Part shown: positions 1-59,267 of the stretch, piece by piece
Layout of the letters: each line of letters begins with the position of its first letter
Position numbering within the stretch: position 1 is the stretch's first letter
Assembly: GCA_026004095.1 (NCBI GenBank)
Contig: BPIL01000008.1
Location: 1 to 59,267, forward strand
Reading direction: 5' to 3'
Length of the DNA: 59,267 bases
From: Meiothermus sp.
GTDB lineage: Bacteria; Deinococcota; Deinococci; Deinococcales; Thermaceae
Program-made: the position numbers and the translations under genes
Notes under the pieces: model-generated
Told to the model about the DNA's origin: nothing
What the model saw: the letters and a program-made list of their open reading frames with translations, nothing else
Database searches by the model: none

Positions 1-63
1 GCCGGGCCCAACCCCTGGGCGAACCCACAGTCGGTGGGCGCTTCAGGCCGTAAGCTGGAATGG

Positions 64-1884
64 ATGTATAAGAACCTCCAGGCCTTCATTCACGAACTCG
101 AGCGCCGCCAGGAGCTCGTTCGCATCAAGGAACCGGTCTCCTGCGAGCTGGAAATCACCGAGATTGCCGACCGCATGGTCAAGTCGGGCGGCCCGGCCCT
201 GCTGTTTGAGAACGTCGAGGGGCGCGACTTCCCGGTTTTCATCGGGGGTTTTGGCACCGCCGAGCGCACCGCGCGGGCCATGGGCGTGAAAAGCCTGGAC
301 GACCTGGCGGTGCGGGTGGCCAACCTGATGAACCTCAACCCCGGCAAGGGCGGCCTCAAGGCGGCCTTCGCCATGCTGCCCAAGCTGCGGGAGCTCAAGG
401 GCTTCTTCCCCAAAAAAGTGCGCGGCGGGCCGGTGCAGGAGGTGGTCTGGCGGGGTGACCAGGTAGATCTCTTCCGAATTCCCATCCTCAAGTGCTGGCC
501 CCTGGACGGCGGCCCCTACATCACCCTGCCGCTGGTGATCTCCAAAGACCCGGAAACGGGCGAGCTTAACCTGGGCATGTACCGGATGCAGGTGTTGGAC
601 AGGCGCAGCACCGCCATGCACTGGCAACTGCACAAGGTGGGGCGGCGGCACTACGACAAAGCCAAAAAACTGGGGAAGCGGCTGGAAGTGGCGGTGGCCC
701 TGGGCGGCGACCCCATCCTGACCTACGCTGCCACCGCCCCTGTGCCCCCCATTCCGGGGGTCAACGAGTTCAACCTGGCGGGGTTCTTGCGGGGGCAGCC
801 GGTCGAGCTGACCCGCGGTGTCACGGTAGACCTGCCGGTGCCGGCCGAGGCCGAGTTCGTGCTCGAGGGCTACATCGACCCCGCCGAAGACCTGGTGGTG
901 GAGGGGCCTTTCGGCGACCACACCGGCTTTTACACCCTGGAAGACCTCTACCCCCGCTTCCACCTCACCGCCATCACCCACCGCAAAAACGCCGTCTACC
1001 CGGCCACCATCGTGGGCCGCCCGCCCATGGAGGACGCCTACCTGATCGAGGCCTCCGAACGGCTCTTTCTGCCCGCGGCCCAGCTCATCCTGCCGGAGAT
1101 CCACGACTACCACATGCCGCCCGCCGGGGTGGCCCACAACTGGGTCAACGTGAGCATCGAGAAGCGCTACCCCGGCCAGGCCTACAAGGTGGCCAACGGC
1201 CTGTTTGGGCTGGGCCAGATGATGTTTGCCAAGGTGATCGTGGTGCTGGATGCGGGCGCTCCCCTGAAGGGGCCCGAGGCCCTGCAAAAAGCCCTCGAGC
1301 ACGCCGTGCCGGGGCGCGACACCCTCATCTCGCGCGGCCCCATTGACGTGCTGGATCACGCCTCCCGCGCCATGGGCTACGGGGGCAAGCTGATTGTGGA
1401 CGGTACGGCCAAGCTCGAGGAGGAAGGCGGCGCCCTGCCCTTTACCCTCCGGGCCCACCCCAGCCTGCCGGGTATTCCGGGGGTGCGGCAGAAGCAACTG
1501 CCGGGCATCTGGATGGTCACCTTCGAGAAAACCCGCCCCCACCAGGCCAGAGAGATTGCCGAGCGCCTGCTGATAGCCCCCCAGAGCGCGGGCATTCGGC
1601 TGATGCTCCTGACCGATGCCGACACCCACCTCGAGTTCGACGAGGTGATGTGGGCGGTGCTCAACAACATCGACCCCGAGCGCGACGCCTGGGTGCTGCC
1701 GGGGGTGGAGGGCCCGGTGCTGGTGCTGGACGGCACCCGCAAGCTGGCCGAGGAGGGCTTTACCCGCCGCTGGCCGCCCAAAATTGTGATGGCGCCCGAG
1801 ATCGTGCGCCGGGTAGACGAGCGCTGGAACCGCCTGGGGCTGCCCCCGTTGCCGCCCAGGGATACCCCGGTCGGCCAGTCCTGA
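64..1884 (+). CDS. UbiD family decarboxylase
   Basis: 606-residue protein of the UbiD family (prenylated-FMN decarboxylases acting on 3-octaprenyl-4-hydroxybenzoate or, in futalosine-pathway organisms, on a late menaquinone intermediate). The conserved centre is visible: VEGPFGDHTGFYT (acidic catalytic region) and YPATIVGRPPMED, and the length fits the family. The open frame extends to a GTG at 34, but ATG 64 is preferred because a TAAGCT -10-like element lies at 51-56, seven nt before it, the spacing seen at many genes here. Thermaceae make menaquinone by the futalosine route, so an MqnL-like role is possible but not shown. It is cut off from any upstream operon by the window edge. Confidence 0.88.
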   Translation: MYKNLQAFIHELERRQELVRIKEPVSCELEITEIADRMVKSGGPALLFENVEGRDFPVFIGGFGTAERTARAMGVKSLDDLAVRVANLMNLNPGKGGLKAAFAMLPKLRELKGFFPKKVRGGPVQEVVWRGDQVDLFRIPILKCWPLDGGPYITLPLVISKDPETGELNLGMYRMQVLDRRSTAMHWQLHKVGRRHYDKAKKLGKRLEVAVALGGDPILTYAATAPVPPIPGVNEFNLAGFLRGQPVELTRGVTVDLPVPAEAEFVLEGYIDPAEDLVVEGPFGDHTGFYTLEDLYPRFHLTAITHRKNAVYPATIVGRPPMEDAYLIEASERLFLPAAQLILPEIHDYHMPPAGVAHNWVNVSIEKRYPGQAYKVANGLFGLGQMMFAKVIVVLDAGAPLKGPEALQKALEHAVPGRDTLISRGPIDVLDHASRAMGYGGKLIVDGTAKLEEEGGALPFTLRAHPSLPGIPGVRQKQLPGIWMVTFEKTRPHQAREIAERLLIAPQSAGIRLMLLTDADTHLEFDEVMWAVLNNIDPERDAWVLPGVEGPVLVLDGTRKLAEEGFTRRWPPKIVMAPEIVRRVDERWNRLGLPPLPPRDTPVGQS

Positions 1885-1929
1885 GGCAAATAACCCAGCA
1901 GCCCATGGCCTAGCCGCTAGGCTTTTGCT

Positions 1930-2358
1930 ATGAAGAACCTTCTGCTTGGCTTGTTACTCCTGCTGGGCGCCCCGGCCCTGGCCCAGACCCTGGTCGAGGT
2001 GACCACGGTGGCGGCCATCGCCTCCAGCCTGGATGCCAGTGTGCGCTTTCCCTCGGGCTCCTTCAAGGCCGGGCGCGGCAGTGAGGCCATTGTGGCCCGC
2101 ATCCCCGATGCCAGCCGGTTCAACCTGGAGGTCTACGCGGCCCGGGGTGTGGCGGCCCGGCTGCAACCCGGCTTCGTTCAGCAGATTCTGACCGGCTTTG
2201 CCGCCGCTGGCTACTTCGTGGAGAATCAGCAGGAAACCCAGGTAGCAGGTGAGGTGCGCACCCGCTACAACCTGCGGGACGAGACCGGCAGGGCCGCCCT
2301 TCTGTTTGTGGTGCGCAAGGGCGACGAGCTGGTCTTTGCTTTCGGGGTTGCCAGGTAG
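1930..2358 (+). CDS. secreted hypothetical protein, 142 aa
   Basis: Begins with a clear signal peptide ([19 protein letters not shown], cleavage after ALA likely). The mature part of about 120 residues is soluble and has no family I can name. A TAGGCT element at 1918-1923 lies six nt before the ATG, suggesting a leaderless transcript independent of the UbiD gene, whose stop is 45 nt upstream. The gene ends just before a second small ORF on the same strand. Probably a periplasmic protein. Confidence 0.7.
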
Positions 2359-2393
2359 GGCGGGGCTCCGGCTATGCGAACAGGCTGGCCCTC

Positions 2394-2636
2394 ATGAGCA
2401 CCGTGCGCTGGAGCGCCCTCGAGGCTGCCCTCCCGCTGAACGAGCTGCCCGCTTTCCACCGGGCCTTCCTCAAGCTGCACCGCCCCGAGCTGGCCGTCGA
2501 GACCCTCCCGCTGCGGCGGGTGCAGCAGTATGTCAGCCAAACCCTGCATTTGCTGGCCCAAGCGGGCAAGGCCAGGGCCGTGGAGGGCGATTTCGAGCTC
2601 GAGGCGGACTGTATCCCCCCGCCATACCGCCCCTAA
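2394..2636 (+). CDS. hypothetical protein, 80 aa
   Basis: Small acidic ORF between the secreted protein and hemC, on the same strand. It has the GC-rich third codon positions of its neighbours and no signal peptide or membrane segment. I see no recognisable motif. It could be a real small cytoplasmic protein of the lineage; the support is frame, codon usage and position only. Confidence 0.5.
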
Positions 2637-2673
2637 AGGCCCGCTGCGCATACCACCGCGGGCAATTTCCGGC

Positions 2674-2679
2674 TAATAT
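2674..2679 (+). promoter_or_regulatory. -10 element of hemC (leaderless)
   Basis: TAATAT lies ten nt before the hemC ATG at 2690, so transcription should start within a few nt of the start codon. No Shine-Dalgarno precedes the ATG. Confidence 0.55.
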
Positions 2680-2689
2680 ATTGGGCGTT

Positions 2690-3589
2690 ATGCGCGTCAT
2701 CGTAATAGGGGCCCGGGCGAGCCTGCTGGCGCAAGCCCAGACCCGCTGGGTGGTGGAACGCCTCAAAGAGAACTGGCCCGAAACCGAGTTCAAAATACGT
2801 ACCATACAGTCCAAAAGCGCCTCCGAGCAGAGCGCCGCCGAAGCCTTGCGACAGGCCCTCGGCAAGCGAGAAGTGGATATTGCTGTGTATTCGCTCAAAT
2901 ACCTGCCCACCCAGGAAGCACCCGGCCTCCGGCTGGTGGCGGTGCCCAAGCGCATGGAGCCCCGCGAGGCCCTGGTCGGGCGCAGCGCCAAACGCCTGGA
3001 GGATCTGCCCAAAGGGGCCGTGGTGGGGGTCAACAGCCTGCGGCGCAAGGCCCAGTTGCTGGCCCACCGCCCCGACCTGAATGTGTGCGACCTCGAGGGC
3101 GATGTGGACGACCGGCTGAGCGCCCTCGGCACCGGTGAGTACGACGCCGTGATCATCGGAGCGGCCAGCCTGCTGCGGCTGGACTTGAGAAACCGCATCG
3201 ACCAGCTTATAGACCCCGAGGTCATGCTGCCCGCGCCCGGCCAGGGGGCCCTGGGCCTCGAGGTGCGCCAGGGCGACGACTGGGCCGAGGAGCTGGCCTA
3301 CAGCCTCAACCACCGGGCCTCCTTCGTGCGGACAACGGCCGAGCGGGCCTTCTTAAGGGCCCTGGGCGCGGGCGACGGGTGCGCTGCCGCCGCGCTGGCC
3401 ACCCTCGAGGGCGACGACACCCTGCTGCTGCAAGGGGTGGTGGCCTCACCCGACGGCCGCGAACTCATCCGGGCCGAGATCGAGGGCGACGCCGAAGAAG
3501 CCGCCGAGCTGGGCCACGACCTGGCCCAGGACTTGCTGGCCGAAGGGGGGCGGGAACTGCTGAGCGCAGTACCTGCACCGCAACACTGA
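2690..3589 (+). CDS. hemC: porphobilinogen deaminase (hydroxymethylbilane synthase)
   Basis: 299 residues, the usual HemC length. It joins four porphobilinogen molecules into hydroxymethylbilane in heme synthesis. Visible family features are the N-terminal strand ending [12 protein letters not shown], the LEGDVDDRL segment, and [12 protein letters not shown]. The dipyrromethane-cofactor loop reads [10 protein letters not shown], with the Cys that anchors the cofactor. The open frame continues far upstream to 2249, but the ATG at 2690, next to a TAATAT -10 element, starts exactly at the domain. The next gene downstream is a Fur/PerR-type regulator. Confidence 0.93.
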
Positions 3590-3631
3590 GCCATTTTGTG
3601 CGCCGGCTTAATTTCCTCAGGGGTTTTGTTG

Positions 3632-3645
3632 TAAACTTGAGTTTA
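3632..3645 (+). promoter_or_regulatory. inverted repeat, putative Fur/PerR autoregulatory operator
   Basis: TAAACT-TG-AGTTTA is a perfect six-bp-arm inverted repeat in an AT-rich patch 48 bp before the Fur-family gene. Fur/PerR boxes are AT-rich palindromes, so autoregulation is a reasonable inference; the exact consensus is not matched. Confidence 0.45.
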
Positions 3646-3692
3646 ATAGTCGGGATTCCGCACACGCCCCGACCCATCCCTGAAGAACCGCT

Positions 3693-4091
3693 ATGAGAAT
3701 GAAACGCCTAACCAAGCAGCGCAAAGCCGTGCTCGAGGTGGTTCGCAGCGCCAAGGGCCACCACCCCGATGCTGCTTGGGTCTATGCTGAAGTGCGCAAG
3801 CAGGTACCCAGCATCAGCCTGGGCACGGTGTACCGCACCCTGGACGCGCTCACCGAGGAGGGCTACCTGGTGCCCCTGGCCCGACCCGGGGAGGCCCTGC
3901 GCTACGAGGCCAACCTGGACGGCCATCTGCACATGGTCTGCCGCAAGTGCAACCGCTTCTTCGACATCGTGCACCCGCTGCCCGACCTGCTGAGCGAGGT
4001 CAAGGCCAAGTACCCCGCCTTTGTAATTGAAGACGTGCAGGTCGAGTACCAGGGCCTCTGTCCGGCCTGCCAGGCCGCTACTGCAAAATAA
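3693..4091 (+). CDS. Fur/PerR-family metal-dependent regulator
   Basis: 132 residues. An N-terminal winged helix (MKRLTKQRKAVLEVV... SLGTVYRTLDALTEEGY) is followed by a dimerisation/metal domain with HLHMVCRKCNRFFDI and a second CxxC, CPAC, near the end. These two CxxC pairs form the structural zinc site. The SLGTVYRTL recognition helix is typical of Fur, PerR and Zur. Which metal or peroxide it senses cannot be told from sequence alone. It follows hemC, and PerR controls heme genes in Bacillus, so a link to heme or iron is plausible. A palindrome at 3632-3645 may be its own operator. It overlaps the convergent hydrolase gene by 14 bp. Confidence 0.88.
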   Translation: MRMKRLTKQRKAVLEVVRSAKGHHPDAAWVYAEVRKQVPSISLGTVYRTLDALTEEGYLVPLARPGEALRYEANLDGHLHMVCRKCNRFFDIVHPLPDLLSEVKAKYPAFVIEDVQVEYQGLCPACQAATAK

Positions 4092-4938
4092 GCCGGGCCA
4101 GCTCGAGGGGTTTTTCCTGCTGGGGCAGGTGGCCGCAGCCGGGGATCACCTGAAGCTGCGAGCCCGACATCCAGCTTTGCAGAGTTTTGGCGGCCTCGAG
4201 GGGAATTACCGCGTCCTGCTCGCCCCAGACCAGCAGCGTAGGGGTTTTTACCTGGCCTAAGCGGGCCCGGCCCAGCAGGCTCTCCAGCGCCATCCAGCGG
4301 AAGGTGGAGAAGTAGGCCCGCCGCTGGTCGTCGCTCCAGACCCGATCCCAGACCCGCTCCCGCAAAAACTGGCGGTCTTCCGGCGGCAGCGCCTCCAGGC
4401 TGGCATAGTAGGGCCGCAGGCTCTCAAAAGCAGCCTCCTGTGAGCGGCGGAAGCTATTGTATAGCTTTTCGCCCTGGCCCGGTATCAAGAACATGAGCTG
4501 CACCCGGTTGAGCCGACCCCGCACCGGCGGCCCCCCCACCAGCACCAGCCGCGACACCAGGTCAGCCCGCCGCTGGGCCAGCCGCAGGGCCACCGCGGCC
4601 CCCATCGAGCTACCCACCAGGACGGCCTGCGAAACCTTCAGGCTTTCCAGCAGGGCGGCCATCGTATCGGCAAAAAAGTTGAGGGTGTAGGCCCGCCGGG
4701 GGTGATCCGAACGGCCAAACCCCGGCAGGTCGGGGGCCACCACCCGGCCCCGCCCGGTTAGCAGCGGAAACACCTTGCGCCAGCTATCGGCCTCGTCGCC
4801 CAGGCCATGAATCAGCAGAAAGGTGGGGTCTGGGGCCTGGGCCGGCCCCGAGTCGTAGAGGTGCAGCCCCACCCCGTTGGCGCTCATCCGGCGCTGATAG
4901 GGCTTTAGATGGTCTGGAACGGTAAATTTGGGTGTCAT
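4078..4938 (-). CDS. alpha/beta hydrolase
   Basis: 286 residues. Shows the full alpha/beta-hydrolase layout: oxyanion motif LLIHGLGDEADSW, nucleophile elbow VGSSMGAA (Ser in G-x-S-x-G), acid residue in LLVWGEQDAVIP, and the His in PGCGHLPQQEKP. There is no signal peptide, so it acts in the cytoplasm. The substrate is unknown; esterases, lactonases and ring-fission hydrolases share this signature. It starts six bp after the end of the GlcE-like gene and is probably cotranscribed with it. Confidence 0.85.
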   Translation of the reverse strand: MTPKFTVPDHLKPYQRRMSANGVGLHLYDSGPAQAPDPTFLLIHGLGDEADSWRKVFPLLTGRGRVVAPDLPGFGRSDHPRRAYTLNFFADTMAALLESLKVSQAVLVGSSMGAAVALRLAQRRADLVSRLVLVGGPPVRGRLNRVQLMFLIPGQGEKLYNSFRRSQEAAFESLRPYYASLEALPPEDRQFLRERVWDRVWSDDQRRAYFSTFRWMALESLLGRARLGQVKTPTLLVWGEQDAVIPLEAAKTLQSWMSGSQLQVIPGCGHLPQQEKPLELARLILQ

Positions 4939-4944
4939 AGGTTC

Positions 4945-5598
4945 CTAAATCGCCTCCGCCAGGCGCCGGAAGGCCGCGGGCAGCTCGGGCCGGGCCCCGC
5001 CGTTGGCCCAGCCAAAGCGCAGATCGCGCAGGCTGCCCGGCCCCACCCCCATGCCCTCGGGGAACAGCCCGGTGTAGTCCAGCGGCCCCTGTACGGTCTC
5101 TCCGCCAAAGGTTTCCGCGAAGCGCTGAACCTCGAGGGGATGCCCGAAGTGAAAAGCGTAGGTGTGGGCCAGCGCCTGCCACAAGAAACGGGGCTGGATG
5201 GGGGGGGTGGACAGCTCGCCTGTTCGACGCAGAAACACCCAGGCCCGCCCGGGCCGCAGGCGCAGGGTGGCCTCGAGCACATCCCCCAGCGCCCCAAAAC
5301 TGCCCACAAAGGGGCGCACCAGGTCGTAGCCCTGCACGTTTTTGACGGTGAGGCCCCCCGCCTCGTATGATGTGGCCCCTGGGCGACCTGAACTTGAGCC
5401 CCAGCACCTCGCTGCCCATAAAAAAAGTCTGGGCGAAGCCGCCGCGCTTGAGCAGGCCGTCCAGCCCCCCCGGCAGCTCCACCGGGGGAAAGGGCGGGAA
5501 TACAGCCCTTTGGGCAGGGCCGCCCAGACCTCGAGCAACGGTGTGTCGCCGCTGGCGATGAGGTACTGGTCGGCGGCGGAAACCTGGAGCACCGGCAC
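4945..5598 (-). pseudogene. GlcE-like FAD-binding subunit, broken by two indels
   Basis: Starts at GTG 5598, with a TAGCAT element (5605-5610) six nt upstream. The frame gives [20 protein letters not shown], then the homologous protein continues in another frame ([22 protein letters not shown]) and returns to the first at [19 protein letters not shown]. That last segment is characteristic of glycolate-oxidase GlcE-type FAD domains. Both switches fall on homopolymers (a C run near 5480 and a G run near 5355) and cancel out, so either the gene is intact with two homopolymer sequencing errors or about 40 residues are read out of frame. Even repaired it is only about 217 residues, shorter than the usual 350 or so of GlcE. 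Confidence 0.7.
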
Positions 5599-5621
5599 CC
5601 TTCTATGCTATTCGCTTGGGC

Positions 5622-7156
5622 CTAGCGGAACAACCCACAGCGTTCGGGGTAGGGGTCGGGGATGCGGCCCGGCTGGGCGGAAAAGCCCATCGCATAGCCG
5701 GCCCTGGTCTCGGGCCAGCCCAGCAAAAAAGGCGCACCGGTGCGGGCAAAGTTGATCCACTGGGCCTGCAAGGCCCGGGCCAGGGGGCGGGAGCTTTCCA
5801 GGGCTTCCTGGGTCAGGAACAGCGCCAGCGCGGGCCAGCTCGCCTCGGTGCCGAACAGCAGGGGCAGCTCGATCCCGTGGAAGCTGCCCAGCCCCTCGAG
5901 CACCGGCGAGGCCCAGTCCACCAGGTAGCTGTAGCTGGGCGCGTGAGGGGCCTGGGCCACCCCGGCGGCCAGCGTGGGGCAGAGCAGAATCCGGTCGGTC
6001 TGGAAGTAGGCCCAGGCCTCGGCGGGGGAAGCGGTGCGGGCCCGGTAAAGCTGCTCGGCTCGAGCCCCCTGCCCCGGCCGCTTTTCCTCCACGCGCCGGG
6101 CGAACCCCGCCCAGTCCGCAGGGCCCACAAAGCGCTCCCCCCAGGTCTCCTGGGCGGTGGCCCCGACCACCAGGGGCACGCCCGCCGCGTCTCCCTCTCG
6201 CAAGGCCTGGAGGGGTATTTTGTGCAACCAGACCCCGTCCAGATGGGGCTTCCAGGGCACTTCGGCGAACTCCCCGGCCTCGACCCTTTGCAAGAGCGCC
6301 CCGATGCTGCGGTCTTCGGGTGGGAAAGAGGCGCTCTAGGGGAATCCGGCGCAAACAGGCCAGATCGCCCGCCTGCACACCCCATCTGGGCCGCCCAGCG
6401 GACGCCCCAGGCCAGGCCCTTGCTCCAGGGTGCGCACGTACTCGCACCCCCCCGACTGAACAATGGCCTTGTGAGAAGAGGCCCCGGGCCGCCGGGGCGG
6501 CCAGCAGGGTGCAGACCGCCATCCCCCCCGCCGACTGCCCGAAGAGGGTTACGTTGTCGGGGTTGCCCCCGAAGGCGGCGATATTGCGCCGCACCCAGCG
6601 CAGGGCCTCGAGCATGTCCAAGAGCCCGTAGTTGCCGGTGGAGCCGTGGGGGTCTTCCTGTTGCAGCGCGGGCAGGGCCAGCCAGCCCAGCGAGCCCAGC
6701 CGGTAGTTGAACCCCACCACCACCACCCCCTGCGAGGCCAGCGAGCCGTGCCGTCGTAGAGGGGCTCGGCCCAGCTACCGCCGGTGTAGCTGCCCCCGTG
6801 AATAAAGACCATCACCGGGTAGCCCTCGGGCGGGGGGGCGGCCATGGGCATCCAGACCCCCAGGTTCAGGCAGTCTTCGCTCTGGGGCGGGAGGTAGCCC
6901 CCCAGGCGGGTGGTGAAGACCCCGCGCTGGGGGCAGGCCGGGCCCGGCTGGGTGGCTTGGAACACCCCCTCGAGGCGCCATCACCGGCTGCGGGGCTTTC
7001 CAGCGCTCGGCCCTGGCATAGGGGATGCCCAGAAAGTAGGCCACCCGGGCCTGCTGGTTGTAGCCACCCTGAAGGCGCCCCTGGGGGGTGAGCACAAAAA
7101 CCGAGTGCCCCCAGGCCATGCCCCAGCAAAACCACCAGAGCTCCAATCCAGCGCAT
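5622..7156 (-). pseudogene. type B carboxylesterase, multiple frameshifts
   Basis: Pieces of one carboxylesterase/para-nitrobenzyl-esterase-like protein lie in order in different frames. They are an N-terminal hydrophobic start at 7156, [26 protein letters not shown] (the EDCL signature), [13 protein letters not shown] (oxyanion hole), [16 protein letters not shown], and [13 protein letters not shown] (nucleophile Ser), then a C-terminal block from about 6293 to 5622. Frame changes are needed near 7100, 6970, 6730, 6470 and 6310. No single ORF covers the enzyme, so as written it cannot be made. The residual sequence is well conserved, which favours recent decay or base-calling errors. Confidence 0.75.
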
Positions 7157-7197
7157 GGGTGTACTGCGCGCCCACCTTGCCCCGTGTGCTCAAGGAA

Positions 7198-7714
7198 TCA
7201 CCACAGGTAGAGCAGCGCTATTTTGAAGGGGTAGCGGTCGGAAAGGCCCACCTCGAGGGCCACCGGGTCAAGGTACAGCCGCCCGGCCAGGCCATAGGCC
7301 AGGTTAAACCCTCCTTCGATACCCAGCCCCACATAGCCCGAGATGGCCCCACCGGGAATCTCGAGGCTGGCCACCGGCCCCAGATGGAACACCAAAAATG
7401 CTCCCAACCGTGTTAAAGCTCATATCCAGCCCCAGGCCCGCCGAGAGCGAAAGATCGGCCACCGTCAGGGCCGGCAGCAGGTTGGCCTTGAACAGCGCCC
7501 AGACCTCCAGCGCATTAAAGCTGGTGGGTACGATGACCTCCATATCCAGCCCCGTGTCTATACCCAGCGGGCTGAAGGGCAGGCCCGTGCTGCCCTGTAC
7601 CATCAGCCCACGTCCAATCCCAAAACCCACCCCCACGGTGTTCTCGGGGTAGGCCGGGGCCTGGGCCAGGGCTAGACCAATCACCAAGACGAGCAGAGCA
7701 AACAGTCGCTGCAT
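7198..7714 (-). pseudogene. envelope beta-rich protein with one frameshift
   Basis: Starts MQRLFALLVLVIGLALAQA, a signal peptide, after a GGAGG Shine-Dalgarno. It continues with alternating hydrophobic/Gly segments (ENTVGVGFGIGRGLMVQG, LSLSAGLGLDMSF) that look like beta strands of an outer-membrane or envelope protein. Around 7395-7405 the similar pattern moves to another frame and runs to a stop at 7198 with a terminal aromatic (ALLYLW), as in outer-membrane barrels. About 170 residues if repaired. The family is not recognised. Confidence 0.55.
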
Positions 7715-7736
7715 GGTTCCTCCAAACGCTGTTTCA

Positions 7737-8846
7737 TCATACCAGGGCAGCTCGGGCTACTCTAAAGCCCTGCGCCAGTAGCCGGTGAAAGTGGTGCACC
7801 CCCTGCTCCCGCTTGACGCTAAAGCGCCCCCGGTCGTAGAAGCGCGACTTAACCCCCTTCTGCACCGCCTCCACCACCACCTCGTCCTCGCGCTCCACCC
7901 GGTCGAGGGCGGCCCCAGCCCCGGCCTCCAGCTTGCTGGCATCCCACACATAGGGCAGGAACGAGACCTTGGTGAGCTCGGGCCCCAGCGGGCGCACCAC
8001 ATTAACCGAGAGGCCCCAGGGGTAGAAGTTCAGCATCAGGTTGGGGAAGACCCAGTAGTAGTAGGCCGCGATGCGCTGGCCGTGGTCGGGTGAGTCTTTG
8101 GGCAGGTCGAAGCAGGGCTCGCCGGGGGCCGCCACCCCGAGTTGTAGGTTGCACCAGTCGTAGACCTCGGTGGTGTAGCTGCCGTAGTCAATCACGCTAT
8201 TGAGCGAGGCGTGGATATAGGGGATGTGGAAGCCTTCCAGGTAGTTGTCGCAGTACAGCGCCCAGTTGGCCCGCACCAGGTAGTCGCGGGCGCGGGAGGG
8301 CTCGAAGTAAAACTCCCGAAAGGGCAGCCAGCCCACCCGCTCCTGCACAGGGCGCAGCACCTCTTGCAGCGAAACCGGCGGGTTCAGGCTGGCAAACAAA
8401 AACTTCCCCTGGCCCCAGGTCTCGAAGGCCACCTTGGGCAGGTCGTCCTTGGGGCTGGGGAACCCCGCCACCCCCTCGAACTCCGGCATGGCCTGGAAGC
8501 AGCCATCCAGCCCAAAGCGCCGCCCGTGGTAGCGGCAGCGCAAATAGCGGGCGTTGTCACCGGTCTCGGCCACCAGCATCCCCCGGTGGGTGCAGACGTT
8601 GGAGAGCAGGTGCAGTTGGTCCTGGTGGTCGCGGGTTAGCACCAGCGGCTCGTCCAGGCAGCCTTCCAGCAAGGTAAAGGGCTTGACGGTGCCGGGGGCC
8701 TTCAGGTCGTCGGTATCGCCCACCCACTGCCAGCTTCGGGCAAACACCTTTTCTTTCACCGCTTCGTATACCTGGGGGTCTTGGTAGAAGCGGGCCGGAA
8801 GGGTGGAGGCCTGGGCGATGTCGGGGTGAACCTCGAGTTTGTTCAT
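7737..8846 (-). CDS. Rieske non-heme iron oxygenase, alpha subunit
   Basis: 369 residues. The N-terminal Rieske [2Fe-2S] domain has CTHRG and CRYHGRRF (C-x-H...C-x2-H). The catalytic domain has NYLEGFHIPYIH, which supplies the two His of the mononuclear iron site (a more distant Asp is not assigned). The family includes ring-hydroxylating dioxygenases and the choline/carnitine monooxygenase branch; length and NYLEGFHIPYIH fit the latter. No reductase gene is adjacent, so the electron donor must be encoded elsewhere. Shine-Dalgarno AAGGAGC precedes ATG 8846. A CGTACAG-N8-CTGTACG palindrome lies about 50 bp upstream. Confidence 0.85.
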   Translation of the reverse strand: MNKLEVHPDIAQASTLPARFYQDPQVYEAVKEKVFARSWQWVGDTDDLKAPGTVKPFTLLEGCLDEPLVLTRDHQDQLHLLSNVCTHRGMLVAETGDNARYLRCRYHGRRFGLDGCFQAMPEFEGVAGFPSPKDDLPKVAFETWGQGKFLFASLNPPVSLQEVLRPVQERVGWLPFREFYFEPSRARDYLVRANWALYCDNYLEGFHIPYIHASLNSVIDYGSYTTEVYDWCNLQLGVAAPGEPCFDLPKDSPDHGQRIAAYYYWVFPNLMLNFYPWGLSVNVVRPLGPELTKVSFLPYVWDASKLEAGAGAALDRVEREDEVVVEAVQKGVKSRFYDRGRFSVKREQGVHHFHRLLAQGFRVARAALV

Positions 8847-8894
8847 GCTTGCTCCTTATGGCGTTTGGAGTCGGGGGCTCAAAAGACAAGAACC

Positions 8895-8916
8895 CGTACA
8901 GCCTCGCGACTGTACG
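8895..8916 (-). promoter_or_regulatory. CGTACAG-N8-CTGTACG inverted repeat, putative operator
   Basis: Perfect seven-bp arms with an eight-bp spacer, 49 bp upstream of the Rieske oxygenase start. The spacing suits a dimeric regulator; no cognate regulator gene is adjacent. Confidence 0.45.
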
Positions 8917-9024
8917 AGGGCGAAAGAGGTTTCATTTACCCGCGGAAATGATGGCCCTGGCAAAGCGCAGTTGTTTGGTTGGAATATCCAGCCAGGGGTG
9001 CATAGGGTCAATTATAAAAGCAAA

Positions 9025-9047
9025 GCCCCCGCGCCTCCAGCGGGGGC
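9025..9047 (-). terminator. intrinsic terminator after the DUF4384 gene
   Basis: GCCCCCGC and GCGGGGGC form an eight-bp stem with a seven-nt loop. On the minus strand it is followed by TTTGCTTTT, right after the DUF4384 stop. Confidence 0.65.
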
Positions 9048-9073
9048 CAAGTGTAGCGACCGGCGGGCGCGAC

Positions 9074-9928
9074 TTATCTGCCCCACTCCAGCTTGACTAT
9101 CATCTCGGCGCCGCGGGGGGCTACCCTGACCTCGAGCCTATCCCCACCTCGGCGGTACTCCGCCTCGTAGGCCGGGTTCTTCTTGCCCTTCCTGGACTTG
9201 AAGCGCACCTTCACCCAGCCTTTGGAGGTCAGGTCGCGGTGGTAGTAGCCGAAAATTTGCTCCACATCGCCACCGCGGTAGGCCACACTGTACTCGGTGT
9301 CGTCGCGGTCCTCCCAGATCACCCAGTACCCCGGCATGGGCGGGATGAAGTAGATGGGCGGTCTGGGCTGTGGGTTGACCACCTGGCGGGGCTGTACGTT
9401 GTAGCGCACTGCATGGCTCACCCAGTCGCGGTCGGGCAGTGGGGTGACCACAATCGAGAGCGCCCTGGCCAGGTTGCTGGCCCCCTGCACCCGCATTTGG
9501 CCGCTGCGAATATCGGCAATCTGCGCGAGCGAGAGCGGCTGGCGGCTAGCCACCGCCAGCACCTGGTCTACCCCCGCCGGCCCGCTGATGGTGAACTCGT
9601 AGCGCGCCCCGGGTTCCGGAAAGCTATAGGTCTCCCCCGCCCGCAAATAGTTGCTGGGGTTGTAGGCATTGGGCAGGATCAGGTCAATCTGCCCATCGGC
9701 GTTGATGCTGAACAGGTAGACGTAGGCGTTCTGGTTAACGCGGGTGTAAATCCTGATTTTGTCGCCAAAGAAATAGGTCGCGTTGCCCAGGCCCGCGGGG
9801 TCGCGGTCTACCCAGGTCTGTACCTCGAGCTCGGTGGGCACCGGGTTAACGATAATCCCCTGGGGGCTCAGTACCGGGGTGGCATAGGCCATCAGTCCCA
9901 GCAGGCTTGTTGCAATCAGTCGCTTCAT
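9074..9928 (-). CDS. DUF4384 domain secreted protein
   Basis: 284 residues with a signal peptide (MKRLIATSLLGLMAYATP). The DUF4384 core is recognisable: a charged strand with GDKIRIYTRVNQNAYVYLF, then INADGQIDLILPN, then RAGETYSFPEPGARYEFTIS and a VDQVLAVASRQPL stretch. DUF4384 domains are found on cell-surface or stress-linked proteins of Deinococcota; the biochemical role is unknown. The C-terminal third (about 200-284) is basic, with short SRKGKKN and beta segments. GGAGGAGCG precedes the ATG. It ends at a strong terminator. Confidence 0.75.
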   Translation of the reverse strand: MKRLIATSLLGLMAYATPVLSPQGIIVNPVPTELEVQTWVDRDPAGLGNATYFFGDKIRIYTRVNQNAYVYLFSINADGQIDLILPNAYNPSNYLRAGETYSFPEPGARYEFTISGPAGVDQVLAVASRQPLSLAQIADIRSGQMRVQGASNLARALSIVVTPLPDRDWVSHAVRYNVQPRQVVNPQPRPPIYFIPPMPGYWVIWEDRDDTEYSVAYRGGDVEQIFGYYHRDLTSKGWVKVRFKSRKGKKNPAYEAEYRRGGDRLEVRVAPRGAEMIVKLEWGR

Positions 9929-10038
9929 CTCGCTCCTCCTGGTTCAAGGGTAGGAAAGGGGCAACCCCCAGCCATGAAGCCTGCATCAGCAAAACTTAAC
10001 TTTAGCGTTGAGGGATTCTTTAGCCAGTCAATCAATAG

Positions 10039-10185
10039 CGCCCTTGTGGCGCCAAAACCCCCCTGGGGCACGCCCGGCCCTCGATTACCCTAGACCTCTA
10101 CCGGCACGTGGCGGAGTGGGAGCTTCAGGAGGTGGCTGTACCATTGAACGACCTACTGAACCCCACCCCAAGAACACTGAACTAG
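10039..10185 (+). pseudogene. C-terminal remnant of a tyrosine recombinase (integrase)
   Basis: The plus-strand frame ending at TAG 10183-10185 reads LGHARPSITLDLYRHV and then a 20-residue tail. LGH...SIT..LY.H is the last catalytic block of tyrosine recombinases, holding the conserved His and the nucleophilic Tyr. An in-frame TAG at 10036 and the lack of the Arg box upstream show that only the last 40-50 codons remain. It sits 74 bp from the 3' end of tRNA-Val, the usual place of an integrase next to its attachment site. A tandem repeat TTGGAACCCTA occurs directly after it (about 10189-10211). Confidence 0.7.
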
Positions 10186-10213
10186 CAATTGGAACCCTAT
10201 TGGAACCCTAAAC

Positions 10214-10242
10214 CCCCTTTATGCACTCTTTGCATAAAGGGG
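10214..10242 (-). terminator. terminator downstream of tRNA-Val/Glu
   Basis: CCCCTTTATGCA and TGCATAAAGGGG form a perfect 12-bp stem with a five-nt loop. The same 29 bp occurs in the matching orientation after the tRNA cluster at 46158-46186. Confidence 0.75.
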
Positions 10243-10259
10243 TTTTATCGTCCTGGACG

Positions 10260-10335
10260 TGGTGGGCGACGAGGGACTCGAACCCCCGACTTCATCCTTG
10301 TAAGGGATGCACTCTACCAACTGAGTTAGTCGCCC
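10260..10335 (-). tRNA. tRNA-Val (anticodon TAC)
   Basis: The minus strand folds as a cloverleaf: acceptor GGGCGAC/GTCGCCC, anticodon loop CTTACAA (TAC), T arm GGGGG-TTCGAGT-CCCTC, discriminator A and encoded CCA. It is separated from tRNA-Glu by three bp. Confidence 0.95.
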
Positions 10336-10338
10336 GTG

Positions 10339-10414
10339 TGGTGACCCCAAGGGGATTCGAACCCCTGTTACCGCCGTGAGAGGGCGGCGTCCTAGGCCAC
10401 TAGACGATGGGGCC
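10339..10414 (-). tRNA. tRNA-Glu (anticodon CTC)
   Basis: Acceptor GGCCCCA/TGGGGTC, anticodon stem CCGCC/GGCGG with loop CTCTCAC (CTC), T loop TTCGAAT, encoded CCA. Probably cotranscribed with tRNA-Val. Confidence 0.95.
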
Positions 10415-10585
10415 GCCGGAGTCGCTCCTGTTGTGGGAGTGAACCCATCAACAAGACCGTTCATCAGAGTAACACAGGGTTGCCCGTTCGTAAAGATAAA
10501 CCCCTGGATTTGTTCAGGGACGCGATGTATCAGGAGCCTGTCCTCAGGAACCCCATCGCCCAATCCCCTCAAAGTGGGGTCAAAA

Positions 10586-10622
10586 CGCAAACCCGAGGAT
10601 TCGCACCCTCGGGTTTTTTGCG
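10586..10622 (-). terminator. terminator after tRNA-Lys
   Basis: ACCCGAGG (10591-10598) and CCTCGGGT (10607-10614) form the stem, extended by flanking CGCAA/TTGCG. On the minus strand the hairpin is followed by GCGTTTTG, just after tRNA-Lys. The A/T runs on both sides could make it work in both directions. Confidence 0.6.
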
Positions 10623-10630
10623 TCCTGGAT

Positions 10631-10706
10631 TGGTGGACCGCACAGGACTCGAACCTGTGACCAACCGATTAAAAGTCGGTTGCTCTACCAACTGAGCTAG
10701 CGGTCC
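10631..10706 (-). tRNA. tRNA-Lys (anticodon TTT)
   Basis: Acceptor GGACCGC/GCGGTCC, anticodon stem ACCGA/TCGGT with loop CTTTTAA (TTT), T arm ACAGG-TTCGAGT-CCTGT, encoded CCA. It has its own promoter (10752-10780) and terminator. Confidence 0.95.
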
Positions 10707-10751
10707 GACTTTTTGGGTCTGTGGAGGCAACAACTCCCAACAGCCTTAGAG

Positions 10752-10780
10752 ATTATAGGCAAATGGCCCGAAGTTGTCTA
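10752..10780 (-). promoter_or_regulatory. promoter of tRNA-Lys
   Basis: On the minus strand TAGACA, a 17-bp spacer and a perfect TATAAT are followed about 45 nt later by the tRNA 5' end. Confidence 0.7.
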
Positions 10781-10802
10781 TAGCGTGGGCATACCAAAAA
10801 AG

Positions 10803-10831
10803 CCGAGGGCCGGAAGTATTCCGGCCCTCGG
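10803..10831 (-). terminator. terminator of the caa3 oxidase operon
   Basis: A perfect 13-bp stem (CCGAGGGCCGGAA / TTCCGGCCCTCGG, three-nt loop) is followed on the minus strand by GCTTTTTTGG. It lies 11 bp after the end of the subunit I/III gene. Confidence 0.85.
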
Positions 10832-10842
10832 TTCGGGGAAAA

Positions 10843-14383
<3,541 letters not shown>

Positions 14384-14465
14384 TCCTCGCATCCTCCCTT
14401 GGTCTTGGGGTATTCTATAGCATTTTATTTGGAACCATTTTAGGATACCCGGCTCCAAGCATCCG

Positions 14466-14487
14466 ATATCCTATCCCGATAGGATAT
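14466..14487 (-). promoter_or_regulatory. perfect 10-bp-arm palindrome between ctaB and subunit II
   Basis: ATATCCTATC-CC-GATAGGATAT, six bp after the ctaB stop and 83 bp before the subunit II start. It may be an operator for a promoter in this gap, or an RNA hairpin that separates ctaB expression from the oxidase genes. It is strikingly AT-rich for the region. Confidence 0.5.
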
Positions 14488-14492
14488 TTTAG

Positions 14493-15383
14493 CTACATCC
14501 ACAGGGCCCGGTCTATGGCCATCGCGACAAACAGTAATGCCAGGTATAACATCGAGTACTTATACAGCGTAAGCGTCCAGTTTCGCTCCAGGGTCTGGTA
14601 TAAGCGCCAGCTATACAATAAGAGCCAGCCGTTGAGCAGCAGCGCCGCCAGCAAATACACCCAGCGCAGCTCGCCCATCAGCACCGGGACAAGGGTAATG
14701 ACAGTGGTCAGAATGGCATAGAGGCCTATCTGATAGGCCGTCTCGCGCTCGCCGCGCACCACTGGGAGCATAGGAACCCCCACCGCGGCGTAATCGTCTT
14801 TGATCATGAGCGAAAGCGCCCAGAAATGCACGGGCGTCCAGAAAAAGATAATCAAGAACAGATACCAGGCAAAAAGGCTCAGTTCCCCCGTCACAGCAGC
14901 CCAACCAACCAAGGGCGGGAACGCCCCGGCAGCCCCACCGATTACGATGTTGCTCCAGAAGCGGCGCTTCATGTAGAGGGTGTAGACCAGCACGTACCAG
15001 CCCAGCCCGGCCATCGCCAAAAGCGCGGTGGTCAGGTTGGCCCCCCACCAGAGCAATACAAAGGAAAGCAGCATCAGGACGGTGGCGAAAAGGGTGGCCT
15101 CGCGGCTGCTAATCTTATCGGTAACCGTAGGGCGCTGGGCCGTGCGTTTCATGCGACCGTCGATATCGCGGTCAATGACCATATTGAAAACATTGGCCGA
15201 AGCAGCCGCCATATAGCCGCCCACAAAAACCACCAGGAACAAGCCCAGGCCCGGCCACCCACCCGCTGCAATGAACATGGCCGCCAGGGTAGTGAACAGC
15301 AGCAGGCTGATGACTCGAGGTTTGGTTAGCCAAAAATAGTCCCGCCATGTGGCGCGCTCGGTGCTAGCAATAGAAACCACCAC
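14493..15383 (-). CDS. ctaB: protoheme IX (heme O) prenyltransferase
   Basis: 296 residues, an integral membrane UbiA-family enzyme that adds a prenyl chain to heme b to make heme O. The Asp-rich motif is present as [18 protein letters not shown], followed by AQRPTV. About nine hydrophobic helices are visible. It sits six bp after ctaA and before the oxidase subunits, so it supplies heme to the oxidase encoded in the same cluster. Confidence 0.93.
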
Positions 15384-15389
15384 AGCAGT

Positions 15390-16343
15390 CTACCTCGCTT
15401 TAGCCACTTCGGCCCTGGATGGCCTCACAGGGTAGGCCAGGCTGAGGGCCGAGACCGTGAGCAAGAGCCAGGTCACCCAGACCAGATCGGAAAGCAACAG
15501 GTGGGGAAGCTGGGTGTACAGCGGCGCTGCCTGCAGCACGTTAAGATAGCCCACCCCAAGCTGCAAGATAAACAGAAAGGCGGCCGTGCGGGCGAATAAC
15601 TTGGTGTGGGGGCTGGGGCGCAGCAGCGCGACCAGGTTGGCTACCAGAACCACATACACGCTCACCACAACCGCGATAAAAGGGTGATAGATGCGAAGCT
15701 GCACCAGGAAATGCTCGCCGGGGGTAAGGGCCCGCCCCACCGCTTCGGCGGTGTTGCGCACCGGAAACAAAGCATCACCCAGGGAGGTCAGGGCCCCGGC
15801 CGCTGCAACCAGCAGGATACCCCCAAAGCCCAGCCCCAGGGCCCAGCCCACCAGCCCCTGGCCTTTCAAGACCGGGCGGTGCTCCGGGTGGCGCGACCAC
15901 CAGGCGGTAAGGGTCAGCGCACCGATCAGGAAAAGGGTGTTGATGAGGTGAACGGGGGCCACAATAGCCCGCGCCACGCTGGCATCCTCTCCTACCAGCC
16001 GGAAGAGCACCAGCCCGGCCCCCACCAGGCTCTCGGTAATCATGAAGAACATGGCAAGACCGGCCCCCAGCCGGGCCAGGTGGCCCCGGGGAAAGGCCTG
16101 GCGCGACCAGAGCAGAAGCCCGATGGTCAGGAGCAGCGAAAGACCGCTGGTAACCCGGTGGAAAAACTCGATGAAGGTCTCGAGGCCCCGAAAAGCGGGC
16201 AGCACCTCCCCGTTGCAGGTGGGCCAGTGGGCCCCGCAGCCATCCCCGGAGCCGGTGGCCTGCACCACATCGCCCCACAAAATGACCACCAGGGTAAAAA
16301 CCACCACCCCCCAAGCGTAGTAGGTAAACCGTCGGTTGGACAT
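15390..16343 (-). CDS. ctaA: heme A synthase
   Basis: 317 residues from ATG 16343 (the frame is open to 16406, but the upstream residues are polar and not family-like). Eight membrane helices; it oxidises the C8 methyl of heme O to make heme A. Recognisable parts are WGDVVQATGSGDGCGAHWPTCNGEVLP (quoted in part: GSGDGCGAHWP) with the conserved Cys pair, the heme His in FIEFFHR, and further His in VHLINT and RIYHPFIAV. First gene of the caa3 cluster. A perfect GGACAATTGTCC palindrome lies 65 bp upstream. Confidence 0.92.
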   Translation of the reverse strand: MSNRRFTYYAWGVVVFTLVVILWGDVVQATGSGDGCGAHWPTCNGEVLPAFRGLETFIEFFHRVTSGLSLLLTIGLLLWSRQAFPRGHLARLGAGLAMFFMITESLVGAGLVLFRLVGEDASVARAIVAPVHLINTLFLIGALTLTAWWSRHPEHRPVLKGQGLVGWALGLGFGGILLVAAAGALTSLGDALFPVRNTAEAVGRALTPGEHFLVQLRIYHPFIAVVVSVYVVLVANLVALLRPSPHTKLFARTAAFLFILQLGVGYLNVLQAAPLYTQLPHLLLSDLVWVTWLLLTVSALSLAYPVRPSRAEVAKAR

Positions 16344-16408
16344 AAGGAAAAGACCCCCCCTGGGGGCAGTGACTTTATTCTGCCAGAAGGCCCCAGAATG
16401 CACCATTA

Positions 16409-16420
16409 GGACAATTGTCC
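16409..16420 (-). promoter_or_regulatory. GGACAATTGTCC palindrome upstream of ctaA
   Basis: A perfect 12-bp palindrome in the 107-bp gap between the DUF305 gene and ctaA. Likely a binding site for a dimeric regulator of the heme A/oxidase operon; the regulator is unknown. Confidence 0.5.
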
Positions 16421-16450
16421 CGGCATCGGCCCCGTCCTACAGGGCAGGCC

Positions 16451-17062
16451 TTAGTGGTTGTGCATGGGGCTGGAGGTGGGATTAAAGGGAAGCACCGTTC
16501 CCCCACGCTCGAGCAACCAGCGTTTCATCGTCTGAATTTCACCCGCCTGGCTCCGGCCCATGGCCTCGATAAGCCGGCGCGGGAGGCCCGGGGACTGCAC
16601 CTCGGCCAGCCCCTGCTCAATCATGGGCAGCGCCCCCTGGTGGTGGCGGATCATGAGCTGCAAAAACCGGATCTCGGCCTCACGGCCCTGCAGGGCCAGC
16701 AGCTCGGCGATTTCCTGCTCCGAGGCCATACCCATGGCTGCAGCGGCCTGGGGGCTGGGGCGTTCAAAAGCAATTGTGAGCTGCCGCCACCACGGCAGCC
16801 AGCGCCGCATCTGGGCGATCTGGGCGGCCTGGGTCTGGGCCACGTCCCGGGCAAAGTAGCGCAGGTTCTGGTCGGCGGCTCGAGGCTCCAGAATCCTAGC
16901 CAGTTCAACCGCCTGGGCATGGTGGGGAATCATGGACAGGGCGAAGCGCCCCTCGGGCGTGAGGGGCTGGGCCAGCAGCAAGCCCAGCCCCCCCAGCACC
17001 AGCCCCACCAGGCCCCATCTGAACCATCTGGGTTGTGGCAGGGTGTAGCGGTGTGCCTGCAT
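16451..17062 (-). CDS. DUF305 protein
   Basis: 203 residues from ATG 17062, with an N-terminal membrane anchor or signal (WGLVGLVLGGLGLLLAQP). Contains the two DUF305 hallmarks: MIPHHAQAVELARIL and a second MIRHHQGALPMIEQG. The M-x2-HH repeats are thought to bind metal, and DUF305 proteins are often near copper genes. It lies just upstream of ctaA on the same strand, so a role in copper handling for the oxidase is possible but inferred. Confidence 0.85.
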   Translation of the reverse strand: MQAHRYTLPQPRWFRWGLVGLVLGGLGLLLAQPLTPEGRFALSMIPHHAQAVELARILEPRAADQNLRYFARDVAQTQAAQIAQMRRWLPWWRQLTIAFERPSPQAAAAMGMASEQEIAELLALQGREAEIRFLQLMIRHHQGALPMIEQGLAEVQSPGLPRRLIEAMGRSQAGEIQTMKRWLLERGGTVLPFNPTSSPMHNH

Positions 17063-17140
17063 GGATTTTGATTCTAGTCGCCGAGCCTGTACGGCAAAGG
17101 TAAGCAATACACCGATTGCCTCGAGCCAGCGCGGCTTTGA

Positions 17141-17183
17141 TTGACACCCCGTGGAAAAGTTGTTATTTTGAGTCGGGAAATAA
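17141..17183 (+). promoter_or_regulatory. promoter and operator of the xylose operon
   Basis: TTGACA (17141-17146), a 17-bp spacer and TATTTT (17164-17169) form a sigma-A promoter. The inverted repeat TTATTT-N9-AAATAA (17163-17183) covers the -10, where a bound repressor would block transcription. The first gene of the operon is a ROK repressor, so autoregulation released by xylose is the likely scheme. Confidence 0.65.
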
Positions 17184-17213
17184 ATAGCGAAAAGTCTCAA
17201 CGGAGCATGCAGG

Positions 17214-18335
17214 ATGCCTAAGTACCTCGAGCACACCCCCCTGGGCAGCACACGGCAGTTACGGCGCTGGCACCGCGCGCGCATCCTGCAGGCCATCCGG
17301 GCCGAGGCCGGCATCTCCCGGCTCAAGCTGGCGCGCAAACTGGGCCTCTCGCCCTCGGCGGTGACCGAGGTGGTGGCCGAGCTGTTGAGCGAGGGCCTCC
17401 TGACCGAGCGCCCCCTACCCCCCACCGGCCAGGGCCGCCCCTCGGTGGCCCTCGAGGTCGAAGAGAAACACCACCTGGTGCTGGCCTGGGAAATTGACGT
17501 AGACCGGATGGCCGTGGCCCTTCTGAACCTGAAGGGTGAGGTGCGGGCCCGGGCGGTGCTGCCCCCGGCCCCCCCGCAACTGGATGAAGCCCTGGCCCTT
17601 TTGCAGCAACACACCGCCCCGCTGCTGCCGGGGGTGCGGGTGCTTTCGGCAGGCCTTGCGCTGCCAGGGCTGCTCGAGCCCGCCCAGGGCCACCTGACCC
17701 TGGCCCCCAACCTGGGCTGGGCCGACCTGCCCCTGCTCGAGCGTTTCCAGGAGGCCCTTGGGTCGCTGGGCCTGGCAGGGACTCCCGCGGTAGTGGAAAA
17801 CGAGGCCAACGCCGCCGCCTACGGGCTCTATGCCCTGGGGGGGCTGGCCCTCGAGCACTGCGTCTACCTGAGCCTGGGGGTGGGCGTGGGGGGCGGGGTG
17901 GTGGTGGAGCGCAAGGTATACCACGGGGCCCGCTTTCACGCCGGCGAGGTGGGGCACATCCCCCTCGACCCGGAAGGCCCCCCCTGCCGCTGCGGCAAGC
18001 GGGGCTGCGCCGAGGCTTTCCTGAGCTACCGCCGCTGGCAGGAAGACCCCAGCCCAGCCCGCCTGAACGAGATGGCCGAGCGGCTGGCCCAGCTCTCGGC
18101 CATGGTGCTGGCCGCCCTCGACCCCGAACGCATCGTGCTGGGCGGGCCCCTGGTCGAGGCCACCGGCGAGGCTTTGCTGCGGGCAGCACAGGCCCGGCTC
18201 CCCCGCTACGCCCTGGCAGTGCACGACCCCGCCCAGATCACCATCTCACCCCTGGGGCGCGAGGCCGCCCTGCTGGGGGTGGGCGCGCTGGCCGCCGACG
18301 TGTTTATGGAGCAGATGAGCTACGAGGAGGCATAA
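17214..18335 (+). CDS. xylR: ROK-family transcriptional repressor (XylR-like)
   Basis: 373 residues. An N-terminal winged helix ([20 protein letters not shown]) joins a sugar-binding ROK domain with the zinc-binding motif [12 protein letters not shown], the [10 protein letters not shown] segment and the glycine-rich loop SLGVGVGGG. It lacks a kinase-type N-terminal phosphate loop, as expected for a regulator. It is the first gene of the operon with xylA and xylB, and its stop overlaps the xylA start (TAATG). This context identifies xylose, or a breakdown product, as the probable inducer. Confidence 0.88.
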
Positions 18336-19495
18336 TGTACGAACCCAGACCCGAACACAAGTTCACCTTTGGCCTTTGGACGGTAGGCAACATCGGGCGC
18401 GACCCCTTTGGCGAGGCCGTGCGGGAACGGCTCGAGCCCGACTACGTGGTGTACAGGCTGGCCGAGCTGGGGGCCTACGGGGTCAACCTGCACGACGAGG
18501 ATCTGATCCCCCGCGGCACGCCCCCGGCCGAGCGCGAGGCCATCCTGCGCCGCTTCAAGAAGGCCCTGCAGGACACCGGCCTCAAGGTGCCCATGGTGAC
18601 CGCCAACCTCTTCTCCGACCCGGCCTTCAAGGATGGGGCCCTGACCAGCCCCGACCCCTGGGTGCGGGCCTACGCCCTGAAGAAGAGCCTCGAGACCCTC
18701 GACCTGGGCGCCGAACTGGGGGCCCAGATTTACGTGGTCTGGCCGGGGCGGGAGGGGGCCGAGGTAGATGCCACCGGCAAGGCCCCGCGGGTATGGGCCT
18801 GGTTCCGCGAGGCCCTCGACTTTATGGCCGAGTATGCCGAGGAGCAGGGCTACAACTACCGCTTTGCCCTGGAACCCAAACCCAACGAGCCTCGAGGCGA
18901 CATCTACCTGCCCACCGTGGGCAGCATGCTGGCCCTGATCGGCACCCTGAAGCACCCGCACCGCTTCGGCCTCAACCCCGAGTTCGCCCACGAGACCATG
19001 GCCGGGCTCAACTTCGTGCACGCGGTGGCCCAGGCCCTGGAGATGGGCAAGCTCTTCCACATCGACCTGAACGACCAGCGCATGAGCCGCTTCGACCAGG
19101 ATCTGCGCTTTGGCTCGGAGAATCTCAAGGCCGCGTTCTTCCTGGTGGATCTGCTCGAGGCCAGCGGTTACGACGGCCCCCGCCACTTCGACGCCCACGC
19201 CCTGCGCACCGAGGACGAGGCCGGGGTCTGGGCCTTTGCCAGGGGCTGCATGCGCACCTACCTGATTCTGAAGGAGAAAGCCCAGGCCTTCCGGGCCGAC
19301 CCCGAGGTGAAGGCCCTGCTCGAGGCCTACTACCAGGCCGACCCCGAGCCCCAGGCCCTGCTGGGAGCCTACAGCCGGGAAAAAGCCCAGCGGCTCAAGC
19401 AGCTCGAGCTGCCCGAGGCCCGCCGCAGCCGCGGTTATGCCCTGGAACAGCTCGACCAGCTCGCCGTAGAGCACCTGCTGGGGGTACGGGGATGA
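18335..19495 (+). CDS. xylA: xylose isomerase (class I)
   Basis: 386 residues, typical of the short class I isomerases of Actinobacteria and Thermus. It converts xylose to xylulose using two divalent metals. Visible are [17 protein letters not shown] (the WTVG catalytic start), [10 protein letters not shown] with the catalytic His, [18 protein letters not shown] with the metal-binding Glu and Lys, and [15 protein letters not shown] with metal-binding Asp residues. GAGGAGG precedes the ATG. Its stop overlaps the xylB start by four nt. Confidence 0.96.
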
Positions 19496-20955
19496 GCCTG
19501 GTGCTGGGCCTCGACCTGGGCACCAGCGGCCTCAAGGCGGTGGCGCTTTCCGCCAGGGGCCAGAAGGTGGCCGAGGCCCGGGCGGGCTACCCCCTCCACA
19601 CCCCCCGCCCCGGCTGGACCGAGCAAGACCCCCTGGACTGGGCCCGCGCCGCCCAGGAAGCCTTGCGCGCCCTCTGTGAGCAACTGGGCGGGGCCGAGGT
19701 GGTGGGCATCGGGCTCTCGGGCCAGATGCACGGGGCGGTCTTCCTGGACAAAGCCGGGAACCCCCTATGCCCGGCCCCGCTCTGGAACGACCAGCGCACC
19801 GCCCTCGAGGTCGAGCAGATCGAACAGGCCATCCCGCGCAGCGAGCTCATCCGGCGCACCGGCAACGGGGCGGTGACCGGCTTCCAGCTCCCCAAGCTGC
19901 TCTGGCTCCGAAACCAGCACCCCGCGCTATTCCAGCGGCTCCACAAGGTGCTGTTGCCCAAGGACTACCTGGCCTTCCTGCTGACCGGTGCACGCTCCAC
20001 CGAGTATTCCGATGCCTCGGGCGTGGGGGCCCTGAACCTGGCGGAACGACGCTGGGACAGCGAGGTGCTGCAAGCCCTCGCGCTCTCCCCCGACCTCTTC
20101 CCCGAGGTGGGCGAAAGCCAGCGGGTGGTGGGCTACCTGAGCCCGGCCTGGGCCCAGGCCACCGGGCTCAAGGCAGGCATCCCGGTGGTGGCCGGGGCCG
20201 GCGACAACGCCGCCGCCGCCCTGGGCCTGGGGGTCTCGCGCTACCGCGCAGGGGTGGGCAGCCTCTCCCTGGGCACCAGCGGGGTGATTTTCATCCCCAC
20301 CGAACAGCCCATCCCCGAGCCCGAGGGCCGGGTGCACCTGTTTGCCCACGCCGACGGGGGCTACCACCTGCTGGGGGTGACGCTCAGCGCGGCGGGCAGC
20401 CTGGAGTGGCTGCGGGGCCTCTTCCCCGAGGTGGGCCTGGAAACCCTGCTCGAGGAGGCCCTGCAGGCCCCCCTGGGCTGCGAGGGCCTGTACTTCTTGC
20501 CCTTTCTGGCCGGGGAGCGCAGCCCCTACCTGGCCCCCCACCTGCGCGGGGCCTTCCTGGGCCTCTCCCTGGCCCACCGCCGGGGCCACCTGGTGCGCGC
20601 CGTGCTGGAAGGGGTGGCGCTCAGCCTGGGCGAGGTTTATCGGGTGATGCGCCCCCTGGCCGGGGCCCGGCGGCTGCTGGCCACCGGGGGCGGCTCGGCC
20701 TCCGATTTGTGGCTGGCGCTGGCAGGGGGGGCCCTGGGGGTTCCCGTCCACCGGGTGGTGGGGGACGAAGGCGCGGCGCGGGGGGCGGGGATTCTGGCCC
20801 TGGTGGGGGCCGGGGTGTATCCCGGGCTTCGCGAGGCCCTGGAGGCCACGGCCCCCGCCGAACAACCGGCCACCCCCCCGCTGGAGGGCCTCGAGCCCCT
20901 CCGCAAAGCCTATGCCCAGGCGGTGGAGAAGGTGCTCGAGCTGTACAAAAACTAA
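19492..20955 (+). CDS. xylB: xylulokinase
   Basis: 487 residues, FGGY-family kinase that phosphorylates xylulose to xylulose 5-phosphate for the pentose phosphate pathway. It shows [12 protein letters not shown] (phosphate 1), [15 protein letters not shown] (the MH substrate pair), WNDQRT, the catalytic Asp in [12 protein letters not shown] and the adenosine-binding ATGGGSAS. It begins at ATG 19492 inside the xylA stop (ATGA), so translation is coupled. No transporter gene follows in this window. Confidence 0.95.
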
Positions 20956-21186
20956 TTGCCCTGCCGCTACTTTTTTACCGGTTCCCCTCGAACCCTTCGC
21001 CTTTGGGTGTAAGCCAAGGTGAGGGGTTCAAGCCGATCGAAGGGGAGAGAAAAACATTTCGGCAATGAAACATACGCCCGGAAGGCGCTCCGCGGTCGAA
21101 GCTTCCTGTGGGGGACGCTGCTCCGGGCGCAATAGCAATCAGTAGGGTCAGGGCGACGCTACCGATGGGCTGTTCTGGAAAGTCCT
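20956..21186. other. intergenic region with a possible hairpin
   Basis: 231 bp without an ORF. CGCCCGGA (21075-21082) and TCCGGGCG (21122-21129) could close a 55-nt structured element, and CCCCTCGAACCC/GGGGTTC pairing is possible nearer xylB. No clear U-tract terminator and no known RNA family is recognised. Confidence 0.35.
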
Positions 21187-21423
21187 CTAGGCCGTTTTGG
21201 GTTTTTGAATAAAGCGCATCACAAAATAGACCACCGCGACCACAATCAGCACCGGCACCAGCACCCGCAACAGCGCCCAGACAACACCAGCCAGCCCCTT
21301 AAGAAGGGTGCCCAGGAAAGTGAAAAGCCAACCCCCCACCCACAGTACTACCAGTGCCGCTACAGCAATCAGGAGGCCCAGCACCACCCACTCGAGGATG
21401 TCCTGCAACGACCGCTCGTTCAT
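21187..21423 (-). CDS. small two-helix membrane protein, 78 aa
   Basis: Has two strongly hydrophobic segments (VVLGLLIAVAALVVLWVGGW and ALLRVLVPVLIVVAVVYFVM), a charged N terminus (MNERSLQDILEW) and a basic tail (RFIQKPKTA). The function is unknown. It is divergent from recO, with a 108-bp gap; TATCCT is visible about ten nt before its ATG. The consistent amphipathic layout argues that it is real. Confidence 0.6.
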   Translation of the reverse strand: MNERSLQDILEWVVLGLLIAVAALVVLWVGGWLFTFLGTLLKGLAGVVWALLRVLVPVLIVVAVVYFVMRFIQKPKTA

Positions 21424-21531
21424 AAGGCTCAGGATAGCACAATGCCGGCCGGCTTCATCCCCCTTTCGGATGAAGACGCTCCAAAGCCATCCAACCCGGC
21501 CTTATCCCAATCGGCGCTCTGCTCACGTACC

Positions 21532-22230
21532 ATGGGGGCAGTGGAACGCTATCGGCTTAGCGAAGGACTGGTGGTAGGGCGCAAGCCGCTCCCGGCTGGC
21601 GATGTGATTCTCTCGTTTGTGGGGCCGGAAGGTGCAGCCCAGGCCATCGCCCGCAAAGCCCTGCGGCCCACCGGGCGCAGCGGGCGGCTCTCGCTGTTTC
21701 ACCACCTCCGCTACCAGGTCTACCAGAAGCCCGGCAACGACCTCCCCACCCTCACCCAGGTGGAGCTGGTGGGGCGGCTCGAGGGGCTCGAGGCCCCCAC
21801 ACGCTTCCCCTATGCCAGCTACCTGGCCGAGCTGGCTTTTCGCATCGCATCCCCTGAGGTCGCCAGCAAAATCTGGCCTTTGCTCACCTCGGGGCTGAAG
21901 GGCATTGCCAAGCACCCCCACCCCCGCATCGCCCTTTTGTGGGCGGGCTGGCGAATCGTTAAGGCCGCGGGGCTGGCCCCCAACCTGGAAGGCCCGGGCC
22001 TGTATCTGCTGGATGGCGAACGGGTGGAGCAGGGCGGGGTGTATCTGGGGCTCGAGGGCCTGCAGGCCCTGGCCGCCATCCTGCGTCTGCCCGGCGGCGA
22101 GGCCATTGCAGTGCTGGAAGCAGGCGCACCGCTGGATCGCTTGCTGCAAGCCTTGCTGGCCCACGTGCGCTATGCCGTGGGGGAACTCGGCGCGGCCCAG
22201 CTCCTCGCAGGTTCTCATGCCAAAGGGTAA
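21532..22230 (+). CDS. recO: DNA repair protein RecO
   Basis: 232 residues. The N-terminal OB fold begins YRLSEGLVVGRKPLPAGDVILSFVG, a typical RecO start, followed by the helical domain with YASYLAELAFRI. RecO loads RecA on SSB-coated DNA with RecR. The zinc Cys residues of some RecO proteins are absent. The start is taken as ATG 21532; GTG 21541 is also possible. It is followed two nt later by the SpoIID-like gene, so the two are probably an operon. Confidence 0.8.
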   Translation: MGAVERYRLSEGLVVGRKPLPAGDVILSFVGPEGAAQAIARKALRPTGRSGRLSLFHHLRYQVYQKPGNDLPTLTQVELVGRLEGLEAPTRFPYASYLAELAFRIASPEVASKIWPLLTSGLKGIAKHPHPRIALLWAGWRIVKAAGLAPNLEGPGLYLLDGERVEQGGVYLGLEGLQALAAILRLPGGEAIAVLEAGAPLDRLLQALLAHVRYAVGELGAAQLLAGSHAKG

Positions 22231-22232
22231 GA

Positions 22233-23729
22233 ATGACGCGGATGAAGCTGGCTTTTTTGCTGGTACCTGCCCTGGGCGCCGCGTTGTTCTTCGGCGCCCT
22301 CAACCCAAGGCGAACCCTTCCGCCCCCCGCCCCCAGCGGCCAGGACATCCGCGTGCTGCTTTCTTATCAACCGGGGGCGGCGTCCTTCGAGGCGAAGTAC
22401 CTCTTCCCCTCCTTGCGCCTGGTTCCGCTGGGGGGTAGCGTGCAGGTCTCGAGCGGCCCCGACCGCGCAAACCTGCGGCCCGTGGTAACAGTTTTCGCCG
22501 ACAAACCCCTCACCTTCACCCCACAAAATAATCGTCTGGTGGCTACTTTCGAAGGGCTTACCTTTGCCCTGGAGGGCGTGGTTCAGCTCAAACCCGCCGA
22601 CCCCGCCCAGCCCGTGCTGTACCGCCTGCCCAACCGCATGTCCGAGTACCCCGGCGAACTCTGGCTCGAGCTGCGCAGCAACGGTTTGCTGGTGGTTAAT
22701 CGGGTGGACTATCAGGACTACCTCAAAGGGGTACTGCCCAGCGAGATGCCCCCGCACTTTCATCCTGAGGCCCTCAAGGCCCAGGCGGTAGCGGCCCGCA
22801 CCTATGCCCTCGTCCGGCAGCAGGCCAGCAGCTACTGGAAACAGTTTGGGGCCGATGTGGACGATTCCTCGAGCGAACAGGTCTACAACCAAACCCGCCG
22901 CCACCCCGCCACCGACGCCGCGGTAGAGGCCACCCGCAATCAGATCCTGACCTTTGCAGGCCGGCCCATCCAGAGCTTCTTCTTCTCCACCAGCCCCGGT
23001 GCGACCGCCAGCATCGAGGAGGTCTGGATGGATCGGCCCCCCGCACCCTACCTGAAGGGCCGGCCCCAGACCAACCCCATCCGGGTTTCGATCGAGAACG
23101 AGAGCGAAGCGCTGGCCTTTTTTCAGAACTGGAACCCCGAGGGCTTTTACGATGCCATCTCACCTTTCTGGCGCTGGAAGCTGCGCCTGAGCCGGGAGGA
23201 GCTCGAGGCCCTCCTGCGCCGCACCCTCCCGGAAAGGGCCCGGCGGGCCCCCCCGTTCGTGCAAACCCCCGAAGGCCCGCTTTCGCCGGAGGCCCCTGGC
23301 TTTGAGCTGGGAACCCTGCAAAAAATTGCCGTGCTGAAGCGAACCACCGGCGGCTATGTGACCGCGCTGGAAATCCAGACCTCCACCGGGCGCTATGTGG
23401 TGCAGCGGGAGTCGCATATCCGCAGCCTGCTGCGGCCCGACAAGGCTTTTACCGGAGGGGCCGACGTGCTGCTGGAGCTGTGGCAGGGCGGGCCGCGCCT
23501 CAACTTCCCCAGCCTGCCCAGTGCGGCCTTTGCCCTGCAAGAGGAACGCGACGAGCGTGGAAATCTTCTGGGCCTTACCTTCTGGGGTGGGGGCTTCGGG
23601 CATGGGGTGGGGATGAGCCAGTACGGCGCGCTGGGGCTGGCCCGGCGGGGGTACGGCTACCGGGAGATCCTCGAGCACTTCTACCCCGGTACCACCCTCA
23701 CCACGCTCAACACCGGGGATAAACGCTGA
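22233..23729 (+). CDS. SpoIID/LytB-domain protein
   Basis: 498 residues with an N-terminal membrane/signal segment (MKLAFLLVPALGAALFFGAL). The SpoIID domain is clear: NRVDYQDYLKGVLPSEMPPHFHPEALKAQAVAARTYAL (core YLKGVLPSEMP and KAQAVAARTYA), then FFFSTSPGATASIEEVW, and FWGGGFGHGVGMSQYGALGLA at the C terminus. SpoIID is a lytic transglycosylase acting on peptidoglycan; the catalytic Glu corresponds to the one in PSEMP. In non-sporulating bacteria these proteins act in wall turnover. Confidence 0.88.
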   Translation: MTRMKLAFLLVPALGAALFFGALNPRRTLPPPAPSGQDIRVLLSYQPGAASFEAKYLFPSLRLVPLGGSVQVSSGPDRANLRPVVTVFADKPLTFTPQNNRLVATFEGLTFALEGVVQLKPADPAQPVLYRLPNRMSEYPGELWLELRSNGLLVVNRVDYQDYLKGVLPSEMPPHFHPEALKAQAVAARTYALVRQQASSYWKQFGADVDDSSSEQVYNQTRRHPATDAAVEATRNQILTFAGRPIQSFFFSTSPGATASIEEVWMDRPPAPYLKGRPQTNPIRVSIENESEALAFFQNWNPEGFYDAISPFWRWKLRLSREELEALLRRTLPERARRAPPFVQTPEGPLSPEAPGFELGTLQKIAVLKRTTGGYVTALEIQTSTGRYVVQRESHIRSLLRPDKAFTGGADVLLELWQGGPRLNFPSLPSAAFALQEERDERGNLLGLTFWGGGFGHGVGMSQYGALGLARRGYGYREILEHFYPGTTLTTLNTGDKR

Positions 23730-23730
23730 A

Positions 23731-23755
23731 AACCCCGCGCGGCCAGCACGGGGTT
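23731..23755. terminator. hairpin between convergent genes
   Basis: AACCCCG and CGGGGTT form a seven-bp stem with an 11-nt loop between the SpoIID-like and DoxX-like genes. It is short, with no long T run, so it is a weak bidirectional terminator candidate. Confidence 0.45.
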
Positions 23756-23772
23756 CTGCACCAGCCCAGGGC

Positions 23773-24336
23773 CTACGAGGCCGGCTCTGCCTTCCTCCGG
23801 AAGATCACCCCCAGACGGGGCAGCACATAGTAGTCGAGGCCGATATAGCCCGCCGTGCGCCAGGCCAGCACCAGCCAGGTAGCCACGATGAACATCCAGG
23901 GGTTCGAGCTTACCGTGCCCGCCAGCAGGAAGGCCGCGTTCATAAAACCGGCGAAGAAGGCCGCCAGACCGGTAAAGAGGCCCAGGATGAGCGCCAGCCC
24001 CACCAGAATCTCGCCGAAGGTCACCAGGTAACTGAAGAGCACCTTGTTGGGCAGGGCCACGTTCTGGATGAACCAGGCGTACCAGCCGGTTACGTCGGGG
24101 TGGTCGCCGGTGGTCTTGGTCAGGGCCCGCTCGAGGAAGCCGCCCACCGCCACGCCGGCCTTGTCACCCACCCACGCCGGGTTATTCAGCTTGCCCCAGC
24201 CCGCCTCGAGCCACTGCCAGCCCAGGTACACCCTGAGCACCAGCCAGATAGGCGCAAGCCGCACATCCGCAAAGAGGAACCTGGTGATCCTGGGCTCGGG
24301 AACCTGTAGATTGGTGTTGGTTCTTACCGCTGCCAT
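23773..24336 (-). CDS. DoxX-family membrane protein
   Basis: 187 residues from ATG 24336, which has AGGAGGAGG just upstream (a GTG six nt earlier is less well placed). Four membrane segments; WLVLRVYLGWQWLEAGWGKL and TFGEILVGLALILGLFTGLA are the DoxX/DoxD-type motifs. In archaea DoxD is a subunit of thiosulfate:quinone oxidoreductase; bacterial homologues have unclear roles in respiration or redox stress. An ATTTCGAAAT palindrome lies at 24351-24360, just before its Shine-Dalgarno region. Confidence 0.8.
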   Translation of the reverse strand: MAAVRTNTNLQVPEPRITRFLFADVRLAPIWLVLRVYLGWQWLEAGWGKLNNPAWVGDKAGVAVGGFLERALTKTTGDHPDVTGWYAWFIQNVALPNKVLFSYLVTFGEILVGLALILGLFTGLAAFFAGFMNAAFLLAGTVSSNPWMFIVATWLVLAWRTAGYIGLDYYVLPRLGVIFRRKAEPAS

Positions 24337-24594
24337 ACCCACCTCCTCCTATTTCGAAATTCAAAGTACAACCAAAAGCAAAGCGGCAGTAGGTGAATCT
24401 GTACCCAAGCAAATGTCCCTACTGGGCTGCGCTCGAGGGCAGTATGATGACTTTTTTGAAGCCCAGCTAGCATTTACCCCCATTGCCTGAGCCTTTGTCG
24501 AAGTGAGCGTCACTACGTATGAACCAGCAAAAAAGCTGGGGATTGGCAGAGAGGTTACCAACAGCAAGACCACCAATCTGGTGGTGTATAGGGC

Positions 24595-24694
24595 TTCCCA
24601 GGCTGGAAAAGGCCGTGGCCCAGAGCAGCCGGACGTGGGAGGGGTGGGCCAGGGCGGGGTAGTGCCGTCTGAGGAAGGCACCGATTTTGCGCAT
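24595..24694 (-). pseudogene. MFS transporter N-terminal fragment
   Basis: About 33 codons (KIGAFLRRHYPALAHPSHVR...WATAFSSLG) nearly identical to the first 33 residues of the intact MFS gene at 26038-27282. The match ends abruptly after SSLGS, and the following sequence to 24480 does not resemble the rest of that gene. A dead copy of the gene start, in the same orientation as the source. Confidence 0.8.
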
Positions 24695-24756
24695 AGCTTC
24701 GCAGGGATGGTATTTTTTTCGAGAAAAACCCACTCAACCCCCCGCGGCCCGCCATC

Positions 24757-24912
24757 ACCCGCAAGTCGTCGCAGCCGGAGGGGATTTCTGTTCAGTCATA
24801 CTCAATCCGGCAGGCTCGCAAACCGCAAGCATCCTCCATACCTACGGCCTGCGTGGTAAACAGCTCGTAGTAGCGCCCCCGTTTCTGTATTCACAATCTG
24901 GCCGCCCTCGAG
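24757..24912 (-). repeat. degraded copy of an ABC exporter 3' end
   Basis: Matches 31719-31926, the end and downstream flank of the ABC exporter gene at 31804-33606, with two clean internal deletions. One removes the segment between two CGGCCTG copies, as expected from slippage. The other takes out about 23 bp within the coding end. The adjoining 24698-24780 also matches the upstream flank of the intact MFS gene (27350-27434), so the fragment joins sequences that are now 4 kb apart. Apart from these remnants, 24337-24941 holds no gene. Confidence 0.75.
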
Positions 24913-24941
24913 CCAGGTAACGCTGGTGCATAGAGCTATGC

Positions 24942-25352
24942 CTAAGCGATCTTGAGGTTGTTCTCTTCCAAAGCGCTGTGAGCAGCAATGGTCACAAAGT
25001 GAGCATCGCCAAAGTGCCACAGTTCGCAGCCGTGCGCCAAAGCCGCCCCAGCAATCAGCAAGTCCACCGTGGGTACCCGCTGGCCTGTTCGAGCCAGTTC
25101 GTAGGCCAACCTGCCCGCTACCAAGGCCTCCTCACTTCCTAGAGGCAGCCAGGTTAGCGCCTGCAGGTCGGTGGTAAGAAGCCCGTAGCCTTTCTCGTTT
25201 TTTGCGCCGGACAGAAGCTCCACGGCAATCGGCGTCACAACCGCGATTTCATGCATCTCCAGGGCTTGGCTCAGAGCTTGTTTGACCTGGGTGGCCCCCT
25301 TGGGGTGGTAAAACTCGATCCAGGCCGAGGTATCCACCAGAAGGCGGGCCAT
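24942..25352 (-). CDS. vapC: VapC-type PIN-domain toxin
   Basis: 136 residues. PIN-domain acidic residues are in place: LLVDTSAWIEF (first Asp), the Glu in AVELLSGAKN, VPTVDLLIAGAALAHG (third Asp) and FGDAHF. It is a ribonuclease toxin, usually cleaving tRNA or rRNA. Its ATG overlaps the antitoxin stop by one nt (TAATG), the standard vapBC arrangement. Confidence 0.88.
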   Translation of the reverse strand: MARLLVDTSAWIEFYHPKGATQVKQALSQALEMHEIAVVTPIAVELLSGAKNEKGYGLLTTDLQALTWLPLGSEEALVAGRLAYELARTGQRVPTVDLLIAGAALAHGCELWHFGDAHFVTIAAHSALEENNLKIA

Positions 25353-25558
25353 TAGCGCGACTCCCGCAATGCACGCAAGGTTTCCTGGGTAAGCTCGAGC
25401 TCCACCTTACCAGCGTGAGCCCGGATGGCCCGGCGGCGCTGCTGACGCACCAGCTCCTGCAAAGCCCGCTCGATGGCCTCGCGTTTGGTGCGCACGCCCA
25501 GCGTTCGGCGGGCTTCCTCCAGCAAGGCAGCATCAATCTCGATGGTCATGCGGGGCAT
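25352..25558 (-). CDS. vapB: VapB-type antitoxin
   Basis: 68 residues from ATG 25558. Starts MPRMTIEIDAALLEEARR, a ribbon-helix-helix DNA-binding fold, followed by GVRTKREAIERALQELVRQQ and a C-terminal tail that should wrap the toxin. The first gene of the pair, so it should bind its own promoter just upstream, together with the toxin. Confidence 0.85.
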   Translation of the reverse strand: MPRMTIEIDAALLEEARRTLGVRTKREAIERALQELVRQQRRRAIRAHAGKVELELTQETLRALRESR

Positions 25559-25614
25559 AGTGCCTCGAGTATACACGTAAACGCGTGCGTCCACAGTTGG
25601 GGTTTTGTACCGCA

Positions 25615-25668
25615 TTAGCGCAAAGCCCTCCGATACGTCAACGCCTCGGCCCGGTGGGCCTCTTGGAT
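25615..25668 (-). pseudogene. comM 3'-end fragment
   Basis: Eighteen codons reading [17 protein letters not shown] and stop match the last residues of the intact comM gene at 40627-42117 ([17 protein letters not shown]). Only the tail is present, fused to a broken acetyltransferase. The rest of this second comM copy is gone. Confidence 0.7.
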
Positions 25669-26041
25669 GGGTTGTGAAGCCCTCTGACGTGACAACCCAA
25701 ATGAATCACGCTGCGGAGCGCGGCTTGGTCTATGCCGAACCCTCGCAGGTTGGGCTCGCCTATGAGCAAGGCAATTTTCGCAGCCCGGTTTTTCCAGTCA
25801 ATGTGCTCTAGGAATACCAGGCCTGCATCACAATCCCGCTCCAAGGCTCTCAACACGTATAGCTTGCGGCCATCGCGTCCAAGCCACTTCTTGATCAAAT
25901 CCTGTACCTCACGGAGGGAATAGCCCAGGAATGGCTGGATGATGGCGTACTCCACCACTGCCGCTCGGCGTACCATTTCTGGATCGCAGTGGCATCGCTG
26001 AAATCAACAGGCCGTAGATACACACGCTCTGGCTTTGTCAT
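25669..26041 (-). pseudogene. GNAT acetyltransferase remnant
   Basis: Begins at ATG 26041 (MTKPERVYLRPVDFSDATAI), overlapping the stop of the MFS gene as ATGA. The frame changes near 25950; the other frame continues VEYAIIQPFLGYSLREVQD, then AGLVFLEHIDWKNRAAKIAL and IGEPNLRGFGIDQAALR, which is a GNAT acetyl-CoA-binding block. It ends abruptly at the comM fragment and lacks the last GNAT strands. Non-functional as written. Confidence 0.65.
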
Positions 26042-27282
26042 CCCGAAGGTTCCTCCTTTTTCTCTACCGAGCTGCCGCGAACCTTTGCAGCAATAAACAG
26101 CAGAACCCCCATACCGCCCACAAGGAGTGAAACGATTTGCAAGGTTCCGGCAGAGCCGAGCCAGCGCACCAGCGGATCAACCAGCGCCAGCACAGGCAGC
26201 ACCCCTAAGGCCAGGCTCACGTTCACCAGGCTGAACACCCGCCCCAGAAACTGTTTGGGCACCACCGCCTGCAACAGCGACTGGGTGGCAACACCCGAGA
26301 TGTCGAACAGGATACCGCTCAGAAAGAAAACCGCCAGAAGCATCGGAAACGTAGGAAAAGTCGCTCCCAGCAGCATGGGGACGGCCAGCAGGGTGTTGAG
26401 CAAGACCACCCAGGCAAGGCCAGGGATGCCCTTCTTGAGCGCTCCCAGGAAGGCCACCCCCAGCACGCCCCCCAAGGTGAGGCTGGTGTACAAGAGCCCC
26501 AGGCCCGCGGCCCCAATCCGGGCCACCTCCAGCGAGATGGGCACCATCACGATCTCCACCACCCGCCAGAACAAGGAGGTGAGCATGGAGAGCAGCAGGA
26601 TGATCAGCACCGTTCGGCTGCTCACCGCGAAGCCCACCCCCTCAGCCGCCTCGGCCCAGAGGGAGGTACCCCGGCGGCTTTGGGCCACCCCCAGGGTCGC
26701 CGGGAGGCCGCGCACGGCGTAGGCCACACCGGCAAAGGTGAGGGCATCGAAGAGGAAGAGCCAGAGGGGGCCTACCAAACCGTACAGCAGCCCCGCCAGG
26801 GCCGGGCCCAGCGAGGCCGTTACCTTGGTAAGCACCACCCGCAGGGCGTTGGCCGAGACCAGGGCTTCCTTGGGTACCAGGGAGGGCACCACGGCGGCCA
26901 TGGCGGGGCTCACCAGGCCCTCTACCGTCTGGATTAGGAAGACCAGCGGATAGACCAGCAGGGGCTCGTAGAGCACCAGCACCAGGCTGGCCGCGAGCAG
27001 GGCGCTCAGCAGGTAGCCCCCCACCAGAGTTCTTCGACGATCCCAGCGGTCGGCCAGCGCGCCGGTAAAAGGCTGCAAGAGGAGCCTCGAGGCCACCCGC
27101 ACCGCCCAGATACCCGCCAGCGAGGCTACCGAGCCGGTGGCGCTATAGACCGCCACGCTCAGGGCCAGCACCGTAAACTGGCTGCCCAGGCTGGAAAAGG
27201 CTGTGGCCCAGAGCAGCCGGACGTAGGAGGGGTGGGCCAGGGCGGGGTAGTGCTGTCTGAGGAAGGCACCAATTTTGCTCAT
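26038..27282 (-). CDS. MFS transporter (drug-efflux type)
   Basis: 414 residues from ATG 27282, with about 12 membrane helices. SVASLAGIWAVRVASRLLLQPF followed by GALADRWDRRRTLVGG is the loop 2-3 motif of MFS drug or macrolide exporters (D-R-x-G/RR type). The family pumps solutes out with protons. The open frame extends upstream, but only this ATG starts the conserved KIGAFLRQHYPALAHPSYVR. Its first 33 codons and 5' flank exist as a second, dead copy near 24.6-24.78 kb. Confidence 0.85.
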   Translation of the reverse strand: MSKIGAFLRQHYPALAHPSYVRLLWATAFSSLGSQFTVLALSVAVYSATGSVASLAGIWAVRVASRLLLQPFTGALADRWDRRRTLVGGYLLSALLAASLVLVLYEPLLVYPLVFLIQTVEGLVSPAMAAVVPSLVPKEALVSANALRVVLTKVTASLGPALAGLLYGLVGPLWLFLFDALTFAGVAYAVRGLPATLGVAQSRRGTSLWAEAAEGVGFAVSSRTVLIILLLSMLTSLFWRVVEIVMVPISLEVARIGAAGLGLLYTSLTLGGVLGVAFLGALKKGIPGLAWVVLLNTLLAVPMLLGATFPTFPMLLAVFFLSGILFDISGVATQSLLQAVVPKQFLGRVFSLVNVSLALGVLPVLALVDPLVRWLGSAGTLQIVSLLVGGMGVLLFIAAKVRGSSVEKKEEPSG

Positions 27283-27349
27283 ATGGCAGCCTTCGCTATT
27301 TTCAGTGCTGCCACCAGCGGCAAAAAATGAGCCCGGAGAGATTCTTCGT

Positions 27350-27434
27350 TTCGCAGGGATGGTATTTTTCTCTTTGAGAAAAACCCACTCAACCCCCCGC
27401 GGCCCGCCATCACCCGCAAGTCGTCGCAGCCGGA
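27350..27434. repeat. repeat upstream of the MFS gene (copy B)
   Basis: Shares about 80 bp with 24698-24780. The inner ACCCGCAAGTCGTCGCAGCC block also occurs at 31719 onward, so this short sequence marks three junctions in the scarred region. Confidence 0.7.
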
Positions 27435-28540
27435 TACATCGTATTACCCTCACAAACCTTCTTTCTTCCCCAGTGTAGACCTGGCCCACCACAGGCTAAA
27501 CCAACCCAACAGAACAAGATAAACCCCGAGAAAAGCAATCGCGGCGCGTGATCCGAATAGCTCTGCACCCACACCCGCAAGAACCAAATACGCAGGGTTC
27601 TTTGCAACGCCAGCGACTTTCCGAGGGTTGAGGGCCCGGCCAGTGTTTGCATGAGTGTACGTGCGTACAGCCCGAGCGCGATGGTGCCTCCACCCGCCAA
27701 AAACGAGCCCATCAGCAGGTACGGATACCCCACAGCGCCGGTTATCACCGTTCCGAGGCGCAGCACCAGCACCGATATCCCCACCGGATAGAGATGTCTT
27801 GGTGTAGAAAACCTGGCCAGCAGCAACGTTGCAGCCAGCACACCCCCCGCAAAGGCCGAGGTGGCCCAACCGGCCTCGCGGGCCCCCAAGCCAAGATCAT
27901 GCACTGCGGCCAGCACCAAAGCGCCAAGGGGGGCCATCGCCACGTTGGCCAGTGCGGGTATAGCGATAAGATACAGTCGCTTTTTATCGGCAAGTGTTTG
28001 GCGGACAGAAAGGCGCAAGCCCTGTACGAAACCGGTTGTTGGATAAAGACTCCGTACCGGAAGATTTATCTTCTTCGCCGCCGATTTTGCCAGCAGAGGC
28101 ACCCCGGAACCCCAGTAAACCCAGGGCGAGCAGCGCCGCCACTGCGCCAAAAGCAACCGTAAAGTTGCCCAGCACAAGCAAATGACCCGCCACTACGGGC
28201 GCTAGAATACCCGCCACGGCGTTGATGGTCTCGAGCCTCGAGCCCAGTCCTAGCAAACCCTGGCGATCAATGAACCGAGGAACTGCGCTAAAGAAAGCCG
28301 TCGAGTACAGAAACTCGGTGAAACCCACCAGTCCCACCAGCAGGCAAACCAACCCGATAGATTCGAGCTTTACAAAGCTGATAAGCGCAACAACCGCCAG
28401 TAAAAGCACCGTGAGGATACGAGCAGTCTGTAACAGGCGGAGCGGGTCAGACTTGTCTACCAGATGCCCCACCAGGGGGCCAGGAAGCGTATTGGCCAGG
28501 GTTATGGCCAGGAAGATGCCAATAGGTGCCAGGGGTGATA

Positions 28541-29672
28541 AGAAATCTTCAAGACTCTTTCCACTAAAATGGAGCCATGCAACTGGCCCAACATCAGCGC
28601 CGCCCCCGGTTGGAACTCCAACTGCGACACCATCCGGATAACCTCCACGCCCTCTACCGGGAGTCCCAAGACCACACCGAACGCGCCCGCTGGCACGCTC
28701 TCTGGCTGCTGGCCAGGGGTCAGAGCATCCCCGAGGTAGCCAGGAATCTGGGCTATACCGATCGCTGGGTGCGTCAGGTAATCCACCGCTACAATCAGGG
28801 CCTGCCCATGAAGAATCTGCGGCACGAGAACAAAGGCCGGGCCCCCCTCGTACCGCCCGAACTCCAGGAGGGCTTCCGCCAGGCCCTCCTCCAGCCCCAT
28901 CCCAGGGACGGGCTTTGGAGCATTCGCAACGCTGCGGAGTGGCTGGCTGAAAGGCTGGGACGTCCGGTGGATGGGCGGCGGGCCTGGTACTGGATGCGTC
29001 GCCTGGGCCTGGCCCCGCTGCGCCCCCGGCCGCGCCACCGGGAGGCGGATGCGAAGCGGCAGGAGGCTTTCAAAAAAAGCTCTTTCTGATGGTTTTCCTG
29101 TTCAGGTTGCTCTTTCCTGAACTGGAGTTGGAGGTGTGGGGCTTTGATGAGCACCGAATAGGGCTGAAGCCCATCCGCCGACGGGTATGGGCCTTGCGAG
29201 GGAGGACGCCGCTAGCGCAGGAGCGGCCCCGCTATCGCTGGCTGTATGTGTACGCCTTCATAAGACCGGGTACGGGGGAAAGCGAGTACTGGCTGCTGCC
29301 CTCGGTCTCGGTGGAGGGGTTCCAGTTGGTGTTGGAGGCCTTTGCCCGGCTACGGGGGGCGGGGGCGGGCAAGCTGGTACTGGTGGTGCTGGATCAGGCT
29401 GGCTGGCACACCTCGGGGCGGGTGGAGCCAGCCAAGGGCCTGGGGCTGTGTTATCTGCCACCCTACTCGCCCGAGTTGCAGCCGGTAGAACGAGTCTGGG
29501 GGCTCATTGACGCGGTCGTGGCCAATGGGCAGGTGCAGGATGAAGAGGAGCTGTGGGCCAAGGTGGAAGCCCGGTGCGCTTACCTACAAACCCAGCCCGC
29601 GCTTATCCAGAGCTACACCCTATTTCACTGGTGGCCGGGGGGATGTTAGGGGAATGAATCAAAAGGATTTCA
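28541..29672 (+). mobile_element. IS630-family insertion sequence
   Basis: 1132 bp. The ends are imperfect inverted repeats of about 35 bp: left AGAAATCTTCAAGACTC, right (reversed) TGAAATCCTTTTGATTC, with further matches through CTAA. TA flanks both ends (28539-28540 and 29673-29674), the target used by IS630/Tc1 elements. It carries a two-frame transposase and sits inside an MFS gene. Confidence 0.85.
28577..29649 (+). CDS. IS630-family transposase, two overlapping frames
   Basis: The first frame (28577-29089, 170 aa) holds helix-turn-helix DNA-binding segments (ARGQSIPEVARNLGYTDRWV). The second frame (ending 29649) carries the DDE catalytic domain: Asp in WGFDEHRIGL, Asp in VVLDQAGWH and Glu in LQPVERVWGLID. 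The frames join at a run of seven A at 29072-29078, where a -1 slip gives one protein of about 356 residues, a known way of expression in this family. Both parts look intact, so the element may still be active. Confidence 0.85.
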
Positions 29673-29890
29673 TATGACTTGGTGAACCCTAGAGCCCACC
29701 ACGGGGCCACGAACATGAACAACTGCAAGCCCACATAGGTGGTGGTTTGTGCAAGCAGAATGCCGGTGAGTTGGGCTCGAGCCATCCCATTGATCTCATC
29801 ATAAGGTTTCCGGCCTTGGTAGGCTTCCTGCCGGGTGGTCGGTAGTAAGCGACTTCATCGTGCCGCTCAGCTTGATTGCTCCAATTTTCC

Positions 29891-31726
29891 TCATTTGTCG
29901 GCCAGGTCGGGGCGGTAGAGATCGGCTTGCAAGCGCCAGAGCTCGGCGTAGGCACCCCCACGGGCCAGCAGGGTGGCGTGATCGCCCTCCTCCACCAGGC
30001 GCCCCCCGCTCAGCACCAGGATGCGGTCGGCCATCCGCACCGAGCCCAGGCGGTGGGTGATGAGGAGCACCGTCTTCCCCTGGGCCAGCTCGGCAAAGCG
30101 GGCGTAGAGGTGGGCCTCCTCCTTGGGATCCAGGGAGGCCGTGGGCTCGTCCAGAACCAGCAGCTCGGCCTGGCGGAAGAAGGCCCGCGAGAGCGCCACC
30201 CGCTGCCACTCCCCCAGGGAAAGTTCGGTGCCCCCAAAGGCCCTGGAGAGCAAAGCTTCCGGCCCCAGCCGGAGGAGCAGCCCCTCGGCCCCTCCGGCCC
30301 GGGCCGCCTCCTCCAAGCGCTTTAGGTCGTGGAGGTGCTTTAGGTCGGAAAGGGCGATGTTTTCCTCAAGGGTGAGGGCATAACGGCCAAAGTCCTGGAA
30401 GACCGCGGCCACCAGGCGGCGCCAGGCCGCAAGATCCAGCTCACGCAGATCCACCCCGTCCACCAGGATGCGCCCTTCGCCGGGATCGTAGAAGCGCAGG
30501 AGCAGCTTGACCAGGGTGGTCTTGCCCGCCCCGTTCTCCCCCACCAGGGCCAGGCGCTCCCCCCGGCGCAGGGTGAAGCTAACGTCCTGCAAGGCCCGCC
30601 TCCCGTCGGGGTAGGTGAAGCCCACCTGCTCAAAGCGGATCTCCTCAAAGGAGCGCACCTCCCGGGGCTTGGGGGGCTGTCGCAGGGTCGGCAGCAGGGC
30701 CAGGAACCGCTCCAGCCGCTCGAAGTACAGAAGGCTCTCGTAAAGCATCCCCCCGTCCTGCACCAGGCCAAACAGGTTCTGCTGCAGACTGCCCACCGAC
30801 TGGAGCACCAGCACCAGGTTGCCCAGGCCGCTGGCCCCCGAAAGGGCCTGCCGCAGGGCCAGGAAAAGAGCCGCAGCCGTCGCCAGGGCGCCCAGAAGCA
30901 CCAGGCCACTGGCCCCCAGAGCCTGGCGGCCCCGTGCGCGACGCACCGCGCGGTAAAGGGCCCAGAAGGCCTCGAGGTAGCGCCCCCGAAAAAAGGGCAG
31001 CAGGCCGAACAGGCGCACCTCCTTGGCCGTGTCGGCCTCGAGCAGGGCCTCGGCAAAGTAGCGCATCCGGCGGGCCTCGGGCGCGGTGAACAGCACCGCT
31101 TCCCACACCCCCTTCTGCAGCCGGAAGGTTAGGATGGCCTGGGGCAGGGTGGCCAGCAACAGCAACAGCGGGAAAAGGGGCGCCGCGCTCAGCAAAAGCA
31201 GCAACACCCCGGCCACGGTGATGCTCCCCCGGAAGGCGCTCCCCAGAAAGATGAGCAGGTTCAGCGGCTGGTAGGGGGCCTGATCCCGCAACACCTGCAG
31301 CTCATCGTGAAAGCTGGGGTTCTCGAAAGGGGTCAGGTCGGGCAGGCCGCCCACTTTATCCATCAGCAGAAGGTGCACCCGGGCCGTGAGCCGCTCGTTC
31401 ACCGCCCCCTGCAGATAGGCCACCCAGGGGGCCAGCAGGAAGTCCAGGGCGAAGGCCAGGGCCAGCCCCAGCAGTGGCCACCAGAGCCAGGGGCTCCACA
31501 CCCCCTCCCCCAGACCGGCCACCAGGCCGTCCACCAGGGCGCGGGTAAAGCCCAGAACCCCCACCGGCACCAGCCCCCCCAGGGCCAGCAGCAGGAGGAG
31601 CAGGGTGGCCTCGAGGGGGGCCGCCTGGATCACCTGGCGCAAAGCCAGCCCAACCAGGCGCCATCGAAAAGTTCTCCTATTTAGCCGCAACCACCTCAAC
31701 CCCACGCAGCCTACTATAACCCGCAA
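29891..31726 (-). CDS. ABC exporter, fused membrane and ATPase domains (second of pair)
   Basis: Up to 611 residues; the start is uncertain because the open frame begins at a TTG and AGGAG lies near 31674. An N-terminal membrane domain of about six helices is followed by an ATPase with Walker A GENGAGKTT, a signature written LSLGEWQR instead of the usual LSGGQ, Walker B LLVLDEPTASLDP and the switch His in LLITHRL. Downstream of the similar gene at 31804, so the two may form a heterodimer. Confidence 0.85.
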   Translation of the reverse strand: MRVIVGCVGLRWLRLNRRTFRWRLVGLALRQVIQAAPLEATLLLLLLALGGLVPVGVLGFTRALVDGLVAGLGEGVWSPWLWWPLLGLALAFALDFLLAPWVAYLQGAVNERLTARVHLLLMDKVGGLPDLTPFENPSFHDELQVLRDQAPYQPLNLLIFLGSAFRGSITVAGVLLLLLSAAPLFPLLLLLATLPQAILTFRLQKGVWEAVLFTAPEARRMRYFAEALLEADTAKEVRLFGLLPFFRGRYLEAFWALYRAVRRARGRQALGASGLVLLGALATAAALFLALRQALSGASGLGNLVLVLQSVGSLQQNLFGLVQDGGMLYESLLYFERLERFLALLPTLRQPPKPREVRSFEEIRFEQVGFTYPDGRRALQDVSFTLRRGERLALVGENGAGKTTLVKLLLRFYDPGEGRILVDGVDLRELDLAAWRRLVAAVFQDFGRYALTLEENIALSDLKHLHDLKRLEEAARAGGAEGLLLRLGPEALLSRAFGGTELSLGEWQRVALSRAFFRQAELLVLDEPTASLDPKEEAHLYARFAELAQGKTVLLITHRLGSVRMADRILVLSGGRLVEEGDHATLLARGGAYAELWRLQADLYRPDLADK

Positions 31727-31926
31727 GTCGTCGCAGCCGGAGGGGATTTCTGTTCAGTCATACTCAATCCGGCAGGCTCGCAAACCGCAAGCATCCTCCA
31801 TACCTACGGCCTGTTTACCTCCGCGCCATAGGTCGCGGCCTGCGTAGTAAATAGTTCGTAGTAGTGCCCCCGTTTCTGTATTAGCTCGTGGTGCGAACCG
31901 TCCTCCACAATCTGGCCGCCCTCGAG
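31719..31926 (-). repeat. repeat source: 3' end and flank of the ABC exporter (copy C)
   Basis: The complete version of the sequence found with deletions at 24757-24912. It includes about 120 bp of coding end and the 77-bp gap between the two exporter genes. Confidence 0.7.
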
Positions 31927-33606
31927 CACCAAAATGCGGTCGGCCATGCGAACAGTATTGAGCCGGTGGGTGATGAGCAGGCTGGTCTTCCCACGGGTCA
32001 GCTCACGGTAGGCCTGGAAGAGCTCGGCCTCGGCCTTAGCGTCCAGGGCAGCGGTGGGCTCGTCCAGGATCAAGACCGGGGCGTCGCGGTAGAGGGCCCG
32101 AGCCAGCGCCATTCGCTGCCACTGCCCGCCGGAAAGCGCCTGCCCTTGTTCGTCGAACTGCCGCCCCAGCATGGTCTCCCAGCCCAGGGGCAGGCTTTTT
32201 ATGACCTCATCGGCCCTGGCCTGCCGGGCCGCCTCCTCGAGCCTACCCAGGTCGGGCGGCGCCGAAACTTTAGCCACCTGGATGTTTTCTCGGGCGGTGA
32301 GATGGTAGCGCACGAAGTCTTGCAGGATCACCCCAAAAATAGCCCGGTAGTCCTCGAGCGGAAACTCACGGATGTCCACCCCGTTGAGCAGGATGCGGCC
32401 CCGTTCCGGCTCGTAAAGCCGGGTCAGCAGCTTCACGATGGTGGTTTTACCAGCCCCGTTCACCCCCACAAGGGCCGTGGCCTCCCCGGCCCGCAGCTCA
32501 AACGACAGGTTCTGGAAGACTGGACGTGGGGCGCCGGTGTAGGTAAAGGCCACATGCTCGAAAGTAAATCCGTACCCTTCGAAGCTTGGCAAGGGCCGAG
32601 GCGCGGACAGTGTGGCGATCTTCGGTCTGAAGTTGAAGAAGCGCTCGAGGTCACCAAAAAATAGCGAGTTCTCCAACAGCTCCCCCAGGTTAGCCAGCGC
32701 TTGAGAAAGGTTCTGCCGCACCACCACCAGCGCCGTAGCCAGCATCGTAAAGTCGCCCAGGGTGATGCGCCCGGTGACCGCCTGGTAAGCCACAAAGGCC
32801 AGGGCCAGGTACTGCGCCCCGGCCGATACCACTGCCGCCATTACAAACCCCTTGCCAGTGGCCCAAGCCGCCTGTAACCGCCGCTCAATGACCCGCTGGG
32901 CATAGGCCTGGCGCTGGGCCAGCAGCCAGGGCGCCAGGTCGAACAGCCGCAGCTCCTTGGCCGCACCATCGGACATCAGGAGGCCATCGAAGTAGGCGGC
33001 CCGTCGGCCATCTGCCGTGGTCATATCGTAGGAGGCAAAGGTGATGTGGCCGGAGTCCCGAGCCACCAGCAGGGCGGGGATGAGCGCAACCAGGAGGGCT
33101 ACCACTAGCAAGGGCTGAAAAGCCAGGATTACCAACACAAAGCCCGCCACCGAGATGGTCTGTTGCAGGGCCGTCACCAGGTTCAAGGCCATCATCATGG
33201 GCCGAAAGCCCAGCTCACGGTTGGCTTTGGTCAGGGCATCGTAGTTTTGGGGCACCTCGAAAAAGTCTAAATCGAGCTGGCTGGCGTGCTGGCCAACCCT
33301 AATGCTGAGCATCTGCCACAGGCGCTCACGCAGAACGGTTTGGAAAACCCTGCTCAGATGAAAGGCCACCGCAAGGATCGCTGCCAAAAGTCCCTCGGCC
33401 CCCACCAGCACCCAAAGCCGGGCTGTGGCCTCGGAGCCGCTGGCCAGATGATCCACGATCAGCTTGCCCAGTAAGCCCATAGCTGGCGGCAGCAGGCCTT
33501 GCAAAACGGTTAGAGCGAAAACCACGTACAAATAGCCAGCCCCGGCCTCCCGCAGGAGCCGCAGGGCTTTGGGCACCACCCGCAAAGCGGCGACTCCTTT
33601 CTGCAT
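31804..33606 (-). CDS. ABC exporter, fused membrane and ATPase domains (first of pair)
   Basis: 600 residues. Membrane domain residues 1-320; ATPase from about 350 with Walker A GVNGAGKTT, signature ALSGGQWQRMALARAL, Walker B PVLILDEPTAALD and LLITHRLNTV. This signature is canonical, unlike its partner's. Type IV (lipid/drug/peptide) exporter architecture. It lies directly downstream, on the same strand, of the RiPP operon hairpin and could export its product, but has no peptidase domain and no proven link. Confidence 0.88.
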   Translation of the reverse strand: MQKGVAALRVVPKALRLLREAGAGYLYVVFALTVLQGLLPPAMGLLGKLIVDHLASGSEATARLWVLVGAEGLLAAILAVAFHLSRVFQTVLRERLWQMLSIRVGQHASQLDLDFFEVPQNYDALTKANRELGFRPMMMALNLVTALQQTISVAGFVLVILAFQPLLVVALLVALIPALLVARDSGHITFASYDMTTADGRRAAYFDGLLMSDGAAKELRLFDLAPWLLAQRQAYAQRVIERRLQAAWATGKGFVMAAVVSAGAQYLALAFVAYQAVTGRITLGDFTMLATALVVVRQNLSQALANLGELLENSLFFGDLERFFNFRPKIATLSAPRPLPSFEGYGFTFEHVAFTYTGAPRPVFQNLSFELRAGEATALVGVNGAGKTTIVKLLTRLYEPERGRILLNGVDIREFPLEDYRAIFGVILQDFVRYHLTARENIQVAKVSAPPDLGRLEEAARQARADEVIKSLPLGWETMLGRQFDEQGQALSGGQWQRMALARALYRDAPVLILDEPTAALDAKAEAELFQAYRELTRGKTSLLITHRLNTVRMADRILVLEGGQIVEDGSHHELIQKRGHYYELFTTQAATYGAEVNRP

Positions 33607-33705
33607 AGGTACCCCTGTACTTAGTCGGCTGGCTGTTTGACTTTTCTCCAGGTATAAGAGCCCGGCTGCAAAGGGCCCAAAAATGTATTCCTTACAGATC
33701 AGTTT

Positions 33706-33749
33706 GATTGAGATAGGCGACCTTGAATAAAAAATCGCCTATCTCAATC
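33706..33749 (-). terminator. 15-bp perfect hairpin after the RiPP precursor gene
   Basis: GATTGAGATAGGCGA and TCGCCTATCTCAATC are perfect 15-bp arms around a 14-nt loop, 30 bp after the precursor stop. There is no U tract after the stem, so it may stabilise the mRNA end or be an operator as well as a terminator. Confidence 0.6.
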
Positions 33750-33778
33750 CCATTCACCTCCTGACAGATTTCCGGTGT

Positions 33779-33910
33779 CTATGTAATTTTACCGCTACCG
33801 GAACCTGCCCCAGCCCCACCGCTGCAGCTACAACTACAGCCAAGCTCAGCGCCCCATTCAAGCTCTTCAACCGATGGGGTTTCGTAAACTTCGGACACGC
33901 GGGTCTCCAT
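33779..33910 (-). CDS. RiPP precursor peptide, 43 aa
   Basis: A short gene, 27 bp after the permease gene, with AAAGGAGGTG spaced for ATG 33910. Residues 1-24 are an acidic leader starting METRVSEVYETPSVEELEWG; the Y-x2-P-x-V pattern resembles leaders bound by PqqD-like recognition domains. The core from residue 25 is CSCSCSGGAGAGSGSG plus KIT. Three Cys alternate with Ser, then Gly alternates with Ala and Ser, unlike any household protein. Together with a radical SAM/SPASM maturase, a PqqD protein, a peptidase and a transporter in the same operon, this marks it as the substrate of the pathway. No known RiPP class matches it for certain. Confidence 0.85.
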   Translation of the reverse strand: METRVSEVYETPSVEELEWGAELGCSCSCSGGAGAGSGSGKIT

Positions 33911-33937
33911 GGGTTACACCTCCTTTCCCGTTCAGAT

Positions 33938-34690
33938 TTAGATCTGCGAAACCGCCTTCTTGTTGAGCAGATAGGCGGCTGCGATCCCAAACAGAATCCC
34001 AGAAATCAGAAGGTAGGTCACACTTAAGCTGGTGGCTTGATCGGTGCTTCCCAGTAGTGCTTCGCGGAGCAAACCAGCCGAATGACTCACTGGGTTAAGC
34101 CAGGCCAGCCACCGGACATATTCGGGCAGCGCGTTTAGCGGGTAGAAGATTCCGCTGATGTAGGTAAGCAAAAGGGAAAGGATATTTGATGTGATGAGGT
34201 AGGTGGACATACTGCTGGTCAAGGCGCCTAGCAATATGAAAAAGCCACTGATGCTGACTGCGGAGAGCGCAAGGATAAACACGCTGGAGAGAATAGAATA
34301 TAAGTTAATATCAATATTAAAGAAAAGACCTCCAGCTAGTAAAAAAACCACGCCCTGAAGCGTACCGAGGACGGTGGCCATGGTCAGCTTCGAGACCACG
34401 TACGCGCCACGCGTGCTTGGCAAAGAGAAGTACTCGCCCAGCGTGCGGGCAAACTTCTCGTTGAACGCACGCGTAGTCATACTAAGCGCGCTACCGATGA
34501 CCGAAAACGCTGCAATACCTGGCAGCAAAAACTGGCTGTAAGGCACATTTCCAACCCGATCCACCGTGGAGGACATCCCGAGTGAGAAGAAGAAAGCGAT
34601 GATAACGGGTGGGAGCAGGGTTAGCCATAAGTCGAGCCGGGAACGAATAAATACCAGCCACTCTCTGTAGATGAAAGCCCCTAAATTCAT
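33938..34690 (-). CDS. ABC-2 type permease of the RiPP operon
   Basis: 250 residues, six membrane helices, of the ABC-2 family (KFARTLGEYFSLPSTRGAYV amphipathic region; ISGIFYPLNALPEYVRWLAWLNP near the end, the ABC-2 signature). Its ATG overlaps the stop of the ATPase gene (ATGA). With that ATPase it should form an exporter or an immunity pump for the mature peptide. Lower GC than the flanking genes. Confidence 0.85.
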   Translation of the reverse strand: MNLGAFIYREWLVFIRSRLDLWLTLLPPVIIAFFFSLGMSSTVDRVGNVPYSQFLLPGIAAFSVIGSALSMTTRAFNEKFARTLGEYFSLPSTRGAYVVSKLTMATVLGTLQGVVFLLAGGLFFNIDINLYSILSSVFILALSAVSISGFFILLGALTSSMSTYLITSNILSLLLTYISGIFYPLNALPEYVRWLAWLNPVSHSAGLLREALLGSTDQATSLSVTYLLISGILFGIAAAYLLNKKAVSQI

Positions 34691-35613
34691 CTGTTGACAC
34701 CCTCCTTGGTTCGCACTAACTGAAGGTAAATCTCCTCGAGACTGGGCTTTGTATGATGCACCGATACGATAGCTGTACCCGCAGCAGTAAGCCTGGGGAG
34801 CACTTCTCGGTAAAAAAGCTCAGCAGAGCCTTTGTAAACGAGCCGATCAGCGTCGGCCCGCTCTAATTCAGGTGTGGAGGGTGGAGTTATAGAGCCTGGA
34901 GCAAGCGTAACTATGATTTTTTCGGCGCTGGAGACACCAACCAAGCTTTGTGTTGATTGGTCGAGTACCACCTTGCCTTCCTTTAGAATAATCACCCGTT
35001 GACAGTTACGCTCAATTTCCTCGAGATAGTGCGAAGTCCAGACCACAGTGGTACCAAGTTCAGAAACCATTTCACCAAACGCATGATAGAACTGTTGGCG
35101 ACCATCCACATCCAATGCCACCGTTGGCTCATCCAAAAACAGCAAACGCGGTCTGTGAAGCAGCGCTCGAATCAGTTGCAAGCGGCGGCGCTGTCCTCCC
35201 GATAGCGAAATTACTTCTTGTTTTAGATAAGCTGTAGAGCCAAACCGTTCACCCATCTCCTCCACCCGCCGACGCACCACCCTGGCAGTCAATCCCAAAA
35301 AACGTCCGTAGATGAAAAGGTTGTCCCATCCACTCAGGAATTCCTCGAAACCTGGGCTCTGGTGCATAACGCCGATCAAACGGCGTGCTTGGGATTGACG
35401 GAAGGTGTCCTGCCCAAATATCCGCACCGTTCCTTCAGCAGGTGGCATTAGGCCCACCATCAGCCGCACAAGCGTGGTTTTGCCAGCTCCGTTGGGCCCC
35501 AGCAAACCTACCCGCTGACCCAAGGGTATTTCAAAGGAAATGCCCTCGAGTACCTTTCCAACCTTGGGGTAACTAAAGCCAAGGTTTCTGCACACCACCG
35601 CCATCTCATGCAT
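34687..35613 (-). CDS. ABC transporter ATPase of the RiPP operon
   Basis: 308 residues. Walker A GPNGAGKTT, signature SLSGGQRRRLQLIRAL, Walker B LLFLDEPTVALD and switch His in VVWTSHYLEEIE. The C-terminal 80 residues are a regulatory extension as in NodI/CcmA-type ATPases. Partner of the permease that follows; it overlaps the peptidase gene by eight bp. Confidence 0.88.
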   Translation of the reverse strand: MHEMAVVCRNLGFSYPKVGKVLEGISFEIPLGQRVGLLGPNGAGKTTLVRLMVGLMPPAEGTVRIFGQDTFRQSQARRLIGVMHQSPGFEEFLSGWDNLFIYGRFLGLTARVVRRRVEEMGERFGSTAYLKQEVISLSGGQRRRLQLIRALLHRPRLLFLDEPTVALDVDGRQQFYHAFGEMVSELGTTVVWTSHYLEEIERNCQRVIILKEGKVVLDQSTQSLVGVSSAEKIIVTLAPGSITPPSTPELERADADRLVYKGSAELFYREVLPRLTAAGTAIVSVHHTKPSLEEIYLQLVRTKEGVNR

Positions 35614-36385
35614 AACTTCTACCTTTGCGCCCGAGTAGAGTTGCTGCTGTAATAAGGCCGTCCAAGTAGTTCAACAGATGTATTCTCTGCTCGGGGTTGG
35701 GGGACTCGCCTACGCCTATATGATCAAAAACAGATATGCGGGCAACGCCATGGAGGGAATTTACGGGGAGCCAGTTTCCACCATCGGGACCAAAGTTTGC
35801 ACAGCAGACAATATTGTAGATACCTTGTTCGATCGCATTCAGGAACTGAATTTCATCTAAAAGTCCTCTTGCTGAGAGGCCTATTGCATTGTGTGGACTA
35901 AAAGCCGGAAGGGAATCGGCTTCCAAAATCCGAATCGAAAAACTGCCAAACTTCCTTGTGCTCTCCCCCTCATTAGTCGAGATCGATGAACCTGCCGGTA
36001 GCCAAACCGTATACAATGGGGCAAGTCGGTCTTTCCTTGCGGAGACTCCTGTCGACAAAAGTAGCAATTCAGGTTCGTTTCTTCTGTAACGACGTGCAAC
36101 CAGCCCAATGTAATCCTTACTTGCCACAACGGGATCACAAAGAATGTTTGCGTCTCCTGCTGTAATTACAACCTCTGCACAGCGATAGCGAATCCTGTGA
36201 ATAATCAACCGCTCGTCATGCTCAAAAGCGATGATACACCCCGGCGCAAGCTCGTTGAATGGGTATCTAACGATTTCCACCACATCACCATCAAGAATCA
36301 CTGGGGCCATGCTGCAACCAAAAACCCTTATTTTGCAGCAACCTTTTTCGTTCAGGGTTCTTCTAACAAAGACGGTTGGTTTCAT
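35606..36385 (-). CDS. S24/S26-type peptidase with extra C-terminal domain
   Basis: 259 residues. The first 110 have the signal-peptidase fold: FGCSMAPVILDGDVVEI with the catalytic Ser, then LIIHRIRYR and ITAGDANILCDP. The His in IHR takes the place of Lys, as in SipW/ER-type enzymes. There is no membrane anchor, so it should be cytoplasmic, unlike true signal peptidases. Residues 120-259 form a second domain (SIRILEADSLPAFSPHNAIG, LLDEIQFLNAIEQGIY) that I do not recognise. Such peptidases occur in radical SAM RiPP operons; removal of the precursor leader is the likely job. ATGA overlap with the PqqD gene. Confidence 0.75.
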   Translation of the reverse strand: MKPTVFVRRTLNEKGCCKIRVFGCSMAPVILDGDVVEIVRYPFNELAPGCIIAFEHDERLIIHRIRYRCAEVVITAGDANILCDPVVASKDYIGLVARRYRRNEPELLLLSTGVSARKDRLAPLYTVWLPAGSSISTNEGESTRKFGSFSIRILEADSLPAFSPHNAIGLSARGLLDEIQFLNAIEQGIYNIVCCANFGPDGGNWLPVNSLHGVARISVFDHIGVGESPNPEQRIHLLNYLDGLITAATLLGRKGRSYA

Positions 36386-36681
36386 AAAACCACCCCAGCT
36401 TTGCTTTGCTCTACAAGACCTATCCGTATCATTTCGGCAATGAAATGCTCAGCATCTTGTTCTGCTATCTTTTCATCTAGCGAATACATGCGACATAACA
36501 ACGTCTTTATATCATTGAGGGATCGCCATTCCTCAAGAAACTCCCAAAGGCAAGTAGCTGAACGATTAAGGCCAAAGAACTTACCAGAATTGGGATCATA
36601 TACGACGGTTCTACCGTCGAGTAAATCTGTCGCTGCATCTTGAATTCGACGGTACAACGGGGTAATGGCCATGTTGACCAC
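36382..36681 (-). CDS. PqqD-like RiPP recognition protein
   Basis: 99 residues, PqqD family (RRE). Shows LLDGRTVVYDPNSGKFFGLN and SATCLWEFLEE, the typical strand and helix blocks, and a helical end. PqqD proteins bind the leader peptide and deliver it to the radical SAM enzyme. It starts seven bp after the maturase stop and overlaps the peptidase start. Confidence 0.85.
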   Translation of the reverse strand: MVNMAITPLYRRIQDAATDLLDGRTVVYDPNSGKFFGLNRSATCLWEFLEEWRSLNDIKTLLCRMYSLDEKIAEQDAEHFIAEMIRIGLVEQSKAGVVL

Positions 36682-36687
36682 CCAATC

Positions 36688-38115
36688 CTATGCAAGCGGC
36701 AACTCATTGTCATGCAAAGCACTTAGGTGCCGAGTGATCACGCTTAATGCTCGGTCGGGTAAAGCTGTTCCCAGCTCAGGCTGCCACACTTGACCCGTCC
36801 TGAGCGATATGGGAACTACGCTCTCTGCATCCGAAAGTGCGTTTGGATAACCTTCCGAACTCCATAGATTAGTAATCATTTGATGACGTAGTACCCAGCA
36901 AAACTCTGGGGAGTTTACCAAGGGGTCACCTGTATATCCCATGTGTATTCCACGGCATCCCCCACCACACAGCCTACGAATAATACATGAACGGCATCCT
37001 AAACGGTTTTCTACACTGAGATCCCGAGCTCTTTGCAAAGCCTCAGCCTGTAAAATTTCGTTGAGTGTTTGCCTCTTAACATTACCCGAGTACCAAAATT
37101 GAAGGGTCACGAGTTTACAAGGGAAAACGTCTCCGACAGAGTTAACGTAGATTTCTCCCGAACCCATACCGCAGTTCTTGCGTGGCTTAAATGAGCTTTT
37201 TGACGGGCTAGGCGCAACATGCTCCACGTGACGGGCGTTGTGCTCTCTAATCTGTTCAAACGTTTGTCTGTAAGTCTCCCAAGTATAGTCAATTTTCTTT
37301 TGAGAACCTCTACCTATAAAGCTCACATTAATCAGCCGCACGTGTTCTGCCTGTAAAGATTCTCTGATGAACTCAAGCAATTCTCCTACGTAAGCAACAT
37401 TGAGTTCACTAACAGTACAGTTCAGCGTCGGCACCACGCCCACATCGTTAAGTAATTGAATTCCCCGCACAATCTTTGTGAAGCTGCCAAATCCCCGATG
37501 GACATCATTGGCAGCGGGGCTGGCCCCGTCAAGGCTTGTGATTATGGCATCGAAATTGTCCCTTACAGAGCGAGCCGTTTGCGCACTCGTAATAAGGGTG
37601 GCATTTGTGATAATCTCGGTGGAAAGACCTCTTTCTTTCGCATACGCACCCAACTCAAAAATATCACGTCGAATCAGAGGTTCTCCACCTGTGAAGACGA
37701 AACGCCTTATGCCAACTTCAGCACACTGGTCAATGAGACGCTTGGCTTCTACAGTCGTGAGCTCATCTGGCAAAACTGTGTCCGCGCTCATATAGCAGTA
37801 GTCGCAACGAAGCGAGCACCCATGAGTGGTTTCCCAGTACAGTGCAGCGGGTACAGAGGGAACTTTATCGTTGATTGATGGTTGAAAATTCCCATAGTAT
37901 ATAACTCGGTGCACGATGAGAGAGTGAAGTACTTTTTCGGGAATGTGGCCCTGGAATCGACCCGCAGCAAGCTCTCGAAGGCTCTCCAACGCTTGATACG
38001 GTATTGTTGTATATGAACCTAACTCGGGGTTAAGTAATAGTGCTCGTTGAAGTGAGGGGGAGTAGAAGAACACCATTTCCTTTGGTATTCGAATAGCACT
38101 AAGTCTGATTGACAT
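36688..38115 (-). CDS. radical SAM/SPASM peptide maturase
   Basis: 475 residues. After about 90 N-terminal residues comes the radical SAM domain with GCSLRCDYCY (Cys 100, 104, 107) and FTGGEPLIRR. The C-terminal SPASM domain has the NCGMGSGEIYVN Cys, FPCKL, then the CX2CX5CX3C block GCRSCIIRRLCGGGC and a last Cys in EFCWVLR, enough for two auxiliary 4Fe-4S clusters. The closest functional groups are PqqE, AnSME and sactipeptide or ranthipeptide maturases; all modify peptides. First gene of the operon, behind an array of four GGTTACC-type repeats. Its codons are AT-richer than the chromosome around it. Confidence 0.92.
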   Translation of the reverse strand: MSIRLSAIRIPKEMVFFYSPSLQRALLLNPELGSYTTIPYQALESLRELAAGRFQGHIPEKVLHSLIVHRVIYYGNFQPSINDKVPSVPAALYWETTHGCSLRCDYCYMSADTVLPDELTTVEAKRLIDQCAEVGIRRFVFTGGEPLIRRDIFELGAYAKERGLSTEIITNATLITSAQTARSVRDNFDAIITSLDGASPAANDVHRGFGSFTKIVRGIQLLNDVGVVPTLNCTVSELNVAYVGELLEFIRESLQAEHVRLINVSFIGRGSQKKIDYTWETYRQTFEQIREHNARHVEHVAPSPSKSSFKPRKNCGMGSGEIYVNSVGDVFPCKLVTLQFWYSGNVKRQTLNEILQAEALQRARDLSVENRLGCRSCIIRRLCGGGCRGIHMGYTGDPLVNSPEFCWVLRHQMITNLWSSEGYPNALSDAESVVPISLRTGQVWQPELGTALPDRALSVITRHLSALHDNELPLA

Positions 38116-38149
38116 TTTCCTTACCTCGATAAAATTGTCTCACCCCCCA

Positions 38150-38221
38150 GGTAACCAAACCCCCTCTCAGAATGGTTACCTTTCCTCTCATTTTGGTTAC
38201 CTTCTGACCGTGTTGGTTACC
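38150..38221. promoter_or_regulatory. array of four TTGGTTACCT-type repeats
   Basis: GGTTACC occurs at 38174, 38195 and 38215 on the plus strand, spaced 21 and 20 bp, and GGTAACC (the same site inverted) at 38150. Each site is flanked by T or TT and another pyrimidine. Spacing of about two helical turns favours a protein bound along one face. The site nearest the maturase gene overlaps a plausible -35 region. SARP-type activators bind direct heptamer repeats, and a SARP-like gene is next door. Confidence 0.7.
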
Positions 38222-38243
38222 TCCCCTGGGTTAGGGTGGAAGC

Positions 38244-38384
38244 ATGCGGAAGGTTCGGCTGTTCTTGGTGTTGCTGGTTTTTCTGGTTCTGGGCCTCAGG
38301 GAGACCGCCCGCGCCTGCACCCACCCCGACTGCCCCCCGCCGGGGGTGGTGCGCCCCGGGGCGCCTAGCGGTACTGGGCGCTGA
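38244..38384 (+). CDS. putative secreted Cys-containing peptide, 46 aa
   Basis: An ORF divergent from the RiPP operon, in the gap before the SARP-like gene. It has a strong signal sequence (MRKVRLFLVLLVFLVLGL), a possible cleavage at TARA, and a mature part ACTHPDCPPPGVVRPGAPSG with two Cys. No good Shine-Dalgarno is seen. It overlaps the convergent regulator gene by 20 bp. Its position next to the repeat array suggests shared control; a pheromone or a second bioactive peptide are possibilities. Confidence 0.45.
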   Translation: MRKVRLFLVLLVFLVLGLRETARACTHPDCPPPGVVRPGAPSGTGR

Positions 38385-39954
38385 GCCGCCGCACCCAGGC
38401 CCGCACCGCCGGGCGGCGGGGGTCGGGTTCGGGCAGGCGTTCCAGCAGGGCTTCCCAGAGGACGAGGTCGTCCGCGATGCGCTGGGCCAGGCGGTAGAGA
38501 AGCTCCGGGTCGGGCTGCCGGAGGACGGCTTCCTTGAGCTGTTCCTCCAGGTGGTTCCGCAGCAGCTCGATGCCGGGGGCCTGGCTTCTGGGCAGCAGGG
38601 GGCCCTGGTAGAGGCTGAGGGCCTCGGCCAGGCGGTGGTGTTGCAGGGCTTCCTGGAGCTTCAGGAAGTCGGCCTCGATGGGGGTGCAAAGCCGGTAGGG
38701 GCGGCGCTGGACTTCGAAGCCCTGCTGGCGCAGGCGATAGAGCTCGCTTTTGAGGGCCTGGGGGTTGGGCGCGGGGTAGAGGGCCTGGGCCAGGGCCTCG
38801 CCTGAGAGGCCTTCGGGGTGGGCCAGCAGCAGGGTGAGGAGTTCCAGGCTGCGGGGCCTGAGGGCAGGGAAGCCCTCCAGGTGAGCCGCCCCCAGGGTGC
38901 GCAGGTAGGGGGTGGCGGGTGGGAGGAGTTCGGGCGGCAGGAAGAGGGCCCTGGCCTCGGGCCGGAGGGCCTGGGCCATCCGGCGGTAGGGCGCGGGGAG
39001 GGGGACTCCTTCCAGGGCTGCGAGGTGGGCGGCGGCCCGCAGGGCCTCCTCGGCCCACTCGGTCTGCAGGGTGGGGAGGGCGGCTTCCAGGAGCGGGCGG
39101 GCCTCCGGGCTGGGGTAGTGCCAGAGGCCCTGGGCCAGCGACTGGAGGGCCTGGGGCAGGGGGTCGGGGGAAGACCCAGCGGCCGCCGCGCGGAGCCAGC
39201 GGGAAAGAAGGGGCCGGGCCGAGGGGTGGTGCCTGAAGAGCAGCACCAGCAGGGGCAGGTCGTAGGGCTGGTGGGGGCTGGAGTTCTGCCGCAGGAGGGC
39301 CTCCAGGAGTTCGGGGCTTTCCTGGCCCTGCATCCCTTGCAGGAGCAGGCCAAGCCAGAGGGCGTAGTAGCGCACCCCGGGGGCTGCGTGGGCCAGCAGG
39401 GGCGGGAGGGATCGTTCCAGGGCGGGCAGGGGCTCCTCCCCCGCCAGGGCCAAAAGGGTGAGCTCCTCCAGCCGGTAGTGGGGCTGCTCCGGGGCTTGCA
39501 GGACGGCCCGGCTGGCGTAGGAAAGGGCCTCGGCCAAGCGGCCCAGCCGCCTATAGGTGCGGGCCAGGGCGTAGGCCAGGCGGGCCTGTTCTTCGGGTGG
39601 GCCCTCGCAGCGGTCAAGTGCCGCTTGCAGGGCCAGGAGTCCATCGGCGGGCGGAAGCGAGAAGCCCAGGTGGTAGAGCGTCAGGGGGGTCTGGGCCTGA
39701 TGTGCGGCGGCCAGGGCCCACCGGCGGTAGGTAGCAGGATCACCTTTGCGGAAAGCCACGAAGCCCAGGAGTGCAAGGCGTTCGGCCTGGGCAACGCTCT
39801 CTTGGGGCTGCCAGCTTTCCAGCAGGGTCTGGGCCTCGGCCACCTGGCCCAGCGCCAGAAGCGACAGGGCCACAGCCTGCACCCGGGCTTGTTGCTGGGC
39901 CAGCAAGAGGGCCTCCCAGTAGCGGCCCTGGGCGTAGAGGGCCAGGGCGTCCAT
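38365..39954 (-). CDS. TPR/winged-helix transcriptional regulator (SARP-like)
   Basis: 529 residues from ATG 39954. The N-terminal 350 residues are a solenoid of TPR-like helices (ARLAYALARTYRRLGRLAEAL is one full repeat). A winged-helix region follows (FPALRPRSLELLTLLLAHPE and GEALAQALYP), then a BTAD-like C-terminal helical part. The domains are those of SARP regulators but in a TPR-first order. It ends 250 bp from the RiPP operon and its repeats, so it is the best candidate for their regulator. TPR regulators often sense peptides. Confidence 0.7.
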   Translation of the reverse strand: MDALALYAQGRYWEALLLAQQQARVQAVALSLLALGQVAEAQTLLESWQPQESVAQAERLALLGFVAFRKGDPATYRRWALAAAHQAQTPLTLYHLGFSLPPADGLLALQAALDRCEGPPEEQARLAYALARTYRRLGRLAEALSYASRAVLQAPEQPHYRLEELTLLALAGEEPLPALERSLPPLLAHAAPGVRYYALWLGLLLQGMQGQESPELLEALLRQNSSPHQPYDLPLLVLLFRHHPSARPLLSRWLRAAAAGSSPDPLPQALQSLAQGLWHYPSPEARPLLEAALPTLQTEWAEEALRAAAHLAALEGVPLPAPYRRMAQALRPEARALFLPPELLPPATPYLRTLGAAHLEGFPALRPRSLELLTLLLAHPEGLSGEALAQALYPAPNPQALKSELYRLRQQGFEVQRRPYRLCTPIEADFLKLQEALQHHRLAEALSLYQGPLLPRSQAPGIELLRNHLEEQLKEAVLRQPDPELLYRLAQRIADDLVLWEALLERLPEPDPRRPAVRAWVRRLSAQYR

Positions 39955-40002
39955 GGAGGGAGTATAGCAAGCACCGGCTATGGGGCGTGTTAGACTGAAG
40001 CC

Positions 40003-40242
40003 GTGACGGATCCATCGGCCCTGCTTCAGCGCATTACCCTCGAGCCCGAGGTCAACCACGGCCAGCCTACTGTGCGGGGGTTGCGCTACCCGGTGCGGGT
40101 GATCTTGGAGCTCCTGGCGGGGGGTATGACCCCGGAGGAGGTTCTGGCCGATTACCCCGACCTCGAGCCGGAGGATATCCAGGCCTGCTTGCTGTATGCT
40201 GCCAAGCTCAGCGAGGTAGGGGCGGTGCTGAGGGTGGCGTGA
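40003..40242 (+). CDS. DUF433 protein (antitoxin-like)
   Basis: 79 residues from GTG 40003; TAGACT at 39991-39996 lies six nt upstream. The DUF433 core is complete: RITLEPEVNHGQPTVRGLRY, then LLAGGMTPEEVLADYPDLEPEDIQACLLYA. DUF433 genes pair with PIN-like DUF5615 genes as presumed toxin-antitoxin modules. The stop overlaps the next start (GTGA). Confidence 0.85.
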   Translation: MTDPSALLQRITLEPEVNHGQPTVRGLRYPVRVILELLAGGMTPEEVLADYPDLEPEDIQACLLYAAKLSEVGAVLRVA

Positions 40243-40595
40243 TCCGCTTTTTGGTGGACGCGCACCTGCCCTTTCGCTTAGTGCGGCTTTTGCGGGAGCG
40301 GGGTTACGATGCCCTGCATACCTCCGAGCTTCCGCGGGGCAATGCCACCAAAGATAGCGAGATCAACGCCCTTTCGCTGAGGGAAAAGCGGGTGGTGGTA
40401 AGCAAGGACGCGGACTTCATCCAGAGCCTGATCCTGCGGGGTGAACCCTACAAGCTGCTCCTGGTCTCCACCGGAAACATCTCAAACCAAGTTCTGGAGG
40501 CCCTCTTCCTGGAGCAGCTCGACGTGCTTTGCGAGTTGCTGAACACCTACCGCTATGTCGAGCTGGGTAGAGCGGAAATTGTAGCTCATCTTTAA
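40239..40595 (+). CDS. DUF5615 PIN-like protein (toxin-like)
   Basis: 118 residues. MIRFLVDAHLPFRLVRLLRE carries the first acidic residue of the PIN-like fold, ATKDSEINALSLREKRVVVS and KDADFIQ the next. Presumed nuclease toxin of the DUF433/DUF5615 pair. Confidence 0.82.
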   Translation: MIRFLVDAHLPFRLVRLLRERGYDALHTSELPRGNATKDSEINALSLREKRVVVSKDADFIQSLILRGEPYKLLLVSTGNISNQVLEALFLEQLDVLCELLNTYRYVELGRAEIVAHL

Positions 40596-40626
40596 AGCTC
40601 AAACGCCCTCGAGCGATCGCCCCGCT

Positions 40627-42117
40627 TTACCCCAGGCTCCTCCGATACGTCAGCGCCTCGGCCAGGTGGGCCTCCTGGATGTGCTCGGTTCCTGCCAGGT
40701 CGGCGATGGTGCGGGCCACCCGCAGGATGCGGTCGTAGCTGCGGGCACTGAGCGCCAGGCGCTGGGTGGCGGCCTGCAAGAGGGCTTCGCAGGCTGGGGA
40801 CAGCGCGGCGTGCTGCCGCAGGGCCCGGCCAAAAAGTTCGCTGTTGAGCTTCCCCTGCCGGGCTTGCATCCGCTCCCGGGCGGCCAGCACCCTTTCTCTG
40901 ACCACGGCGGTGGGTTCTCCTTCCGGTGCGCGGGCCAGCTCCTCCGGGGTGAGGCGGGGCACTTCCACCACCAGATCGAAGCGGTCGAGCAGGGGGCCCG
41001 AGATGCGACCCACGTAGCGTAGGCGCTGGGTGAGGGTGCAGACGCACTGCTTCTGGGGGTCGCCGTGGTGGCCGCAGGGGCAGGGGTTCATGGCCGCAAT
41101 CAACAAAAACCGCGCGGGATAGGTGAAGCTGGCCCGGGCCCGCGAGATGGTCACCACCCCGTCCTCCAGCGGCTGGCGCAGCACCTCCAGGGCATTGCGG
41201 GAAAACTCGGGGAACTCGTCCAGGAAGAGCACCCCCCGGTGGGCCAGGGAGATCTCGCCCGGTTTGGGGATGGTGCCCCCGCCGATCAGGCCCGCATCGG
41301 AGACGGTGTGGTGGGGGCTGCGGAAGGGTGGGGTTCGAATCAGGCCGCGCAAGAGCCGTCCGGCGGCGGAATGAATGCGGGTGACCTCGAGCGCCTCCTG
41401 GTTTTGCAAGGGTGGGAGCAGCCCCACCATGCGCTTGGCCAGCATGGTCTTGCCCGAGCCGGGGGTTCCGGTCATGAGCAGGTGGTGGGCGCCGGCTGCG
41501 GCAATTTCCAGGGCCCGCTTGGCCTTGGCCTGGCCCTTCACGTCCAGCAGATCGAGGGCCGCTTCGGCAGGTTCGGACTCCGGGCTGGGGCGGGTGGGGG
41601 CCAGGTCTTCCTGGCCTTGTAAGAAGCGCACCACCTGGGCCAGGTGGGCCGCCCCAAACACCTTCACCCCCTCGATGAGGGCGGCTTCCTGGGCCGAGGC
41701 CTGGGGCATCAGGAGCTGGTGGCCCTCCTGGTAGGCCCCCAATGCCAGGTTCACCGCGCCGGGCACCGCGCGCAGCTCGCCGTCCAGGCCCAGCTCACCC
41801 GCCGCCGCAAAGCCTTGCAGGGCCTCGAGCGGAACCACCCCCTGCGCGCAGAGCAGCCCCAGCGCGATGGGCAGGTCGTAGTGGGTGCCTTCTTTGCGCA
41901 ACTCGGCCGGGGCCAGGTTGATCACCACCCGCCCCTGGGGGTAGGGAAACCCGGCGTTCTTGAGGGCCGCCCGCACCCGCTCGCGCGACTCCTCCACGGC
42001 CTTGTCGGGCAGGCCCACCACTGCATAAAAAGGCATGCCCTGCGAAACGTCCACCTCGACCGTGATAGGTTGGGCCTCGAGGCCAAACAGACTGTAGGTG
42101 CGTACCTGCGCCAACAT
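40627..42117 (-). CDS. comM: ComM/YifB family Mg-chelatase-like AAA+ ATPase
   Basis: 496 residues from ATG 42117; AGTCTA (TAGACT on the coding strand) at 42125-42130 lies seven nt before it. The N-terminal domain starts [20 protein letters not shown]; the AAA+ core has Walker [14 protein letters not shown] and Walker [12 protein letters not shown]; the zinc-binding [17 protein letters not shown] is typical. ComM is a helicase that helps branch migration in natural transformation, fitting the strong competence of Thermaceae. A fragment of its 3' end is also found at 25615-25668. Confidence 0.92.
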
Positions 42118-42266
42118 GCCCTTCAGTCTACGTGCTCCAGCCCCAATTTCTCCCTCATCCTGGGGCCCCCGACACGTGTTCGAAGGGGAAAACCCGGTTC
42201 GCAGCGACAGACCAGGGGACGGGGCTGGATAATCCTGGGGTACGGACGCTGTTATGCTGTTAGCCG

Positions 42267-42536
42267 ATGAATGATGCATTAGACCCCACCCTCCCCCGTC
42301 GCCGGATTGGGGAAGTGTCGTACGTGCTGTTCCTATCGGCCCCCAGGGTGGTGGCCGAGGGGATGCGGGCGCATCTGGAAGCGCGCCGGATTCCGGTTCA
42401 CCTCGAGACCCCCTTTAGCCTGCCCGAAGCCTACATGGGCACCTACACTGGGGATGTGAGCCTCTGGGTGCCCGAGGCCCTCTACCACGAGGCCACCCTG
42501 ATTCTCGAGCGAGACCACCAAGGAGAAGCGTCATGA
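42267..42536 (+). CDS. DUF2007-like small protein, 89 aa
   Basis: Contains [30 protein letters not shown] and [20 protein letters not shown], a pattern close to DUF2007 signal-transduction-like proteins, though the match is from memory. TATGCT lies eight nt before the ATG. The stop overlaps the glucokinase start (ATGA), so the two genes are coupled. Confidence 0.6.
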
Positions 42537-43435
42537 GCGTAGTGGGAATTGACCTAGGCGGAACCAAGATTATGGCAGGGGTGTTCAGCGAGGGCGTGAT
42601 TAAGGCCAAGGTAACCGTCCCCACGCCGGAGGAAGGCGGCCAGGCCGTAATCGAGGCCATGGCCCAGGCCGCCAAGGCTGCCATCGAGGCCGCAGGCGTG
42701 GCGGTGCAGGCCATCGGCCTGGGCACCCCGGGGCCCCTCGACTTCAAGCGGGGCCGGATCAAGTTTGCCCCCAACATCGCCAACTTTACCGATTTCCCTA
42801 TCGTGGAGCGGCTCGAGCAGGCCACCGGCTACAGGGTCTACATGGAAAACGACGCCAACGCCGCGGCCCTGGCCGAACACAAGCTGGGAGCCGCCCAGGG
42901 CGCCGAAAGCACCCTCTACATGACGGTCTCGACCGGGGTGGGGGGCGGCTTTGTCTGGGGCAACAAGGTGCTGCGCGGCGTGAACGGACAGGGGGGCGAG
43001 ATCGGGCACATCACCATGCAGCCGGGCGGCCCCCTGTGCGGCTGTGGGCTGGATGGCTGCCTCGAGGCCCTGGCCACCGGCCCGGCCATGGAGCGCATGG
43101 CCCTGGCCTCCTTCAAGCGCGAGATGAGCACCCGCGAGCTGTTCGCACTGTTCCAGCAGGGCGACCCCCGGGCCAGCCGCATCGTGCTGCAGGCCGCGAG
43201 CTGGGTAGGCATCGCGCTGGCCTCGCTGGTCAAGTGCTACGACCCCGAAGTCATCGTCCTGGGCGGCGGGGTGGCCCTCAACGCAGGGCCGGCCTACCTC
43301 GAGGAGGTGCAGCGCAGCTACCGGCGCTACATGGAAAACTGGATCACCCCACCCCTCCACCTGGCCAAGCTGGGCAGCGAGGCCGGGCTGTTGGGGGCAG
43401 CCCTGACCGCGGCCATCGAGGTGGGCGAACTCTAG
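42533..43435 (+). CDS. glk: ROK-family glucokinase
   Basis: 300 residues. GIDLGGTKIMAGV is the phosphate loop and MENDANAAALAEH contains the catalytic Asp. GGEIGHITM gives the sugar-binding Glu-His and CGCGLDGCLEALATG the ROK zinc motif. With no DNA-binding domain it is a sugar kinase, most likely ATP-dependent glucokinase. The last bases overlap the convergent aldo/keto reductase stop. Confidence 0.88.
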   Translation: MSVVGIDLGGTKIMAGVFSEGVIKAKVTVPTPEEGGQAVIEAMAQAAKAAIEAAGVAVQAIGLGTPGPLDFKRGRIKFAPNIANFTDFPIVERLEQATGYRVYMENDANAAALAEHKLGAAQGAESTLYMTVSTGVGGGFVWGNKVLRGVNGQGGEIGHITMQPGGPLCGCGLDGCLEALATGPAMERMALASFKREMSTRELFALFQQGDPRASRIVLQAASWVGIALASLVKCYDPEVIVLGGGVALNAGPAYLEEVQRSYRRYMENWITPPLHLAKLGSEAGLLGAALTAAIEVGEL

Positions 43436-44367
43436 CCCGGCCCTGCCCCGCTACTCAAGGCATCCAGCCGGGCCATCTGCGCCTCGGAAAGGCAGATTCG
43501 CAAAGCCCCTGCGTTTCCCTCAGCCTGGCGCGCGTTTTTGGCACCCGGAATGGGCAGGGTGCCTTTTTGTATACACCAGCGCAGGGCCACCTGGGCGGGG
43601 GTGGCCCCCAGCGACTCGGCGATCTCGCTAAGAGCCTGGAGCAGTGCGGGAATCTGGGCCTTGCGGGTGACATAGCGCTGGGCCCGGTAGCGGCCTGGTG
43701 GGGGGTTGTCCAGGCTGTACTTGCCGGTTAGCCAGCCCATAGCCAGCGGGCTGTAGGCCATCAGCACGATACCCTCGGCCTGCATGGCACGCAGAAGGCC
43801 CGTTCGTTCAGGTTTGCGCTCGAGCAGGTGGTACTCCACCTGGTTGACCGCCAACGGCACCCGGTGCTGGGCCAGCACCCTGGACACACGCTCGAGCTGC
43901 TGAAGGTTATGGTTGGAGACCCCCACCGCCCGGGTCAGCCCCTGTTCGTAGGCCTCGGCCAGTGCAAGCGCCCACTGCTCGAGCGGAACCGGCTTCCAGG
44001 GCCAGTGCAGCAGGTACAGATCTAGCTGCTGCATCTGCAAGCGCTGCAGGCTTTTTTTAAGCGCAGCAAACAGCGTCTTGCGGGAGAAACGCCAGGGGTA
44101 GGGAAATAGCTTGCTCACCACCAGGGGCTTGGGCTCATAAGCGTGGTAGAAGCGCCCGATTAGCCTTTCCGAAAGGCCAAAACCATAGAACTCGGCGGTG
44201 TCAAAAAGCCGCACCCCACCCTGCAGGGCCGCCCGGTAGGCTGCCTCGGCATCGTCCGCCTGGTAGCCCTGGCCGTAGCCCCAGACCAGCCGGTCGCCCC
44301 ACTGCCAGGTGCCAATGCCCAGGGGCGGGATGGCCGGAAGCCCCTTGATCTGAATCTGCTCGCTCAC
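43432..44367 (-). CDS. aldo/keto reductase
   Basis: 311 residues from GTG 44367; TAGGCT on the coding strand lies six nt before it. The barrel has the catalytic Asp and Tyr in LFDTAEFYGFGLSE, the Lys in VVSKLFPYP, the His in LYLLHWPWKP, and an NADPH-binding end (LPIPGAKNARQAEGN). The substrate is unknown. Confidence 0.88.
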   Translation of the reverse strand: MSEQIQIKGLPAIPPLGIGTWQWGDRLVWGYGQGYQADDAEAAYRAALQGGVRLFDTAEFYGFGLSERLIGRFYHAYEPKPLVVSKLFPYPWRFSRKTLFAALKKSLQRLQMQQLDLYLLHWPWKPVPLEQWALALAEAYEQGLTRAVGVSNHNLQQLERVSRVLAQHRVPLAVNQVEYHLLERKPERTGLLRAMQAEGIVLMAYSPLAMGWLTGKYSLDNPPPGRYRAQRYVTRKAQIPALLQALSEIAESLGATPAQVALRWCIQKGTLPIPGAKNARQAEGNAGALRICLSEAQMARLDALSSGAGPG

Positions 44368-44419
44368 CCCTCGAGCCTACCCTGTCCATCCGGCCCAGGT
44401 ATGTGACGTATGAGCCTGG

Positions 44420-45850
44420 CTACCCCTGCACCACATCAAAATAGGCCTCTTGCAGCCGGTCTACGATCACCTCGAGGCCTTTGTCAATGGCCCGATCCAG
44501 GTTCTCGGCCGGAATAAGGGGAACCCCGGCACCTCGAGCCAGCTCAATCAGGTGCTGCTGGATGAGGCGAATTTCACTGAAGTACTGCGCATAAGCCCCA
44601 CTGGTGCGCGATCCCCCGGTCTCCCGCTCGCGCAGGGCAAAACGGTCGCGGTGCAGGGCCTCGTCCTCGAGCACCAGCATAATGGGAATCTGAATGACCT
44701 CGTGCTGGTACTGGTGGGTCATGTAGCCCGGCACCACGTGCACACCCTCCACCACCAGCGAGGTTTTCTCCCGGGCGCTGCGCTCCTGGATGGCCCGCAA
44801 ACCCACCGCCACCCTCGAGACCTGGTCGCGGAACCCCTGCATTACCAGCGCCGCGCTGGGTTCGGCTTTCTGGGGCGTAGCCAGCACCCGCCACGACTCA
44901 AAACTGCTGGTGTGCAGGGTGGGCAGCAGGTCTTTGGGGATGGTGGCCCGCAGGATCTCCCGCACCGCATCGGTCGAAATCATACGGGTGATGCCCAGCC
45001 GGTAGGCCAGCGCCGAGGCCAGCACACTCTTCCCCACCCCGGCCACCCCCCCAATCAGCAGATGCACCGGCTTCACAGCCCGCCGGATGCTGCGCAACAG
45101 GTGGTAGCGCCGGGCCACCTCTTCCCCGGCTTCCTCCATCAGTTCTTCAGCAACCGCTTTACGCAGGTAGTCGCGCTTGACCACAGTCGAACCGCTATCG
45201 CGCAAACGGCGCTCCACATCGCGGGCCAGCCGGTAGGCCGCATCGGGCGAGAGCCCCACTGCCATCACCGACTGGGCCAGCACCCCTTTGGAGAAAGGCA
45301 CCCGCGGCTCACCTTCCCCTTCCTCCACAAAAATTTCCCCGGCCAGGGCCTGCCTTCCGGCGTAGCGGTTTTTTGCAGCAGGCCCAAACAGCTCTTCAAT
45401 CTCGGCTGCAATACGCCGCTCCAGCTCATCGGCATCAATCGAGCGCACCCCACTGCGGCGCAGGCGGTTCTCCAGCGAGCGGGCAATGGTCTGGGCCTCG
45501 CGCATAGAAAACCCTGCATCCTCCAGGCTGCGCACCAGCACCCCTTTGGAGAAGGGCCGGCGGCGGTAGCCCTCCCGAACCACGATGTCTTCAAAGGCCT
45601 GGGTCTGGCCCCTGAGCCGTTCGGCCATCTCGGGGCCAAAGTTTTTTTCCACCTCTTGAATCAGCATCTTCTTGAGCGCCAGGGCGGTAACTTCTGGCTT
45701 TTTGCGGGAGCGCAGTTGTTCTTCGATGGTATGGGCCACCGACATGGCCGGCTCCATCTTGAGGCCCGCCATCATCATGGACTCCACCAAAAGCCCCTTG
45801 GAAAACGGCCAGCGAAAGCCCCCAGGTGTCTTGATAAAGACTTCGCGCAC
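44420..45850 (-). CDS. 2-phosphoglycerate kinase with three ATP-cone domains
   Basis: 476 residues from GTG 45850, with TACGAT six nt upstream. Three repeats each contain PFSKG followed by a helical ATP-cone: near residues 14-80 (WPFSKGLLVESMMMAG), 98-165 (PFSKGVLVRSLEDAG) and 187-255 (PFSKGVLAQSVMAVG). The C-terminal kinase has Walker A GGVAGVGKSVLASALAYRLG and MISTDAVREILR. Methanogen 2-phosphoglycerate kinase makes 2,3-bisphosphoglycerate for cyclic DPG, a thermostabilising solute, and usually has one ATP-cone. ATP-cones sense nucleotide levels in other enzymes, so this kinase may be strongly adenylate-controlled. Confidence 0.85.
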   Translation of the reverse strand: MREVFIKTPGGFRWPFSKGLLVESMMMAGLKMEPAMSVAHTIEEQLRSRKKPEVTALALKKMLIQEVEKNFGPEMAERLRGQTQAFEDIVVREGYRRRPFSKGVLVRSLEDAGFSMREAQTIARSLENRLRRSGVRSIDADELERRIAAEIEELFGPAAKNRYAGRQALAGEIFVEEGEGEPRVPFSKGVLAQSVMAVGLSPDAAYRLARDVERRLRDSGSTVVKRDYLRKAVAEELMEEAGEEVARRYHLLRSIRRAVKPVHLLIGGVAGVGKSVLASALAYRLGITRMISTDAVREILRATIPKDLLPTLHTSSFESWRVLATPQKAEPSAALVMQGFRDQVSRVAVGLRAIQERSAREKTSLVVEGVHVVPGYMTHQYQHEVIQIPIMLVLEDEALHRDRFALRERETGGSRTSGAYAQYFSEIRLIQQHLIELARGAGVPLIPAENLDRAIDKGLEVIVDRLQEAYFDVVQG

Positions 45851-45874
45851 GCTTCAATCGTACCCGAAAAAGGT

Positions 45875-45904
45875 TTGACACACCCTATTCGCAGGTGCTA
45901 ACCT
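45875..45904 (+). promoter_or_regulatory. promoter of the tRNA-Cys/Val cluster
   Basis: TTGACA, an 18-bp spacer and TAACCT, about 37 bp before tRNA-Cys. Confidence 0.6.
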
Positions 45905-45938
45905 AACGGTTGCTGAACCCCCTCAAGGGGCAGCAGGC

Positions 45939-46015
<77 letters not shown>

Positions 46016-46063
46016 AAGGTTCTCTGCTTGTTCTGGCGAGAATACCGGATTGAAGCCCCCTGC

Positions 46064-46140
46064 GGGCGCGTAGCTCAGATGGCTAGAGCACTACCTTGAC
46101 ACGGTAGGGGTCGTTGGTTCGAGTCCAATCGCGCCCACCA
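46064..46140 (+). tRNA. tRNA-Val (anticodon GAC)
   Basis: Acceptor GGGCGCG/CGCGCCC, anticodon stem CTACC/GGTAG with loop TTGACAC (GAC), T loop TTCGAGT, encoded CCA. Second valine isoacceptor of the window. Confidence 0.95.
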
Positions 46141-46157
46141 CGTCCAGCACGAGAAAA

Positions 46158-46186
46158 CCCCTTTATGCAAAGAGTGCATAAAGGGG
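46158..46186 (+). terminator. terminator after tRNA-Val (GAC)
   Basis: CCCCTTTATGCA/TGCATAAAGGGG 12-bp stem followed by TTTTT. Identical over 29 bp to the element after tRNA-Val (TAC) near 10.2 kb; the similarity extends back to the tRNA CCA end. Confidence 0.85.
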
Positions 46187-46218
46187 TTTTTGGTGCAACC
46201 AGGGTGCCAACGGCTGGC

Positions 46219-46887
46219 TCACTCCAAGGCCTGCTGGGCTGGCCTGACACCCAAAAAGCGGAACGGATACTCGTCGCTCAGCTCAGCCCGGCCTTCGTTA
46301 ACCAGCTCCTGCATCAGCCTCATTAGGCGCCGGCGGGACATGGGGAAGCGGGCCTCGAGGTCGTCGTAGGTAAGGGGGCTTTCAATGAGCGCAGCAGCCA
46401 CCGCTGCTTTGAGTTCGGCCCATTTGCCGGCCCTCGAGCCCCGGTCTTCACCTAGCAAACAGGCCACCGCCTGGTCGCGCAAAACGGTGGCCTCGGTGAT
46501 GCTCAGGCCCAGGCGGGGAGCCAGATCGGCCAGCGATTCGCCCCGGGCGTAGGCTAAAACCAGCATGGGCTGGGGCTCGGGCAATTCCTCAACCGCTTTC
46601 TCCAGCGGTACCCCCAGGCGCTGTTCCACGGCCAGACGAAAGCGGCGGCCCTGGATTTGCGCGGTATTGTCTTCTTCACGGAGTTTTTTGAGGGCGCGAA
46701 TCTCCACCTGGCGCACCCCCTCGGGGGTCAGGTCGAGCCGCCCTCCAATGGCCCGCAGGGTCTCGCCCGACGCCCGGGCCAGCAATACCTCGCGCTCGAG
46801 CGGATAGAGTAGCTCGAGGCGGTCGGCCAGCTGGCTTGGTGATATACCCTTACTCAGAAAATATTGTCCCGGCGTTTTTTTAGGCAT
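46219..46887 (-). CDS. sigma-70 region 4-like HTH protein
   Basis: 222 residues. The segment LADRLELLYPLEREVLLARA followed by GETLRAIGGRLDLTPEGVRQ and VEIRALKKLRE is a clear sigma region 4 (-35 recognition) helix-turn-helix. No region 2 is present, so it cannot act as a full sigma factor. A second HTH-like part (LADLAPRLGLSITEATVLRD) follows, then a third near the end (LTYDDLEARFPMSRRRLMRL). Could be a promoter-specific regulator or sigma-derived co-regulator. ATTATAAT lies between it and the divergent gene. Confidence 0.7.
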   Translation of the reverse strand: MPKKTPGQYFLSKGISPSQLADRLELLYPLEREVLLARASGETLRAIGGRLDLTPEGVRQVEIRALKKLREEDNTAQIQGRRFRLAVEQRLGVPLEKAVEELPEPQPMLVLAYARGESLADLAPRLGLSITEATVLRDQAVACLLGEDRGSRAGKWAELKAAVAAALIESPLTYDDLEARFPMSRRRLMRLMQELVNEGRAELSDEYPFRFLGVRPAQQALE

Positions 46888-47004
46888 ATATACTAGGAAC
46901 TCTCCTACGGTTTTAGATTATAATGACACAAAGGGTGCCACAAAGCCATTCGCGTACCCGCAATTTGCGTTGTGCAGAACCGGGCATTGAAAAGGCAAGA
47001 ACCT

Positions 47005-47349
47005 ATGAAACAGGCTGCCATTCTCATAATGACATCAAAGAATAACCCGTCTTCCATGCGCTCCACCACCGGCACGGGCTGGAGCAAACTCTACCAGGCC
47101 GCCGACTGCTACCTCGATCTCAGCTACAAACAGGACGGCCCGCAGAGTCTCCTGCTAGGGCAGTTGCTCCGTCAGGGCGGGGTTCGTTTCACCTCAGCCA
47201 AAGCCACGCTGCTAGACCCCAAGGGAACACCCGTTCAGGTAGCAGAACTAACCCCCAAAGCAGGTTTCCGCATGGTGGTTGGAGATCTGACCGCACACCG
47301 GCTCGAGCTCACCCTCGACCAGACCACCTTCGATATAGCCCTTTCCTGA
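47005..47349 (+). CDS. hypothetical protein, 114 aa
   Basis: From ATG 47005 (the frame is open to GTG 46972). A short mixed N terminus is followed by SKLYQAADCYLDLSYKQDGP, GVRFTSAKATLLDPKGTPVQ and LELTLDQTTFDIAL, a beta-rich protein without signal peptide. No family recognised. Divergent from the sigma-like gene and might be linked to it. Confidence 0.5.
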   Translation: MKQAAILIMTSKNNPSSMRSTTGTGWSKLYQAADCYLDLSYKQDGPQSLLLGQLLRQGGVRFTSAKATLLDPKGTPVQVAELTPKAGFRMVVGDLTAHRLELTLDQTTFDIALS

Positions 47350-47509
47350 GCCGCATAAGGCCCGGCTGTGCTGGGTGGTGCAAATATCACAGCCCGGCCA
47401 GCAAGCTGCCCCTAGCTGAAGGCTCGTCTGCTTCGGTCGGCGGAGAAGTGGGTGCTCATTGTGATTTAGGCACTTTGTAAACCAAGTGCACGTTTCGCCT
47501 GTGTCGGTA

Positions 47510-47539
47510 TTGACCGCACAGGGGGTCGTGGTGTATTGT
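47510..47539 (+). promoter_or_regulatory. promoter of the 29-aa peptide gene
   Basis: TTGACC, an 18-bp spacer and TATTGT, giving a leader of about 55 nt before the peptide ATG at 47602. The rest of the 47350-47601 gap shows only a GC-rich imperfect hairpin just after the 114-aa gene. Confidence 0.6.
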
Positions 47540-47601
47540 CTTCTCCAAGGTTGGAAGTCAAAAAATAAAAGCGCTTCCACATCGTCTAGGAGGAGGAAAC
47601 T

Positions 47602-47691
47602 ATGAAGAAGCTCGCCTTCAAGATCGCCACCCTGATCGCCGCCCTGGTCGCCCTGGCCGTAGCCGCTGGTGCCGACGCGACCTGGCAGTAA
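47602..47691 (+). CDS. small hydrophobic peptide, 29 aa
   Basis: AGGAGGAAACT directly precedes the ATG, an excellent ribosome site. The product starts MKKLAFKIATLIAALVALAV and ends AAGADATWQ: a basic N terminus, one hydrophobic helix and a short polar tail. It could be a signal-peptide-like precursor whose tail is released, or a one-helix membrane peptide. It has its own promoter (47510-47539) and a strong terminator, so it is a stand-alone unit. Confidence 0.65.
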   Translation: MKKLAFKIATLIAALVALAVAAGADATWQ

Positions 47692-47707
47692 CCACGTAAC
47701 GCTTCAG

Positions 47708-47734
47708 CGGGTGCGGTGGTGCAAACCGCACCCG
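47708..47734 (+). terminator. terminator of the 29-aa peptide gene
   Basis: CGGGTGCGGT/ACCGCACCCG, a perfect ten-bp stem with a seven-nt loop, followed by TTTGCTTTGG. It lies 16 bp after the stop. Confidence 0.8.
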
Positions 47735-47765
47735 TTTGCTTTGGTTTTTACCCTAGACTACAGGG

Positions 47766-49177
47766 GTGAAGGCCCTGTTTCCGCTGCCTCCCCTGCGCGT
47801 CCTGCTCTTTTTGCTGTGCTGCTGGGGGCTTTTGTGGGCCTGCTTTACCTCGCTGCTGCCGCCCGCCAGGCCCCTACCCCCCAGCGCCCTGGACATGGTC
47901 TTCTGGGCAGTCTTGATCGTCCTTGCAAGGCGCATCTCACGTACCCCTGCCCTTCAATGCGGCCATGTCCCACGCCTTTGTGGTGGCCCTGGCCGCCATC
48001 ACCCTCTTCCCCCCCTGGCTGGCCGCGGGCCTGGTGTTTGTATTTAGCTTCAACAAGGACTTCGGCCGCCCCGGCTACACCTGGTACAAAGACCTCTTCA
48101 ACCGCACCCAGTCGGGCCTGGCCACCGGCCTGGCCGGCCTGGCCTGGGGCTGGGCGCAGGCCCACTTTGGCGCCCACCCCTACCTGCAGGAGGCCGCGGG
48201 GATTCTGGCCGCCTCGCTGGTGTACTTTTTTGTGAACGTGGGAGCGTCACCTACATAATCCACCTGGCCAGCGGGGCCAGCCTGCGCAAGGTCTGGTTTG
48301 AAAACTTCGGCTGGCTCTGGGTGAGTTACCTGGTGCAGGCCCCCATCGGCCTGCTGCTGGCCAAGGCCTACCAGACCCCCCTCATCTGGGGCTGGGGCGG
48401 GTTTACGGTGCTCTTCTTGATGCTTCTGCTCTACTTCTCGCGCTTCTACTGGGACGAAAAGGTGAAGATCGAGGCGGCCTTCGACGACACCATCGAGGTG
48501 CTGGTGGCGGCCCTGGACGCCAAAGACCCCTTCACCCGGCTGCACTCCGAGCGGGTGGCGGCCATCGCCGGCAGCATCGCCAAGCGGATGGGCTTCGACG
48601 AGCAGGATGTACCAAGCGCATCACCTATGCGGCCCGTATCCACGACATTGGCAAGGTAGCCATCCCAGACTCCATCTCTGCTCAAGCCCGGCCTAACCCC
48701 AGAGGAGATTTGCCCTGATCAAGAGCCATCCTGCCAAAGGGCCTCGAGGTGCTCCACCCCATGCACAGCCGCTTATCCAAAGAGGTACAGGGTGTCATCG
48801 CCCATCACCACGAGCGCTGGGATGGACGCGGCTATCCCCGACGGCTCAAGGAGGAGCAAATTCCACTCTGGGCGCGCATAGTAGCGCTGGCCGACGCCTA
48901 CGAGGCCATGACCGCGGGCCGGGCTTACAGCCCGGCCAAAACGCCCCAGGAAGCCCTTAATGAGATAATCATGCAAGCGGGGCGGCAGTTCGACCCGCAG
49001 GTGGTGCGGCACTTCGAGGCCCTGTGGCACGAAGACCCCATCTGGAAGGATCGGGAGGAATTCTTACGACGCTATACCTTGCCAGCGCACTTATCGGGGT
49101 TGCCCTCGCCCTCGGCCTCCGGGCCAGCCTCCGCGACATCGCCAACCTCGAGCTCAGGTCGGCCTGGGTCTTCGTAG
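47766..49177 (+). pseudogene. HD-GYP phosphodiesterase with membrane sensor, frameshifted
   Basis: GTG 47766 has TAGACT six nt upstream. The first frame has membrane helices (FPLPPLRVLLFLLCCWGLLW). The frame then changes near 47940, 48240, 48610 and 48690. In order the frames give more helices, AAFDDTIEVLVAALDAKDPF and TRLHSERVAAIAGSIAKRMG, ITYAARIHDIGKVAIPD, and HHHERWDGRGYPRRLKEEQI. These are the HD and HHExxDGxGYP motifs of cyclic-di-GMP phosphodiesterases. Every catalytic block is preserved although none shares one frame, so sequencing errors are as likely as true decay. Confidence 0.75.
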
Positions 49178-49656
49178 CAGCAGCGCTGCTGGAAGGGGGC
49201 CTGGCCTTTGCCACCGTTCGCGGCCTGGTGGCCCCCGAAATTGCCGGCCCGCTGGCAAAAACCCTGGTGCTGGTGCTGGTGGGCTATGGTTTGTGGGCCA
49301 ACGCCCATCTGCGCGGGCTGTGGTTTGTGGGGCTGGGCCTTTTTTGCAACGCGCTGGTTATTTTTGCCAACCGCGGGCATATGCCTGTAAGCAGCGAGGC
49401 GCTGTACAGGGTGGGGCTGGAGTCCTATATCCCCAGGCTCCAGCAGCAGTACGACGCCGTCCATACCCTGATGACCGATTCCACGCGGCTATGGTTCCTG
49501 GCCGACATCATTCCGGTGCAGCGTGCTGGGCTACACCAACGTAATTAGCCTGGGCGACGTCTATCTGATGGTGGGCATCGCACTCACCATCGTGGGTGGG
49601 GCGTTGGAAAGCAAAAGAAAGGCGCAGGAACCTATAGACATCGATCTGCGCTTCTA
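49066..49656 (+). CDS. DUF5317 membrane protein (one frameshift)
   Basis: Four to five membrane helices (YLASALIGVALALGLRASLR; LAKTLVLVLVGYGLWANAHL) and the DUF5317 ending STRLWFLADIIP, then in another frame NVISLGDVYLMVGIALTIVG. The break is near 49518. No ATG or GTG starts the domain: GGGAGGA lies six nt before an ACG at 49066, so either the start is non-standard or one base is wrong. DUF5317 often follows HD-GYP genes in Thermaceae (from memory). Confidence 0.55.
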
Positions 49657-49764
49657 GCGCGGCTGCTTTGGGTCTGAAAAAGAAACAGCCTATAGTTCCG
49701 CACCGGCTTGGGGTTCTACAGTACCCTACTGGGCAGAGGGCAAGGCTCCAGGCTGTTGCCAGAT

Positions 49765-50176
49765 TCAACCCAGCCACTTCTCCATGAAGATCAGGTCGTC
49801 GCGGCGGTAGCCGAGCCGCTCGAAGAAGTCCTGGGCCCCGGTGTAGGAGGGCTCCACTCAGCAGGTTTAGCTTCTGGCAGCCCTTGGCTTTGAGGCGGGC
49901 CTCGAGCTCCTCCAGCATCCGCTTGCCCCAGCCCTGCCCCTGGCCGAAGGGGTGGACGGCCATGTGGTACAGCCAGCCCCGCCGCCCGTCGTAGCCGGCC
50001 AGCAAGGCCCCCAGAATCTGGCCGTCTTCCTCGACCACCAAGAACAGATCGGGGTCGCGCTCGAGCTTCTTCTGCAGTCCCTCGAAGCTATCCGAGGGGT
50101 TGAGCTCCAGGCCCGCGTCTTGCCAGAGGGCCAGTACGCTCGTGTAGTCGGCCATGCGGAACTCACGGATGGGCAT
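49765..50176 (-). CDS. GNAT N-acetyltransferase (one frameshift)
   Basis: ATG 50176 has TACTCT five nt upstream. MPIREFRMADYTSVLALWQD, then LFLVVEEDGQILGALLAGYD and YHMAVHPFGQGQGWGKRMLE (acetyl-CoA loop Q-x-x-G-x-G/A). After KLNLLS the frame shifts by one base to VEPSYTGAQDFFERLGYRRD and a stop at 49765. About 137 residues when repaired, close to YpeA-type GNAT proteins. The frameshift is not in a homopolymer. Confidence 0.75.
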
Positions 50177-50247
50177 ACTTTAGAGTAGCGCAAAACCCCA
50201 CACAGAAAAAAGGCGGCCTCGAGGATGAGCGGGCACCGCGGAAGCAG

Positions 50248-51468
50248 TTATGGTTTGAACACCACCTTGATGCCCCGCCGGGTGGCCGCGGTTTTGATGG
50301 CCTCGGGCCAGGCCTCGAGGTCAAATTTGTGGGTGACCATGGCCTCCACACCCTCCATCTCGGGCAGCAGCTTGACCACCTCGGCGAAGTCGTCCCAGCT
50401 ATAGGCATAGCTGCCCACCAGCCTCACTTCGCGGAACCAGTAGGGCGAAAAGTCGTGCAAGGCGGTGGCCGGGGCCCCTAGCAGCAAGACCCGCCCCCCC
50501 TCCTGCACAGCCCAGCTAGCCTCCTGTAAACCCCTGGGGGAGCCCGAGGCCTCCACCACCCCCTCAAAACCGCCCCGCCAGGAGGTGGCCCCCAAAATAC
50601 CCCGGTAACGCCGGCCTCCGGCCGCTTGTTGAGCCGCCTGGGTGGAGGGGAAGACCTGGCTAGCACCAAACCGTTGGGCCAGCTCGGCCTGGCGGGGGTG
50701 GCGGGCCACCGCCCACAAAGGCCCCTCAAACCCCAGCACCCGCAGCATTTTGACGGCCAGCAGACCGATGGTTCCGGCCCCAATAACCAGTATCTGAGCG
50801 GGCCAATTCATGTGATGGATTTCTGGCTTGGTGCGGGGTTTGCTTTCGCCCCAGGCCTGCCGCAGCCCGTGCAGCACCACTGCTGCAGGTTCAGTGAGTA
50901 CGGCGCGCTCGTCGGGCACGCTTTCGGCAATAGGAAAGATGCGTTCGCGGTGGGCTACCATACGCTGGGCCCAACCGCCCCCCAGGTCTTTGCAGAAGCC
51001 CAGCATACCGGGGCCAAAGTTGCCTTCGGCCACGTTAAGGCAGAGGTGATCGTCGCCCCGGGCACAGGCCGGGCAGTCCGGTAAGCCGCGCTCGAGGCAG
51101 GCCAGCACCGGATTGACCGCCACCCGCACCCCCCCCAGCTCGGCTAGAATCTCGTGCCCCAGGATCGCCGGGAAGGAGAACATCCCGGAAAGGGTGGGGG
51201 CCTGTTTGCCGTAGAGCAGGGCCAGGTCGCTCCCGCAAATGCCCGATAGCCGCACCTTGAGGCGCTCAAAACCCGCGGGCCGTTCGGGTTCGGGGAGGGT
51301 GGCTAGCTGCAAGGAAAGCGCCCGGGCCGGGTAGCGCTTACCCAAAAGCCTGGCGGCAGCATAGCGGGGTATCGAGGGTGTAAAAAGCAAACCGCGCATA
51401 AGCACCCGCGAGCCAGCACCGAGGCGGGTTAGGTTTTGGGTAGCTGGAGCCGTCGCCGAGGTTTGCAT
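50248..51468 (-). CDS. zinc-dependent alcohol dehydrogenase family protein
   Basis: 406 residues from ATG 51468 (an ATG at 51399 is possible). Medium-chain dehydrogenase fold: GICGSDLALLYG (catalytic Cys), FPAILGHEILAE (GHE), VNPVLACLERGLPDCPACARGDDHLC (structural-zinc Cys set: CLERG, CPAC, C), and the NAD-binding VIGAGTIGLLAVKMLR. The substrate is not evident; glucose- and threonine-dehydrogenase relatives are possible. Confidence 0.85.
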   Translation of the reverse strand: MQTSATAPATQNLTRLGAGSRVLMRGLLFTPSIPRYAAARLLGKRYPARALSLQLATLPEPERPAGFERLKVRLSGICGSDLALLYGKQAPTLSGMFSFPAILGHEILAELGGVRVAVNPVLACLERGLPDCPACARGDDHLCLNVAEGNFGPGMLGFCKDLGGGWAQRMVAHRERIFPIAESVPDERAVLTEPAAVVLHGLRQAWGESKPRTKPEIHHMNWPAQILVIGAGTIGLLAVKMLRVLGFEGPLWAVARHPRQAELAQRFGASQVFPSTQAAQQAAGGRRYRGILGATSWRGGFEGVVEASGSPRGLQEASWAVQEGGRVLLLGAPATALHDFSPYWFREVRLVGSYAYSWDDFAEVVKLLPEMEGVEAMVTHKFDLEAWPEAIKTAATRRGIKVVFKP

Positions 51469-51507
51469 GCCCCTCCATTTTGCTCCCAAATAGATTTTGG
51501 AGAAAGA

Positions 51508-53641
<2,134 letters not shown>

Positions 53642-53644
53642 CTA

Positions 53645-53835
53645 CCCTCCTTCAGTCCTGCGCGAAGAAGGGCTTTGTTCCCTTCTTCCATCTTTCCCCT
53701 GGTGCCTTTGCTGTGCCTAGCAACACCGGGGCGGATTTGGCACCAAGCGCGGGGGTTTCTCGGTAATGGGCGATTGCCCCCGCAGGTTGCCGCAGCTTCA
53801 TCGGGCCGTTCCCTCCGCTGCTCTTGATAGAAGAA
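53645..53835 (-). promoter_or_regulatory. SAM-I riboswitch with Shine-Dalgarno switch
   Basis: The aptamer runs from 53835 to 53683 (minus strand): P1 strand TTCTTCTATC, core CAAGAG...GGAGGGAACGGCCCGATGA and GGCAACC, a P3 hairpin, GGTGCCAAATCC and a P4 hairpin, then GATGGAAGAA, which pairs with the P1 strand over ten bp. GAAGAAGGG (53688-53680), which overlaps P1 3', can instead pair with CCCTTCTTC (53672-53664). Part of the latter, CCCTTCTT, can pair with the Shine-Dalgarno AAGGAGGG (53652-53645). With SAM, P1 forms, CCCTTCTT is free and hides the ribosome site; without SAM the site is open. This is a translational OFF switch for metY-metF. Confidence 0.9.
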
Positions 53836-53897
53836 CTGCTTACCCTGGGTGGGTAAGGTTCTATGCAATGGTATGGGCTGGGAGAAGCGTCGTCAAG

Positions 53898-54875
53898 CTA
53901 CAGGTAGCCCACCCGCCGGAGCTCCTCCTCCACCGTCGCCAGCACCTTTCGGTAGGCCTCCTCCAGCGTCACCCCCCGCAGGGTGGCCCCCGCCGCCGGC
54001 ACATGGCCTCCACCGCCCAGCTTGACCGCCACCGCCTGGGCCGAGACCCCCCCACGGCTGCGGATGCTGATTTTCACGCCTTCCTCGCGCTCGCGCAAAA
54101 AAACCGCAATCTGGCTACCTTCAGCGTAGCGGATGATACCCACAAAGTCGTCGGAGTCTTCCTCGTTAATCCCGGGGGGCATATGGGCCGTCACTAGCAG
54201 GCCCCCAAAGTGAAACTCCACCGTGGAAAGCACCGCCCCCATCACCTTGAAGTAGCTCACTGGCCGCCACTGCAGGCGGTCGGTCAGCTCGGCCAGTTGC
54301 ACCCCGTAGCCCACCAGCTCGGCGGCGGTGTGCAGCACCTCGGGGGTGGTGTTGGCAAAGCGAAAATTGCCGGTATCGGTAATCAGGCCGGTGAGCACCG
54401 GGGTGGCAATTTCGGGCGTCCAGGTGACCCCCAGTGCGTCAATCAGGTCTTTGACAATCTGGGCGGTGGCAGCCTTGGAGGGATCCACCACCGAAAGGTA
54501 GCCAAAGCGCGGGTTGGTGCCGTGGTGGTCAATGTTGATCACGAATCCCTCCACCGGCGCGCCCGCCACCCGGCTGGGCTCCGCCGAGTCCAGCACCACC
54601 AGGGTGGCCCCCTCCGGCACCTGCTGGATGGGGTCGCTGTACTCGTCTTCCCGCACCAAAAACCGCAGAAACCGCGGAGGGTCGGCAATCCAGGTCACTT
54701 TCTTGCCCAGGGCTTGCAGGGCTCGAAAGAGCCCCAGCGACGAGCCAATGGCGTCGCCATCGGGGTCTACATGCGAGACCACGATGATGGGGCCCTCGAG
54801 CGCACGTAAGGTATCGGCCACGGTTCGAATCTTCTCCCAGTAACGGGGCTCGGGGGCGTTGTGTGCAGCGTCCAT
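53898..54875 (-). CDS. nrnA: DHH/DHHA1 phosphoesterase, NrnA-like
   Basis: 325 residues. VVSHVDPDGDAIGSSLGLFR (motif I), VVLDSAEPSR, VINIDHHGTN (the DHH motif), LITDTGNFRF and the DHHA1 end KLGGGGHVPAAGATLRG. Such enzymes degrade nano-RNA and 3'-phosphoadenosine phosphate with Mn or Co. TATAGT lies eight nt before ATG 54875, suggesting a leaderless mRNA. Confidence 0.92.
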   Translation of the reverse strand: MDAAHNAPEPRYWEKIRTVADTLRALEGPIIVVSHVDPDGDAIGSSLGLFRALQALGKKVTWIADPPRFLRFLVREDEYSDPIQQVPEGATLVVLDSAEPSRVAGAPVEGFVINIDHHGTNPRFGYLSVVDPSKAATAQIVKDLIDALGVTWTPEIATPVLTGLITDTGNFRFANTTPEVLHTAAELVGYGVQLAELTDRLQWRPVSYFKVMGAVLSTVEFHFGGLLVTAHMPPGINEEDSDDFVGIIRYAEGSQIAVFLREREEGVKISIRSRGGVSAQAVAVKLGGGGHVPAAGATLRGVTLEEAYRKVLATVEEELRRVGYL

Positions 54876-54915
54876 GACACCCCACTATAACGGCAAACCT
54901 GGGTTGCTGAAAAAC

Positions 54916-54943
54916 GAGCGCCTGATTGAGGCCGCAGGCGCTC
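54916..54943 (-). terminator. terminator of the ABC-2 transporter operon
   Basis: GAGCGCCTG/CAGGCGCTC, a nine-bp stem with a ten-nt loop, followed on the minus strand by GTTTTTCAG, 60 bp after the permease stop. Confidence 0.7.
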
Positions 54944-55003
54944 CCCTGTTGCTGGACAAAGGCGTTCTCTACAAGTTTTGAAGGCGGGTGGGCAGAGCAA
55001 CAA

Positions 55004-55762
55004 TCACCGGCTCATAGCAAAACCCCGCCTCAGCGCTCGGCGCAGGCAAAGGTTGAACAGGATGAGGCCCAGGGCCAGCATGCACACGGACTGCACAGCC
55101 AGCCCCATTAGGGTAAGCCCCCACGGGCCACCGTTCTCCAATCGCCTCAAGGTCTCTATGCCAAGTGACAAGGGCAGCCACCAAGCCACAGGCTGGATGA
55201 AGGCGGGCAGTTGATTGAGGGGTACCACCGCCCCGCTCGAGAACAGCAGCAGGTACTCCAGAGCATTGGTGTAGCCAATGGCATTGCGGTAAATCAGCAG
55301 AACCCCCCCCACCGCCAAGCCCAAACCGATAAAGCCAGCCAGGGTAATACCCAGGGTGAGGAGCATCCCGCCCCAGTTGTACGCAGCGAGGTCAGTCAGG
55401 GAAAAACCAAACAGCAATGCCATAGCCAGGAATAGGGGAACCGCAACCGCGGTCTGCTGAAGTAGGTAGTTCGACAACCGCACCACCAGCACCCAGGCAG
55501 GCTGGGCAGCGTGAAGGTACATCTGCTCGAAAGCCCCACTAGTAGACTCCTCCCAGATGTCCGTGGATATCTTCGAGAGCGGGATGCTCACATACTGCCA
55601 AAAGAACAGGGCTGCAAGCCCCGATAAGGTGGGCTGGCTCAGAAGCGAGATAACCCAGAATAGACCGGCGGTGATCAGCAACTGATTGACCAGTTGGCTG
55701 ATCCACATCTGGCGGTAGAACCGGAGTTCTGCCCAGAACCTAAGCCATTCGGCCCTCCACAC
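55004..55762 (-). CDS. ABC-2 type permease
   Basis: 252 residues, six membrane helices. ESTSGAFEQMYLHAAQPAWV and ALEYLLLFSSGAVVPLNQLPAFIQPVAWWLP (quoted in part: GAVVPLNQLPAF) are ABC-2 features. It overlaps the preceding ATPase gene by 23 bp and forms a transporter with it. The substrate is unknown; drug or polysaccharide export types share the fold. Confidence 0.85.
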   Translation of the reverse strand: MWRAEWLRFWAELRFYRQMWISQLVNQLLITAGLFWVISLLSQPTLSGLAALFFWQYVSIPLSKISTDIWEESTSGAFEQMYLHAAQPAWVLVVRLSNYLLQQTAVAVPLFLAMALLFGFSLTDLAAYNWGGMLLTLGITLAGFIGLGLAVGGVLLIYRNAIGYTNALEYLLLFSSGAVVPLNQLPAFIQPVAWWLPLSLGIETLRRLENGGPWGLTLMGLAVQSVCMLALGLILFNLCLRRALRRGFAMSR

Positions 55763-56750
55763 GATCCACCTCCTGAAGCAGATGCTCCAAAACCGATTGC
55801 TGTAGTTTTACCTGGCGGACGCGCCGGCCGTCCAGGAGGCCCAGTTCGTGCAAATCGAGTTTTAGCCGAAACAGCCCGTTCTCCTGCTCTAAAACTTCAC
55901 CGACCAAGGGTTCGCCTTCATACCATACCTCGATAAACTGCTGGAGCGCGTATTTTTTGCCTAACTCGTGCAGCCTGCCATCCGCTTTGACCCTGCCTTC
56001 GTGCAGCAGAATCACCCGGTCGCAGACGGCCTCCATGAAGCCCATCTCGTGACCGGTTAGGAGCACCGTGTTTCCCGCTTGGGCATAGCGCCGCAGTGCG
56101 GAACGGAGGTTAGCCACGCTTTTCACATCCAGTCCGGCGCTGGCTTCGTCCAGCAGTAGCAGCCTGGCCCCCTTCAAGTAGGCGAGCGCTAGGCCGGTTT
56201 TGCGCTTGGTGCCGAAGGACAGCTCGAGCAGGGGTCGCTCGGCGAACTGCCTCAGGTCGGCCATCTCGAGCGCCTGGTCTACCCGGGTCTCGAGGTTCCC
56301 AATCCCTAAAAGATGGCCGTAGTACAACAAGCACTGCCGCGGCGTCAAGAACTCCGAAAAGCTCGGCTGCCCTTCTTTCATGAGGGCTACCGCTGTTCTA
56401 ACCGTAGCCGGATTGAGCGGCCTGCCCAGCAGGTTTATCTGCCCCTCCTCGGGCACCAGCAACCCCGCCAGTAGTTTTATGAAGGTGGTCTTCCCTGCAC
56501 CGTTGAGCCCCAAAAGCCCGACGATCTCGCCCTCATACAAGCGTACGCTCACCCCCCGCAGAACTTTGCGGGGGGGAAACGATTTGTGAAGGTTACGCAC
56601 CTCTACAACAGGGCTGTTTGCAGACGCAACCTCTCTTGGTAGTGCGCTTTCCCGTCTTTCGTAGGATTCACCCACTGGAACTTCTCCTGAATAAATTTGA
56701 CCGCACAACTGGGAAGCTTGGTTTCTTCGATAATCAGGAAACCATTCCAC
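55740..56750 (-). CDS. ABC transporter ATPase
   Basis: Up to 336 residues; the start is unclear, since the first 45 residues overlap the gene at 56603 in another frame and the domain starts at VVEVRNLHKSFPP. Walker A GLNGAGKTT, a divergent signature LSFGTKRKTGLALAY, Walker B LLLLDEASAGLD (EA in place of EP) and switch His in VLLTGHEMGFME. The C-terminal extension of about 90 residues is like those of CcmA-type ATPases. Confidence 0.82.
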   Translation of the reverse strand: MEWFPDYRRNQASQLCGQIYSGEVPVGESYERRESALPREVASANSPVVEVRNLHKSFPPRKVLRGVSVRLYEGEIVGLLGLNGAGKTTFIKLLAGLLVPEEGQINLLGRPLNPATVRTAVALMKEGQPSFSEFLTPRQCLLYYGHLLGIGNLETRVDQALEMADLRQFAERPLLELSFGTKRKTGLALAYLKGARLLLLDEASAGLDVKSVANLRSALRRYAQAGNTVLLTGHEMGFMEAVCDRVILLHEGRVKADGRLHELGKKYALQQFIEVWYEGEPLVGEVLEQENGLFRLKLDLHELGLLDGRRVRQVKLQQSVLEHLLQEVDRVEGRMA

Positions 56751-56989
56751 TGAGCCTCTACCACCGTGCCCTCAGCCTCAAACTGCCGGATGCTCGTTAT
56801 TTGATAACGATTACCACTGATGGGTTTATATTCGACTTCCCAAGGCAGTACTTTATCAACATTGACTGAACCATCGTAGCTTCCGTTTGAAGTATTGAAA
56901 CACATTAGCAACCCCGAATCAACGACCCGCACATTATCTGTGGCGTAAATGAGGCCCTTAGCTCTGGGCATGTGTTCAATGCGTGCCAC
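56603..56989 (-). CDS. hypothetical protein, 128 aa, AT-rich
   Basis: ORF from GTG 56989 with AT-richer codons than its neighbours. Segments VRVVDSGLLMCFNTSNGSYD, YKPISGNRYQITSIRQFEAE and QWNGFLIIEETKLPSCAVKF look like a small beta-rich domain. No family recognised and no signal peptide. Overlaps the ATPase reading frame; possibly transferred DNA. Confidence 0.5.
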   Translation of the reverse strand: MARIEHMPRAKGLIYATDNVRVVDSGLLMCFNTSNGSYDGSVNVDKVLPWEVEYKPISGNRYQITSIRQFEAEGTVVEAQWNGFLIIEETKLPSCAVKFIQEKFQWVNPTKDGKAHYQERLRLQTALL

Positions 56990-57145
56990 CTGGCGTTTTT
57001 AGGCTTCCAGCAGCTAAACTCGGTAAAGCACCTCCGTTGATCGTGAGCCACATTTAGCAGCTTTTTGCTTACCGAGCCCAAAAGACCCCGTACATGTCGA
57101 GGTCTAGTCTGGTGCAAACTTTTGCTAAGGCTATGTTGCCGTGGG

Positions 57146-57172
57146 TTCACATAAATCACCACAGGCTATAAT
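57146..57172 (+). promoter_or_regulatory. promoter of aroA
   Basis: TTCACA, a 15-bp spacer and a perfect TATAAT (57167-57172); ATG follows 13 nt later, so the leader is only a few nt. The short spacer makes the -35 assignment weak; the -10 is strong. Confidence 0.6.
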
Positions 57173-57185
57173 CCCGGTTGGACTT

Positions 57186-58466
57186 ATGGAACGGCTCATC
57201 CCCCCCACCCCCTCCCTCAAGGGCACCCTTCGCGTTCCCGGCGACAAGTCGGTCACCCACCGCGGCCTTATGCTGGGCACACTGGCCCAGGGCGAAAGCA
57301 CCCTTTACTACCCGCTCAAGGCCGGCGACACCCTCTCCACCGCCCAGGTGATGCGCCAGCTTGGGGCCGAAATTACCGAACAGGGCAAGCATTTTCGCAT
57401 TAAAGGAGCGGGACTTCGGCTCAAAGAGCCCGGCGACGTGCTCGACTGCGGCAACGCCGGCACCCTGATGCGGCTGGTGGCGGGGCTTTTATCGGGGCAG
57501 GATATATTCGCGGTGCTTACCGGCGATGCCTCGCTCCGGCGGCGGCCCATGGGCCGGGTGACCCTCCCCTTGCGGCAGATGGGCGCCCGCATCGAGGGCC
57601 GCGAGAACGGCAAGCTGGCCCCCCTCGCCATCCGGGGCGGCGGGCTGCGGGGCATCCACTACGAGCTGCCGGTCGCCAGCGCCCAGGTCAAGAGCGCCCT
57701 GCTGCTGGCGGGGCTTTTTGCCGAAGAAGACACCGAGGTGCTGGAGCCGGCCCCCACCCGCGACCACACCGAGCGGGTCTTCAGGCACTACGGCCTGCCG
57801 ATTGAGGTGGAAGGACGCCTGATCCGCACCCGCCGGGCCGAACCCTTCGCCGCCAAAGACCTGACCGTACCCGGCGACTTTAGCAGCGCGGCCTTTTTTA
57901 TCGTGGCCGCCCTGATCACCCCCGATTCCGAGGTGACCTTGGAGGGCGTGGGCCTCAACCCCACCCGCACCGGGCTGCTCACGGTGCTCAAAGAGATGGG
58001 GGCCGACCTGAGCTGGGAGGTGACCGAGGGGCAGGATGGCGAGCCGGTGGGCTGGATCCGGGCCCGTTCCTCCCAGCTCCGGGGTGTGGCGGTAGACCCC
58101 CAACTCATCCCACTAATGGTGGACGAGGTGCCCATCCTGGCGGCGGCGGCGGCCTGGGCCGAGGGCGAGACCTATATTCCGGGCCTCGAGGAGCTGCGGG
58201 TCAAGGAGTCCGACCGGGTAGCGGCCATCGCCAAAAACCTGCAAAACCTGGGCGTGCCGGTCGAGGTAGGCCCCGACTGGCTGCGGATCCGCGGCGGCCG
58301 CGTGGCGGGGGGCGGCCTGGTTGAACCCTTCCACGACCACCGCATCGCCATGGCCTTTGCGGTCTGTGGCCTGCCCAAAGGGGTCACGGTGCAGGACGCC
58401 GAGTGGGCCAGCATCAGCTTCCCGAGCTTCTGGGAAGATTTGGCACGACTCGCGGGTAACAAGTAA
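57186..58466 (+). CDS. aroA: 3-phosphoshikimate 1-carboxyvinyltransferase (EPSP synthase)
   Basis: 426 residues. VPGDKSVTHRGLMLGTLAQG, DCGNAGTLMRLVAGLL, LTGDASLRRRPMGRV and PVASAQVKSALLLAGL are EPSP synthase motifs; the Asp and Glu in VDEVPILAAAAAWAEGET and the ELRVKESDR segment complete the active site. Makes EPSP from shikimate 3-phosphate and PEP in the shikimate pathway. The 96GNAG97-type loop (DCGNAGTLMR) has Ala as in class I-like sensitive enzymes. It precedes cmk. Confidence 0.95.
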   Translation: MERLIPPTPSLKGTLRVPGDKSVTHRGLMLGTLAQGESTLYYPLKAGDTLSTAQVMRQLGAEITEQGKHFRIKGAGLRLKEPGDVLDCGNAGTLMRLVAGLLSGQDIFAVLTGDASLRRRPMGRVTLPLRQMGARIEGRENGKLAPLAIRGGGLRGIHYELPVASAQVKSALLLAGLFAEEDTEVLEPAPTRDHTERVFRHYGLPIEVEGRLIRTRRAEPFAAKDLTVPGDFSSAAFFIVAALITPDSEVTLEGVGLNPTRTGLLTVLKEMGADLSWEVTEGQDGEPVGWIRARSSQLRGVAVDPQLIPLMVDEVPILAAAAAWAEGETYIPGLEELRVKESDRVAAIAKNLQNLGVPVEVGPDWLRIRGGRVAGGGLVEPFHDHRIAMAFAVCGLPKGVTVQDAEWASISFPSFWEDLARLAGNK

Positions 58467-58513
58467 GGATTTTGGCCTTGAACACCGCACAAGACCAACC
58501 ACCCCACCACCGC

Positions 58514-59137
58514 ATGACCGAGATCATCACCATAGACGGCCCCTCTGCCTCGGGCAAAACCAGCGTGGCCAGGCTGGTGGCCCAGCGCCTGGGCATTCCC
58601 TACATCTCCAGCGGCCTGCTGTACCGGGCGGTGGCCCTGATGTGCTTGCTCGAGAACGTTTCTGCCGAGGAGATCGAGGCGCGCCTGGCAAAGCACCGCC
58701 TCGAGCTCAAACCCACCCCCACCCAGAACCTGGTTTTTCTGGACGGTCACGAGGTAAGCGAGGCCTTGCACAGCCTCGAGGTAGACCAGGTTGTCTCGGC
58801 GGTAGCGGTGCGCCCCGCCATCCGGGAATACGTCAACCAGGTGCTGCGCCAGATTCCGCCCCCCTTTGTGGTGGACGGGCGCGACATGGGCAGCACGGTG
58901 TTTCCCCAGGCCCGCTACAAGTTCTACCTCACCGCCAACCCCGAGGTGCGGGCCCAGCGCCGCGTCCCCGAGCGGGGCGCTGCCTTCGACACGGTGCTGG
59001 CCGAAATCATCCGGCGCGACGAGGCCGATAAACGCCAGAGCGCCCCGGCCCGGGACGCCATCCTGCTCGACACCAGCCACCTCGACCTCGACGGGGTGGT
59101 GCAAAAGGTGCTCGAGCACATCCAGCCCCTTTCCTAG
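58514..59137 (+). CDS. cmk: cytidylate kinase
   Basis: 207 residues from ATG 58514; the open frame also has a TTG at 58472. Walker A TIDGPSASGKTSVARLVAQR, ISSGLLYRAVAL, VVDGRDMGSTVFPQARYKFY and LTANPEVRAQRR are Cmk motifs. Phosphorylates CMP and dCMP. It lies 47 bp after aroA, a frequent arrangement in bacteria. Confidence 0.92.
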   Translation: MTEIITIDGPSASGKTSVARLVAQRLGIPYISSGLLYRAVALMCLLENVSAEEIEARLAKHRLELKPTPTQNLVFLDGHEVSEALHSLEVDQVVSAVAVRPAIREYVNQVLRQIPPPFVVDGRDMGSTVFPQARYKFYLTANPEVRAQRRVPERGAAFDTVLAEIIRRDEADKRQSAPARDAILLDTSHLDLDGVVQKVLEHIQPLS

Positions 59138-59145
59138 CCGAAAAA

Positions 59146-59169
59146 GAGGGTCGGCCCTAGCCGACCCTC
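59146..59169 (-). terminator. terminator of the gene at the right edge
   Basis: GAGGGTCGGC/GCCGACCCTC, a ten-bp stem with a four-nt loop, followed on the minus strand by TTTTTCGGC, so it serves the minus-strand gene ending at 59190; it can also limit cmk read-through. Confidence 0.8.
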
Positions 59170-59189
59170 CCACCCGGATGAGCTAAAGG

Positions 59190-59267
59190 TTAGCCCTCAA
59201 ACCCCAGCAGAAAGGGATCCTCCAGCAGCTCGGCCACAAAGCGGCAGAAACGGGCCGCGTCGGCCCC
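59190..59267 (-). CDS. C-terminal end of a protein (partial)
   Basis: 25 codons and a stop, reading ARFCRFVAELLEDPFLLGFE in the middle. The start is outside the window. Too short to assign; the strong terminator right after it supports a real gene. Confidence 0.6.
   Translation of the reverse strand, partial: GADAARFCRFVAELLEDPFLLGFEG

What the first reader, a model, noticed from the sequence alone, without database searches (positions are those of the whole stretch)
33706..38221. A RiPP operon with a previously unannotated 43-residue precursor, core CSCSCSGGAGAGSGSG
Sequence: five overlapping or abutting minus-strand genes encode a radical SAM/SPASM maturase (Cys100/104/107 plus a full SPASM Cys set), a PqqD-like protein, a soluble S24/S26-type peptidase and an ABC-2 transporter. 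They are followed, 27 bp later, by a 43-codon gene with AAAGGAGGTG at the right distance. Known: radical SAM/SPASM plus PqqD proteins modify leader-bearing peptides (PQQ, sactipeptides, ranthipeptides). Inference: the 43-mer is the substrate. The alternating Cys-Ser then Gly-Ala/Ser core is unlike the precursors I know, so this may be a new thioether (or other) RiPP family of thermophiles. The precursor comes last in the operon.
Basis: partly seen in the sequence, partly recalled or inferred. Interest (0 to 1): 0.95.

Follow-up and report, generated by a model that had tools for sequence, protein, structure and literature searches.

The report
Sactipeptide operon in a thermophile genome
A low-GC block of five enzyme and transporter genes plus a tiny peptide gene in a Thermaceae-like bacterium matches, gene for gene, a peptide pathway known from Streptomyces, so it would likely make the same kind of sulfur-bridged peptide (a sactipeptide) and widens the range of a known family instead of founding a new one.

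Summary
The operon and the 43-codon gene are really there. A profile made only from 14 actinobacterial StsA peptides finds this ORF as the single strong hit in the whole genome (E 1.1e-9; next 0.39). The core CSCSCSGGAGAGSG differs from the S. sparsogenes StsA core at 1 of 14 positions, and YETP sits at the -15/-12 register of the WxxP motif that StsC binds. StsB, PqqD, S24/S26 peptidase, ATPase and permease occur in the same order in 16 of 24 actinobacterial loci; there the precursor comes first, here last. What is new: the only StsB-type match among 111 genomes of its phylum, in a sister branch of StsB whose other rows have no named organism, in a 49% GC island inside 64% GC DNA, directly behind a likely regulator gene and a GGTAACC repeat array. 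Same-genus genomes carry other cassettes behind that array. Sactionine bonds, leader cleavage, export and activity are inferred. Verdict: new member of a known kind; the claim of a new RiPP family is not supported.

The parts
33779..33910 (-). StsA-type precursor, 43 aa; leader with Y9-E-T-P12, core (G)CSCSCSGGAGAGSGSGKIT
   Evidence: NF045558 39.7 bits, E 3.4e-10; independent profile E 1.1e-9; A2 alignment
33917..33926 (-). ribosome-binding site AAAGGAGGTG of the precursor
   Evidence: sequence
36688..38115 (-). StsB-type radical SAM/SPASM maturase, predicted sactionine synthase
   Evidence: NF045574 366.7 bits, E 1.7e-109, cut-off 625; 39% identical over 429 columns to S. sparsogenes StsB-family P0029; best PDB fold match 5why, titled thioether bond formation in sactipeptides
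36382..36681 (-). discrete PqqD-like RiPP recognition element (StsC position)
   Evidence: PF05402 E 1.3e-12; PqqD next to StsB in 24 of 24 actinobacterial loci
35606..36385 (-). S24/S26-type peptidase, predicted leader peptidase; SMxP serine, HR histidine and GD box
   Evidence: alignment: HR and GD in 15 of 15 homologues, the serine in 13 of 15
34687..35613 (-). ABC transporter ATPase (DrrA-like)
33938..34690 (-). ABC-2 permease (DrrB-like)
38150..38221 (-). GGTAACC array: three direct copies 20-21 bp apart and one inverted copy; likely regulator binding site
   Evidence: 2 spaced pairs found, 0 in 100 shuffles
33706..33749 (-). 19-bp hairpin behind the precursor, likely terminator
   Evidence: not listed by the terminator scan, which asks for a T-run after the stem
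38365..40059 (-). TPR protein with a possible winged-helix-like C-terminal part; likely regulator
   Evidence: low confidence; kept in six of 20 other relatives searched

Best explanation
This is an StsA/StsB-type sactipeptide operon inside a low-GC island of a Thermaceae-like genome; its PqqD-like protein likely binds the YxxP leader of the 43-residue precursor, and the radical SAM/SPASM enzyme is predicted to join the three Cys sulfurs of CxCxC to alpha carbons in the Gly/Ala/Ser tail. The S24/S26-type peptidase then likely removes the leader, probably at ...WGAEL|GCSCSC, and the ABC-2 pair likely exports the product. Shown here: gene content, synteny with actinobacterial Sts loci, precursor homology, the island. 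Inferred: bond type and positions, cleavage, export, and a role as antimicrobial or signal peptide. The operon was likely acquired horizontally and is likely driven from the promoter region behind the resident regulator gene and GGTAACC array.
For: Precursor: NF045558 E 3.4e-10; an actinobacteria-only profile finds it as sole strong hit in the genome, E 1.1e-9 against next 0.39; StsA of S. sparsogenes (P0132) shares 13 of 14 core residues. P0132 fits all eight leader residues that PMC12710340 names (passage read) and puts WxxP at -15/-12; YETP lies in the same register. Maturase: StsB is its best NCBIfam model (366.7 bits; next 141.1); sampled StsB rows form one clade apart from five other radical SAM rows (100/100). 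Synteny: 16 of 24 loci have StsB-PqqD-S26-ATPase-permease, 14 of these 16 an upstream short StsA. Variant P0001 differs by one residue. Island 49.1% GC against 64.4%.
Against: Both scores fall below NCBI's naming cut-offs (39.7 against 42; 366.7 against 625), though two precursors from actinobacterial Sts loci also score only 41.1 and 41.2. Two actinobacterial loci with StsB in the same score band (L154 396.5, L155 355.5 bits) showed no CxC precursor and lack the peptidase serine, so low-scoring StsB kin may act on other peptides. Of 16 unnamed maturases in the sister branch only P0003 could be paired with a precursor. No chemistry was tested.
Confidence: 0.88

Rival explanations
1. A new RiPP family with other chemistry: the sister-branch maturase makes a different bond (beta- or gamma-thioether, or a C-C link) on the same type of peptide.
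For: Maturase only 39% identical to S. sparsogenes StsB-family P0029 and below NF045574's cut-off; deep sister branch. Related radical SAM/SPASM enzymes do make other links (recalled).
Against: The core is 13 of 14 identical to StsA, so the substrate is suited to the same bonds; best structural match is a sactipeptide maturase entry (5why).
Confidence: 0.08
2. The peptide is a metal-binding, unmodified or metallophore-type product; CxCxC would bind metal.
For: CSCSC can bind metals in principle (sequence only).
Against: The neighbours are a radical SAM/SPASM enzyme and an RRE, and no operon gene has a metal-transport domain name; tail glycines are as invariant as the Cys in A2.
Confidence: 0.02
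3. The ORF is a chance reading frame and the real substrate lies elsewhere.
For: Short ORF, last in the operon, unlike the actinobacterial order.
Against: E 1.1e-9 genome-wide, sole strong hit; RBS at 6 nt; variant P0001 differs by one residue.
Confidence: 0.02

Closest known systems
StsA/StsB/StsC sactipeptide of Streptomyces sparsogenes (Precord et al. 2023, PMC10288494, not held; known here through PMC12710340, passages and part of its reference list seen)
   Same: Short precursor with W/YxxP at -15/-12 and core CSCxCSGGAGAGSG; discrete RRE; radical SAM/SPASM maturase 39% identical over 429 columns
   Different: Y instead of W; precursor last; sister branch of maturase; Thermaceae-like host; 49% GC island
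Actinobacterial Sts loci with S24/S26 peptidase (16 of 24 loci, e.g. L013 Streptomyces, L015 Micromonospora)
   Same: Same five genes in the same order
   Different: Precursor upstream of StsB; two precursors in L139 and L144
StsA-related CxC type (NF045559; six of 24 loci with FAD enzyme and S9 peptidase)
   Same: CxC core with Gly/Ser, StsB, PqqD
   Different: Long leader (precursor about 87 aa in the three scanned), S9 peptidase and FAD enzyme in place of S24/S26
Streptosactin (GggA/GggB, Streptococcus; PMC8172795, passages read)
   Same: Sactipeptide with Cys to Ser/Gly alpha-thioethers made by a SPASM enzyme
   Different: Two Cys six residues apart, not CxCxC; genes named Ggg; despite the similar prefix 'Sts' it is not the NCBIfam StsA/StsB family as far as my hits show (no streptococcal row)

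Membership tests
StsA/StsB sactipeptides | short precursor with W/YxxP leader and CxCxC Gly-rich core | tested here: met
   Y replaces W (of 60 profile hits Y in 4, W in 50, no match in the first 30 residues in 6)
StsA/StsB sactipeptides | precursor over NCBIfam NF045558 cut-off | tested here: inconclusive
   39.7 of 42 bits; 2 of 8 precursors scanned from actinobacterial Sts loci also miss it (41.1, 41.2); P0001's cluster carries PF28249 as precomputed
NCBIfam StsB named subfamily (NF045574) | score over 625 bits | tested here: not met
   366.7 bits; so it is filed in the wider kind, as a sister branch, not in this named subfamily
StsA/StsB sactipeptides | maturase with CxxxCxxC and SPASM Cys set, grouping with StsB | tested here: met
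   (41-row clade 100/100; sampled rows only)
StsA/StsB sactipeptides | discrete RRE next to StsB | tested here: met
Sactipeptides | S to alpha-carbon thioether bonds | not testable with these tools
   needs mass spectrometry
Ranthipeptides | S to beta/gamma-carbon thioether bonds | not testable with these tools
   only sequence arguments against
Streptosactin (GggA/GggB) | two Cys six residues apart giving two unnested four-residue rings | tested here: not met
   core has three Cys as CxCxC; ring text from PMC8172795 (passages)
Streptosactin (GggA/GggB) | control by Rgg/SHP | not tested
   no search for Rgg was made

The most novel reading that the evidence does not exclude
The window is the one member that could be placed in a genome of a second branch of StsB-type sactipeptide pathways, apart from the actinobacterial branch, and it sits in an exchangeable slot: a resident regulator gene and GGTAACC array, behind which genomes of one genus carry at least three different cassettes with low-GC3 first genes (sactipeptide operon; an 86-101 aa peptide with a ~326 aa enzyme and ABC genes; a ~220 aa protein with ABC genes). 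One regulator would run whichever peptide cassette has been plugged in.
Probability: 0.45. Interest if true: 0.55.

Novelty: new member of a known kind. Interest (0 to 1): 0.35.

Why it matters
It shows that StsA-type sactipeptide operons are not confined to Actinomycetota and gives a maturase from a likely thermophile, which may be more stable and easier to crystallise with its RRE and peptide. Near-identical cores (13 of 14) with only 39% identical maturases offer a direct test of what StsB recognises. The regulator-plus-array slot suggests how a foreign peptide operon can be switched on at once in a new host.

Tried and rejected
Searches that led nowhere: the search for related loci with the single maturase (none); viral contigs (19 loci, best only 33% over 109 residues); phylum of G116 (L033, a Chloroflexi record) 0 of 400 (at most 3 candidates scored per genome, and the tool warns that nothing rang anywhere); phylum of G117 (L051, an Armatimonadota record) 0 of 151 at E 1e-45 (likewise); phylum of G111, 1 of 396, G111 itself (at most 4 candidates scored per genome). 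The single-sequence model of the regulator's C-terminal part is poor (pTM 0.47); its best fold match EmbR has E 0.23 and is not used as evidence. The promoter/terminator scan found no more than shuffles give. The second hit in the own genome (24% identity) was not followed.

Rejected: streptosactin as the meaning of Sts (GggA/GggB differ); new RiPP family; chance ORF.

Literature: five searches. None of the rows listed (20 of 394) counts both 'sactipeptide' and a Thermaceae/Meiothermus/Deinococcota term; the other listings show no such title. The main StsB paper is not held, so its content is recalled: StsB of S. sparsogenes forms sactionine bonds. The library holds only part of the literature, so this is no proof of absence.

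Full report
What is there. On the minus strand lie, in order of transcription, a 475-aa radical SAM/SPASM protein (36688-38115), a 99-aa PqqD-like protein (36382-36681), a 259-aa S24/S26-type peptidase (35606-36385), an ABC ATPase (34687-35613), an ABC-2 permease (33938-34690) and, 27 bp on, a 43-codon gene (33779-33910) with a ribosome-binding site 6 nt before ATG. A 19-bp hairpin follows (33706-33749).

The 43-mer is an StsA-type precursor. It hits NCBIfam NF045558 (StsA family sactipeptide RiPP) with E 3.4e-10, 39.7 bits against a cut-off of 42. As an independent test I aligned 14 actinobacterial precursors without the window's peptide (A3) and searched the whole own genome in six frames: the ORF is the best of 4 matches, E 1.1e-9, the next 0.385. 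StsA of S. sparsogenes (P0132) has the core CSCGCSGGAGAGSG; the window has CSCSCSGGAGAGSG, 13 of 14 identical. PMC12710340 (passages read) reports that StsC binds the StsA leader and that double-Ala changes at W(-15)/V(-14), K(-13)/P(-12) and also K(-18)/P(-17) abolish retention; these letters, and E(-11)/M(-10), fit P0132 if position +1 is the residue before the first Cys. In that register the window has Y(-15)-E-T-P(-12), and the leader would end at ...WGAEL.

The maturase. NF045574 (StsB) gives 366.7 bits, E 1.7e-109, below its cut-off of 625; the next model has 141.1 bits. It is 39% identical to the S. sparsogenes StsB-family protein P0029. One search listed 108 proteins, one of them the window's own. 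A tree of 46 rows (window, 40 of the other 107 picked by hand with more than 430 aa, and 5 more of the 107 as outgroup; shorter close hits such as P0018, P0020 and P0021 left out) puts the StsB rows in one clade (41 rows, 100/100) that splits into a side with the named actinobacterial rows (24 rows, 98/95) and a side with the window and 16 rows without organism names (17 rows, 92/94, not starred). The program warns of long branches at the outgroup. The nearest is P0003 (67%). A model from A1 (pLDDT 84.8, pTM 0.83) matches 5why best, a sactipeptide maturase entry (E 4e-16).

Synteny. I examined 24 actinobacterial loci (5, 19; L156 left out as a second record of the Streptantibioticus locus in L143) with tblastn and by hand. 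16 of 24 have StsB-PqqD-S24/S26-ATPase-permease in this order, as in the window; 14 of the 16 have a short CxCxC StsA directly upstream of StsB (that of L141 found by hand); L154 and L155, whose StsB is also under the cut-off, have none that I could find. 6 of 24 have an FAD enzyme and an S9 peptidase in place of the S24/S26 gene, all 6 with a longer CxC precursor (NF045559 type; NCBIfam run on three of them; the other three seen). 2 of 24 have neither peptidase (L143, L153). The exchange of one peptidase for another at the same position supports the S24/S26 protein as leader peptidase. In the alignment (window and 15 homologues; L138 has a hit but was not aligned) HR and GD are kept in 15 of 15, the SMxP serine in 13 of 15; in L154 and L155 that position reads G. 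That a Ser/His pair is the archaeal/ER-type arrangement is recalled; one search gives the archaeal-type signal peptidase model TIGR02228 at 44 bits, under its cut-off of 51.85.

How rare. Among 111 genomes of the window's phylum only its own has an NF045574 match at E 1e-50; at E 1e-100, 9 of 345 genomes in the family of L013 and 12 of 200 in the family of L015 (10 over the cut-off) have one, each count including the centre genome.

Horizontal transfer and the slot. The block 33700-38140 has 49.1% GC, the rest of the window 64.4%. Genome G017 of the same genus matches the flanks at 96-98% DNA identity on both sides, so the contig is genuine and the block is a replacement: homology ends at 38141, right after the last GGTAACC copy, and resumes at 31697; G017 has about 4.1 kb of other DNA between. 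The likely regulator gene (38365-40059) is found at E 1e-60 in 7 of 21 genomes, the own included. In the six others the array, exact or with single changes, follows that gene, with other cargo behind it: an 86-101 aa ORF with a ~326 aa protein in L165, L167 and L173 (in L173 cut by the contig end; in L166 I read only the ~325 aa protein and the ABC genes), a 217-222 aa ORF in L172 and twice in L174; L167 has a second array before a 183-aa ORF of the latter kind. Spaced repeat pairs: 2 in the window, 0 in 100 shuffles. That the protein is a regulator binding this array is inferred: only weak TPR hits and no NCBIfam hit, C-terminal similarity to Thermus, Deinococcus and Streptomyces proteins, and a low-confidence model with a helix-helix-helix-hairpin pattern.

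Host. In one search the best-covered plasmid records are Thermus thermophilus at about 75% (8 Thermus records of 47), which fits Thermaceae; the genus Meiothermus is my inference.

Mechanism. Likely: RRE binds YxxP; the maturase forms three alpha-thioethers from CxCxC to the Gly/Ala/Ser tail; the S24/S26 peptidase cuts before GCSCSC; the ABC pair exports. None of these steps was tested. Activity (antimicrobial or signal) is unknown.

Novelty. The family was described before (NCBIfam; Precord et al. 2023, recalled). New are host range, branch, gene order and setting. Interest 0.35.

Noticed in passing
window 38150-38221: GGTAACC array (three direct, one inverted copy) between a resident TPR/winged-helix-like gene and the operon; kept, exact or nearly so, in six same-genus genomes in front of other cargo.
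   Followed up: partly
L165:12862-14189, L167:13009-14312, L173: Alternative cargo behind the same array: an 86-101 aa peptide ending in a CPC motif plus a ~326 aa protein (no Pfam or NCBIfam match in L165) and ABC genes; a candidate uncharacterised peptide system.
   Followed up: partly
L172:7374-8042, L174:4011-4664 and 11660-12313: Second alternative cargo: 217-222 aa protein (no NCBIfam match for the L174 copy) with ABC genes; present twice in L174.
   Followed up: no
L139, L144: Two different StsA precursors in front of one StsB.
   Followed up: no
L154, L155: StsB-like, PqqD, S24/S26-like (serine replaced by Gly) and ABC genes without a recognisable CxC precursor.
   Followed up: partly
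window 29891-33606: Two full-length ABC exporters downstream of the operon in the same direction; the first of them (31804-33606) has only a 70.7% match of 232 bp in the 19-kb stretch of G017.
   Followed up: no
window 45941-46140: tRNA-Cys and tRNA-Val genes, which explain the short matches to Listeria and Enterococcus records.
   Followed up: yes
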